Assembly (NCBI GenBank): GCA_014728215.1
Contig: WJLZ01000019.1
Location: 1-44,610 of the forward strand
Direction of reading: 5' to 3'
Source: Chitinivibrionales bacterium
GTDB taxonomy: Bacteria > Fibrobacterota > Chitinivibrionia > Chitinivibrionales > WJKA01
DNA: 44,610 nt
The notes below the pieces were generated by a model. It saw only the letters and a program-made list of their open reading frames with translations. It ran no database searches and was not told the DNA's origin. Each line of letters starts with the position of its first letter. The first letter of the stretch is position 1. Position numbers and translations under genes: made by a program. This document shows, piece after piece, positions 1-44,610 of this stretch.

Positions 1-802
1 CCTTTTTCCTGCAAATTTCTAAAATTTTATTTCTTTCATTATTAATCGGAGTTTTTGCAGATTCAGATTTCATCCTATTAATGAAGCTGTCGAACTTCTT
101 TTTCAATTCATTTATTTGCGGATATTTTGATCGTATTTCGTATTTACCCGGGTCCATAAATCTTTCAGTATCAAGAAAATCAGCATCTACCAGACAAGAA
201 AAAAGCATCCTTACCCATAAATGAAGGTGTTCTTTGGATTTTTGAAATTCTTCATTATTTTTCACATTTAAGGGTGACGATTTTGGCAGGCTTTTGCTCA
301 TGAAAACATTTGTTTCATCAATTTTCTCTAGAATTTCAATATCTCTCAAATCGAATAATCCATTCAATGGATCTTTATATATTCTATTTAACAAATCACC
401 ACCTGCATAATCTTGATCCCAATCAGGTAATCCGGCATGATGGCCCGCTACTATATAACCGATGATTCTTGCTAAAGCATCTGCTTTTAACTTTGGTAAT
501 CCACACTGTCCAAATTGTTTAAATGCAAGGACGGCCCCAGCTGTGCTATGGTTAGGCCTGTTTGAAAATCCTTCTATATGAGCATTCTCTTCGTACCCAG
601 ATGCTTTTTGTAAATAGTTTTGCCATTTTGGTAAAAATTTTCCTAAATCATGCCACAATCCAGCTATTTCAGCCCACTCTGAAGCATCAAAAAGCGATGC
701 AAATTCATTTGCTTTTTTGGCAGTCTTGTTCAAGTGTTCAAGCAAACTATGAAGCCTGTACGCACCTTCTTCATTTTTTGCAACATGGGCTATGTTTTCC
801 AT
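1..802 (-). CDS. cas3: CRISPR-associated Cas3, N-terminal HD nuclease domain (partial, runs off the left edge)
   Basis: The frame is open from an ATG at 802 to base 1, giving about 267 residues with no stop, so the C-terminal part (helicase, if this is a fused Cas3) lies outside the window. Cas3 is the nuclease that Cascade recruits to degrade target DNA in type I CRISPR-Cas systems. Visible HD-domain signatures are early histidines in LHSLLEHL (about residues 16-22), the WHDLGKF motif with His51-Asp52, a GHHAG motif with His121-His122, and the late SCLVDADFLDTE signature with Asp206 and Asp208. These are the metal-binding positions of the Cas3'' family. The start follows a GGAGG-like element in the minus-strand leader. 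A stand-alone Cas3'' cannot be excluded because the helicase part is not visible. A small ORF and a WYL regulator lie upstream on the same strand. Confidence 0.88.
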   Translation of the reverse strand, partial: MENIAHVAKNEEGAYRLHSLLEHLNKTAKKANEFASLFDASEWAEIAGLWHDLGKFLPKWQNYLQKASGYEENAHIEGFSNRPNHSTAGAVLAFKQFGQCGLPKLKADALARIIGYIVAGHHAGLPDWDQDYAGGDLLNRIYKDPLNGLFDLRDIEILEKIDETNVFMSKSLPKSSPLNVKNNEEFQKSKEHLHLWVRMLFSCLVDADFLDTERFMDPGKYEIRSKYPQINELKKKFDSFINRMKSESAKTPINNERNKILEICRKK

Positions 803-981
803 CCATCCTCCATTTATGGTTAATCCTTTATGCAACGGGACGATAGATTACAGGAATACCGGCCTGAATCTCATATCGAAATTCAAGCAAAGTACACCAC
901 TGAAACTGACATAAATCAAACAGGCGCTCAACCATACACATTCCTTTCAATACGGCAATTCTTCTGTAAATTTACATCTAA

Positions 982-1010
982 ATATATTTACTTACTAAAT
1001 GTTAATTCAA
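982..1010 (-). promoter_or_regulatory. possible sigma-70 promoter upstream of cas3
   Basis: On the minus strand TTGAAT (1005-1010) is followed after 17 bases by ATATAT (982-987). It lies in the AT-rich gap between the small ORF and cas3, about 180 bases upstream of the cas3 start. The -10 match is poor and AT-rich DNA gives many such matches, so this is weak. Confidence 0.22.
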
Positions 1011-1028
1011 CCTTTACTTGTCATATAT

Positions 1029-1289
1029 TTACATTCTTTTTTTTCCAATTGTTTTCTTCAATTCCCTGTCGATCATTTTCACCAGGGTATATTCGGCGTC
1101 GGCGAGGGCTTTCCGTTCTGCTTTGCATTCCTGTGCGGCGCTGTAAATATCATGCTGTTTTGCTTTGATTTCCCGTTGCTGTGCCTGTTCGATCCACAGT
1201 TTGCACTTGGCACTGAATTCGGAGCGTATTTTCAGCAAAATATCGTGAACATCGGAAAGCGGCATTGTTTTTGAGTATGTTGGGGGCAT
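1029..1289 (-). CDS. small hypothetical protein between a WYL regulator and cas3
   Basis: This 86-residue ORF is not recognised. It is rich in Lys, Glu, Ala and Gln and looks almost wholly alpha-helical, with a Cys-containing middle section (SAKCKLW, AQECKAERK) and a basic C-terminus (KKTIGKKRM). There is no signal peptide or membrane segment. No convincing Shine-Dalgarno precedes the ATG at 1289 or the second ATG at 1265, so the start is uncertain. It sits in the same orientation between the WYL gene and cas3, with gaps of about 230 bases on each side, so it may belong to the CRISPR-associated unit or be an independent small gene. It could also be a spurious ORF. The amino-acid composition is coherent, which favours a real protein. 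Confidence 0.42.
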   Translation of the reverse strand: MPPTYSKTMPLSDVHDILLKIRSEFSAKCKLWIEQAQQREIKAKQHDIYSAAQECKAERKALADAEYTLVKMIDRELKKTIGKKRM

Positions 1290-1297
1290 TTTTTTGA

Positions 1298-1345
1298 GTT
1301 GAACGTTGAAAGTTAAAGGTTAAGGTCAAAAGTCAAAGGTGATGC
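1298..1345. repeat. degenerate 7-base tandem repeat (GTTAAAG-like)
   Basis: Successive units read GTTGAAC, GTTGAAA, GTTAAAG, GTTAAGG, TCAAAA, GTCAAAG and GTGATGC, so about seven imperfect copies of a GTTAAAG-type heptamer lie head to tail. The block is just upstream of the small ORF at 1029-1289. Its role is unknown; slipped-strand repeat expansion or a protein-binding array are both possible. Confidence 0.6.
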
Positions 1346-1384
1346 ACTGAGCTTGCGCCGCGCTGAGCAATTCGAAGTGTGCCA

Positions 1385-1411
1385 GCCACACAACAGGAGT
1401 GGGCCACACAA
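1385..1411. repeat. short direct repeat GCCACACAA, 18-base period
   Basis: GCCACACAA occurs at 1385-1393 and again at 1403-1411, followed in both copies by a purine-rich stretch (CAGGAG and TAGAGG). It lies in the 236-base gap downstream of the WYL gene. It may be a binding site pair or chance. Confidence 0.3.
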
Positions 1412-1525
1412 TAGAGGACGAATGGGCGTCGCAAATGCTCTTCGTGCAATTTTTTCCTTCTCCCATCGTTGTCATCAATCCTTCTTACTCTTTTCTTTCA
1501 TAATATATCCCTCTCCACTCTCAAA

Positions 1526-2497
1526 TCATGAGAGCATGTAAAGGTTTTTCATTTTTTTAATAGTTTGAGCAATTTGTTGTCGCAAGGCAGGAGGATGGAG
1601 AACTTCGGCATGCTCCCCCCATTTGAGGATATCCATGACCAGTTCCTTGCTGTTCCCGTAGGGGATTGTGAGGATATAGTCGCCCTTTTTGGTATGTTCG
1701 CTTTTCTGCTGTGGGTGCCAGGTCTCCTGGGAGACTTCATGGGCGGCGATCCCGGTGAATTTTATACGGGCGATATGGTCTGTTGCGCCTGAAAAGATGC
1801 CGTATGCTGCGCCGAAATGGGAATCGAGCGTTGAACGGGGAATCTGCTTTGCTTTTTGGGGCAGCAGTGTTGCCTTTCGGATTCTGTTGAGCGAGAAGGT
1901 ACGGAGATCGTTGCGAAGATGACAGAAAGCATCGACATACCAGATGTCCCGGTAGAGGAGAAGGGTTTGAGGGGAAATGGTACGTGGTCCGTCAGGTGGC
2001 TTGCCCAGAGGATAATAATCGATAACCGCTTTTTTGCCGTGAAGAACGGCCTGGGCGATAGCGGTAAAGACCTCATTGTTTGCACTCCTCCCCCCTACGG
2101 TCAGGACTTTCAGTTTTTCATCCCAGGTTTGTGTCCCTATCCCCTGTGCAGCGCAGAGGGATTCTATTTTCGGTGTAATCGATGCAGTCAGATTGTCAAG
2201 AAGGCCGTACTGAAGGCTTTCGGCTGTTTTCTGAAGAACCAAAAGCGCGCTGAGTTCCGAAGCGGTAAACCAGAGGCCCGGGAGTTCCCAGGATGATTGG
2301 TCTGGTGCATAACGATACCCTTTATACTGGTTGTCGTAAACAACCGGCGCTCCCAGTGTGTCCCGTAAAAAGGCCAGTAATCGATAAAACGTTGCCGGCG
2401 AACACTCAAGCTCATCACGCAACGCGTTCATCGGTGCAGGATATCGCCTTTTCCGGAGTGACCGGTGCAGGGCTGTTACCTTTTCCCAGTTTGCCAT
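1526..2497 (-). CDS. WYL-domain transcriptional regulator
   Basis: The product is a 323-residue regulator. Residues 1-60 form a helix-turn-helix of the YafY/DeoR type (CSPATFYRLLAFLRD, then a YKGYRYAP wing). A WYL domain follows at about residues 155-215, containing AVIDYYPLG and the signature DIWYVDAF (Trp186-Tyr187-Val188 replacing the family WYL triplet). A C-terminal extension at about 230-315 follows. WYL proteins bind nucleic-acid-type ligands through an Sm-like fold and often control CRISPR-Cas and other defence genes. The start at 2497 was chosen because GAGGGAGAAATCAACA precedes that ATG; an upstream in-frame ATG at 2569 would add 24 residues of unrelated character. It is co-directional with the small ORF and cas3 further left, which suggests that it regulates that locus. 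Whether it represses or activates cannot be read from the sequence. Confidence 0.85.
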   Translation of the reverse strand: MANWEKVTALHRSLRKRRYPAPMNALRDELECSPATFYRLLAFLRDTLGAPVVYDNQYKGYRYAPDQSSWELPGLWFTASELSALLVLQKTAESLQYGLLDNLTASITPKIESLCAAQGIGTQTWDEKLKVLTVGGRSANNEVFTAIAQAVLHGKKAVIDYYPLGKPPDGPRTISPQTLLLYRDIWYVDAFCHLRNDLRTFSLNRIRKATLLPQKAKQIPRSTLDSHFGAAYGIFSGATDHIARIKFTGIAAHEVSQETWHPQQKSEHTKKGDYILTIPYGNSKELVMDILKWGEHAEVLHPPALRQQIAQTIKKMKNLYMLS

Positions 2498-2756
2498 TGT
2501 TGATTTCTCCCTCAATCTTGTCCAGAATAGAATGCCGATAACGCCGGTAATCGCCGATCGGAGAGACAAAAATATCCGAATTTCAGTGTTCTTCGGCCGG
2601 CTTAGTTGTCCTCCTCAAAATCATTTCCTTTACCGCTGCGGGTCAAGTATTTTTTTTCCTCGCGCGATAGTAAGTTTCAGATCCTCGAAATTGGTACTTT
2701 ATGTTTGGGTATGAGCGGTTAACAATAAGGACAGGCGTGCTCAAAGGGTTTTTGGT

Positions 2757-2774
2757 GGGGGAAAGCATTCCCCC
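2757..2774. repeat. perfect inverted repeat, GGGGGAA stem
   Basis: GGGGGAA-AGCA-TTCCCCC forms a 7-bp stem with a 4-base loop. It lies at the left side of the GC-rich block. There is no T-tract after it on either strand, so it is not a standard intrinsic terminator. Confidence 0.6.
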
Positions 2775-2829
2775 TGGTCTGAGCTCAACCTCCGCATACG
2801 CTACGGCTGATCTCTGACGCACCCCCTTC

Positions 2830-2846
2830 TGCGGGGACACCCCGCA
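2830..2846. repeat. perfect inverted repeat, TGCGGGG stem
   Basis: TGCGGGG-ACA-CCCCGCA forms a 7-bp GC-rich stem with a 3-base loop at the right side of the same GC-rich block. Neither side carries a T-run. Confidence 0.6.
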
Positions 2847-2892
2847 ACGCCCCGATATTGTGCCCCCCTATTCAAAAAACTTGATGTTGATT

Positions 2893-2959
2893 CTTACACA
2901 AAGGGAGTCATATGTAACACAAGCACCACAAAGGTTACATATAAATACCTGTGTGTAAG
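2893..2959. repeat. nested inverted repeat (possible structured RNA or protein site)
   Basis: Two pairs of arms are nested. The outer arms are CTTACACA (2893-2900) and TGTGTAAG (2952-2959); the inner arms are ATATGTAAC (2910-2918) and GTTACATAT (2934-2942). The 15-base inner loop is A/C-rich (ACAAGCACCACAAAG). The arrangement would fold into one long interrupted hairpin as RNA or as extruded DNA. Function unknown. Confidence 0.55.
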
Positions 2960-3109
2960 CCAATTTCAGATGTTGAAAGAAGATAATTTCGCCGTTAAAA
3001 CCACATAACCGATTGATTTTAATTCTACAGACATACCGGCTCTAAGAGCCTGTAAACCCCATCTCAACTGCAATTATAAAAAAACTCAATGCTTACCACT
3101 CAGCCCACG

Positions 3110-3130
3110 CATGCCGGCATTACCGGCATG
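3110..3130. repeat. perfect inverted repeat, CATGCCGG stem
   Basis: CATGCCGG-CATTA-CCGGCATG forms an 8-bp stem with a 5-base loop. It resembles small dispersed palindromic repeats, but only one copy was noticed in this window. Confidence 0.55.
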
Positions 3131-3161
3131 AATATAATAAGCATTTTCCAAGTGGGTTTTT

Positions 3162-3183
3162 AAAGGGGATGGAGATCCCCTTT
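3162..3183. repeat. perfect inverted repeat, AAAGGGGAT stem
   Basis: AAAGGGGAT-GGAG-ATCCCCTTT forms a 9-bp stem with a 4-base loop. A T-run (GGGTTTTT) precedes it on the plus strand, but none follows, so a terminator role is doubtful. Confidence 0.55.
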
Positions 3184-3618
3184 CCTGATCATACATCCCT
3201 CCCCTTTCCAAATGCATTCATTTCAATTTAACTCCTAATCCTTATTTTACCCCCATTCCCCTACCGATGTTTTCACTCCTTCACCATCACGGGCAACAGA
3301 AGGGTTTAAGAATTTTCTTTCAATGCCGGTGTTTTTCATTTTTCCCTCTCATAAGCCTGCATATTCATAGTTTTTTTAAGATAAATTACACTGATGAATG
3401 GAATATTTTATATCATTTTACATCAAATAGCGTGCCAACCGTTCATTTGAATTGAATGGCCAAATTAATGAAGGCATTTTCGGCAATTTTTTGTTATCTT
3501 TATAAGATAGGCGAATAAAAGAACTTAGAGCATGTATCTATTTCTCTGCCCAGTGCCTTTCGGGGAAAGCTTTGGCTCACTGGTTAATCTCTGGACTTCT
3601 TGGAAAGGTTTTATAACA

Positions 3619-4947
3619 ATGATAAACCGAGGATGGCTTAGGGTAATTGTCGTTTCACTTTTCACCGCAATTTACAGTATTGCCGTTTCAAATACCTGCC
3701 CGTCATTCACAAAAAAAGATATCGCGGTACTCGGCAACCGCTCCGATGTGCCCGAAGGGTGGTTTATTTATGCCCCGGGAAACACTCACGGCATCTACAA
3801 ATCGCCACTCAGTCAATACGACCCCGCCCGGATCGATAACACCGGCAATGATGCCGTCAAGTGCCTGGATATCAGCCCCGATGGTGAATGGATCGTTTAC
3901 CTTCGAAGTGCATCAAACGGCGGTTTCATCTACATTATGAAACCTGATGGAAGTCAACGGACAACAGTCCCGGTCCGGGGAGTCGGTAATGGATTTCCCC
4001 GGGGCACCGGTTTTTATCACAACAGCCCTAAGGGCACAGAGATACTCTACAGCGCGAGCTGGCAGGTCCTCAGGGCCGTTGAAGTCGACCTGAGTTCCTC
4101 TCCTCCCCAATTCGGCGACCATCGAACAGTCATTGATTTCTCTGATGACCAGGGGAGTCCTCAATTTCACACCTATGGCTGGCAAGAAACGATCAGAGTT
4201 AACGGAAGTCATTTTTTCTCTCAACTGGTAACGAGCGGCGAGGTATATAAACTTGTTTTTGTTACCATTCCCAACAACGGACAGGGTATTGCGACCATGG
4301 ATAACGCCTGGCGGTTTACCGATATGCCCGACACATCCATTTACGGATGCGGCATCGCCCTGTCCTTTGAAGGCGACCGGGCGTTGTGGAATCCCGGAAG
4401 CCAGGGAGACAGAAACTGCGTTCCCAACCGGGAAAGCGGTATGGACCACAAAGGCTTTGTGGTCGCTCCCTTTATGGAAAAAGACGATCCCCAGGTGGGA
4501 ATACATGAGATTATCGATGAGCACGCGATCAGTGTCAACTGGGCGCCTCCCCAGTACCGTTACGGCTCACCCAGTCAGGTAGATTTCACCGGCTGGTCTT
4601 TTACGAACAACGGACGGTATGTTTCCGGTATATTATGGGGAGAACAGACCAACGATCGAGGGGTCTGGCTCGTCGATTGGGGTTCAAATACCTGGACACA
4701 CCTCACCGGTAATATGAATGTTGAATGCGCGGCAGTTCATTTCGGGCAATCACAACCCTATAGTGTAAAAAACCCTTTGCGATTCAATCCCTTACGCACG
4801 GCTGGAGAATATAACCGTACCACGCTCTATACAATTAGCGGAAGACGGATTCGAAAAAGCTCGTTGACACAAAAGTCAATTGCCGGGCCGGGTGTCTATA
4901 TTATCCGAAATAAAAATTATAACACCAAAGCGGTGTATGTGCGGTAG
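3619..4947 (+). CDS. exported beta-propeller-like protein with C-terminal sorting domain
   Basis: The product is a 442-residue secreted protein. A signal peptide occupies the first ~24 residues (basic MINRGWLR, then a hydrophobic core). TolB/WD40-like propeller motifs follow, for example CLDISPDGEWIVYLRS and a WSFTNNGRYVSG strand pair, which suggests a ligand-binding or scaffolding propeller. The last ~60 residues (FNPLRTAG, LYTISGRRI, GPGVYIIR, KAVYVR) match the style of type IX secretion C-terminal sorting domains, so surface anchoring or release is likely. The start at 3619 was chosen because it begins the signal peptide and follows GGAAAGG; the longer frame from 3532 adds residues that do not look like a leader. 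The enzymatic role, if any, is unknown. The following lipoprotein gene lies 79 bases downstream on the same strand. Confidence 0.78.
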   Translation: MINRGWLRVIVVSLFTAIYSIAVSNTCPSFTKKDIAVLGNRSDVPEGWFIYAPGNTHGIYKSPLSQYDPARIDNTGNDAVKCLDISPDGEWIVYLRSASNGGFIYIMKPDGSQRTTVPVRGVGNGFPRGTGFYHNSPKGTEILYSASWQVLRAVEVDLSSSPPQFGDHRTVIDFSDDQGSPQFHTYGWQETIRVNGSHFFSQLVTSGEVYKLVFVTIPNNGQGIATMDNAWRFTDMPDTSIYGCGIALSFEGDRALWNPGSQGDRNCVPNRESGMDHKGFVVAPFMEKDDPQVGIHEIIDEHAISVNWAPPQYRYGSPSQVDFTGWSFTNNGRYVSGILWGEQTNDRGVWLVDWGSNTWTHLTGNMNVECAAVHFGQSQPYSVKNPLRFNPLRTAGEYNRTTLYTISGRRIRKSSLTQKSIAGPGVYIIRNKNYNTKAVYVR

Positions 4948-5026
4948 GGTGAAAGCGATATACCGGGCTTTTCGAAGTGTTGAGCGGTGAAGGTTTAAAC
5001 TCGGAGATTAAAAGGCAGAACTCAGG

Positions 5027-5761
5027 ATGAACAATAATTACCGGATGGCACTCCTTCTTATGTGCCTGCTACTCTTTGGCTCCTGCATGAATTCTACGCA
5101 AACCCAAGGCGGGATAAGTGGAACTGTCAGTGATGCCGAAACCGGGGAGGGTATTCCTGAGGTGACGGTGAGCCTTCAACCGGGCGGTATCAGCACCACA
5201 ACCGATCGAGACGGCATATACACCATTGCAGGCCTATCTTATGGGGAGTATATCGTCTCATTTGCCGCATCGTGGTTTACGGACACAACTCTGCCTGAAA
5301 TGAATATTGAAGGCAACGACAGGATAATCGATTGTGCGCTCCATTCGATTTGTCCGGTCTATCCCCCGCGGGAAGCGGTGGATGAGTATGATCCCCGGTA
5401 CCGGGTGATCAGTCCGGAGGGCAGAGAGATTTTTTATACCGGCGATAAATGCTCTGTTCTGGTTACCTCGGAACCTCAGGGCAACGCCTATGTGGAAATA
5501 AGTGTCGACACCGGGCGTTCCTTTTATCCTCTTCCAGGCCGGATCGCCAGTTTCAATCCGAGCAAAGAGTCTTTACATACCTTTATTATTCCCGAAGAAT
5601 TCGAGAAGGTCGGGCCGGATACATGGAACAGTGAAACACAGAGTTTTGATACCATAAAAGTTTCTCTGGTATCTGATTTCTGTCTGATCCGCCTTATCGA
5701 TTACAGCAAAAAGCAGTATTACGACCTTTCCAACTGCTATTTTTCCATTCGCAAGCGTTAA
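5027..5761 (+). CDS. lipoprotein with carboxypeptidase-regulatory-like domain
   Basis: The product has 244 residues. The N-terminus MNNNYRMALLLMC...LLFGSC is a lipoprotein signal with lipidated Cys at residue 20. Residues ~28-95 form a CarboxypepD_reg-like beta-sandwich (GGISGTVSDAETGEGIPEV, TTTDRDGIYTIAGLSYGEY), a fold common in surface and TonB-linked proteins of the FCB group. The remainder, including a YRVISPEGREIFYTGD stretch, resembles an Ig-like surface domain similar in style to the GGEVW domain of the neighbouring 1145-residue esterase. An AAAGG lies about 11 bases before the ATG. It converges with the esterase gene, 12 bases separating the two stops. A cell-surface carbohydrate-related role is inferred from context only. 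Confidence 0.72.
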   Translation: MNNNYRMALLLMCLLLFGSCMNSTQTQGGISGTVSDAETGEGIPEVTVSLQPGGISTTTDRDGIYTIAGLSYGEYIVSFAASWFTDTTLPEMNIEGNDRIIDCALHSICPVYPPREAVDEYDPRYRVISPEGREIFYTGDKCSVLVTSEPQGNAYVEISVDTGRSFYPLPGRIASFNPSKESLHTFIIPEEFEKVGPDTWNSETQSFDTIKVSLVSDFCLIRLIDYSKKQYYDLSNCYFSIRKR

Positions 5762-5773
5762 GATCCGGGGCCT

Positions 5774-8700
5774 TTACCGGGCCACCATACACCGGCGTAT
5801 CATTACCCGATTATCGATTTCCAGACGGAAAAAATACATGGTTGATGCACAGGCCTGCCGCGAGTCATCGACAACATTCCATTGAATGAGTTGTATACCT
5901 TTTCGTGCTTTCCCCTGTGCCGGAGTGGCAATCAACCGGCCCCTGGCGTCGTAGACATCGAGCCGCATATTGTGGCCCTCGAGCATTGCGGGAATACCGA
6001 TCTCCAGCGTTGCTGTCGTTGTGACCGGATTAGGGTACGCCCGAAGCAGCGGTTTGCTGAGTGTTTCCCTGCCGGGAGTCGGGGTTACCGCTACCGGTGC
6101 GCAGGGATCAAGAACAATTGAGTCGGGATAATAGAAAATATTCGTATCGACAATCGCATAGGCGCCATAGTGACGAGTGGTATAATACATCGTACTGTCG
6201 ATCGAATCGATTGCCGGCTTATACATCCGTTTCAGCGTACAATCGGATGTATTGAAATGTCCGAACGCCTTCTCCAGCGTAAACCCCTGTGCTGTCGGCA
6301 GGTCGATACGGGTATAATAGCGGCCGATTGTGCCGGGGTGGTCGATGTAAAAAGCGCAATAGCTTTTCGGCTGGATCGGCAAGGATGCCGTTTCGAGGAA
6401 CGCAAAGGCAAAGAGCTTGCCTGCCAGCAGATCGGATTGAACAGTCAACGTGATCGTTAATCCATCAGGATCGCTGAAATGAAGAGTGCTGTTGGACGGA
6501 ACGATTACAAAAACCGTGTCTCCCGGCTGCACGACCCTGTTGTTGCCGATGATTTTCCAGCTCTGTTTTGTTGTATCGGCCGAGCCTTCTTTTGCAAAGA
6601 ATGTCAACGCCTGACTCCCGGCTTCGGCAATCGCCAGCGGCATGGATACTTCCTCGCCATCAAGAAGCCACCCGGTGAGTGGATCGGAGCTTGAAGCGTA
6701 ATCACGCACCCTGACATTGAAATTAAGCGTGGTATCGCGGGAAAGTTCAAGTGTCCCGCTGTTGAGTTCCGGTGGATAGATCAAAGCGATATCATCCACA
6801 TTATTCACCATCACATACAACGCTTCTTCGGCGGCAATATCCGAGGTGGTGTTATCCTTTGAACGGATACGAATCGAATACACATCTTTGAACTCATAGT
6901 CCAATGAAGCCGCGAGGTATAAACTCGTCTCCCGGATAGTGAAACGTTCGTTGTCGTCGAAGCCGTCACCATCAACCAGCGTATAGGTATAGGCATCCCC
7001 CTCCTGCCCATTTGTAGCGAGTCGTCCGATAAGACTTCCCGGAGAAAGATTTTCGTCAACGGTATAATTCGAAAGGGTAATAGTGCTCGAAGACCGCGGT
7101 TGATCGGCGATCGTAAATACTGTTTTACTCTGCCCCTGCGGTGAACCGCCGGAAGCATCACTTATTCTCACCAGGCAGTGTGATGACGCTGACGATGATG
7201 GGGTCCAGGGGTATATCCCTGTGTTTGATTTACTCGAGGAGAGTACCGACCATGTCGTCCCATTGTTGGTAGACACTTCGATTTTCACCTCTCCCACAGC
7301 GCCCCAGGAAGTCCATGCGATTTCATGCGCTTTCCCTTGTGTCCAGACCTCTCCCCCGCGGGGCGAGGTTACCCTGATCATTGAGGGGTTTTCGATGTGT
7401 ACAGGACCGGTCGTTGGTTCAAGCGGCAACTCGAGTGGAGAATTATCCCGCACCGGCCGCCTGTTGTCGGGGTATCGTCCGTACAGATACCGCACGGTAC
7501 CGGCTCCCATAACCGGGCCCGAAAGCGTCAGTCGTAGTGTGGAAGCATCGTGCCTGATCGCGGAGAGAACCGCCACAGGATGCCCGTCATCGAAAACCTC
7601 AAACCCTGTTATGCCGTTTGACGGGCTGAAATCGGAGCCTCCCCGGTGGGTTAGTGCGATATCGATTGTCCGGCGGTTATCCGAAAATTTTGCCGATGCG
7701 ATTTCCGGCCCCCGGTAAAAGGACGCATCGCCGTAGTAATATTTCACCGCGTTGCCGATCCGCTTCCCTACCGCATCGTATGTCTCAGTATCAAAGTGCC
7801 AGTCATTTCCCTCTTTGAGAGGAAAATCGGCGGTGACCGCGGCCAGAAAAATATCCTCCCCGTTATCACTATCATGCTGCGCTTTTCGAATGCCGGCAAT
7901 CGATGAATCCGAGGCATGCTGCCCTGAACCAACCCCGAGCTGACAGAGAAAGAAAGGTATACCGGCATGCAGATCGGTGCGGTAATTCGCTATGAGCGTT
8001 TGAAGGTCCTCCTGGTATTCGGTTCCCGAAAGCCGGCGTTCAGCATCGGTTTCACCCTGCCACCAGACGATAAGCTCCACCCCGCTTGCGTTGTTCGCGT
8101 TGTAAAGTGAATTGCCGTACAGAGTTGTGATATCATCGGGATCCGATGCATTCCGTTTGACCCAGTAATCTCTGGTAACATCAACATAATACCGTTCCCA
8201 GTTGAGATCGAATCTGACCGTGTCGGGTGGATACTGATGAAGGGGTGATGAGCCTTTTGATGCCGGAACAAATCCGACTGGAATATCGTATTCTTCACAG
8301 AGTACATTGGCAAGTGAAGGAACAAGGCTCGCCCCCTGTCCTTCGGCAACCCAGAATATGTCGACCTCTTCAAGCCAGACCCCACCATGCTCGTAGGGGT
8401 CTTCCAGATGCTCCCAGTCATCTTCGTTACTCCAGCACGCGGCAAGGTCATTCGCAGTCGTAAAGGGAGGGTCGCCTGCGCCGATCATATTGGACTGGCC
8501 GATACAGAGCACATTGATTCCTACCCCCCACTTATTTGTATCCTTATCTTCGGCGAGGATATCACCGGAAGAACTTCGTGACCGGACCTGTATATTATAC
8601 CATCCCCCTTGCGGTACGGTGAGTGTTCCTGAAAATTCTCCCCCGGAAAGGCTGGAGGTGAGCGTGGTCCAGTCGACAACAGCGGTGTTGGTGCCATGGT

Positions 8701-9211
8701 CGACAACCCGGGCCTGAATAGCATCAGGATCACCGGCATACTTTCCGGAAACGGTAACCTCCGCCGAATTCCCGCCGATATCCCGTTGAATCACCTGATA
8801 ATTTTCAAAGTAGGTTTTAACCCGCCATTTATTGGAGCTTTTCGTTGTTGCAATGACACTGTTGGCTTGATCATAGGAACGAACTTCAACAGCATACCAT
8901 CCCCCTTCAGGCATATCGAAGGTTCCGCTGTAGGTTCCGGAATCGCCCAAAGACGATAGTGTTGCCTGAGTCCAGGGAATTATTACGAAATCGGTATCCC
9001 AGGCTATTACCCGTGCTTCAATCGTTTCGGGCGTTTGTCCGCTCCAGGCGCCTGAAAAATCGACAGCCACGGTTGAATCACCGATTGCCCGCCGAAAACG
9101 TTCGTATGTACCGAATTCATCGATCGTCAGAGTATCCGCATAGATACAGGTGGTCACAATCATGCAAAAGAGTGCAGCGCGGCATAAAGGAAGCGATTTC
9201 AGAAGCTTCAT
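5774..9211 (-). CDS. secreted multidomain GQSN-type carbohydrate esterase with sorting domain
   Basis: The product has 1145 residues. Order: signal peptide (1-25); two ~95-residue tandem beta-domains sharing ARV..., PEGGWY/PQGGWY and TNKW endings (about 35-225); an SGNH-fold sialate O-acetylesterase-type domain (SASA/DUF303, about 232-490) with nucleophile Ser240 in GQSNM and the Asp470-x-His472 pair in DWHFD; an Ig-like domain with GGEVWTQGK; a cadherin-like repeat (SNYTVDENLSPG, LDYEF); further beta-rich sequence; and a C-terminal sorting domain (RAYPNPVTTTA, LDVYDARGRLIA, MYFFRLEI). Family members remove acetyl groups from sugars or plant polysaccharides; the real substrate is not readable. 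GGAGG precedes the ATG by 5 bases. Substrate-binding tandem modules in front of the esterase fit plant-polymer degradation by Fibrobacterota, which is inference. Confidence 0.85.
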   Translation of the reverse strand: MKLLKSLPLCRAALFCMIVTTCIYADTLTIDEFGTYERFRRAIGDSTVAVDFSGAWSGQTPETIEARVIAWDTDFVIIPWTQATLSSLGDSGTYSGTFDMPEGGWYAVEVRSYDQANSVIATTKSSNKWRVKTYFENYQVIQRDIGGNSAEVTVSGKYAGDPDAIQARVVDHGTNTAVVDWTTLTSSLSGGEFSGTLTVPQGGWYNIQVRSRSSSGDILAEDKDTNKWGVGINVLCIGQSNMIGAGDPPFTTANDLAACWSNEDDWEHLEDPYEHGGVWLEEVDIFWVAEGQGASLVPSLANVLCEEYDIPVGFVPASKGSSPLHQYPPDTVRFDLNWERYYVDVTRDYWVKRNASDPDDITTLYGNSLYNANNASGVELIVWWQGETDAERRLSGTEYQEDLQTLIANYRTDLHAGIPFFLCQLGVGSGQHASDSSIAGIRKAQHDSDNGEDIFLAAVTADFPLKEGNDWHFDTETYDAVGKRIGNAVKYYYGDASFYRGPEIASAKFSDNRRTIDIALTHRGGSDFSPSNGITGFEVFDDGHPVAVLSAIRHDASTLRLTLSGPVMGAGTVRYLYGRYPDNRRPVRDNSPLELPLEPTTGPVHIENPSMIRVTSPRGGEVWTQGKAHEIAWTSWGAVGEVKIEVSTNNGTTWSVLSSSKSNTGIYPWTPSSSASSHCLVRISDASGGSPQGQSKTVFTIADQPRSSSTITLSNYTVDENLSPGSLIGRLATNGQEGDAYTYTLVDGDGFDDNERFTIRETSLYLAASLDYEFKDVYSIRIRSKDNTTSDIAAEEALYVMVNNVDDIALIYPPELNSGTLELSRDTTLNFNVRVRDYASSSDPLTGWLLDGEEVSMPLAIAEAGSQALTFFAKEGSADTTKQSWKIIGNNRVVQPGDTVFVIVPSNSTLHFSDPDGLTITLTVQSDLLAGKLFAFAFLETASLPIQPKSYCAFYIDHPGTIGRYYTRIDLPTAQGFTLEKAFGHFNTSDCTLKRMYKPAIDSIDSTMYYTTRHYGAYAIVDTNIFYYPDSIVLDPCAPVAVTPTPGRETLSKPLLRAYPNPVTTTATLEIGIPAMLEGHNMRLDVYDARGRLIATPAQGKARKGIQLIQWNVVDDSRQACASTMYFFRLEIDNRVMIRRCMVAR

Positions 9212-9397
9212 GCATACCTCCGTGGTAACTGGAGCAGGGAATGTTTTGAGCCTTTATGATCAAGTAATTTTTTTCAGGGGGTGTTTCGCCTAATGCCTGA
9301 TATTGCTTACGTATGAGGCCTATGAGAAATATAGCCATTTGCGGGCGCAAAAGCAAGGTTCTTTGCAGGGTATACGTGCCGTCTTCAGTCGCTTACA

Positions 9398-9991
9398 TTA
9401 AAAAGCGAACCCGATCGATAATTCGCCGTCAATGCCGGCAATTATTTTGGTTATCGATTCGATAGTTTCGGCTTCCTCCGGCTTGCTTTCACCCCAGTCG
9501 AATTCTGCTATGGCGGGAAATCCGTATCCGATTCTGAGTACCAGATTAAATGTCTCGCCGAAAATCCATCTGCGCCCCCAGTTTGCGCCGAATTTTAAAT
9601 ATTGAATATCAATAGTATATGTTTCGGATGTATTCGTATTCTGAACTTTTGCATCACTTTGTTCATAATACACAAAGGGTCCCCAGAATGGAGAACTTAA
9701 TCCGTTATGAGTAATTTTAGTATGATAGTGATGACGATAATGAAGAGCTGCGCTATAACCGCCGGAATTCGCACCAAAAACATATCCCCCCTGCACCATC
9801 ACTCCATGTTTTCCGCCAAATAAATGCTCATAATTAGCATTCAAAGAGCCGAATGCGATTGAGAGAGGATTGAAATTTACTGCATTTTCAGGCATTGGCG
9901 TATCAGAGGGTATCGATTGTCCGCATGCAGTGCCCATCCCAAAAAAGACATTGATAAGTAAAACAAAAAACACATGTCGCTTGTTAAACAT
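9398..9991 (-). CDS. small outer-membrane beta-barrel-like protein
   Basis: The product has 197 residues, with a signal peptide (MFNKRHVFFVLLINVFFG...ACGQS) followed by alternating hydrophobic/polar strands: ALHYRHHYH, FWGPFVYYEQ, IQYLKFGANWGRRW, LVLRIGYGFPA. It ends in Phe (ELSIGFAF), as many outer-membrane barrel proteins do. It resembles DUF3575-type or other 8-strand porin-like families, but the exact family is uncertain. AAAGGAGG lies a few bases before the start. It is transcribed divergently from the NTF2-like lipoprotein gene at 10226. A Cys at position 23 leaves a lipoprotein possible, though the barrel pattern argues against it. Confidence 0.68.
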   Translation of the reverse strand: MFNKRHVFFVLLINVFFGMGTACGQSIPSDTPMPENAVNFNPLSIAFGSLNANYEHLFGGKHGVMVQGGYVFGANSGGYSAALHYRHHYHTKITHNGLSSPFWGPFVYYEQSDAKVQNTNTSETYTIDIQYLKFGANWGRRWIFGETFNLVLRIGYGFPAIAEFDWGESKPEEAETIESITKIIAGIDGELSIGFAF

Positions 9992-10225
9992 ATATCAGCT
10001 CCTCCTTTGCAAATTAACTTTTTAGATTTGCCGCAAAATAAATACAAATACACTCAATTATGGATGTAAATATGGTTTATGCCGGCACAAGAAATGTTAA
10101 AAAAATTAAGCATGGCTGATTTTAAATATTTTCCTCTTGACACAAAAACTCCTTCAATAGTAAACTTCAATTCTATTCCAATGTTTACACGGGCATTTTT
10201 TTAACTTTACCCTTAAGGAGGTTGT

Positions 10226-10621
10226 ATGAAAAAATCATCCATCACCGCATTTATCAAGTGTGCGATGCTCACTTCCGCAAGCCTGCTGATTTTTAGCGGA
10301 TGCAGCAGTTCGTCATCGGGCCCGGAGAACGTTGTTGAAAGCTTTTTTAAGGCGGCAAAGACAAAGGATTTCGAAAAGGCCGTTGAATGCTATGCCCCAT
10401 CAATACTGAAAGAGCCCGGATCAAAGGAAAAACTCACCGGTTACCTGAAAAGCAGTGTCGAGCAGAAAAAGGGAGTGAAATCATTTTCTGTCACCGGTTC
10501 GACAATAAATGAAAATAAAGCTGAAGTTTCTTACTCGGTAACCTACGGCAACGGTGATACGGAGGAAAGCGAAAATACCTGCGTTAAGGAAGACGGGAAA
10601 TGGTATTTGACACTTAATTAA
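10226..10621 (+). CDS. NTF2-like (DUF4878-type) lipoprotein
   Basis: The product has 131 residues. It has a lipoprotein signal with the lipobox LIFSGC (Cys at residue 27), a Ser-rich linker, then a single NTF2-like domain: ENVVESFFKAAKTKDFEKAVECYAP near the front, and a strand pair TINENKAEVSYSVTYGNGD with a final CVKEDGKWYLTLN. That layout matches DUF4878 lipoproteins, whose function is mostly unknown. A strong Shine-Dalgarno AAGGAGG (10215-10221) is 4 bases before the ATG. A hairpin at 10629-10656 may end the transcript. Confidence 0.8.
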   Translation: MKKSSITAFIKCAMLTSASLLIFSGCSSSSSGPENVVESFFKAAKTKDFEKAVECYAPSILKEPGSKEKLTGYLKSSVEQKKGVKSFSVTGSTINENKAEVSYSVTYGNGDTEESENTCVKEDGKWYLTLN

Positions 10622-10628
10622 TTTCCAA

Positions 10629-10656
10629 GGCTGCCGGTTATTTCTTTCCGGCAGCC
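10629..10656 (+). terminator. hairpin after the NTF2-like lipoprotein gene
   Basis: GGCTGCCGG (10629-10637) pairs perfectly with CCGGCAGCC (10648-10656) across a 10-base loop, beginning just after the stop at 10621. There is no long T-tract downstream, so it would be a weak or factor-assisted terminator. It also sits just before the next gene's start at 10672. Confidence 0.42.
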
Positions 10657-10671
10657 GACCACTTCTTACCC

Positions 10672-11280
10672 ATGATTTTTCTCCTTACCTCACTCATTTT
10701 TTCATGCTCCTTTTTCGTGGGGTGCAACAATGCCTCATCCCTCTCCTGCGATTCTCTGCTCCTTGGTACGGTTAAACAAGGCGACATTATTTTCCTTGAA
10801 GGGCGAACCCTCCGAGGGACGGCTGTAAGGGTTTTGGAACCGGGGGGAAACCCCCTCTCCCATCTGGGAATTATTGTTCTTTCCGAAAAAGGATGCGACA
10901 TCGTTCATGCCGACCCGACTCACCAACGCGATGGAAAGGCAAAGGTAACCAGGGAACCGCTCTCCTCGCTGTTACGCCGTCAAAAGATCGGTCGATATTC
11001 CCTCTACCGGCCATCAGACACTCACCGTGCTTCACGGGCAGCCCAGTGGGCACAATACCAGGTAAATACCCATACACCCTTCGACAATGCGTTTGATCTT
11101 GAAAGCGATACCGCGCTTTACTGCACCGAACTGGTCTGGAAAGCCTATCTTAACGCCGGGGTGGATATTTCAGGTGGGAAACGCGATACCATCCCAACAC
11201 CCCTGGGAACACTTCAGGTACTCTTTCCAATAAGAATCATGAAGAGCACAAAACTGAAACACATACTCAGCTATCCGTAA
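10672..11280 (+). CDS. YiiX/YebB-like permuted papain-fold cysteine hydrolase (putative lipoprotein)
   Basis: The product has 202 residues. The hydrophobic N-terminus ends in FFVGC (Cys18), suggesting a lipoprotein. The core shows the NlpC/P60-related permuted papain signatures: GDIIFLEG near residue 38, His64 in LSHLGII, and the nucleophile Cys151 in YCTELVWKAY. In this order the histidine precedes the cysteine, as in the YiiX/YebB (C92-like) group, which cleaves amide or ester bonds in cell-wall peptides or lipids. The exact substrate is unknown. The Shine-Dalgarno is poor and the hairpin at 10629-10656 lies just upstream. The gene converges with the small lipoprotein gene at 11314-11718. 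Confidence 0.78.
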   Translation: MIFLLTSLIFSCSFFVGCNNASSLSCDSLLLGTVKQGDIIFLEGRTLRGTAVRVLEPGGNPLSHLGIIVLSEKGCDIVHADPTHQRDGKAKVTREPLSSLLRRQKIGRYSLYRPSDTHRASRAAQWAQYQVNTHTPFDNAFDLESDTALYCTELVWKAYLNAGVDISGGKRDTIPTPLGTLQVLFPIRIMKSTKLKHILSYP

Positions 11281-11313
11281 TCTTTCTTGACCGGATAATA
11301 CCAAACATTTATT

Positions 11314-11718
11314 TCATTCTCTTGCAAGAAAAAGCGTATTCCCATCGCTGTTTTTCAGCAGCATTGTGTCACCTTCGGCTGTCAATGAAACAGCATAACT
11401 GTTTTTCTCCTCTGCGCCACGAAAGGTAATCCGTTTATCCTTCAACATCCAGACGCCGGAATCCCGGGCAGCCGAAGTATACCCATTATTATCCGATGAG
11501 GCACCGTGCATTGATGACACATTGCGAACATAAAAAGAATCGGGCCGCAGAAAAAACATAACGGCGTCACCGTCGGAAATACGCTTCAAACCCCGATTTT
11601 CAGAAGCTCGCCACCGGCCTAGATATTCCGCTTTCGCAAAATCCAGAGGATCTTTCCCCTTTTGACAGAAAATCAACAAACACACCGTCACGAGCATGAT
11701 ACTATTCAGTATTTTCAT
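11314..11718 (-). CDS. small hypothetical lipoprotein
   Basis: The product has 134 residues and is not recognised. The N-terminus MKILNSIMLVTVCLLIFC ends in a Cys at position 18 suited to lipidation. The body resembles a small beta-sandwich or lipocalin-like META/DUF type (LGRWRASEN, ITFRGAEE, GDTMLLKNSDGNTLFLARE), the kind seen in periplasmic lipoproteins that monitor or bind small ligands. GGAGG precedes the ATG by about 8 bases. The upstream 336 bases hold no clear gene. Confidence 0.6.
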   Translation of the reverse strand: MKILNSIMLVTVCLLIFCQKGKDPLDFAKAEYLGRWRASENRGLKRISDGDAVMFFLRPDSFYVRNVSSMHGASSDNNGYTSAARDSGVWMLKDKRITFRGAEEKNSYAVSLTAEGDTMLLKNSDGNTLFLARE

Positions 11719-12054
11719 GGCATTTCCCTCCGCTTAATTGTATGGGGAACCATCGCTTTGCACTCCCCCAGGACCGTTGAAGCAAAAAAAGTGACGCAGC
11801 AATAATTCTACAAAAATCAGCATGTTTTGTAAAGAACTTTTTGGTACATTTTATTTGTGCTGCAAATTTCATTCCATAAGATCATGGATCGTAAACTGCA
11901 TCAAAAATGACACAACGCTCGACAATGCGGTTTATGATGAAAATCCACAATTTTGTCCAAATACCGAAAATCCGTCGTGGTGGGATATGTTTCCGGAGCA
12001 CAATGTGAGGAGTTAGAGAGAGGCGAACGTATCGACAGGTCTAATCTGTGACTA
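11719..12054. other. 336-base gap without a supported gene
   Basis: A 64-codon frame at 11822-12016 (plus strand) is the only sizeable ORF. It lacks a ribosome-binding site and any recognisable motif and is Cys/Trp-rich in an atypical way, so it is not called. No strong hairpin or promoter consensus was found. Confidence 0.4.
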
Positions 12055-13023
12055 TTAAAGTCTGCTTTTGCCGTTCCGGAAACGTTCTTCCCGGCTCCCG
12101 CGATAGGAAAGAAATTTTTTGGTGTCGATCAGCCACGAGGCTTTCCGGAAACACAAATCCCGGTCGTGATTAAACCGGTGGAATGCCCGGCTTACCAGCT
12201 CTTTCAGTTGCCACTCATGAATTCGAAGCGGATCGTAGCCTTCGGTTTTGGCCAGAAAAAAGAGACTTTCGAAATTCAGATCGTGCTTCTGAGAAACATT
12301 TTTAATTTCGATATACCGGGCGCCGGTATTGATACCGTAGATAAGCTTGGGGAGGTCACAATACCGTTCACGCCATCCGTTCAAGGCGGCGCAGGAATCG
12401 AAAAGACTGATTACCATTCCCTTTTTTTCACCAAAATGAATGTTTTCATCATTTTTTCCATCATCGGAATCAAGATAATTATCATAAACGAAGAGGACAC
12501 GGATCGTATGATCGGTTTGAAGGACTGCGATCTTTTTCCTTGCCCTGTGTAAAAGTGCCTTTAAACGCTCGACTTCACTTTCAAGCACATTTTGCTCAGC
12601 AAAACGTTCTTTGAGCTGAGCCTTGACTCGTTCTATATTATCGCCAAGACTGTCAAGATCGGCCAGACGGCGTTTTTCTTCTGCTTTATAGTACTCTACC
12701 TTATCCTCCACCGAATCCAGGATAGTGTTTCTTGTTTTCATTTTACCCCGGACATTGTCTATAAAATCATGAATACGGGCCATTTCCTGTTGAAGGCTGT
12801 CGTATTCTTCTTTACGCCGGTGTAAAGCATCCGAAGAATGCGATATTTTCCCTTTGTACGCTTCGAGTTCTTTTGAAAGCCGGCTCATTTTTGCCTGCTG
12901 ATCGGCAAGTGTTTTTTTCTGTTGCCTTGTCACACCAAATTGCACAACCAGGAGGCCAATCGCCAGCATAAGGCATACAAAGATTATTACCGGAAAGATA
13001 GTCTTTAGTTTTGTCTTTTCCAT
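12055..13023 (-). CDS. membrane-anchored coiled-coil protein of unknown function
   Basis: The product has 322 residues: a short basic N-terminus (MEKTKLK), one transmembrane segment at about 9-31, then a long coiled coil (about 35-170) rich in Lys, Glu and Leu with a leucine/charge heptad pattern and Asp-Ser pairs (YDSLQQE, LDSVEDK, LDSLGDN). A C-terminal globular part follows (about 170-310), with IRVLFVYDNYLDSDDGK and a basic tail. The topology suggests an inner-membrane protein with a periplasmic coil. It is not recognised as a known family. Its start lies 22 bases after the stop of the Xer recombinase, with AAGGA upstream, so the two are probably co-transcribed. The same Asp-Ser coil style recurs in the 1068-residue protein at 21046-24252. 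Confidence 0.65.
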   Translation of the reverse strand: MEKTKLKTIFPVIIFVCLMLAIGLLVVQFGVTRQQKKTLADQQAKMSRLSKELEAYKGKISHSSDALHRRKEEYDSLQQEMARIHDFIDNVRGKMKTRNTILDSVEDKVEYYKAEEKRRLADLDSLGDNIERVKAQLKERFAEQNVLESEVERLKALLHRARKKIAVLQTDHTIRVLFVYDNYLDSDDGKNDENIHFGEKKGMVISLFDSCAALNGWRERYCDLPKLIYGINTGARYIEIKNVSQKHDLNFESLFFLAKTEGYDPLRIHEWQLKELVSRAFHRFNHDRDLCFRKASWLIDTKKFLSYRGSREERFRNGKSRL

Positions 13024-13045
13024 GGTAAGTCCTTATCGGAAACAC

Positions 13046-13957
13046 TCAGGAACCGGACCGTGGATGGGCCTGTTTATAGACTTTTTGCAGATGTTCTTTG
13101 GATACATGGGTATAAATTTGTGTTGTTGCGAGCGATGAATGTCCTAAGAGCTCTTTGACCGCCCGTATATCTGCTCCCCGGTCCAGCAAATGAGTGGCAA
13201 AGGTATGGCGAAGAACATGGGGGCTCTTTTTCTTTAACTGACTGACCGCGGCAAGCTCTTTTTCAACCACTCGCTGAACCTGCCGTTTTGAAAGGCGATC
13301 CCCCCTTTTATTCACGAAAAGGGGCTCATCGAGCGCTGCCCCGGAACGAGTTTTTTTGATATACGTTCTGATTAGATCAATGGCAATGGAAGTCAGGGGG
13401 ACAATTCGTTCCTTTTTTCCTTTTCCGATTACCCGCATTATTGCATTACGAAAATCGACAGTTCCCACATTAAGAGCATATAATTCGGACAACCGGATAC
13501 CACTTCCATAAAACACCTCCACAATCGCCCTATTGCGCAAATTATCACCACCTGCCACCGAACTATCCAGAGTAGCCGCCTGTTTTTCGGTCAGGAATGA
13601 AGGAAGCGGTTTATCAAGGCGTGGGCTGGAAATCGTTTTTGCGCCGTTGGCGGATAGAATTCCCTGCTTCGCACAATATTTCGAAAAAGATTTGAGTGTG
13701 GCGATCTTCCGGGCCAGTGTCCGGGAACGCAGCCCATCCCTGCTCAAAGCATAGGTAAAGGTCCGCAGAACATTGCGGGTCATCACCCGGCTCAATGATT
13801 CTCCCTCGAACTCCTTTTCAACAAAGGCGCTAAACTGTATAAGGTCCCGACGGTATGCGGTAACCGTATTTTCAGAAAAACCCTTCTCCTTTTCAATGTA
13901 GGAGAGAAATCTTTTGATAGCATCCATCAACTGATGAGCAGACATATCTTTTCTCAT
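13046..13957 (-). CDS. tyrosine recombinase of the XerC/XerD family
   Basis: The product has 303 residues. It has an N-terminal SAM-like core-binding domain (about 8-95: GFSENTVTAYRRDL) and a C-terminal catalytic domain with the full tyrosine recombinase set: Arg155 in GSGIRLSEL, a Lys in GKGKKER, His247-x-x-Arg250 in HVLRHTFATHLLDRG, His273 in LGHSSLATT, and Tyr282 in QIYTHVS. Xer recombinases resolve chromosome dimers at dif; the length and architecture fit XerC/XerD rather than a phage integrase. The start could be ATG 13957 or 13945. Nothing in the sequence decides between XerC and XerD. No phage or integrative-element genes surround it, so a housekeeping role is favoured. The membrane coiled-coil gene follows by 22 bases. 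Confidence 0.9.
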   Translation of the reverse strand: MRKDMSAHQLMDAIKRFLSYIEKEKGFSENTVTAYRRDLIQFSAFVEKEFEGESLSRVMTRNVLRTFTYALSRDGLRSRTLARKIATLKSFSKYCAKQGILSANGAKTISSPRLDKPLPSFLTEKQAATLDSSVAGGDNLRNRAIVEVFYGSGIRLSELYALNVGTVDFRNAIMRVIGKGKKERIVPLTSIAIDLIRTYIKKTRSGAALDEPLFVNKRGDRLSKRQVQRVVEKELAAVSQLKKKSPHVLRHTFATHLLDRGADIRAVKELLGHSSLATTQIYTHVSKEHLQKVYKQAHPRSGS

Positions 13958-14145
13958 ATCCTTGCCATTCTCCCAAAAGCACTTCGGGACAGGTCTTTTA
14001 TTTCAAACGTTCTTAATCTTCTCCCCTAACCTTATACCATCTTCTTCTCTACCTTAACTATTAAAATAAGTCTTTGTTTCTATTAATATTCCATATGTAT
14101 TTTAAGCTTTGGATTTTTCTGGCATCTACTCAAAGGAATATGACA

Positions 14146-15018
14146 ATGAAAGGCATTATTCTGGCCGGAGGTTCCGGCTCCCGTTTATACCCGATCACCC
14201 GCGGGGTGAGCAAACAGTTGATACCGGTCTACGACAAGCCCATGATCTACTACCCTCTCTCGATTTTCATGCTGGCCGGAATAAGAGAGATACTTATTAT
14301 TACTACCCCCGAAGATTCAGAATCCTTCCAGCGTCTTCTGGGTGATGGAAGTCAGTGGGGTATTTCACTCTCTTTTGCAGTCCAGCCCCGCCCCGAAGGA
14401 CTTGCTCAGGCATTCATTATCGGTAAAGACTTTATCGGGAACGATTCCGCCGCACTCATTCTCGGCGACAACATTTTCTGGGGTCATGATCTGGTGAAAA
14501 ATCTAAAAACGGCATCCACCCTCGAAAAAGGAGCTATTGTTTTCGGTTATTGGGTCAATGATCCCGAACGGTACGGTGTTGTTGATCTCGATGAAAAGGG
14601 TAAAGCGCTCTCCATCGAAGAAAAACCCGCAACCCCCAAATCCAACTATGCAGTCACTGGGCTCTATTTTTACGACAACCGGGTTGTCGATTATGCCTCC
14701 AACTTAAAGCCATCAGCCCGGGGAGAACTGGAGATTACCGATCTCAACCGGATATATCTTGAGCAGGGTGAACTCGATGTTATTCTTATGGGCCGGGGTG
14801 TTGCCTGGCTCGACACCGGCACCCACCAGTCGATGCTCCAGGCTGCTACCTTTGTCGAAACTATCCAGGAACGTCAGGGGCTTTTAGTATCCTGTCTTGA
14901 AGAAATTGCGTATCGTCTTGGATTTATCGATAAAGACCAACTCCTCGCTCTCGCCGAACCGATGAAAAAGAACAATTACGGAAAGTATTTGATACAAACA
15001 GCATCCGGACAACGATAA
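14146..15018 (+). CDS. rfbA: glucose-1-phosphate thymidylyltransferase (dTDP-glucose synthase)
   Basis: The product has 290 residues, the normal length for RfbA/RmlA. It makes dTDP-glucose from dTTP and glucose-1-phosphate, the first step of dTDP-L-rhamnose synthesis, in the cytoplasm. The nucleotide-binding signature [18 protein letters not shown] is followed by [13 protein letters not shown], then [30 protein letters not shown] and the WLDTGTH motif, all typical of the family. ATG 14146 was chosen because AAAGGA (14132-14137) lies 8 bases upstream and it gives the canonical MKGIILAGG start; the frame is open further upstream. It is followed by rfbC after 14 bases. The rest of the rhamnose pathway (rfbB, rfbD) is not in the window. 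Confidence 0.95.
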
Positions 15019-15032
15019 GAGGGAAATTTCCA

Positions 15033-15581
15033 ATGGAATTTATACAAACGAAATTTAACGACGTCTGGTTGATCGAACCGAAAGTTTTCACCGATCATCG
15101 CGGGTTTTTTCTGGAGTCCTTTTCACAGAAAGAATTTGCCGATAATGGTATCGCCGCCTACTTTGTACAGGACAATCATTCGAAATCGGTAGAAAAAGGA
15201 GTACTGAGAGGACTTCATTTTCAAAAACCGCCCCACGCTCAATGCAAAATCGTGCGGATAACCAAGGGTGCGGTCTATGATGTCATTGTGGATCTAAGGA
15301 AAAGCTCCCCAACCTATGGTCAGTGGCAAGGATTCGAACTCAGCGAAAACAATTTCAGGATGCTCCTTGTTCCACAGGGATTCGCCCATGGATTCTGCAC
15401 TCTCGAACCGGATACCGAAATGATCTATAAAGTTAATGATTTCTACGCCCCTGAATGTGACAGCGGTATTATCTGGAACGATCCGACCCTGAATATCGGC
15501 TGGCCTGTGGAAAATCCCATCCTCTCGGATAAAGATGCCCGACTCGGTAATTTTAAAGGGTTTGTCTCGCCCTTTGAGTAA
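15033..15581 (+). CDS. rfbC: dTDP-4-dehydrorhamnose 3,5-epimerase
   Basis: The product has 182 residues, the usual family length. It epimerises dTDP-4-keto-6-deoxyglucose at C3 and C5. The RmlC cupin signature is visible: DHRGFFLESF, QDNHSKSVEKGVLRGLHFQ with catalytic His62, DVIVDLRKSSPTYG, and LLVPQGFAHGFCTL, followed by IYKVNDFYAPECDSGI, the region of the catalytic tyrosine. GAGGG precedes the ATG. It sits 14 bases after rfbA in one operon. The two genes feed dTDP-rhamnose into cell-surface polysaccharide. Confidence 0.95.
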   Translation: MEFIQTKFNDVWLIEPKVFTDHRGFFLESFSQKEFADNGIAAYFVQDNHSKSVEKGVLRGLHFQKPPHAQCKIVRITKGAVYDVIVDLRKSSPTYGQWQGFELSENNFRMLLVPQGFAHGFCTLEPDTEMIYKVNDFYAPECDSGIIWNDPTLNIGWPVENPILSDKDARLGNFKGFVSPFE

Positions 15582-15628
15582 GCGGAAGTGAGACAGAAGA
15601 TGCACTGAAACCGGACTCGGCAACCGGC

Positions 15629-16375
15629 TTAGAACTTCTTTGTCAGCGCCAGTCCCATCTGTCCGTTCGTACGGATTATGGGAGTTAAGACCAGTTTAAG
15701 TTCATCGGTCTTGAGCATGCGCCTGACTTTTTTGCTGTATTTAATTGCATCGATAGTGGTTCGAAACCAGTAGAACTCACCAATCAGGGAAACAGCAAGG
15801 CCACCGATATTCGTCACCATGAACATCGCTTCGGATTCTGTCTGATCGGCGATAATACCGCCACCGATTCCTATCAGGCTCCCGGCAATTACAAGGCCAC
15901 AGCCGGTAAAATAGGAAGGCCATAGATTGGTAATTGGAGCGTTGAGTGAATTCATTTCACCAGCCACACGAACCTTCTGTGCGCCCAAACAGGCAGGAAG
16001 AACAGAAAGTCCCATTAATGTACCGCCGGTTAAGCGTAAAATATTGAGATTTTCTTTAGCATTATTAACACCTTCGGTAGTATCGTAGGATGGAAAATTG
16101 GTAAGAAACCCCGCCCCCCAGACAGCGGCGCTTGCAGTATGGGCCACAAGCGAGGTAATCGATAATGCCATTCCCTTGCGAGTCCCTTTTTCGATAGCAT
16201 CGTGAGACTGCCCGGGACTGCCCATTGGCATCGCTGCATCGCTCTGCGCGGCCAAGGATGTACTGAAATTAAGAGGTGCGGAAGAAGCAAGAAGAAGAGC
16301 TTCGGTATCACAGGCTTTTTCTGCGTATGCAAAAGCGAACATTTGAAAAAGGCAGATTATTGTTATCTTATTCAT
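15629..16375 (-). CDS. hypothetical membrane protein with signal peptide
   Basis: The product has 248 residues and is not recognised. It has a signal peptide (MNKITIICLFQMFAFAYA), then a polar stretch and at least four hydrophobic segments (for example GMALSITSLVAHTASAAVWGAG, LTGGTLMGLSVLPACLG, FTGCGLVIAGSLIGIGGG, NIGGLAVSLIGEFYWF), so it is an envelope protein with several membrane helices. The C-terminus is basic and polar (KYSKKVRRMLKTDELK). The ATG at 16375 is preferred over a TTG at 16384 because GGAGG lies about 12 bases before it and only 3 bases before the TTG. It converges with rfbC and lies 141 bases downstream of fabD. Confidence 0.62.
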   Translation of the reverse strand: MNKITIICLFQMFAFAYAEKACDTEALLLASSAPLNFSTSLAAQSDAAMPMGSPGQSHDAIEKGTRKGMALSITSLVAHTASAAVWGAGFLTNFPSYDTTEGVNNAKENLNILRLTGGTLMGLSVLPACLGAQKVRVAGEMNSLNAPITNLWPSYFTGCGLVIAGSLIGIGGGIIADQTESEAMFMVTNIGGLAVSLIGEFYWFRTTIDAIKYSKKVRRMLKTDELKLVLTPIIRTNGQMGLALTKKF

Positions 16376-16516
16376 GGTCTTCAAAAACCTCCTTGAGCGT
16401 TTAAAATACCCTTAAAAGCAGGATCGAAAAGAAACACAAGCGACCGCTTTTCATTATATTAAAATAATATATAGCAAAATTGAGGATTTGTTTGAATTAT
16501 TTTTTGATAGAGCGAT

Positions 16517-17482
16517 TTATTCCTGATCTCCAGAAATTTTGTTTTCGCACACCGCGGACACTATCTGTTCGATCCCCCGGATAGTGTTGGCAGTATACAC
16601 GTTTGATCCTTTTTTGAACCCATTCACTCGTGCCAGTCCTGAGAGTACTCTTCCGGGACCAATTTCGATAAGCGTGTCAACACCAAGACTCCTGCATCGT
16701 TCCATGCTCTCTCTCCAGTAGACCGGACGGGTGAGTTGCCAGATATTCCGATACTTGATCTCATCGGTATCGGTTTCTTCTTTGCCCGTTGCATTGAGAA
16801 TAAGAGGGGTATGAGGTTTCTGATAGATAACCGGCCGGACCCATTCTTCGAATACAACCCTGGCTTCGGTCATACAATTACTGTGCCAGGGCCCGGCAAC
16901 CGGGAGTTTCCGGCACCGCCCTGTTTTCTCCTGTATGATTCGTTCGGCAAAGGCGTCAAGGGCATCGATTTCGCCGGCGAGTACCACCTGATTGGGAGCA
17001 TTATCGTTTGCAAGAACAATTTTGCCGTCATCATTCATGTCGGCGATATACTCCATGACTGTTTCCAGGGAGACGAAAAGAACAGCCATCATTGTACCAT
17101 TGCATTTTGCTGCAGCGGTATCCATAAGTTCTCCCCGCTTTGCAGCAACAATCACGGCATCTTCATAGCTGAGAACACCAGCGGCGCCCAGCGAGGTAAT
17201 TTCACCCAGAGAATGTCCGAGAACAAAATCCGGTTTGATACCGCTGTCGATAAGTTTTTTATGATACCCAAAGCAAACCGCTGCAAGGATCGGCTGCAGG
17301 AACCGTGCATATCGGAGTGTTTTTTCGGGCCCTGTAAGACAGATTTTTTCCAGATCCTCATGGCAGTAATCACTCCCCAGTTCGATAAGCGATTTAAAAA
17401 AAGGATCCGATTCAAACAAGTCCCGGGCCATACCCACTTCCTGAGATCCCTGACCGGGAAACAAAAATGCAATTTTCTTCAT
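16517..17482 (-). CDS. fabD: malonyl-CoA:ACP transacylase
   Basis: The product has 321 residues, slightly longer than the usual ~310. It loads malonyl groups onto acyl carrier protein for fatty-acid synthesis. The signature FLFPGQGSQEVGM opens the protein. The nucleophile Ser91 lies in LGHSLGEI, Arg116 in AAKRGELM, and His200 in VAGPWHSN, matching the catalytic Ser-His-Arg layout of FabD. It is separated from other fatty-acid genes, unlike the common fab cluster arrangement. No clear Shine-Dalgarno is seen. The C-terminal ~20 residues are polar and may be a lineage extension. Confidence 0.93.
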   Translation of the reverse strand: MKKIAFLFPGQGSQEVGMARDLFESDPFFKSLIELGSDYCHEDLEKICLTGPEKTLRYARFLQPILAAVCFGYHKKLIDSGIKPDFVLGHSLGEITSLGAAGVLSYEDAVIVAAKRGELMDTAAAKCNGTMMAVLFVSLETVMEYIADMNDDGKIVLANDNAPNQVVLAGEIDALDAFAERIIQEKTGRCRKLPVAGPWHSNCMTEARVVFEEWVRPVIYQKPHTPLILNATGKEETDTDEIKYRNIWQLTRPVYWRESMERCRSLGVDTLIEIGPGRVLSGLARVNGFKKGSNVYTANTIRGIEQIVSAVCENKISGDQE

Positions 17483-17683
17483 ATAATCCTGATCCGATCG
17501 GACTGCCGTCTAAAAAAGATTGAAAAATACTTTCCGGAGAAAAATAACATCAAAGAATAGTGGAGGTTGAATTATTTGCATTCTTGTTGTATTTGGAGTA
17601 ATTTTAATTTTCGACGTGTACCAAATTTGAATTCTTAATTATCTTTTTCAGGTATCACACACCACAGAAAAATAACATACATA

Positions 17684-18940
17684 ATGCATACGCTTCTAAT
17701 CCTTTCGCTTCTTCTTCTCCTCGGCAAAGCAACCCCCTATCTTTTCAATAAAATTAAGCTCCCGCCACTTGTTGGTTTGATTTTTTTAGGAATCATTCTT
17801 GGTCCTACCCTCTTAGGAGTTATCGAACCACCCGAATTGACCGCTTCGTCATTTAAAGAGCGGGTCGTTTCCCACTATGGCAATGAGAAAGAGACCGTCG
17901 AGTTATCCGAAATGCTTCCCAGCCAGGTCACCTGGGAAATAATCCATTTCTTTTCTCTGATCGGGGTTATTATCCTTCTCTTTATTGCAGGTCTTGAAAC
18001 CGACATCCGTACTTTTGTACGGGCGGGAAAAACATCATCTATGGTCGCGTTCGGGGGCATTGTTTTTCCTTTTATTCTTGGTTTTTTAGTATCACTCCTT
18101 TTTGATCCCGCAAATATCAACCGGGCTCTTCTTGTCGGGACACTCCTTACCGCAACATCGGTATCGGTATCAGTCATGTCACTGATGGCACATAAAAAGA
18201 TTCAGTCCAAAGAAGGCACGACAATCATCACCGCCGCGATTATCGATGATATTATCGGCATTATTATTCTCTCAATTGTCCTTGCCGCCATAAGTGGCGA
18301 TAAAAACGGTGTCTTAATCAATATTCTGCTCATGGTTGTTTATCTGGTAGGTTCCGTAGCATTCGGGTGGTTCCTGGTGCCTTTTTTTATGAATATTTCG
18401 AAAAAAATGAGTGAACCCAAAAGCGTTACAGCAGTTGCGCTGGCCCTGATGTTCCTTTTTGCCGCTGCTGCAGAATTATCTCATATTGCCGGTATCACGG
18501 GGGCATATCTTGCAGGATTGTTTATTGGAAGAACTCATTTGAAAAAGGCGGTCAAGGAGAATATCGAAATTATCGGACATTCCCTTTTTGTCCCCCTCTT
18601 TTTCATATTTATCGGTCTTCAAATCGATTTAAAACAGGGAAACTACAACTGGGGATTCATAATTCTTTTTGTACTTGTTGCTCTTGTGGGTAAATTTGTT
18701 GGTTCGGGATTACTCGCCCGTTTGAGCGGATTCTCGATGAAAAGCTCTTTTATTATTGGCGCGGGTATGATGCCCCGGGGTGAAGTTGCCCTGGTAATAG
18801 CGTCGCTGGGCCTTCGGTACTCCAACATTTTTGATCCCGGCATAATCGCAGCCACCGTGCTGTTAATCATCACTTCATCTTTCCTGACTCCCATCCTTCT
18901 CGAACGGGGGTTTGTTGGAAAGGAGGCAAAACATGCTTAA
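17684..18940 (+). CDS. cation:proton antiporter (CPA2 family)
   Basis: The product has 418 residues and about 12 transmembrane helices. It exchanges Na+ or K+ for H+ across the inner membrane. Typical features are the opening LLLLGKATPYLFNKIKLPPLVG, the LGPTLLG turn, FIAGLETDI near residue 105, and the buried acidic pair in AAIIDDIIGI, which carries the cation-binding Asp-Asp of electrogenic CPA2 members. There is no C-terminal RCK or TrkA-N domain. Its last codons overlap the start of the next gene by 8 bases, so the partner protein is probably made in step with it. No strong Shine-Dalgarno precedes the ATG at 17684. Confidence 0.9.
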   Translation: MHTLLILSLLLLLGKATPYLFNKIKLPPLVGLIFLGIILGPTLLGVIEPPELTASSFKERVVSHYGNEKETVELSEMLPSQVTWEIIHFFSLIGVIILLFIAGLETDIRTFVRAGKTSSMVAFGGIVFPFILGFLVSLLFDPANINRALLVGTLLTATSVSVSVMSLMAHKKIQSKEGTTIITAAIIDDIIGIIILSIVLAAISGDKNGVLINILLMVVYLVGSVAFGWFLVPFFMNISKKMSEPKSVTAVALALMFLFAAAAELSHIAGITGAYLAGLFIGRTHLKKAVKENIEIIGHSLFVPLFFIFIGLQIDLKQGNYNWGFIILFVLVALVGKFVGSGLLARLSGFSMKSSFIIGAGMMPRGEVALVIASLGLRYSNIFDPGIIAATVLLIITSSFLTPILLERGFVGKEAKHA

Positions 18941-19748
18941 GGAACTCATCGAAAAAGGAGGTATTCTGCATAATCCCGACTTCTCGAAAAAAGAGGAGTT
19001 GTTCAAGTGGATTGCAGAAACCGCAGAGAAAAAAGGTATAATTGAGTCCGCCGACGAGTTTTATCTTGCGCTCATCGAACGCGAAAACCAAATGAGTACC
19101 GAAATCGAACCGGGCATCAGCTTCCCCCATGCAAAGCACCCCTCAGTCAAAGAAATGTTCCTGTATGTTGTCATATCGCATAAGGGGATCCGCTTTGGAG
19201 GCCTGGGTTCGAAAGTCAAGATCATCTTCCTGGTCGGTACGCCGATGGATTCTCAGCATTATCTCGATGTAATGGCGGCAATCGCCCGTATGCTGCATAG
19301 TAAGGAAGTGAAAAATGCGCTCAAAGCCTCCGAAAGCAGCAGTGAAGTCATTTCGATCATCGATGGCTTTACTCAAGCCGCTCTGAGCGAAAAAGTTGCC
19401 CATCGGAATCGTCTGGGCCTTTTCCTGATACTCTCCGACGGTGAATCCATGGAAAGCGCGATGGAACTGGCTATTGCGCTTGGTGTTAAGGGCACGTCGG
19501 TAATGGACGGCACCAATGTGGCCGCCAAAATTGCCCTCAGCTTCCCCTTTGCATCACTTTTCTCTGCACGAAACGACCGGCTCAGTTCGAAAGTACTGAT
19601 AGGGATTATCGAACATGAAGAGATCGCCGGCCGGATGTATGCACACCTGAAAAAGGAAGGTATCGATCTGGCAACCCCGGGAACAGGAACGCTTTTTACC
19701 ATGCCCCTCTCGACAGTATATGGGGGTGTTGATGAAGAATTTTTCTAA
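18933..19748 (+). CDS. PTS EIIA-like protein with C-terminal regulatory domain (antiporter partner)
   Basis: The product has 271 residues. Residues 1-145 form an EIIA type-2 (mannitol/nitrogen PTS) domain with the phosphorylatable His66 in GISFPHAKHP and a following VVISHKGIRFGG strand. Residues ~155-271 are a second alpha/beta domain (LGLFLILSDGESMESAMELA, then LATPGTGTLFTMPLSTVYGG) that looks P-II-like or ferredoxin-fold-like; this assignment is tentative. The gene overlaps the antiporter by 8 bases (ATG inside the antiporter's final codons) and has its own GGAAAGGAGG. The pairing suggests a soluble subunit that controls ion exchange according to PTS phosphorylation state. No other PTS gene is nearby. 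Confidence 0.82.
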   Translation: MLKELIEKGGILHNPDFSKKEELFKWIAETAEKKGIIESADEFYLALIERENQMSTEIEPGISFPHAKHPSVKEMFLYVVISHKGIRFGGLGSKVKIIFLVGTPMDSQHYLDVMAAIARMLHSKEVKNALKASESSSEVISIIDGFTQAALSEKVAHRNRLGLFLILSDGESMESAMELAIALGVKGTSVMDGTNVAAKIALSFPFASLFSARNDRLSSKVLIGIIEHEEIAGRMYAHLKKEGIDLATPGTGTLFTMPLSTVYGGVDEEFF

Positions 19749-19789
19749 AAAACTTATGAAAATATGTAATATATTATTTTATAATACTT

Positions 19790-20323
19790 ATGTGGAATGA
19801 CAATTTTGACGACAATGTACATCGATGGGCTGATAATTATCAGAATCCCGATCAGCGGGAAGTATACTTAAAAACAACCATACTTCGGAAACCGATTGCC
19901 GGTATTGTATCAGGGTATCATGAACTTCCGTACATTTTAATCGCGCCCGATGAAGATAATTCATCGCATAGCATTGAGGTGAACGGGAAAATAAGCGTTT
20001 CACCGCGGTTTGTTATATCGCCCGGCATGCTTGAAGAAACGTTCGGGGAAGTGTTTGACGAAGAAACATTTGATAATCAGCTCCAGGGACGATTATTCAG
20101 TTTTGCTAATGTCCGCAAAAAAAACCTTAAAGTGCAGAGCGAATATTTTCAGATGAAAAATATCGATGAGCATCCTGAAAAATATGCCGATAAGGTTCAG
20201 GACCGCCTGATGAGTCAGGAAAACATCAAATCTGCATTGATATTCGGCCCGGTATTCAAGTATTATCCCATATCCCTAGACCGTTTCATTACAGAGATAA
20301 TCGAAAGAGAATTCCGCGCCTGA
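19790..20323 (+). CDS. hypothetical protein
   Basis: The product has 177 residues, no signal peptide or membrane segment, and is not recognised. It is acidic and aromatic-rich at the start (MWNDNFDDNVHRWADNYQN) and has a central beta-rich part (SIEVNGKISVSPRFVISPG) and a mixed C-terminal half (SALIFGPVFKYYPISLDRF). There is no Shine-Dalgarno; instead TATAAT lies at 19780-19785, ending 4 bases before the ATG, which would fit a leaderless transcript or mean the true start is further in. The gene begins 41 bases after the EIIA gene and is followed closely by a small ORF, so these may form one small group. Confidence 0.62.
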   Translation: MWNDNFDDNVHRWADNYQNPDQREVYLKTTILRKPIAGIVSGYHELPYILIAPDEDNSSHSIEVNGKISVSPRFVISPGMLEETFGEVFDEETFDNQLQGRLFSFANVRKKNLKVQSEYFQMKNIDEHPEKYADKVQDRLMSQENIKSALIFGPVFKYYPISLDRFITEIIEREFRA

Positions 20324-20346
20324 GATTGCCTGAGAGGATAATTGTT

Positions 20347-20559
20347 ATGTACGAAAAGCCACAATATCTTACCCCCGGGGGGTATAAACGCATGTCAAAA
20401 AACCCCTATAAAAAAGACGAGCAGAACTCTCAGGCGAATAAAAAGGCACTCCCATCAAAAAACCTCCCTGTACAGAATCGGCGTCCGAAACGAACTATCG
20501 ATGAAAAAACCGCCAAACTTATTGCCGAAGCGATCAAAACCATGATGCACAGCAAATAA
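20347..20559 (+). CDS. small basic hypothetical protein
   Basis: The product has 70 residues, strongly basic (many Lys, Arg, Pro and Asn), with a short helical C-terminus (IDEKTAKLIAEAIKTMMHSK). The composition resembles a disordered nucleic-acid-binding or ribosome-associated small protein, but no family is recognised. GAGAGG lies 9 bases before the ATG at 20347; a TTG at 20326 is a less likely start. It follows the 177-residue gene after 23 bases and precedes the 144-residue membrane gene by 40 bases, with the same orientation. Confidence 0.55.
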   Translation: MYEKPQYLTPGGYKRMSKNPYKKDEQNSQANKKALPSKNLPVQNRRPKRTIDEKTAKLIAEAIKTMMHSK

Positions 20560-20599
20560 CCGGTAGTCACTCTTCAGCAAAATTCAGGAAACAGGTCGT

Positions 20600-21034
20600 A
20601 TGTGGATTTTCAACTTTTACCGTTTTTATTGTGCGATTCTCGCCGGTGGCCTGGTATATGCTTTTTTCATAAGGTCGATATGGATATGGATACTCAGTAC
20701 TATTATTGTCCGTGTTCTCTGGTTTGCGATTGAACGGGCAATTGAGTCTGCCCGGATAAACGCTTCATTTCAAAAACATATTCCAAAATTCAAAGAACAG
20801 TTCGGTCCCTACGGAATTCGCCTTGCAAACAAAGCCGAAAAAAACAGCCGCATCAGAAAGAGCCTTGCCGAGGTATTTACCGATGATCCTAAAAAACTGA
20901 AAAAATCGGTCGAGCAGCTTGAGGTCATGGATGCTCTCTTTCAGGCGGGAATGCGCCCCGAAGGCGATGAGTATCTGCTCCACGATCTGAAACTGAAATA
21001 CGGCAAAAATCGATTAGAGCAGCAAAATAAGTAA
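20600..21034 (+). CDS. small membrane protein of unknown function
   Basis: The product has 144 residues. Two closely spaced hydrophobic helices lie near the N-terminus (about 8-45: YCAILAGGLVYAFFI and IWILSTIIVRVLWFAI), followed by a soluble, charged C-terminal part (about 50-140) with a helical register (KKLKKSVEQLEVMDALFQAG). It is probably anchored in the inner membrane with a cytoplasmic helical domain. AGGAAACAGGT precedes the ATG. It ends 11 bases from the stop of the convergent 1068-residue gene. No family is recognised. Confidence 0.62.
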   Translation: MWIFNFYRFYCAILAGGLVYAFFIRSIWIWILSTIIVRVLWFAIERAIESARINASFQKHIPKFKEQFGPYGIRLANKAEKNSRIRKSLAEVFTDDPKKLKKSVEQLEVMDALFQAGMRPEGDEYLLHDLKLKYGKNRLEQQNK

Positions 21035-21045
21035 GTGTCCCCTCA

Positions 21046-24000
21046 TCAATCACAGGGAACTTTTATTACTTTCGATGGATTTTTTCCTGGCACAAAGATC
21101 ATGGTTTTTACACAGCTCTGATTTCCTCTCACAAAATTCATCTGATGAGTGCCTGAAAACACCATCAAATCACCCGAATTAGTTCGGCCGATCAGCTTGC
21201 CGTCCATGTAGACCGTTGCTCCGGGAGGTATGGATGAAATAAATATCGTCCCATCCTCGCCATCTCCCTGCGGTACCTGGGTATACTGTTTTTTCGGGGA
21301 AACCGAGATACTTTTTTTCTGTTTTTCCTTTTTTGAAGGTGCAGCAATAGCTTTCTGCTCCATTTTTGCGCTGGTTGTGAGAGGAGCTGGAGCTAAAGGG
21401 GTGTTCTTTTTAGCCACAGGCGTTGATTTGGCCGCGGTTTTCACTGAAGGCTTCTGGGAGACAGCAGGCGGCTTTTTATCCAGAACAGCCGCAAGTTTCG
21501 CCACTTCCTCCCTTTTCTTTTCGATAAGATCTTCTTTCGATGTAATTATCGTATGAGAAGTTTTGGCTGCCATAAACGCCTGTTTGGCCGCCTCGATACT
21601 GTCCTGAGCTATCTTTTCCATTTCTGCCGTCAGGGTTTCAGCCTTCTTTTTTTGTGCTGCAATTGTGCTGTCGATACGGGCTGTTGCGCTGCTCAATGAC
21701 AGCTCCATCGTCTGTTTTTCTTCATACAGTGCAATACTGTCGGCAATAAGCTTTTCTCTTTTTCCCAGAAGGGCGGCAAGTTCTTTTTCCTTTTGGGCAA
21801 TCAGTGAGTCCTGGCGGGAAATTTTCAGATGCGATTCCTCCGCGGATTGCAGGGTCGCAGCCTGTGCTTCACTCATCTTTTCTTTGTTGTTTTCGAGCAA
21901 ATCGTCATAAGCGGTTATTTCTTTTTCCACCGAATCTATCGTTTGCCGCTTAGTACGGTACGTATACACCATTTTTTCGATTTTGGCTTTCTCTTCTTTT
22001 TGCTGCTCAACACTGTCGCTTACGGCATTGTCCCGGTCAGCAACGAGTTTATCAAGCTCCTTTTCCTTTTTCTCAAGTTGCGCAGAAAGCTTTTTAATTT
22101 CCTGTTCGATCAGTGTCCGGTTTGAAGCCAGTTTCTTCTCCAGTGCGTCGAGATCCTTTTTGTTACCTTTAACCGCACGAGTGATAGCCATGATCTTCTC
22201 ATGGGATTTCTTTGCCATTTCCTGTGCTGCTTCTTCCTCTTCGGATACTTTATCCGCAGCTTTGGTACGACGGGTCTCTGTTTCGCTTATCTCTTTTTCT
22301 TTCAGCACAACAAGGCTGTCCAGCTCATCAACTTTGCTGCGGGCACGAAGAGCCAGTTCTCCGATTTTCCGTTCCACCTCGGCGCTGTCATTCCCGAGCA
22401 TCCGAATTGTCTGCTCAACAGCTTCGAGTTCAACAGAATGAGTATCAACACCAGCGGTCTGCTTCACAATTTTCTTGTGTGCCGAAGCAAGCGATTTTTC
22501 CAGTTCCTTATGTTCGAGTTCGTTTTCATTTATGCTGTTTTCCTTTTTCCGGGTCAGCTTCCGGATTTTTTCTTCATGAGCATCGCTGGCGGCTAGTTTT
22601 TCGTTTATCCTGTCAGAGAGTTTTTTCAGTTTAGATTTCTTCTCTGTTTCTATCGCGATACTGTCCTGCTTTATGGCATTCCTTTTGTTCTCAATCCCGG
22701 CCATCGCTTTTTGGGCATCACCGATCATCTTTTCGATCCGCTCACTTGTCTTTTGAGAAACATCATTTTCGGCAGCCCCTTTTTTCTGTAGAGCCACACT
22801 GTCGACATGAATCTTTTCCCTTTTAAGTTCCAGTTCGACGATCTCCTTTTCCAGCGAAGTAACAACATTATCCTGCGCACTCACCAGCATGACAACACTA
22901 TCTCTTTCCTCTTTGTGATTCGAGACAAGATTCGTGCTGTCCCGACGGATTCTGCCGGATTTTTCTTCCATCAATTCTCTTTTCAAACCGGTGGATTCAA
23001 CAAGACTGTCCAGAGCGATTCGCTTTTGTTCCAGTGTCCATCCCTCCCACGTCTTCTCCCGTGCTGCAATATCCGGATTTTTTGCAAGGTTTTCTTTTTC
23101 GCCGAGCAGTAATCCGAGTTCCCGTTGTCTGTTAGTGAATTCATCCGACCGCGCCGCCTTCTCCTCATCACTGAGGTTCATCAACTCGGCCAATTGCCGT
23201 TTGGTCCAGTCGACTTCCATATCTTTGCGTATCTTATCCTGATGCAGTTTCAATTGTTCGTATTCGGATTCGGCAGCGACAAGAAGCGAATCGGCACGCC
23301 TGATTTGCGCCTTCATCTCCCCCGACTCCTGCTCCTGCTTTTTGACAACCGCGGCACTGTCCGAACTAATTGCCGCGCCTTTCTCCTTCTGTGAAGCAAG
23401 CTCCTTTTTCTTTTCCGCTATTTTTATGTCAATGCTCTTCGCTTCGGTTTTGTATCCTTTTAACCTCTCTTGAAGAGAACTGCCGGCAGTAACACTCTTT
23501 TCTTCAACCTCTTTTTTCCGTCGCTCAAGCCCCCGGACCTCCAGGTCTTTCCTCGCATATACGCTGTCGATTTTTTCTCTTTTGGTCACGAGGCTGTCGA
23601 TCCGGCGTTTCATGCCTCCAACAAGTGTCAGGCTGTCGGCACGTAATTGCTCCACTCCTGAATCCGCTTCGGATTGTTTTTTTTCTTCAGCGTGTATCAG
23701 TGAGTCCAGTTCTTTGCGGCTCTTTTCCCCCGATTCCAGAATCACCGTCATTTTTTCCTGCAGAGCGATGCTGTCTTTTTGAAGAGTATCAAGACGGTGA
23801 ATATAAATTTCGAGGTTTTGCTGCAACGAATGACGGGATTTCCGGGCGGCATCGATTTTTTGGGCCAGGTCCGCAAGCTTATCATTCTTCTTTGCTTCGG
23901 CCTGTTCAAGGTTTTTTCTCGCCTCTTTTTTGTTGGAAAGTAATGATTTCAGCTCTGCGGCCTGTGCTTGTGCAGTACTGTCTATATGCTCTTTTTCTTT

Positions 24001-24252
24001 TTTTAAAACAGCGATTTTTTCTGATGCACGGCCTTGCCCGGCAATGCTGTCATCAACCGCCTCTTCCTGCAGGGCCAGCAGAGAGTCTCTCGCCATCTCA
24101 TTCTCTGTTATGTCTTGTTGTAAGTTCTGCTCTGTTGCATTCAGATCATCGAGTCTGCTCTGTGCAAAAAGAGGTACATTTAAGATGATAGTGCATAAGC
24201 AAGCACTATTAAAAATTGCAGATACAAGAAATGAAACCTGCTTTCTGTTCAT
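21046..24252 (-). CDS. giant exported coiled-coil protein with C-terminal PEGA domain
   Basis: The product has 1068 residues. The signal peptide (about 1-31) ends near LNVPLFAQS. Residues ~35-920 are an almost uninterrupted coiled coil, extremely rich in Lys, Glu, Ala and Ser, carrying at least 24 Asp-Ser pairs such as KDSIALQEK, IDSLVTKRE and RQDSLIAQKE; these make an irregular repeat. Residues ~930-1000 are a Lys/Pro/Ala-rich linker (VAKKNTPLAPAP). The last ~70 residues form a PEGA domain (IFISSIPPGATVYMDGKLIG), a fold tied to surface-layer or cell-wall binding. A fibrous periplasmic or surface protein is the best guess. It converges with the small membrane gene. No close family is recognised beyond the PEGA domain. 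Confidence 0.8.
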   Translation of the reverse strand: MNRKQVSFLVSAIFNSACLCTIILNVPLFAQSRLDDLNATEQNLQQDITENEMARDSLLALQEEAVDDSIAGQGRASEKIAVLKKEKEHIDSTAQAQAAELKSLLSNKKEARKNLEQAEAKKNDKLADLAQKIDAARKSRHSLQQNLEIYIHRLDTLQKDSIALQEKMTVILESGEKSRKELDSLIHAEEKKQSEADSGVEQLRADSLTLVGGMKRRIDSLVTKREKIDSVYARKDLEVRGLERRKKEVEEKSVTAGSSLQERLKGYKTEAKSIDIKIAEKKKELASQKEKGAAISSDSAAVVKKQEQESGEMKAQIRRADSLLVAAESEYEQLKLHQDKIRKDMEVDWTKRQLAELMNLSDEEKAARSDEFTNRQRELGLLLGEKENLAKNPDIAAREKTWEGWTLEQKRIALDSLVESTGLKRELMEEKSGRIRRDSTNLVSNHKEERDSVVMLVSAQDNVVTSLEKEIVELELKREKIHVDSVALQKKGAAENDVSQKTSERIEKMIGDAQKAMAGIENKRNAIKQDSIAIETEKKSKLKKLSDRINEKLAASDAHEEKIRKLTRKKENSINENELEHKELEKSLASAHKKIVKQTAGVDTHSVELEAVEQTIRMLGNDSAEVERKIGELALRARSKVDELDSLVVLKEKEISETETRRTKAADKVSEEEEAAQEMAKKSHEKIMAITRAVKGNKKDLDALEKKLASNRTLIEQEIKKLSAQLEKKEKELDKLVADRDNAVSDSVEQQKEEKAKIEKMVYTYRTKRQTIDSVEKEITAYDDLLENNKEKMSEAQAATLQSAEESHLKISRQDSLIAQKEKELAALLGKREKLIADSIALYEEKQTMELSLSSATARIDSTIAAQKKKAETLTAEMEKIAQDSIEAAKQAFMAAKTSHTIITSKEDLIEKKREEVAKLAAVLDKKPPAVSQKPSVKTAAKSTPVAKKNTPLAPAPLTTSAKMEQKAIAAPSKKEKQKKSISVSPKKQYTQVPQGDGEDGTIFISSIPPGATVYMDGKLIGRTNSGDLMVFSGTHQMNFVRGNQSCVKTMIFVPGKNPSKVIKVPCD

Positions 24253-24702
24253 TGAATCTCCTGACGCGCTTTAAGATTCTGCATCATAGACAACTGCATA
24301 TCTTTTCGGCACCGACCCGACACTCTTTGTCACGATAGATGTGTAAGTCTAAGCCACAATAGATGTTGCCCTGAGGCTGGGTATCCTCATGTTAGCAGAT
24401 TATTATAATAAATTAAGAATTGGGCAGTATTTCATACCACATTTATTTGATCTTTTTTAAATCCTGTAGCATAGCGAGTGGGCAGATGAAAACCGACACC
24501 GGTGAAATGCAATCGCACAGCTCGATTTCTTTGGTGAGAAGTCCTGATTCTTCACAGCCGAAAAGAACGACGACAGTGGCCCGACCGGCACAAAAATGAT
24601 TTGCAGGTAAACACAGCCGTCCTTTATTACTCCATTCACCCTTCACAACAGTATTTTTACTCTTCTGGGATATCGACATTTAAAATCATCAATGAGAATG
24701 AA
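24253..24702. other. 450-base gap upstream of the tRNA-dihydrouridine synthase
   Basis: The region separates two divergent genes. It contains a partial direct repeat (CACGATAGATGTGTAAG near 24330 and CACAATAGATGTTG near 24356) and AT-rich DNA near 24400-24420. A minus-strand ORF of 78 codons (24443-24679) contains a KGRLCLPANHF stretch vaguely like AbrB/MraZ proteins, but lacks a Shine-Dalgarno and is not called. No clear promoter was identified. Confidence 0.35.
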
Positions 24703-25653
24703 ATGAAGCGACACAGTCTCTACCTTGCCCCCTTGCGCGGCATTACCAGTCATATTTTTCGTACAGTCTATGCCACTCATTTTGATGGTATCGATCTGGC
24801 GGTTTCGCCCTTTGTTCCAACGGTAAAGGGACGAGTTGTTCGCCGAACGCATATCCGCGATTTACTCCCTGAAAATAATACCGTCATGCCGTTAATACCG
24901 CAGGTAATCGGTAATGATCCCGATACATTTATTATACTGGCTAAATGTCTCGCCGAACTCGGATATACCGAAATCAACTGGAATCTCGGGTGTCCTTTTC
25001 CTCAGGTTACTAAAAAAAAGCGTGGTTCGGGCTTGCTCCCTTTTCCTGATATAATCGAATCGTTTCTGGACAGAGTTATGCCGTCCCTTGAGATTAAACT
25101 TTCGATAAAAGTTCGACTCGGCCTCGATTCACCGACCGAGCTGCATACGCTCATCCCTCTTTTTAACGCCTACCCTCTTTCCGAACTCATTATCCACCCT
25201 CGAACAGGAGCACAACTTTACAGGGGGTGCGTAGATCTCGAAGCTTTTTCGGAATGCCTTTGCTTATGCAAGCATTCAGTTGTCTATAACGGGGATATAC
25301 GAAGGGATGATGATTTTCTCAAGTACAGCCGCAGATTTCCTTCGGTACAATCATGGATGATCGGCCGGGGGGTAATCGCCGATCCTTTCCTCCCCTATCG
25401 AATTAAAAACAGGGATATCAATGTGCCTGATAAAACGCGGCGACTCGGGCGCTTTCATGATGATCTTTTCGATCATTACTCCGAAGCTGTAGACAACCGG
25501 AGGCATGTTCTTGGTATTATGAAGGAACTCTGGTCACTTCTTGCTTACTCATTTCCAGATACGCCAAATCTCCTAAAAAATATCCGGCGCATCAAAACCT
25601 GCGATAAATATACCGAATATATGGACGATTTTTTTGCATCCTGCGATACGTAA
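24703..25653 (+). CDS. tRNA-dihydrouridine synthase family protein
   Basis: The product has 316 residues, typical of the DusC/DusA-like flavin enzymes, which reduce uridines in the tRNA D-loop using FMN and NADPH. The N-terminus LYLAPLRGITSHIFR matches the family opening. Cys97 in NWNLGCPFPQV is the catalytic cysteine, followed by KKRGSGLL. SIKVRLG and LIIHPRTGAQLY supply the FMN and substrate loops, and VVYNGDI and IGRGVIADPFL complete the TIM barrel. Start 24703 was chosen because it opens with MKRHSLYLAP and the longer frame adds unrelated residues; only a weak GAGAATGAA precedes it. The metallophosphoesterase gene ends 29 bases downstream on the opposite strand. Confidence 0.9.
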   Translation: MKRHSLYLAPLRGITSHIFRTVYATHFDGIDLAVSPFVPTVKGRVVRRTHIRDLLPENNTVMPLIPQVIGNDPDTFIILAKCLAELGYTEINWNLGCPFPQVTKKKRGSGLLPFPDIIESFLDRVMPSLEIKLSIKVRLGLDSPTELHTLIPLFNAYPLSELIIHPRTGAQLYRGCVDLEAFSECLCLCKHSVVYNGDIRRDDDFLKYSRRFPSVQSWMIGRGVIADPFLPYRIKNRDINVPDKTRRLGRFHDDLFDHYSEAVDNRRHVLGIMKELWSLLAYSFPDTPNLLKNIRRIKTCDKYTEYMDDFFASCDT

Positions 25654-25681
25654 TGGTTGCCGGATCCCCTCAAAAAGTAAC

Positions 25682-26209
25682 TTAAGCTTTATAAAGTCTG
25701 TTTTCCGATCGTATCAGTTCCATTGAATCGATACAATCGAAATCGAGATTGTAAATCGAAACATTTACATTTTTGTCGGCTATTTCGAGTAACCCGAAAG
25801 AAGGGGGCGTTTTTTTGTCCAGGGGACCTTTTAAATGCCCCGGATTCATGGTGAGAAGACCGTCGTTAACAGTTATCTCCGCCCGGTGGGTATGGCCATG
25901 GAGAATAATATCACACCGTATTTTATCGTTTTCAGTAACATCCTTTTCAAAGCTGTGGACCAGCATAATGCTCAATCCCTGTACCGTCTCGATTTTTTTC
26001 GGCTCCAGGGTGCCGTCACGATATTTCGGATTATAGATCCCCGGCACCTGAACTACGTCAAAATATTCATCGCCCAGTTCAATAACATCTTCATAATCAT
26101 CACCAAGGTGGTACAGTGTTGAAATGTGCTGTTTTTGCTGGAGCCAGTCTGCTACTTTGCGAAGATACTCTTTGTTGCGATGGGTGTCGCTTACCACACC
26201 GATTTTCAT
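25682..26209 (-). CDS. YfcE-like metallophosphoesterase
   Basis: The product has 175 residues, near the usual length for MJ0936/YfcE-type phosphodiesterases, which hydrolyse phosphodiester or phosphomonoester bonds with two divalent metals. The metal ligands are visible: Asp8 and His10 in VVSDTHRN, Asp37 in HLGDDYED, a late GHTHRAEI, and the NPGHLKGP motif. In place of the usual PGNCD the sequence reads VPGIYN, a family variation at the catalytic Asn region. Start 26209 was chosen for its strong Shine-Dalgarno AGGAGGGCGGT; an upstream in-frame ATG at 26236 adds nine unlikely residues. It is the last gene of the minus-strand array that begins at 37118, but 186 bases separate it from transketolase. 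Confidence 0.86.
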   Translation of the reverse strand: MKIGVVSDTHRNKEYLRKVADWLQQKQHISTLYHLGDDYEDVIELGDEYFDVVQVPGIYNPKYRDGTLEPKKIETVQGLSIMLVHSFEKDVTENDKIRCDIILHGHTHRAEITVNDGLLTMNPGHLKGPLDKKTPPSFGLLEIADKNVNVSIYNLDFDCIDSMELIRSENRLYKA

Positions 26210-26395
26210 ACCGCCCTCCTGGTTTAAATCCGGCACGTGAATATAGTGGTTTGAGTTTCAGATTTAGAAACGAAAGTATAACGTGTAAGTTATAAGTAGC
26301 GGCTCCTTCCTTCGGAACCGCCACGTCGCTATTTCTGCTCTTTTCGTCGGGAATACTGAGAATTCCCTGAAAAACCATGTATTATGTACGACGGC

Positions 26396-28465
26396 CTAAA
26401 GCTGCTTGACCTTTGTAATGGTCGTTTTAAATTCTTCAAGATAAATTTCGACCTGTTTTACGACATTTTCGGCAGTATAGCCGAATTTATCATCCAGGAC
26501 CTTATAGGGAGCCGATGCTCCGAATCGTTTCATGCCCACGACCTTACCAAAAGGTCCGACAAGTCCCCTTAAAGCAGCTGGCAATCCGGCGGTTAACCCA
26601 AACACGGGAACACCGAAGGGCACGACACTTTCCTGATACTCTTCGGACTGCTCATGAAAGAAAGCCTCGGCGATTGCCGACACCACCTGCACTTTTAACG
26701 ATTTTTTCGATTCGAGCAGTGATGATGCTTCGATCAGGGTGGAGACTTCGGATCCATTGGCAATCAAAACGAGATCGGGTTTTCCATCAACTTTTTTCAC
26801 TGTATAGGCGCCCTTTTCTGCCGCAAGTGCATCTTCATACCTCGATACACAGCATACGGGGATATCGCTGATATTCTGACGGGAGAGAATCAATGCCACC
26901 GGACCGGTTGAGTATTCGAGCGCAACTTTCCATGCGACGGTAGTTTCTATGCCGTCGGCAGGCCGCAAGACAAGCATGGCGCGGTTGCCGTTGAGGTTGT
27001 TGAACTGCTCCAATAAACGAATCTGAGCTTCATGCTCGATCGGCTGATGAGTAGGACCGTCTTCACCAACCCGGAAAGCATCGTGAGTCCATACATATTT
27101 AACCCGAAGCGCCATAAGGGCCGCAAGGCGTACCGCCGGCTTCATATAATCGGAAAAAACAAAAAAGGTTCCACATACCGGCACGATACCGCCGTGCAGA
27201 GCGATTCCATTCATTACCGCCGACATAGTCAGCTCGGAAACACCTGATTGAAGGAAATTGCCGGAAAAATCGCCTTTAGTCAGTACTTTGGAATTCTTGA
27301 GAAAAGAATCGGTATTATCGCTGTTGCTTAAATCGGCCGATGAAACGATGATGTTTTCGATTTCTTTGGCATATACCGCAAGGACTGCTCCGGATGCTTT
27401 TCGTGTTGCGCAGCCGGCTTTTTGCTCTATTGCTTTATAATCGATTTCGGGAAATTCCATAGCCATGAATTTCTCAAGCTTTGTTGCAAGCTCCGAATTT
27501 TCCTTGACCCATTTTGCCTTTGCATTCTGTTTCTTTTTGGCAGCAGAAATTTTCTCTTTTTTCACCGATTCGACAAATTCGGTAACATCAGAAAAAATCG
27601 CAAAAGGATCCTTTGGATCACCGCCGAGGTTTCCGATGGTTTTTTCAAAGGAGGCTCCGGCTTTGGAAAGCGGCATTCCATGCGTTGACACCTCACGCTC
27701 ATAGGATTCGCCGTTTTCGGTGACTGCACCCTTTCCCATAACAGTTTTTCCGATAATCAGGCTCGGACGATCGGTTTCTTCGTTGGCCCGTTTCAGCGCA
27801 GCCCGGATCTGATCTATGTCGTGGCCGTCGATAGTCTCAACAGCCCATCCCCATGCCTCATATTTTTTAGCAGTATCTTCACTGGTAACAATCGATGTTT
27901 CGGATGACAGCTGGATATCATTGGAATCGTAATACATGATCAGATTGCCGATCCCGAGGTGTCCGGCCAGTCTTCCTACCCCTTGCGAAATCTCTTCCTG
28001 GACACCACCATCCGAAATATAGGCATACGTTTTATGGGCTATCCATTCACCGAAACGGGCGGCAAAAAAACGCTCTGCGAGAGCATTCCCGAGTGCCATT
28101 GCATGTCCCTGGCCGAGTGGTCCCGATGTATTCTCAATTCCCCGCTCGCGTTCGAGTTCAGGATGACCGGGTGTCGGGCTTTCCCACTGACGGAACTGCT
28201 GGATATCATCTTTTGAAAAAGCTCCATAAAGATTCAGAACCGAATAAAGCATGGGCGACATATGTCCGGGATCCAGAAAGAAACGATCACGTTCCTGCCA
28301 GGCGAAATTCGACGGATCGAACTGTAGAAATTCACTGTAGAGTACTGCAATAAAATCGGCTCCACCCATTGCACCACCGGGATGACCGGATTTGGCCTTC
28401 TCTACCATAGCTGCGGAAAGGATTCGAATATTATCTGCCGTACGTTTTAAATGGTCATTACTCAT
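26396..28465 (-). CDS. tkt: transketolase
   Basis: The product has 689 residues, full length. It transfers two-carbon ketol units between sugar phosphates in the pentose phosphate pathway with thiamine diphosphate. N-terminal: KAKSGHPGGAMGGADFIAVLY and the ThDP-binding region with SDGGVQEEISQG and YYDSNDIQLSSET, where the first motif replaces the usual GDG with SDG, as in a Bacteroidetes-like subgroup. Middle: VSELTMSAVMNGIALHGG and GTFFVFSDYMKPAVRLAALM, then the pyrimidine-domain THDAFRVGEDGPTHQPIEH. C-terminal domain: PDLVLIANGSEVSTLIEA. AAAGGAG precedes the ATG by 6 bases. It lies 97 bases after the FapA gene. Confidence 0.95.
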   Translation of the reverse strand: MSNDHLKRTADNIRILSAAMVEKAKSGHPGGAMGGADFIAVLYSEFLQFDPSNFAWQERDRFFLDPGHMSPMLYSVLNLYGAFSKDDIQQFRQWESPTPGHPELERERGIENTSGPLGQGHAMALGNALAERFFAARFGEWIAHKTYAYISDGGVQEEISQGVGRLAGHLGIGNLIMYYDSNDIQLSSETSIVTSEDTAKKYEAWGWAVETIDGHDIDQIRAALKRANEETDRPSLIIGKTVMGKGAVTENGESYEREVSTHGMPLSKAGASFEKTIGNLGGDPKDPFAIFSDVTEFVESVKKEKISAAKKKQNAKAKWVKENSELATKLEKFMAMEFPEIDYKAIEQKAGCATRKASGAVLAVYAKEIENIIVSSADLSNSDNTDSFLKNSKVLTKGDFSGNFLQSGVSELTMSAVMNGIALHGGIVPVCGTFFVFSDYMKPAVRLAALMALRVKYVWTHDAFRVGEDGPTHQPIEHEAQIRLLEQFNNLNGNRAMLVLRPADGIETTVAWKVALEYSTGPVALILSRQNISDIPVCCVSRYEDALAAEKGAYTVKKVDGKPDLVLIANGSEVSTLIEASSLLESKKSLKVQVVSAIAEAFFHEQSEEYQESVVPFGVPVFGLTAGLPAALRGLVGPFGKVVGMKRFGASAPYKVLDDKFGYTAENVVKQVEIYLEEFKTTITKVKQL

Positions 28466-28562
28466 GACAAACTCCTTTAAATGAATCGTTTTCAGATAAA
28501 ATAAAGGTTTTAAATATATATCTGAGTATGATGGAATATAAAAATATTATCGGATATTCTCA

Positions 28563-30551
28563 TTACAAAGAGCGTTTTTTCACCTGAGAGCGGGAAAAAT
28601 AGAAGAGACATCTCCGCATATCATCATGAATAACCGATGTGGAACCGGCAACAGAAAGTGCAACATTGCGAAATACGGTACCGGCAACTTCAATCCTTGC
28701 CTTTGTAGTGTAGAGGGAATCACGTAAATAGATACGTCGGTTACGTAATGATTCGATTTGTTCATCGATATCAGAACAAAGGGCCACAAGCCGGGCCCGG
28801 ACAACGCCCTTCTGCCTGGGAAGCCCCCCATGTAATGTTTCTTCACCGGCAAGCTGTTTCAACCCTCGTTCGGCACCCCGTCGCTCCTCTTTCAGACTTT
28901 TAATCTTTCCGGCAATCTCCTGGATTTCTTCCTCAATAAAATAATCGACACCCACATCAATTTTTGTAAAGACCCCCGAGGTATTGCCGATACGATGGGT
29001 CCGTATGAGCTCTTTTGCGATTGAACGTCCTCCAATAATCCAAGATTTTGGTGATTCGACCAGGATGCTCTTGCCCGCCGACAAATGAGAATCTATAACT
29101 TCACCCGCCACCATGATTGTATTGTGAGCAAGGATCCGTTGATTACGAACATAGGAAACAACAACGTCTTTACCTGCAGTAATATATCCTTTACCTATGC
29201 CGATGAATCCGGATTTGAGAATAACATTCTGTTGCGATTCAACAACAGCATCTTCAACGACGCCGGAGATATGAATATTACCGTCAGCGGCAACCGAAAA
29301 TCCTGCATGCACGTCTCCATAAATTTCGACATCTCCAACAAAGGTGATATTTCCCGTATGGAAATCAACATCACCCTCAATGCGAAGTACTTCCTCAACC
29401 ACAAGACGTCCGTCTCTGAAATACACATGGCCATTTTGTGCAGCAATCCATTGAGAATGATCATTACTGTTTTGTACTATATTTTTCCCGGGCCTGATCG
29501 AAACCGGAGAGCCACTCATAGCAGGAACAGGATTCCCGTAGACATCGGCACCCACAATTCCCGGTTTAGGTGCAATTATGCGGGCAAGGTCCTGGCCTTT
29601 GACAACATTTTCAAAAACATGAATACTGTAGTAATCTGCCCGTCCATCGGGAAGAATTTTTGGCTTTTGGGAAAAATTCAGATTAACCTTGTACTCTATC
29701 CTGCCGTCCTCACCATCCACAGGATATTTTCCCTCGGCAACTTTAATCCTTTGAACTGCAGATTCCGGATCCAGACCGGCCAAGGTTTTTTCGAGGATCT
29801 TTTTATCAAGACGCCCCACAATTCCCGATTTTCTGCATGCATCGAGTATGTCTTGTTGTGAAGGATTTTTGCCCTTGGGACCGGCAGGATATATTTCCAC
29901 AAAAGCACTACACTTATCAGAAGAAATATCAAGAGAAAAGGCGCCGTGCATTGTTACCGGAAGCAACCGGCATCGATTACCTGATGTTAAAACTATGCCC
30001 CTTTTGAGGGCGGTAATTTCACGGGTCGAATCATTATAGGAAAGACCTCCTTCAATGCAATTCACCGACTGCAGAGTTCCGGAGCAGAATGTCAGCGGAA
30101 CAGTTTCACCCCGAACGTTTATTCCCGGTTTTTCCGGATGGCTGTCTTCATATCTGCCGACAACAGTCCCTTTTTTAACAATATAGGGTTCTTCTATATA
30201 CTTTCTGATATGTGAATAGACCGCTTTGGAAGCGGATATGAGTGTTTGCGGGAACCGGGAACTATCATACGTCTTTACAATAAACGATGCTCCGGGAGTG
30301 GTGGCCGGAGCAGGCGAATCACCAGCGGCGACCAGTGCAGCATCAATATGCCCGTTTTCGCAGATCTCCTTTGCAGCCGAAAACACCAGGTCGTCTATTA
30401 CCCCATACACAACGCCTTCATCACTCAACGCCTTGTTGATCCTTTGTACTGCAGCCTCATGTTTCGGCGGTGAATTGACACTGCCGGAAATAAAGGCCGA
30501 CATGGAATCAGGAGTGATTGAAACCTCTATTTCCTGTCTGCGTGGAGCCAT
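28563..30551 (-). CDS. FapA family protein (DUF342)
   Basis: The product has 662 residues. The N-terminal ~270 residues contain two alpha/beta parts (PDSMSAFISGSVN, KTYDSSRFPQTL). The central part (about 310-530) is a right-handed beta-helix typical of DUF342: PKPGIVGADVYGNPVPA, VEIYGDVHAGFSVAADGNIHI, then repeating AGEVIDSHLSAGKSILV units. The C-terminus (about 540-650) is a charged helical hairpin (EEIQEIAGKIKSLKEERRGAERGL). The family is named after a Vibrio flagellar-assembly/localisation protein, but many members occur without flagella and their role is unclear. No flagellar gene is nearby. It follows the HDOD gene by 32 bases on the same strand, so the two are probably co-expressed. Confidence 0.87.
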   Translation of the reverse strand: MAPRRQEIEVSITPDSMSAFISGSVNSPPKHEAAVQRINKALSDEGVVYGVIDDLVFSAAKEICENGHIDAALVAAGDSPAPATTPGASFIVKTYDSSRFPQTLISASKAVYSHIRKYIEEPYIVKKGTVVGRYEDSHPEKPGINVRGETVPLTFCSGTLQSVNCIEGGLSYNDSTREITALKRGIVLTSGNRCRLLPVTMHGAFSLDISSDKCSAFVEIYPAGPKGKNPSQQDILDACRKSGIVGRLDKKILEKTLAGLDPESAVQRIKVAEGKYPVDGEDGRIEYKVNLNFSQKPKILPDGRADYYSIHVFENVVKGQDLARIIAPKPGIVGADVYGNPVPAMSGSPVSIRPGKNIVQNSNDHSQWIAAQNGHVYFRDGRLVVEEVLRIEGDVDFHTGNITFVGDVEIYGDVHAGFSVAADGNIHISGVVEDAVVESQQNVILKSGFIGIGKGYITAGKDVVVSYVRNQRILAHNTIMVAGEVIDSHLSAGKSILVESPKSWIIGGRSIAKELIRTHRIGNTSGVFTKIDVGVDYFIEEEIQEIAGKIKSLKEERRGAERGLKQLAGEETLHGGLPRQKGVVRARLVALCSDIDEQIESLRNRRIYLRDSLYTTKARIEVAGTVFRNVALSVAGSTSVIHDDMRRCLFYFSRSQVKKRSL

Positions 30552-30583
30552 AGCGTTAACATTGCCGGAGAGCAGTGCGTTTT

Positions 30584-31468
30584 TTATACCGGCCTGAGCA
30601 GGCCCGATGATTCATCATGAATAATTTCATAACTTTTTTCCATTTCAGTCTCGGCTTTATTCAGAAGCTGTCCCCATAAATCTTCCGTAATACCAAGGTT
30701 GTTCACACATTCAGAAAAGCCATCGGTAACGGTTCCTTCGAAAGGGTCCTTTTCTTTGCTGCAAAGAATATACTCGGCCAGGAAAATAACCGAAGCAATA
30801 TTCTGCTGGGCCTGAGCCGCCTTACCGGGATCATGGTGAAAACGGACACCGGAAATGACAATACTATCCATTTTCCACAATTCAAGCAACGTCCCTCCAA
30901 CAAAGGGATGGGCATCTTTCCGGGCGACTACCCGTTCGGCTTCGAGAAAAGAGCAGGAAGACATCTCACTATACCGGATAATCTGAAGAAATTCGGAATG
31001 AAAAAATTGATCGAAAATTAAAATACCGATATCGTGGAGCAATCCGGCCAAAAAACATCGGTACCGTTCATCCTGCGGCATCACCACTTGAGCATGATCG
31101 GCAATTACCTGCGCAAGGTACCCGGCAGCAACCGAATGGTGCCAGAATTTTTTATAATCAAGATCATTTGACTGGGGAGAAAATTCCCGGATCAGACTTA
31201 CCGCCATGGCAAGATTTCGTACTTCGTTAAAACCGATACGGGTGACGGCCAGGGGGATTGATGAAATTCTGTGGGATGGTGAACTGAAAAACGCCGAATT
31301 CGCAACCTTGAGTACTTTGGCTGTTAATGATGGATCCTGTTCAATAACACGTCCCAGCCGTTTGGCATCACCTTCATCAGAATCAACGATCGACTGCACC
31401 TGAAATAATATTCTGGGAAGGGTCGGGAGTTCCTCGATTTTACTGATACGCTGCAATATTCCCTGCAT
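30584..31468 (-). CDS. HDOD-domain signalling protein
   Basis: The product has 294 residues. The HDOD domain (about 5-205) shows ISKIEELPTLPRILFQVQ, VIEQDPSLTAKVLKVANSAFF, IPLAVTRIGFNEVRNLAM and a partly HD-like FLAGLLHDIGILIFD, with a late AERVVARKDAHPFVGG. HDOD proteins are inactive HD relatives used as protein-interaction modules in motility, competence and cyclic-di-GMP signalling. The ATG at 31468 was chosen for its GGTAGGAAGATT Shine-Dalgarno; the frame is open further upstream. It starts 7 bases after the stop of the geranylgeranyl-reductase gene and precedes FapA by 32 bases. Placement suggests that it belongs to the tail of the prenyl-lipid cluster or to a FapA unit. Confidence 0.87.
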   Translation of the reverse strand: MQGILQRISKIEELPTLPRILFQVQSIVDSDEGDAKRLGRVIEQDPSLTAKVLKVANSAFFSSPSHRISSIPLAVTRIGFNEVRNLAMAVSLIREFSPQSNDLDYKKFWHHSVAAGYLAQVIADHAQVVMPQDERYRCFLAGLLHDIGILIFDQFFHSEFLQIIRYSEMSSCSFLEAERVVARKDAHPFVGGTLLELWKMDSIVISGVRFHHDPGKAAQAQQNIASVIFLAEYILCSKEKDPFEGTVTDGFSECVNNLGITEDLWGQLLNKAETEMEKSYEIIHDESSGLLRPV

Positions 31469-31475
31469 AATCTTC

Positions 31476-32645
31476 CTACCTGAATAACAATAGAGACTTG
31501 AGCAACACAATCGGGTGCCCGGCAAAGGCTTTGAGTGCAAACCGGATTGTATTGAGTCGTTCGGGATCTTCTTTCATAAGTGAAAGAGCGGTCTTATCAA
31601 AAAATTTATCATCGTAGCAATCAATTACCATTTTTTTCACTGCATAGGAACGATCCTGGTATTTGCCGAAAAACCGCGCCCATTGTTTATGGTATTCTTT
31701 TAAGCCGCGGGCATCAAAGCGGTCCTTTTTAAAGGCCCGGGCGGCTGCCCTGCCGGCCAATGTTCCAGCATGAAGAGCATAAGCGATACCGCCGCCACTC
31801 AGAGCATTGACCTGGGATGCGGCATCACCAACGATCATTACTCCGTCACGATATAATGGCCTTATCCATCTCCCTACCGGAACACCTCCACAATGAATTA
31901 TATCCTTTCGGGCCCCGGGAAACTTTTCCGCTATGAACTTTTTCAAGTATTTCTCTGCCTTTCCCGGACCGCTCAAAGTGCCTAAAACTCCCAGACCGGC
32001 ATTTGCACTCCCATCCCCACGGGGAAAGATCCAGGCATATCCGCCGGGTGCAACATGACTCCCTAAATACAATTCCATGGTATCCGAATCGATTTTCGAA
32101 TCATAGATACGGGTAAATGCACAACTTTCGATGTCTTCGAATGATAACGAAGTGCGCCATCCAAACTTCCGTGCCAGCCGGGATTCTATACCTTCAGCCA
32201 GAATAACACACCATCCTGTATACCGTTCTTCGGGCGTAATACATTCGTACATACCGCTTGCGTGTCTTTCAATTGATACCACCGGCGTATTACAGTGCAA
32301 TTCGGCCCCGGCTTTTACAGCATCTTTCGCAAGATCGGCATCCATTAATTCTCTATCGACGACAAAGCTTTTGTCAACATTCTTATGAAAATTTTTAAAA
32401 TCTACCCGATATCCGGCGGGTGATATCATTCGGAACGATTTGATTGTCGCTTTAACCCATTCCCGGCGAAGCTCCAAATGGCGGGAAAAGCCTTTCATAC
32501 CTATGCCTTCACCACATCGAACCGGAATTCCAACCCGGGATTTGCGCTCGAGAATGCAAACAGAACGCCCGCCTTCGGCAGCAGCCCTGGCCGCCATCGA
32601 ACCGGCCGGCCCCGCCCCAACAACAAGTATATCATATTTTTTCAT
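31476..32645 (-). CDS. geranylgeranyl-reductase-family flavoprotein
   Basis: The product has 389 residues. A Rossmann FAD site opens the protein (VVGAGPAGSMAARAA, Gly10/Gly12/Gly15). Cys44 lies in IPVRCGEGIG, a conserved cysteine of archaeal-type reductases. The substrate-tunnel motif GGYAWIFPRGDGSANAGLGV (Tyr203, Trp205, Phe207, Pro208) matches the YxWxFP...GxG signature of the family, and GDAASQVNALSGGG (Gly273-Asp274) closes the FAD fold. Such enzymes saturate geranylgeranyl chains in archaeal lipids, chlorophyll/tocopherol precursors or menaquinone. The gene lies 53 bases after the ferredoxin gene and ends 7 bases before the HDOD start. Two UbiA genes upstream support a prenyl-lipid role. 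Substrate unknown. Confidence 0.88.
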   Translation of the reverse strand: MKKYDILVVGAGPAGSMAARAAAEGGRSVCILERKSRVGIPVRCGEGIGMKGFSRHLELRREWVKATIKSFRMISPAGYRVDFKNFHKNVDKSFVVDRELMDADLAKDAVKAGAELHCNTPVVSIERHASGMYECITPEERYTGWCVILAEGIESRLARKFGWRTSLSFEDIESCAFTRIYDSKIDSDTMELYLGSHVAPGGYAWIFPRGDGSANAGLGVLGTLSGPGKAEKYLKKFIAEKFPGARKDIIHCGGVPVGRWIRPLYRDGVMIVGDAASQVNALSGGGIAYALHAGTLAGRAAARAFKKDRFDARGLKEYHKQWARFFGKYQDRSYAVKKMVIDCYDDKFFDKTALSLMKEDPERLNTIRFALKAFAGHPIVLLKSLLLFR

Positions 32646-32698
32646 ATTTTATAAACATCCTGTGAAAAATTCCGCCCCACAGTCTTAAACCAAAAGCA

Positions 32699-32875
32699 TT
32701 ACTCCGGCTTTTCGCAACTCAATGCTCCCAACGGACATATTTTTACACACCTTCCGCAGGAAGTGCACCTGGTTTCATCACACGAAAGCTCTCCGATGAT
32801 CAGCAAGGCGTCTTCAGGACATATCCTGATACATGTACCACAGACATCACAAACATTTTTTTTAACTTTTATCAT
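32699..32875 (-). CDS. small 2x[4Fe-4S] ferredoxin (58 residues)
   Basis: The product is 58 residues. Two cluster-binding sets are complete: CDVCGTCIRICP (Cys9, Cys12, Cys15, Cys19) and CTSCGRCVKICP (Cys37, Cys40, Cys43, Cys47), each ending in Cys-Pro, as in bacterial-type dicluster ferredoxins. It carries electrons in the cytoplasm. Its ATG (32873-32875) lies inside the end of the TPR gene, overlapping it by 14 bases, and the geranylgeranyl-reductase gene starts 53 bases after its stop, so it is a natural electron donor for that flavoprotein. There is no strong Shine-Dalgarno, and translation may be coupled to the preceding gene. Confidence 0.9.
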   Translation of the reverse strand: MIKVKKNVCDVCGTCIRICPEDALLIIGELSCDETRCTSCGRCVKICPLGALSCEKPE

Positions 32876-33875
32876 TTTTTTTGATATCCCGGATCAATTT
32901 TTCGGCGTCCTTTCTTATTTCCTGCACCCGGGGATCATCCCACGAGTCTGCTTCCTTAAGAATTTCTCTGCACACCTGCATCGATTCGTCGTACTTTTTG
33001 TCGAGAAAAAGCATATGCGCCTGTTTGCTTTTTCCCGATAACACACTCCGTCCTGCATTAGGAATCGAACTGTATAATTCGCATAACCGCCGATAAACCT
33101 GTGCAGCTTTGCTGTATTGCTCCTGCATATGAAAATATTTCGCCTTGCTCCAGAGGATATATCTGCTGGTGGGATAGTTAGTCTCAAGTGATCGTATCAG
33201 TTTCCAGCTCTTGCCATACATTTTTTCGGTTATATAAATATCCACCAGGACAAGATCGGCTCCTAATGAAGATATCTGAGAATTATCACTTGCATTCTCA
33301 AGTTGTTTAATACCCTCTTCCTTTGATCCCGGGAACCAGAACAACACCCACCATAACTGTTTTCGTAATTCACCTTTGGCATAGTCGTAAAGTCCCAGGT
33401 AAAGATCGGCGTCACTGTTATCCGGATCCATTTCTTTGGCTTCTTTAAGGTCTCGAATCGCTTCCAGCCCAACATGGACACCCGCTCCGTATTCTTTATT
33501 ACGAAGGCAGTAGGCAGAATAGGTTGCTTTGGTAAAGCCGCGTAGAGTTTTACTGTATGAGGTTGTATCCTTTTTCTGCTCCATTTCCGAAATCAACTTC
33601 AACGTTTTATTGTAAGATTGCAAAAATCCGGCAGAATCGGTCCGGCGATCAAGATCGAGGTCCTGTAGACCGATACCGTACATATGCAAAAAAGGACCCA
33701 GAGGGTCATCGGGAGCATGGTTTGACATAGAATCGATCTGGGCAAAAGCCTTTTTGAACCGGCAGGCTATCAGTTTCTCGATAACGGTGTTGGCGCACTT
33801 CTTTTTCGATTCCGGAAGGGTGAATCCGTAGCTCAGTGTTATTCCGAGCAGCAGGAGTATCAAAAATTTATTCAT
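32862..33875 (-). CDS. exported TPR-repeat protein in the prenyl-lipid cluster
   Basis: The product has 337 residues. A signal peptide (MNKFLILLLLGITLSYG) is followed by alpha-helical repeats of TPR type, for example YGAGVHVGLEAIRDLKEAKEMDPDNSDADLYLGLYDYAKGE split over two helices, and a later YSKAAQVYRRLCELYSSIPNAG. The ATG at 33875 overlaps the UbiA stop by 8 bases; the longer frame from 33965 is mostly inside UbiA and not a likely start. The end overlaps the ferredoxin start by 14 bases. It sits between the prenyltransferases and the ferredoxin, so it may be a periplasmic partner of this set, but no direct function can be read. Confidence 0.78.
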   Translation of the reverse strand: MNKFLILLLLGITLSYGFTLPESKKKCANTVIEKLIACRFKKAFAQIDSMSNHAPDDPLGPFLHMYGIGLQDLDLDRRTDSAGFLQSYNKTLKLISEMEQKKDTTSYSKTLRGFTKATYSAYCLRNKEYGAGVHVGLEAIRDLKEAKEMDPDNSDADLYLGLYDYAKGELRKQLWWVLFWFPGSKEEGIKQLENASDNSQISSLGADLVLVDIYITEKMYGKSWKLIRSLETNYPTSRYILWSKAKYFHMQEQYSKAAQVYRRLCELYSSIPNAGRSVLSGKSKQAHMLFLDKKYDESMQVCREILKEADSWDDPRVQEIRKDAEKLIRDIKKNDKS

Positions 33876-34845
33876 TGATCGAATCCGCGGGTAGCAGTGA
33901 TGGATACCGTACTTTATGTCGAATAGAAAAATACAGCCTGGTAGCAATAAAAATCGTAATACCACTCAAACCAAAGACAGGGAAGAGTACTCCGGCAGCG
34001 GCCATCATAAGCCCACCGTTGACTTTATAGGTAGCTTCCGTAACCGCCCGAGTCTTTACAAAAAAATAATAAATGGAAAGAGGCAAACTGATTGCAGTAA
34101 TAATAAGAACAAACAGATCCTTCACAAAAAATGCCGAGACTCCTGCTCCTGCAAGCAAAAGTGTTGCTAAAAGATGTGCTCTATGGTCTCCAAGGTATAC
34201 CGCCGTTGTGATTTTTCCACATTCTTTATCGCCCGGGATATCCGAAAGTGTCGAGCTTATGGAACCCGAACACATAAGGAGAAAATAGGGAAAGCAATTA
34301 ATGAGGTAGTCCTCGAAGACTAACTGATTATTCGGCAAAGCAAGTATCCACCCCACCCCAAAGGCGACAACGCCATATCCGAGGGCATTGCTGAGAAAAT
34401 CGGCCAGAGGTCTTCCTGAAAAATAAAAAGGGCGAAAACTGTACACTATTCCGAGAATGCCTGCGAGAAGGGAAAAGTAGACCAGGCGGGGGTCTCCCCA
34501 GAAAAAAATAATCGCTATCGATAGTCCCCAGAAAACCGATGCAATAAGGAATGCGTCCTGTTTTGAAAAACCGGTATTAATTAAGAGTGGAAAACCGTCA
34601 TTCTCCCTGTCGACTTCATAATCTGCAATCTGATTGAAAACAAATACCGCAGCCACCGAAAAGGAAAAGACAATCATCCAGAAAAAGCTGCTGAAATGTG
34701 CCGACTGCCACAAGGATGATAATGGTACAGAGCGATAATAAAAAAAGCATCGACAATACCCCAGAACCGAAAATCCCCATACGGTGACCAGGACTACCGG
34801 TCGGGTGATAAAGAGCGCATCGATAAGTTTTACCCCGAAATTCAT
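33868..34845 (-). CDS. UbiA-family prenyltransferase (second of a tandem pair)
   Basis: The product has 325 residues and about 8-9 transmembrane helices. The Mg/diphosphate-binding motif is NQIADYEVD (Asn71, Asp75, Asp79) and the second Asp-rich motif is DIPGDKECGK. UbiA enzymes attach prenyl chains to aromatic rings or lipid precursors in the inner membrane. The NQIAD-type motif resembles homogentisate/chlorophyll-synthase-like and archaeal DGGGP-synthase-like branches more than MenA, but this is a visual judgement. Start 34845 was chosen because MNFGVKLIDALFITRPV is the expected N-terminus; the longer frame from 35010 overlaps the preceding gene. It starts 23 bases after the other UbiA gene and overlaps the TPR gene by 8 bases. 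Confidence 0.85.
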   Translation of the reverse strand: MNFGVKLIDALFITRPVVLVTVWGFSVLGYCRCFFYYRSVPLSSLWQSAHFSSFFWMIVFSFSVAAVFVFNQIADYEVDRENDGFPLLINTGFSKQDAFLIASVFWGLSIAIIFFWGDPRLVYFSLLAGILGIVYSFRPFYFSGRPLADFLSNALGYGVVAFGVGWILALPNNQLVFEDYLINCFPYFLLMCSGSISSTLSDIPGDKECGKITTAVYLGDHRAHLLATLLLAGAGVSAFFVKDLFVLIITAISLPLSIYYFFVKTRAVTEATYKVNGGLMMAAAGVLFPVFGLSGITIFIATRLYFSIRHKVRYPSLLPADSINE

Positions 34846-34868
34846 ATGATCATCTGTTCGGAGGAGTG

Positions 34869-35885
34869 CTATTGTGCCTTGAATGTAGGATAGTTGATAC
34901 CCATCCTGAGATGGTAATAAAGCTTGCTTCCAAAGAATGTTACAACAATAAGAGCTCCGTATAACGGAATATAAAATACCACAAAAGCCGACAATAAAAA
35001 TACCGGCCATTTAAAGGCCTTGAAAGCCATGCTTCTGTTGGTGGAAACAATGAGATATATAAACAACACCAGACTTACTACCGCAGGAACAATCATTACC
35101 CATGGATTATACTGTAGAAAGAAACAAAAGACAAGGGCAAGAGCACAGAAAACAGTTGCGGCAATTGCGGTCTTTTTTTCTCCATAGGCAACACAAAATG
35201 TTTTTTTACCGGTGGCTTTATCTCCCGATGCATCGGGGATAGTAGTGGTGACAAAGATTGCCGCATTCGCAAAACCGGCGGAAAAGGACGCTAAAAGCCC
35301 TTGTATCCAGAGGTTAGAATTAATGGGTGGTATGGATGGAATCTTTACAACAAGATTCTGATCGTATTGCGCGGCATACCATCCAACAAGATAGGTCAAC
35401 ACACCATGTCCCAAAAAGCACGCTATCGTCCCTCCCCATGCCCTGTTTTTCAGGCTTGCCGGCGGGAGATCGTATAAATAGCCGAGTACGAGGCCGGCGG
35501 CAAATAACAGAAACATTATCAGATCAAAATAAAAGGACACAAACAAACCGGTCAGCGCGCAAACAGCGGCCAGGACCCACGCGGTTCGGACTGACACTAA
35601 TCCGTAGGGAAGAATAAACAGTTTTTTATTGATTCTGTCACTTTCGATATCTGCAATCTGATTAACCACATATATCCAGGCAACAACGAGTGAAAATCCG
35701 AAAAGGGCCAGCCAGAGTCGGGCTTCTGAATAAAGAAGAGAACCGTTACCGGAAAAAATCCCACCAAGATGGGCATGCTCATTTCCGGTAATCCACCCCA
35801 GAATCAGTATTGTCCATACAGGTGCAAGTAAGGGAATTCGTAGCAGGAAAAAACAATCGAGAAGTTTAGCAAAAACTGCTTTCAA
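34869..35885 (-). CDS. UbiA-family prenyltransferase (first of a tandem pair)
   Basis: The product has 338 residues and about 8-9 membrane helices. The first Asp-rich motif is NQIADIESDRIN (Asn75, Asp79, Asp83) and the second is DASGDKATGKK. The start codon is TTG at 35885, with AAAGGA about 9 bases upstream, and no ATG alternative gives the conserved N-terminal helix. It is clearly paralogous in layout with the next gene (33868-34845), yet the two differ through most of their length, so this is an old duplication or two distinct branches. The pair could add prenyl chains in two successive steps. It begins 147 bases after the PHP gene. Confidence 0.86.
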   Translation of the reverse strand: MKAVFAKLLDCFFLLRIPLLAPVWTILILGWITGNEHAHLGGIFSGNGSLLYSEARLWLALFGFSLVVAWIYVVNQIADIESDRINKKLFILPYGLVSVRTAWVLAAVCALTGLFVSFYFDLIMFLLFAAGLVLGYLYDLPPASLKNRAWGGTIACFLGHGVLTYLVGWYAAQYDQNLVVKIPSIPPINSNLWIQGLLASFSAGFANAAIFVTTTIPDASGDKATGKKTFCVAYGEKKTAIAATVFCALALVFCFFLQYNPWVMIVPAVVSLVLFIYLIVSTNRSMAFKAFKWPVFLLSAFVVFYIPLYGALIVVTFFGSKLYYHLRMGINYPTFKAQ

Positions 35886-36032
35886 TAAACGGATCCTTTC
35901 CCATCAACAGCTCATTTTGTATAATATAAACTCTGCCTCCTATTCGACCAAGAAACTTGAATACCATGAGCAGGATTTCATTCATAACTTGCTCTTAATC
36001 CATACGATTACAAGCAAAAACATCTTAAATTG

Positions 36033-37118
36033 TCAGGGAACGGGATATGTGCAGAGCGGAAAAGGATTTGTATATATCCAGGCATAATTTTTCTTCCTGA
36101 CCTCAATGCGATACACACCTTTTTCGGAAACAGGAAAATTTGCCCTACGGCCCTTATGAAAAGCACAAACCTCTCCATTTCTCAGTAATCTTATTTCGGC
36201 CTTTTCGGGTACGCTTGCTTCAAACGACACCGGCCGTCCCGGTATTTCCGGTTGGATACCGGGACAATAAAAGGAGCCATCATCATAATGCACAAAGAAC
36301 CGGCTTCCCCGGGCATCACCCCGTCGATAATTACTTACATATGAGTGCCCGTTTTTGAGGGCGCCGATAATCATCTTCTTTGTGGTATCATCATTCCGTG
36401 CCGGATAGGGCCGGTTGAGATATAAGTGGGTTCGTATTCCTTTCAATTCAACTTTTACCGGGAATATGGTCAGATGTACCAATCCCAGACCGTATCGTCG
36501 CGTGTGCGCATCAACCCCGCCCACCGCAGCAACAAAGCGGCTCCGATTCAATTCATCCCACTTCTTTAGCAATTCTACAGGAACATCGGCCATCAATCGG
36601 CGCGGAAACAGTATGCGAATAAAGCTTTGCCAGTTCTTTAAATGTTCAACCCAATCGGACATTTGGTTCCAAATCTCGATGCCGTCATACCCACCAGCCG
36701 ACCATTCGGTCCAGGGATATGATGGTAATCCCTGGAAATAATGGCGTTTTTCTGCAGGATGAGCGATAAATCCGATCCCCCCTGACCGTTTTATCTCATC
36801 AATATACCCCTGAACATTCTCCTTTTCCGCTGCAATGGTATCCGAACCGATCACAAGGTAATGATTCCGATTGTGGATGTCCTGATGTTCATACCCTACC
36901 ACAAGAGAGACACCGTCATTAAATCCCTCAAATCCCTCATTTTTCGCTTGAAGCGACATATGGTCGGTTACGACAAGATAATCAAGTCCGACCTCCTGAG
37001 CTGCTGAAATCAGTTCGGGTATATCGACACCGCCGTCTGAGAATTGAGTATGCAGATGGAGCGCTCCACAGATTTCCTGAAAAGTATTTATCGGCTTGTT
37101 TATTTTAGTGTTTGACAT
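36033..37118 (-). CDS. PHP-domain phosphoesterase-like protein
   Basis: The product has 361 residues. The PHP metal-binding start HLHTQFSDGG (His21, His23) and VTDHMSL (Asp52-His53) are present, with later FIAHPAEKRHYF and GVDAHTRRYG motifs supplying the remaining histidines. PHP proteins hydrolyse phosphoesters, such as histidinol phosphate or nucleotides, with three metals. The C-terminal ~90 residues (IRLLRNGEVCAF, VYRIEVRKK) form a beta-sandwich, so the layout fits stand-alone PHP proteins with a CehA-like extension. No Shine-Dalgarno is seen. A sigma-70-like -10 (37127-37132 on the minus strand) ends only 8 bases before the ATG, so the transcript may be leaderless. It starts the long minus-strand array that includes the UbiA genes. 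Confidence 0.8.
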   Translation of the reverse strand: MSNTKINKPINTFQEICGALHLHTQFSDGGVDIPELISAAQEVGLDYLVVTDHMSLQAKNEGFEGFNDGVSLVVGYEHQDIHNRNHYLVIGSDTIAAEKENVQGYIDEIKRSGGIGFIAHPAEKRHYFQGLPSYPWTEWSAGGYDGIEIWNQMSDWVEHLKNWQSFIRILFPRRLMADVPVELLKKWDELNRSRFVAAVGGVDAHTRRYGLGLVHLTIFPVKVELKGIRTHLYLNRPYPARNDDTTKKMIIGALKNGHSYVSNYRRGDARGSRFFVHYDDGSFYCPGIQPEIPGRPVSFEASVPEKAEIRLLRNGEVCAFHKGRRANFPVSEKGVYRIEVRKKNYAWIYTNPFPLCTYPVP

Positions 37119-37126
37119 TATTAATC

Positions 37127-37154
37127 ATTATATATTATCTTAAGAAGTTTTGAA
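37127..37154 (-). promoter_or_regulatory. candidate sigma-70 promoter for the PHP gene
   Basis: On the minus strand TTCAAA (37149-37154) and a perfect TATAAT (37127-37132) are spaced 16 bases apart. The -10 ends 8 bases before the PHP start, so the message would have almost no leader. Its -35 overlaps the -35 of the opposing rpsT promoter. Confidence 0.45.
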
Positions 37155-37178
37155 TCTGCCATATATATAAAATATTAA
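37150..37178 (+). promoter_or_regulatory. candidate sigma-70 promoter for rpsT
   Basis: TTGAAT (37150-37155) and TATTAA (37173-37178) are separated by 17 bases. The predicted start site is about 24 bases before the ATG, enough to include the AAAGGAG Shine-Dalgarno. Confidence 0.45.
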
Positions 37179-37208
37179 AATTTATTCCAATAATAAAGGA
37201 GTGCATGA

Positions 37209-37466
37209 ATGCCCCAGCATAAATCATGTGAGAAAAGAATGCGCACAGCAAAGAAAGCCAACCTGAGAAACAGAATGGCCCGTTCCACAATGCGGACCGC
37301 CCTCCGTAATGTATTAACCTCCAACGACAACGAAACCGCTGCTCCGGCATTGCAAAAAGCGATTTCAGTGCTCGACAAAAGCGTGAAAAAGAATATTATT
37401 CATAAGAACAATGCAGCAAATAAAAAAGCAAAGCTTTACAGGCATGTAAAAAGTCTTGCAAAGTAG
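37209..37466 (+). CDS. rpsT: 30S ribosomal protein S20
   Basis: The product has 85 residues, all helical and very basic, the normal S20 length. S20 binds 16S rRNA early in 30S assembly. Recognisable segments are the opening HKSCEKRMRTAKKANLRN (bacterial S20 begins with a similar basic KS.xKR.R..xK..R) and the closing NIIHKNNAANKKAKLYRHV, where the Asn-Lys-rich HKNxAxRKKSxL signature is readable. AAAGGAG is about 6 bases before the ATG at 37209. It is transcribed divergently from the PHP gene and precedes lysA by 64 bases. Confidence 0.95.
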   Translation: MPQHKSCEKRMRTAKKANLRNRMARSTMRTALRNVLTSNDNETAAPALQKAISVLDKSVKKNIIHKNNAANKKAKLYRHVKSLAK

Positions 37467-37530
37467 TTTTCTATAAAATAATCACACTTCCTGTCCAGTC
37501 ATCTTCATTTTACATTAACAGGTTTGAGAA

Positions 37531-38781
37531 ATGAATAATTTCCATTGGGAAAATAATGAGTTCTTGTGCGAAAACATTCCACTTTCAAGGCTTGCAGAAG
37601 AATACGGCACTCCATCGTTTATTTACAGCTCAGCAGCGATCTGCACTAAAATTGAAATGCTCCAGGGAGCACTGGAAAGCTTCGATTCTCAAATCTGTTT
37701 TTCGGTAAAATCAAATTCCAACCTGAGCATTTTACAGCTTATGGCCCAACGAGGGGTCGGCGCCGATATTGTTTCCGGAGGTGAGTTATATCGAGCATTG
37801 AAAGCAGGCATATCTCCGGAAAACATCGTCTATTCAGGTGTTGGCAAGACGGTTCAAGAGATGGAATATGCGCTTAAAAGCTCAATACGGATGTTCAATG
37901 TCGAATCTGAGGCTGAACTGAATACACTCTCAGCTGTCGCAGAAAAACTCGGTAAAATTGCCCCGATTGCCTTTCGGATTAATCCGGATGTTGATGCCCG
38001 CACACATCATTTTACCACTACAGCCAAAAAGGGCAACAAGTTTGGTGTACCATTCAACGATGCAGAGCGATTATATGCCCGAGCCAAAGAACTTCCAAAT
38101 ATCCGACCTGTTGGTATTGATGTTCACCTTGGATCACCAATTCTCACCCTGGACCCTTATCGCCAGGGTCTGGAAGTACTTTCGGGTCTTATTACACGGT
38201 TACGAGACAACGGTATTGCTATCGAAACCCTCGATATCGGCGGTGGATTCGGTATTACCTATACTGATGAAAAGCCCTTTACTCCGATTCAATTCGCCGA
38301 ATTAGTTCGTCCTTACCTCGAAAAACTCGGATGCCGTTTGATCGTCGAACCCGGACGGTATATTATGGGTAATTCGGGAGTACTTTTGACCAAAATTGTT
38401 TACATAAAGGAGTCCTACGGCAAGACATTTTATATTTGTGATGCCGGAATGAGTGACAATATACGCCCACCGTTTTATGGGGCATCCCACAAAATATCTC
38501 CTGTCAAATCCGTCGATGAAACGACAATGCGTACAGTTGATGTTGTCGGACCGATTTGTGAATCGGCTGATTATCTCGGCAAAGATCGTGAACTCCAGGC
38601 CGCACAGGAAGGTGACATTCTCGCTGTATTGAGTTCGGGCGCCTATTGCTTTACAATGGCATCGAATTACAACTCCCGTCCCCGGGCATGTGAAATCCTT
38701 GTGAAAAACGATTCATCCCGACTTATCCGCCTTCGTGAAACTTACGAAGATCTTGTCAGAGGCGAACAGCTCGAAAAATAA
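37531..38781 (+). CDS. lysA: diaminopimelate decarboxylase
   Basis: The product has 416 residues, the usual LysA length. It decarboxylates meso-diaminopimelate to lysine with PLP. Lys60 in CFSVKSNSN is the Schiff-base lysine. DVHLGSPI stands where the family usually reads H-I/L-GSQ; the Gln-to-Pro change is unusual. LDIGGGFGITY supplies the PLP phosphate loop, VEPGRYIMGNSGVL follows, and CESADYLGKDRELQ contains the active-site cysteine at the dimer interface. The closing YCFTMASNYNSRPRA is normal. The gene lies 64 bases after rpsT; no clear promoter was seen between them. Confidence 0.94.
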   Translation: MNNFHWENNEFLCENIPLSRLAEEYGTPSFIYSSAAICTKIEMLQGALESFDSQICFSVKSNSNLSILQLMAQRGVGADIVSGGELYRALKAGISPENIVYSGVGKTVQEMEYALKSSIRMFNVESEAELNTLSAVAEKLGKIAPIAFRINPDVDARTHHFTTTAKKGNKFGVPFNDAERLYARAKELPNIRPVGIDVHLGSPILTLDPYRQGLEVLSGLITRLRDNGIAIETLDIGGGFGITYTDEKPFTPIQFAELVRPYLEKLGCRLIVEPGRYIMGNSGVLLTKIVYIKESYGKTFYICDAGMSDNIRPPFYGASHKISPVKSVDETTMRTVDVVGPICESADYLGKDRELQAAQEGDILAVLSSGAYCFTMASNYNSRPRACEILVKNDSSRLIRLRETYEDLVRGEQLEK

Positions 38782-39078
38782 CTACGGAAAAAATCTGTAG
38801 TGCAAACATAAACCTGCATATCAGGCATATCTCCGGCTGCAATGAGATTAGCTACGCCTTCCCTCTGCTTTTTATCCCCTTTCATTCTATTCGCCGACTT
38901 ACCTGTATGTTCGTCTGTATGCGCGCAAATATCCCTTTTCAATTTATGATTATAATTGTATAGTTATGGAAGAACAGATGCTGAATATAGTATACTTTTA
39001 ATGTATAGTGTTCATTTGCAATATCTTAGAATGCCGGAGCAGTGCGTGCATTCTCCAAAGGAGAACTCTTAATACAGC
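38782..39078. other. 297-base gap between lysA and the TPR/zinc-ribbon gene
   Basis: A short hairpin lies right after lysA (CTACGGA 38782-38788 pairing with TCTGTAG 38794-38800, one G-T pair), but no T-tract follows. AT-rich boxes resembling -10 elements occur at 38951 (TATAAT) and 38991 (TATACT), neither with a convincing -35. AAAGGAG lies at 39056-39062, some 16 bases from the next ATG. No gene is supported. Confidence 0.4.
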
Positions 39079-41241
39079 ATGAATAACTATGTCTCGAAAC
39101 CAGGAATACACAATGCTTTCCGGTGCGTATTTTTTTTCCTGATCATCTCTTTTATTCCGCTATCGGCTTTTGAAATACTCCCGATATTCTGGGAAGAGGA
39201 TATAAAAGATGCTTGTATTGAGCGGGATAATTACTGCCGAAGATTGAAATTGAAAAGGCCTGATGAGCACTACGGATTAGGGAGTCAAAAAGACAGGATC
39301 GCTCTCGGAAAAAAGCTTTTAAAATTTCAGGAATATAATAATCCCTGGTTCAGCTTTTTCTCAGGTCTTGTATTAATACCCGGTGCCAGGGCTGGTAATA
39401 AATCCGACAGCCTTAATGGTTACGCCGACAGCTATTTTCAAAAGGCACTGGATCTTGCGGCCTCACATCCAGGAAAGACCTGGCTTCTTTTCGTAGAATT
39501 TAACCGGTTCGGTATAGCCAAATGGGCAACGAGCAGTCTTCATCAACTCGAAAAAATCTTCATTACGCAGGGTGCTCAATCGGCGCCGCTCATTTCACAA
39601 TCCTTGCTTTCCTATGTTCATTCCGGGAAAGAGACTGATTTCGTGCTGTCGGACAGCGCCTGTTACGCCTGGGCTGCGAACTTCGACAAACATTTTGCAT
39701 GGAACGGCGTGCGCAGCATTCTCAAAGGACTACCATTGAAATCCGGCGAAATCTCTTCCGGATTTCTCTTGTTTTTTCGAACCTTGAGGAATTCCTGGAC
39801 CACCCAGCTTGCTTTAATCGAGCATTTGTTTGCGTGGTTCTCCGAAGGGATTCTGATTTTTATCTTGGCGCTGTTTTTTGCAATCACATTCAAATATATC
39901 AGCCATGCTCTACATTCATTTTCCGAACGTTTCCCACCCCAAGTCCCTCCTCGACTGAAACAATTTTATAGTCTTCTCATATTTTCCGGCTTTGCATCTT
40001 TCGGTATTGTGCCCTTTCTCTGGTTTAATGCCCTGCTTGCATGGCGATATTATACAAATCGCGACAAGATTATTGCCGGTATCTGTCTTGGCGTACTCAT
40101 TTTTCTGCCCTTTAAAACCAGAATTCACGACATGTTTATACAACCGACCTATTCGACAAACACCCTCAGTCTTTTCAGGAAGGCATGCGATGAAGGCTAT
40201 TACCCGGCACTTGACTTTGCAATAACGAACCATATCAAGAAAAACCCCGATGATTATCTTGCTCATACCAGCGCATCCATTTATGCAATCAAGGAAGAAG
40301 ACCTTTCCGCAGCCGACTACCATATTCGCAAAGCATTAGAATTTAAACCCAACGATCCTGTAGCATTGTTGACCGCCGGCAACATAGCCTATTATACCGA
40401 TAACCTTGATAAGGCCAATCATTTCTACTCTACCTGCCTCAATCGTTTTCCCGAACTTGAAGCAAGTTTTTTCAATCCCTGCCTCTATTATTTCGGGGAA
40501 ATGAAAATTATTGAAGGGATCGACCTTATCGAACAGGCAGGAGAAAGGAACCGCCACAAAATAAGTTCTTTTGTAAAGAAAAACGATGATTATTTTTCCG
40601 GCAACTGGCCCAAAATCCGACATTTCCTTCAGCCCGACTATGGCTACAAATACTTCTGGACAACGGTCTGGCCCCGCTACAGCGGAAACTGGAATACCAC
40701 AGAGGTCCGATGGGGCATGAAGTTTTTAGGGTTTAGCCCCCGCACCTATATGATAATAACATCCATTTTATTTATTGTACTCCTGATCATCGGCTATAAA
40801 CTTGGGACACCGAAAATATACTCCTGCAAGCTCTGTGGAGTTCCGGTGTGCAGACGATGTTTACGAAAAGGTGTATGCACTCATTGCTCCGAAGAAATGA
40901 CTGACATCACCGACCCGGCGTTGCTTAATCACATGCAATCATCGATCCTTATCAAACGCCGCCGTACTGATTTAATAATTGCCCTGATTCTTAATATCAT
41001 CTTCCCCGGATTTGGTTCGCTCTACCATTCGACAAAATTACACATTGCAGATATTTTCCGGATACTGTTTACGTCGCTGACCTATGCTTCGTATATATGG
41101 TTTTTCACCTCAGATTTTAACTACCCCGAATATGTAATGCATAATTTTGCAGCAATTCTCATGATTATTCCAATAGGTTATCATATCATTTCGATTGCTC
41201 GAATACTGACAGTTTATACCAAAGAATTGAAAAAAGGATGA
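39079..41241 (+). CDS. large membrane protein with TPR repeats and a zinc-ribbon-like motif
   Basis: The product has 720 residues. A signal-like N-terminal helix (about 12-31) is followed by a soluble part (about 32-250), two membrane segments (about 255-275 and 295-320), and helical TPR-like repeats (about 360-470: YHIRKALEFKPNDPVALLTAGNIAYYTDNLDKANHFYS split over two helices). A further helix (about 555-575) precedes a cysteine cluster C-x2-C-x4-C-x2-C-x5-C-x2-C at about 583-603, a zinc-ribbon or B-box-like motif, and three more membrane helices with an IIFPGFGSLYH segment. It resembles proteins found beside DUF4388/MglA genes in deep-branching bacteria. It ends 4 bases before the DUF4388 gene. 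Confidence 0.72.
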   Translation: MNNYVSKPGIHNAFRCVFFFLIISFIPLSAFEILPIFWEEDIKDACIERDNYCRRLKLKRPDEHYGLGSQKDRIALGKKLLKFQEYNNPWFSFFSGLVLIPGARAGNKSDSLNGYADSYFQKALDLAASHPGKTWLLFVEFNRFGIAKWATSSLHQLEKIFITQGAQSAPLISQSLLSYVHSGKETDFVLSDSACYAWAANFDKHFAWNGVRSILKGLPLKSGEISSGFLLFFRTLRNSWTTQLALIEHLFAWFSEGILIFILALFFAITFKYISHALHSFSERFPPQVPPRLKQFYSLLIFSGFASFGIVPFLWFNALLAWRYYTNRDKIIAGICLGVLIFLPFKTRIHDMFIQPTYSTNTLSLFRKACDEGYYPALDFAITNHIKKNPDDYLAHTSASIYAIKEEDLSAADYHIRKALEFKPNDPVALLTAGNIAYYTDNLDKANHFYSTCLNRFPELEASFFNPCLYYFGEMKIIEGIDLIEQAGERNRHKISSFVKKNDDYFSGNWPKIRHFLQPDYGYKYFWTTVWPRYSGNWNTTEVRWGMKFLGFSPRTYMIITSILFIVLLIIGYKLGTPKIYSCKLCGVPVCRRCLRKGVCTHCSEEMTDITDPALLNHMQSSILIKRRRTDLIIALILNIIFPGFGSLYHSTKLHIADIFRILFTSLTYASYIWFFTSDFNYPEYVMHNFAAILMIIPIGYHIISIARILTVYTKELKKG

Positions 41242-41245
41242 CATT

Positions 41246-42325
41246 ATGGCACTCAGTGGAAGTCTGAAAGAATTCGCTCTTCCCGATATATTTCAGCTTA
41301 TCGGACAACAGCGAAAAAGTGGCAGACTGCTGCTTAGTGATGGGGGCCGTGAAGGTTTCGTTATTTTTTACAATGGAACTATAATAGATGCCGGTACTTC
41401 CAGCGAAAACATGATTTCGATACTGGTTAATTATCTGCTATATCATAAAGGTTATCCTCAAAAAAAGATCACCGAGTTTATCAACTACTGCAAAAGCAAT
41501 ACGCGAATATTATGTGATGTTCTCATTAGAATTCAATACATATCGGAAGAAGAACTCTATACTCTTGCTCAGATAACCCTCGAGGATCTTGCCTGCAGCC
41601 TCTTTACATGGCAAAAAGGCAACTATCAATTCGTACCCATAAAACGACCCGAGGAGTACTGTATTGGAAACATCGCCTTTTCACCCGATGCCATTACAAT
41701 GGAGGCCATGCGACGTCTCGATGAATGGCAGCGAATGAAAGAGGTAATTCATCCCGGATCGGTGTTTGTTCCTACCGAAAAAGGCGCTACAGCCATAAAT
41801 CCCGACAATTCCCCCATTACGGACCCGGAAAGCTATGTTCTGTCTCATCTGGACGGAACCACCTCGACGGGAGATCTGGGAAGCGGGACGTTTTTTTCTA
41901 CCTACCGCATTTATGAAATTCTGTTTCTCGCCTTACAGAATGGCAAAATCGTGCAGGTATCGGCCGAAAAAGTGCGGGCATTCATGAAACAAGAGCATAA
42001 CCGTACCCGTAATGCTCAACAGACATCACAGACCACGGTAGCGGTACTTATAGCCAGCGTAGTTTTTATTCTGCTTTTTTTATGCGGTTTTTTACTTTTA
42101 CCGAAAGTGCTCTTTGCCGAAAAAACAGTAAAAGCCCGGCTTATTGAAATCAGGCAAGAGGTGGAGCAAGCCAGGAAACGGACGAAAATAGCTGCAGTAC
42201 AATTTGCCGCACAAAAAGGCGAACCGCCCCAAAGACTCAACGAGTTGGAGCAGCAGGGATATGTAAAAAATGAGACACTAAAAACACTCAGAAAAGCCAA
42301 TATATCATTTCCTGAAATTCTGTAA
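41246..42325 (+). CDS. DUF4388 (PATAN) membrane protein
   Basis: The product has 359 residues. Residues 1-95 are a DUF4388/PATAN domain (LSGSLKEFALPDIFQLIGQQ, GRLLLSDGGREGFVIFYNGTII), which is linked to two-component and small-GTPase signalling. Residues ~100-240 contain a helical part and a second alpha/beta repeat (YVLSHLDGTTSTGDLG). One transmembrane helix lies at about 263-285 (VAVLIASVVFILLFLCGFLL), and the last ~70 residues are a charged coiled coil (RLIEIRQEVEQARKRTK). AAAGGATGACATT precedes the ATG. It is 4 bases after the TPR/zinc-ribbon gene and 147 bases before the MglA-like GTPase, whose promoter lies in that gap. Confidence 0.83.
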   Translation: MALSGSLKEFALPDIFQLIGQQRKSGRLLLSDGGREGFVIFYNGTIIDAGTSSENMISILVNYLLYHKGYPQKKITEFINYCKSNTRILCDVLIRIQYISEEELYTLAQITLEDLACSLFTWQKGNYQFVPIKRPEEYCIGNIAFSPDAITMEAMRRLDEWQRMKEVIHPGSVFVPTEKGATAINPDNSPITDPESYVLSHLDGTTSTGDLGSGTFFSTYRIYEILFLALQNGKIVQVSAEKVRAFMKQEHNRTRNAQQTSQTTVAVLIASVVFILLFLCGFLLLPKVLFAEKTVKARLIEIRQEVEQARKRTKIAAVQFAAQKGEPPQRLNELEQQGYVKNETLKTLRKANISFPEIL

Positions 42326-42331
42326 TGAAAT

Positions 42332-42360
42332 TTGATATACAAGTTGTTACAATATATAAT
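42332..42360 (+). promoter_or_regulatory. near-consensus sigma-70 promoter for the MglA-like GTPase
   Basis: TTGATA (42332-42337) and a perfect TATAAT (42355-42360) are separated by exactly 17 bases. It begins 7 bases after the DUF4388 stop and lies about 110 bases upstream of the GTPase start, leaving a 5' leader of roughly 105 bases with AAGGAA near the ATG. Confidence 0.65.
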
Positions 42361-42472
42361 AGTTATATATCCATGTCTTGCATGTATTCCGAGTAAGAAC
42401 TATTTTGTTGATAGGGCATTCTTATCTGCAACAAGTATGAATTTTCCATTTTCATAAAAAAGGAATCATTCC

Positions 42473-43996
42473 ATGGCGTCAATTAATTATGCCGCGAAAG
42501 AAATCAGTGTAAAGGTAGTATATTATGGCCCCGGATTATCCGGAAAAACTACCAATCTTCAAGTAATTCACCAACGAATACCCGTCGATAATAAAAGCAA
42601 CATGGTCTCACTGGCTACCGAAACCGACCGCACCCTGTTTTTCGATTTTCTTCCCTTGGATCTGGGTAAAATAAAGGGATTTTCGACAAAGTTCCAGCTC
42701 TATACCGTTCCCGGTCAGGTTTATTATAATGCCACCCGGAAACTTGTTCTCAGGGGTGTTGACGGTATCGTTTTTGTTGCAGATTCCTCGTCGAAAAAAA
42801 CAGACGAAAACATTGAAAGTTTTCAGAACCTTCTCGACAACCTTGCTGAGTACGGCTATCAAAAAGAGAACATTCCGATAATTATTCAATACAACAAACG
42901 TGATTTACCTGATGCTTTGCCGATTGAACAGTTGCAGCAAGCAATGAACACGGCAAATTATCCATGGAACGAAGCGGTAGCGGTCAAGAGTAGCGGTGTA
43001 TTCGAATCCCTTAAAAAAATCGGTAAAATTGTAATTGATCAGCTCAATAAGAAGTATTCCCGGCCGGGGACGGCATCCCGACCCGGTAGCCAGGTTCCGC
43101 CTCGCCCCAGGCCTTCAACACCACCTCCGGTGCAGCCACAGCAGACGCGGCAGAACTTTCAGGCCCCCCCTCCTCCGCCACCACCACAACAGCCACAACA
43201 ACCAACTCGTCGGTGGTCTCCTCCTGCAAACGATCCCTTTGTAAGCGGCGGAAATTATAATCAGTCTCAAGGTAATCGTCCACAACAGCCGAAAACGCCA
43301 CCGCCATTGGAATTTGAATCACCTTTTGCATCATCCGGCCCCGACCAGCAAAACAGCCGGGAACCCAACAGCTATGCACCCGATTCACAACAACCCCAAA
43401 AACCTCAGACATCTTTTCCAGGGTCTCCTCCCGCCGATCAGAATACGTTCGATCTTGAATCAATGTCCGGACAGCAGAATCGGCTGGCGATGAATACTCC
43501 TCCTCCAGCTCCAAATAAAGAAGAGAAAACTGAACTGGATCTCGAAATAGAACGATATCAGAGAGAGATAGAACAAAAACAGCAAGGCACCGCTCAGCCT
43601 CCGCAGCAAAATACTCCCGGAACGCAGTCATCTCCTTTAGCTTTTGAGGACCCTTCACAGGCATTTACTCAATCTCAGCCTCAGCAGACACCACAACCTC
43701 AGCAACCTCAGGCTGATAGCGGCGATTTTGAGACATACAACCCTCAAAACAACGAAAACGACTATGATGTCTATGATGCTCAATCATCGCAGGACAAATC
43801 TGTGCCCCCGAACCTGTCTTCCAATCCAAAACCGCAGGCGCCGAACAGAAGTGATGATGATACGCCGATGTATTTCACATCAGTAAATACCGAGCGTCCG
43901 CGAAAGAAAAGTAAAAAACCGACAAATCCTCGAGAAAAAGGACCAAAGGGCACCCTCTTCTCAAAACTCTTTGGAAGAAAAGATCCTGATGAATGA
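42473..43996 (+). CDS. MglA-like small GTPase with a long Pro/Gln-rich tail
   Basis: The product has 507 residues, whereas MglA is about 195. Residues 1-195 are a complete Ras/MglA-type G domain: P-loop GPGLSGKTT (19-27, Lys25), switch-I-type ATETDRTLFFDFLP, G3 TVPGQ (78-82), G4 NKRD (141-144) and a G5-like AVKSSG. MglA, with its roadblock partner MglB, sets cell polarity and controls gliding or twitching motility in Myxococcus. The C-terminal ~310 residues are disordered and full of Pro and Gln with acidic patches, then a basic end (KKSKKPTN) and a final LFSKLFGRKD that may form a short membrane-binding helix. A long disordered tail on MglA is unusual. AAGGAA precedes the ATG, and a strong promoter lies upstream. 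Confidence 0.92.
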   Translation: MASINYAAKEISVKVVYYGPGLSGKTTNLQVIHQRIPVDNKSNMVSLATETDRTLFFDFLPLDLGKIKGFSTKFQLYTVPGQVYYNATRKLVLRGVDGIVFVADSSSKKTDENIESFQNLLDNLAEYGYQKENIPIIIQYNKRDLPDALPIEQLQQAMNTANYPWNEAVAVKSSGVFESLKKIGKIVIDQLNKKYSRPGTASRPGSQVPPRPRPSTPPPVQPQQTRQNFQAPPPPPPPQQPQQPTRRWSPPANDPFVSGGNYNQSQGNRPQQPKTPPPLEFESPFASSGPDQQNSREPNSYAPDSQQPQKPQTSFPGSPPADQNTFDLESMSGQQNRLAMNTPPPAPNKEEKTELDLEIERYQREIEQKQQGTAQPPQQNTPGTQSSPLAFEDPSQAFTQSQPQQTPQPQQPQADSGDFETYNPQNNENDYDVYDAQSSQDKSVPPNLSSNPKPQAPNRSDDDTPMYFTSVNTERPRKKSKKPTNPREKGPKGTLFSKLFGRKDPDE

Positions 43997-44610
43997 TTTA
44001 ATTCTATATCAGGAAGACCTGGAGAAGCTTAATAATATTCTAATCCAATTTATCAAAGATTCACAGGTTGTTTGCGCATTTCTTACCAATAAAGAGGGAC
44101 AGCTTCTTACATGTCAGGGCTCTACCAAGACCATCGATACCATGTCGGTGGCGGCATTGATAACCGGTAGCTTTGCTGCGACGGTAACCATAGCCAACCT
44201 TATTGGCGAATCTCAGTTCAGTACTATGTTTCATAAAGGAAAAAGCAAACATATTCATATAACGGTAATTGATAACGATCGTTATCTCGCTTCAATTTTC
44301 GACAACCACAGCAGTCTTGAGAAAGTTAACTATTACGCTAATCGTTACGGCAAAAAACTTCGTGAGTACCTGATAATAATAAGCGGCAATGCAGATTCGG
44401 CCTCCCTGCCGAACCTTTCAGACGAAGAAATGAGTCTGGAACATGAGGTAATACACGATAGTTTTGAATCATTTCTCGATGCCATGGAAACTGACACCGA
44501 TTCTCAAGAAAACTCGGAGGAAGTTACTTCCCCAAAAAGAATTGTTCTCAACCCTCAGCCGGTGCCTTTTGATGAAGAAGAAAAGGCTCCACCTCAACCG
44601 GCTCCACCTC
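43989..44610 (+). CDS. roadblock/LC7-domain protein, MglB-like (partial, runs off the right edge)
   Basis: The frame is open from an ATG at 43989 to the window end, giving about 207 residues. It overlaps the last 8 bases of the GTPase gene, a coupling typical of mglB/mglA pairs, though here the GTPase comes first. Residues ~8-125 form a roadblock fold (LIQFIKDSQVVCAFLTNKEG, MSVAALITGSFAATVTIANL, IHITVIDNDRYLASIFD), with a helical C-terminal part. After ~135 the sequence turns acidic and then Pro-rich (DEEEKAPPQPAPP), echoing the GTPase tail. MglB acts as the GTPase-activating partner of MglA; that role is inferred here. The C-terminal end is missing. Confidence 0.86.
   Translation, partial: MNDLILYQEDLEKLNNILIQFIKDSQVVCAFLTNKEGQLLTCQGSTKTIDTMSVAALITGSFAATVTIANLIGESQFSTMFHKGKSKHIHITVIDNDRYLASIFDNHSSLEKVNYYANRYGKKLREYLIIISGNADSASLPNLSDEEMSLEHEVIHDSFESFLDAMETDTDSQENSEEVTSPKRIVLNPQPVPFDEEEKAPPQPAPP

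Follow-up and report, generated by a model that had tools for sequence, protein, structure and literature searches.

Asp-Ser pairs on a 23-residue lattice in an exported coiled-coil protein of Chitinivibrionales: candidate sites for O-glycosylation

What could a bacterium gain from studding a very long coiled coil with Asp-Ser (DS) pairs? The question is raised by a gene of a Chitinivibrionales bacterium (Fibrobacterota; GCA_014728215.1) within a window of 44,610 nucleotides, the whole stretch of DNA analyzed here (contig WJLZ01000019.1, positions 1 to 44,610). The first-pass annotation had reported a frame of 1068 residues at 21046-24252, with a signal peptide, at least 24 DS pairs along a coiled coil and a C-terminal PEGA domain. 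We recovered this gene on the minus strand, where it reads from an ATG start through 1068 residues without a stop, whereas the plus-strand frame at 21046-24252 holds stops; a Shine-Dalgarno-like AGGAG (24258-24262) closely precedes the ATG. The gene is apparently a single-gene unit, both flanking ORFs being on the plus strand. All features below are on the minus strand. The N terminus (residues 1-30, 24163..24252) is signal-peptide-like and ends in PLFA/QSR, with cleavage placed after PLFA by eye, and on the same by-eye basis the signal peptide reported earlier is supported and the relatives have hydrophobic leaders too. The N-terminal arm (residues 31-358, 23179..24162), delimited by an AlphaFold2 (AF2) helix at 29-358 and by composition, has no proline from residue 41 to 358. 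A tip (residues 359-406, 23035..23178), placed from AF2 and from a matching region aligned in 11 members, contains short helices at 362-367, 369-390 and 393-401 in the model and no DS pair. The C-terminal arm (residues 407-891, 21580..23034, from AF2) has a low-confidence break at about 589-625 and exceeds the N-terminal arm by about 157 residues. It is followed by a basic, Pro/Ala/Lys-rich linker, mostly of low confidence in AF2 (residues 892-999, 21256..21579), and by the PEGA domain with its two Cys residues (residues 1000-1068, 21049..21255), delimited by Pfam, AF2 and an alignment of the tails. The PEGA assignment was confirmed by PF08308 over residues 1001-1038, at 27.0 bits against a gathering cut-off of 20.8, and PEGA was the sole Pfam domain listed at E up to 1, with no SLH domain. 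The PEGA tail had no solved relative among PDB sequences at E up to 1, and a profile of the tip matched just Syn-F4-Link there (E 0.05).

The 24 DS pairs of the window protein lie between residues 56 and 884. Across 20,000 shuffles of residues 31-930, the mean number of DS pairs was 4.7 (SD 2.0, maximum 15), and DS is the dipeptide with the greatest over-representation in this region; D and S at separations of 2 to 14 residues occur 2 to 6 times each. The pairs are also regularly spaced. Thirty-six pairwise distances between them equal 23, 46, 69, 92 or 115 residues, compared with a mean of 3.1 and a maximum of 16 in 5,000 random placements. Chance or composition as the source of the DS pairs is thus ruled out on both counts, and both the abundance claimed by the first-pass annotation and the periodicity for which it had proposed a check are borne out. 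Nineteen of the 24 pairs fall into three blocks, each in one phase modulo 23: block 1 (23287..24051) with DS at 68, 91, 160, 183, 206, 229, 298 and 321; block 2 (22315..23010) with DS at 415, 438, 484, 530, 622 and 645; and block 3 (21598..22017) with DS at 746, 815, 838, 861 and 884. The remaining pairs are off phase, at 56, 197 and 219 for block 1, 451 for block 2 and 773 for block 3.

The protein has relatives in its order. A tip profile found its 11 input members and two new ones, with 12 and 18 DS pairs, in 12 of 167 genomes, all belonging to the window's order (Chitinivibrionales-type Fibrobacterota), in which 40 genomes were searched. The same profile had no match in a genome of the same genus (G001, 77% complete), and a whole-protein search of genome contigs confirmed no relatives. 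A DNA pattern for DS was loose, with matches in 164 of 167 genomes; of five new loci picked by eye among the matches listed, four (L041, L042, L043, L045) gave members and one (L044) gave none by the filter used. Each of the 14 sequence pieces, counting the window protein, has between 4 and 25 DS pairs, so that the search for homologs suggested by the first-pass annotation showed the pairs to be retained; this DS content is not independent in G006, G026, G032 and G030, whose pieces were found by the DS pattern, and the remaining members came from protein or tip-profile searches. Spacing was counted in 13 pieces (13 copies of the gene, drawn from 12 genomes of a single order; G009b, which has no tip, was left out). 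Of 809 DS distances measured within an arm, 264 divide exactly by 23, with 35 expected. Every other modulus from 15 to 22 and from 24 to 34 is below expectation, and the residues 20, 13, 9, 12 and 10 modulo 23 stand out as well. Relative to the tip, phase 11-12 accounts for 54 of 109 N-arm pairs and phase 13-14 for 30 of 98 C-arm pairs, the others lying elsewhere. The lattice is fainter in some members: the periodogram peaks of G004 and G010 do not reach the 95% null level, although their lag counts exceed random, and in G009b the lattice is not significant.

Is the lattice simply a by-product of how the coil is built? Judged from the sequences, the coil unit is a degenerate one of 46 residues and 13 turns, equivalent to five heptads and a hendecad. 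When the DS pairs are masked, lag 46 ranks among the three strongest of 140 lags in seven of seven sequences and first in five of them, and the top hydrophobicity period is 3.519-3.554 in all seven, close to 46/13 (3.538). On whether the arms vary in length by whole 46-residue units, the lengths, which depend on the by-eye cleavage site, show a concentration of 0.77 at 42, 0.80 at 44 and 0.75 at 46. A unit that stays repetitive with DS masked would suit the idea that the pairs are functionless leftovers of the tandem duplication of a 46-residue unit. However, the DS columns outdo the hydrophobic core of the unit in conservation (D in 53/77 and 59/75, S in 52/77 and 58/75, against L in 32/63 for the best other column). 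Moreover, G004 and G010, which are 49% identical over 797 residues, share 15 of the 19 DS positions listed for each relative to the tip, and we regard such leftovers as very improbable. Because the lattice blocks behind these columns (152 sites, 105 with DS) were drawn around DS phases already seen, neither the 105/152 proportion nor the column conservation counts as an independent test.

The residue that follows each pair points to another origin. Among 208 DS pairs from 14 pieces representing 13 genes, each trimmed by 40 residues at the N terminus and 130 at the C terminus apart from the two G009 pieces, the next residue is L, I, V, T, A, S or M in 185. For comparison, these residues come next in 293 of 567 cases when S has neither D nor E before it, in 184 of 338 after D plus another residue and in 15 of 47 after E-S. 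In the window protein, 23 of 24 pairs are followed by such a hydrophobic or small residue (phi), and D[ST]phi occurs 24 times with 3.9 expected. In the passages of the literature that we draw on, about 90% of mapped O-glycosylation sites of Bacteroidota are described as D-S/T followed by L/I/V/T/A/S, in noncytoplasmic proteins only (PMC12871550). The first-pass remark that the DS pattern was unlike any recognized coil feature therefore needs amending, as the pattern matches this sequon; the tripeptide and its favored third residues are the same in the general O-glycosylation system of Bacteroidota, as far as the passages on the system and on the P. gingivalis glycoproteome describe it (PMC12871550, PMC8729774), with Ala ranking higher as third residue in the coil. 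According to the same passages, this is the sole sequence-motif-driven bacterial O-glycosylation known so far, its oligosaccharyltransferase is undiscovered, and a comparable motif enrichment was noted in Fibrobacterota and proposed as future work (PMC12871550). The coil differs from the Bacteroidota case in its Fibrobacterota host, in its use of Ser, not Thr, and in having candidate sites mostly on a 23-residue coiled-coil lattice. In those passages, Bacteroidota glycosites prefer Ser only slightly over Thr, whereas the coil shows no excess of D-T (20 seen, 27.2 expected), a point against the sequon reading.

The use of Ser and not Thr also agrees with a purely structural reading, in which DS would be a coil device for supercoiling, helix capping or arm-arm contacts at fixed registers, and not a glycosylation site. 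The register lock to 23 and 46 residues, with two alternating flanking patterns, fits such a device as well. In one register Ser is on the outer face, at position f; in the other, displaced by 23 residues and roughly half a helical turn, it is at core position a of a weak, Ala-rich core, which likewise favors such a device. At that position a glycan could be housed only if the coil opened locally, and this weighs against the sequon reading. Against this reading, the hydrophobic residue at +2 accompanies DS in both registers (at g and b), which packing does not ask for. At lattice sites, A, I, L, M, V or T comes next in 95 of 105 cases with DS and in 23 of 47 without (Fisher p = 5e-8), a comparison less affected by the post hoc drawing of the blocks. 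Several of the DS positions shared by G004 and G010 are off the main phases, indicating that DS is kept off the lattice too. A structural role alone appears unlikely to us, also in view of the rest of the proteome.

There, too, the sequon is enriched. Over 798 kb of this genome, with the coil protein left out, the observed/expected ratio of D[ST]phi was 2.19 for exported-like proteins (145) and 1.18 for cytosol-like ones (301), as sorted by a crude rule; bootstrapping (200 resamplings) placed the exported/cytosol ratio of ratios at 1.54-2.16. A genome from another family of the phylum (G056) gave 2.17 and 1.23, and the E. coli K-12 control 0.97 and 0.89. D[ST] before other residues was below 1 in all six protein sets; the excess sits in exported-like proteins and depends on the third residue. 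This general enrichment of the tripeptide speaks against a purely structural role, and it is shared with the Bacteroidota system as the available passages portray it. For D-T-phi the ratios in this genome were 2.24 and 1.32, the cytosol-like set not being at 1 either. As D-T-phi is enriched in exported-like proteins and D-T is unenriched in the coil, something besides the sequon favors Ser there. We also considered DS as a habit of every protein, and rejected it: 214 non-coil proteins in the first loci had DS at 1.24 times expectation.

What shape would carry these sites? The first-pass annotation had proposed a very long periplasmic or surface rod. Probable export by the leader and a mostly coiled-coil make-up agree with it, but prediction bends the coil back on itself into an antiparallel hairpin around the shared tip, giving a stalk closer to 49 nm in length than to the 126 nm expected of a single straight helix. 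AF2 modeled residues 208-558 as two long helices plus a small helical tip (pLDDT 92.9, pTM 0.55); pTM for the full length was 0.28, and the packing of the long coil is uncertain in these models, built on alignments of 7 and 11 sequences. Antiparallel hairpins were the best structural matches of the fragment. The highest Z was that of PrgA of Enterococcus (6z9l; VIA Z 15.0, 322 of 351 model residues, rmsd 7.8), at 7% identity over the structural alignment, and PrgA was not in the best 50 of the Foldseek list for this fragment. The arm of B. subtilis SMC (5nnv_D) matched with Z 13.1 (252 aligned, rmsd 5.5); the comparison tool cautions that long helices often score Z values below about 13. PrgA is a Gram-positive wall surface protein with a long coiled-coil stalk and its own adhesin domain. 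The arms of SMC, Rad50 and MukB and the cytoplasmic hairpins of chemoreceptors have likewise an antiparallel coiled-coil hairpin geometry, but these are cytoplasmic, and the window protein has no detected ATPase head or receptor domain. Membership in the SMC family was rejected (TIGR02168 of NCBIfam, 15.3 bits against a cut-off of 567.35; Pfam listing PEGA alone at E up to 1). Omp-alpha of Thermotoga is an exported envelope spacer of about 50 nm that carries an SLH domain and is anchored in the membrane by its C terminus; on these general features, the idea of an exported coil spacer of about 50 nm is common to both, and membership by SLH was rejected for want of a match in Pfam at E up to 1. 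A parallel dimer or trimer, forming a straight coil of up to about 126 nm that does not fold on itself, would agree with the coil-like spectrum near 3.5 and with the unequal arms, since part of the longer C-terminal arm must pair with another chain or stay single. We consider such an oligomer doubtful, since the region between the arms aligns in 11 of 11 members tried, the tip is modeled as a turn of three short helices, and both arms align to known hairpins in the model. It concerns shape only and would be compatible with the sequon reading of DS.

We thus favor, at a probability of roughly 0.62, an exported hairpin stalk, periplasmic or on the surface, in which the DS pairs are candidate acceptor sites for O-glycans of the Bacteroidota type. 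After removal of the signal peptide, the chain would form a long antiparallel coiled-coil hairpin of degenerate 46-residue units, with the small helical tip at its far end and the flexible basic linker and PEGA at its base. Each sequon would consist of D, a sugar-bearing S and a hydrophobic or small residue. Since most pairs are fixed every 23 residues in each arm, the O-glycans, attached within the periplasm, would come at steps of about 34 Angstrom. Such glycans may keep the stalk soluble, stiff, protease-resistant and apart from its neighbors, while the PEGA end would tie it to the cell envelope, putatively as a wall anchor, and the tip would touch a partner. Glycosylated cellulose-binding proteins of Fibrobacter succinogenes feature in the older literature. 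None of the passages we draw on reports a glycan at a D-S/T site in any Fibrobacterota protein, and no published test of motif-driven O-glycosylation in Fibrobacterota was found by title or abstract. Nor did a search that most subscription journals fall outside yield literature on PEGA with a periplasmic coiled coil, a 46-residue coil repeat or a periplasmic hendecad or stutter. The sequon is known; the protein family is new. More broadly, it is tentatively conceivable, at somewhat short of even odds, that Fibrobacterota share the sequon-driven O-glycosylation of Bacteroidota and that this order evolved a dedicated carrier stalk, its 46-residue unit adapted to display a glycan every 23 residues like a ruler for sugars. 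The remark on the Fibrobacterota motif now gains a testable case in a single protein with 23 DS-phi sequons, most of which follow a lattice. If glycosylated, the protein would support dating the system before the Fibrobacterota-Bacteroidota split, offer a multi-site assay substrate for finding the missing oligosaccharyltransferase and represent an envelope stalk of a new kind. Without glycosylation, the 23/46-residue DS lattice would be a coiled-coil design in need of explanation.

As for genomic context, in the loci compared no neighbor family recurred next to more than one or two of the gene copies, and an operon partner that might indicate the function was set aside on this ground. PEGA-tailed proteins also occur by M23 peptidases in the same order (L002/L038 and L039), with tails 54 and 56% identical to the window PEGA, but in shorter frames (626 and 615 codons) and without the Cys pair, which is present in five of five coil-linked PEGA tails and in neither of the two M23-linked paralogs of the aligned set. 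The L002 protein has a STAS match near its N terminus, unlike the window protein. In G004, the coil gene itself adjoins M23+LysM and SLT+LysM genes.

The open reading frame at 21046-24252 (minus strand) encodes 1068 residues that begin with a signal-peptide-like segment. Between about residues 31 and 891 the chain is predicted to be helical and has hardly any proline, and behind a basic Pro/Ala/Lys-rich linker it ends in a C-terminal PEGA domain (27.0 bits against a cut-off of 20.8). The combination of signal peptide, coil and terminal PEGA domain proposed in the first-pass annotation was borne out. The gene is probably a single-gene unit, since the flanking ORFs, one of 144 aa with no Pfam match and the other a dihydrouridine synthase, are on the plus strand. 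The recurrence of Asp-Ser (DS) pairs that had drawn attention to the protein is also real, with 24 present against 4.7 in shuffled sequences (20,000 shuffles, maximum 15). Their spacing is periodic at 23 residues and its multiples: 36 pairs of DS sites lie 23, 46, 69, 92 or 115 residues apart, whereas random placement gave a mean of 3.1 and at most 16. Single phases hold 8 DS over residues 68 to 321, 6 over residues 415 to 645 and 5 over residues 746 to 884, while 5 of the 24 are off-phase.

The homologs in Fibrobacterota that the annotation had suggested looking for were found. A protein search of 60 genomes returned one near-full-length relative, in genome G002; its remaining matches covered the PEGA tail or a portion of the coil, and all came from the window's order. 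One more distant PEGA match is from a Desulfobulbus MAG. Extended with a loose DNA pattern (three DS at 23) and a profile of the tip, the region between the two arms of the predicted hairpin, the family comprises 13 gene copies. They occur in 12 of the 167 genomes of the phylum, and all 12 belong to the window's order, which is represented by 40 genomes. Four of the 15 DNA-pattern matches in the window's own genome fell inside the window gene, and every other contig had at most one. Five copies have a PEGA C-terminus (the window protein and those of genomes G002, G004, G010 and G009). By eye, the other eight end in a small helical domain, which precedes PEGA in the four PEGA-tailed relatives and is absent from the window protein. 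The relative from genome G006 (locus L041, about 4170-5172) appears by eye to switch in its C-terminal part to a different Ala/Lys/Glu-rich repeat and to carry two copies of this domain.

The 23-residue spacing recurred when 13 homologous pieces were pooled. With positions taken relative to the common tip and distances of up to 280 residues counted within arms, 264 of 809 were exact multiples of 23 (35 expected), and all other moduli from 15 to 34 fell below expectation. Further prominent residues modulo 23, namely 20 (59), 13 (56), 9 (44), 12 (39) and 10 (38), are block shifts and a second DS set about half a step off. Measured from the tip, the family members have their phase in common only in part (11-12 in 54 of 109 N-arm DS, 13-14 in 30 of 98 C-arm DS). 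G004 and G010 had a weaker lattice, and that of the short piece G009b did not reach significance. The G010 and G004 proteins (loci L034 and L033; 49% identity over 797 residues) have 15 DS positions in common out of the 19 listed in each, and several of these lie outside the main 23 phases.

When DS was masked in the seven sequences tested, lag 46 ranked in the top three of 140 lags for each of them and first for five, and the strongest hydrophobicity period was 3.519-3.554 in all seven, near 46/13. The DS lattice rides on this predicted 46-residue coiled-coil unit, whose profile has 13 core positions, one stutter and two DS sites spaced 23. In unit blocks that we drew around the DS phases, the DS columns were the most conserved, above every core position. 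Asp and Ser occupy e and f, on the outer face, in the first register, and g and a in the second, where Ser points toward a weak, Ala-rich core. This core-facing register, together with Thr not being favoured in the coil (20 D-T against 27.2 expected), means that DS may also act structurally, by itself or alongside glycosylation; we consider a purely structural role unlikely.

Passages of PMC12871550 describe Bacteroidota O-glycans on Ser or Thr after Asp and before a hydrophobic or small residue (D[ST]phi), with L/I/V/T/A/S making up about 90% of mapped sites and the modified proteins noncytoplasmic, and remark on similar motif enrichment for Fibrobacterota. The residue following DS in the family (n = 208) was L in 72, A in 38, I in 32, V in 17, T in 10, S in 10 and M in 6, or one of these seven in 185, against 293 of 567 after Ser without a preceding acid, 184 of 338 after Asp followed by another residue, 12 of 20 after D-T and 15 of 47 after E-S. 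At equal lattice positions, the next residue was A/I/L/M/V/T at 95 of the 105 sites that carry DS and at 23 of the 47 that do not (p = 5e-8), which ties the third residue to DS and not to the coil. A second coiled coil in the window (12055-13023, minus strand; 322 aa, apparent N-terminal membrane anchor) carries DS-phi at residues 75, 103 and 124.

Across 798 kb of the window's genome, a crude rule gave 145 exported-like and 301 cytosol-like proteins, with 120 others and the window coil excluded. Observed over expected D[ST]phi was 2.19 (487/222.8) in the exported-like and 1.18 (430/365.1) in the cytosol-like set. The respective controls were 0.87 and 0.87 for D[ST] plus another residue, 0.85 and 1.12 for E[ST]phi, and 0.99 and 0.95 for the reversed order. 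D-T-phi alone reached 2.24 and 1.32, although Thr is not favoured in the coil. Genome G056, from another family of the phylum and presumably of the Fibrobacter side, was sampled over 400 kb (46 exported-like and 187 cytosol-like proteins) and gave 2.17 and 1.23 for D[ST]phi and 0.88 and 1.30 for E[ST]phi; Escherichia coli K-12 (300 kb; 37 and 120 proteins) gave 0.97 and 0.89 for D[ST]phi. These counts fit sequon-driven modification of exported Fibrobacterota proteins, as suspected in the same passages of PMC12871550. Other D[ST]phi-rich exported-like proteins of the window's genome, at loci L101 (5811-9800, minus; 37 sites), L083 (1-3537, minus; 34) and L109 (2047-4404, plus; 23), compare with 24 sites in the window protein and are good candidates for glycoprotein work.

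AF2 modeled the full-length protein poorly as a whole, with a pLDDT of 63.2 and a pTM of 0.28, but confidently near residues 321-430, and residues 208-558 (11 sequences) with 92.9 and 0.55, as three short helices linking two long ones. We infer antiparallel arm packing in this model from its structural matches, whose aligned ranges lie on both sides of the tip, and not from its coordinates. The top matches include PrgA (Z 15.0, 322 aligned, rmsd 7.8), chemoreceptor hairpins and the arms of SMC, Rad50 and MukB; further rows are unrelated long-helix proteins, and PrgA was absent from the best 50 Foldseek matches of the 208-558 fragment. The tip profile matched nothing among PDB sequences but Syn-F4-Link (E 0.05). 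In place of the very long rod first envisaged, a hairpin with a paired arm of about 49 nm is predicted.

We favour, with a probability of roughly 0.6, a periplasmic or surface hairpin stalk O-glycosylated at DS-phi, the glycan itself being putative. The protein would be exported via its signal peptide, modified in the periplasm and folded with acceptor sites mostly at 23-residue steps along each arm; PEGA may hold the base of the stalk, which may present the helical tip. A length of 49 nm is long for a periplasm, so the stalk would lie along the envelope or be outside. A periplasmic place would be favoured by the example of Porphyromonas gingivalis: according to PMC8729774, glycosylation there affects the majority of proteins that face the periplasm but not the abundant ones at the surface. 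The paper also describes, however, heavily glycosylated S-layer proteins in Tannerella forsythia.

Two genomes of the order have PEGA paralogs next to M23 peptidases. At locus L038 (G000:C133), a STAS-match protein with a C-terminal PEGA tail (8734-10611, minus) directly adjoins an M23 peptidase that carries a Csd3_N2 domain (7313-8758, minus). G002 (L039) has this pair too, and matches to PEGA-tailed frames of about the same length occur in many genomes of the order. Elsewhere in the window, two overlapping multi-pass membrane ORFs of 380 and 338 aa (33868-35885, minus) look by eye like tandem UbiA-type prenyltransferases.
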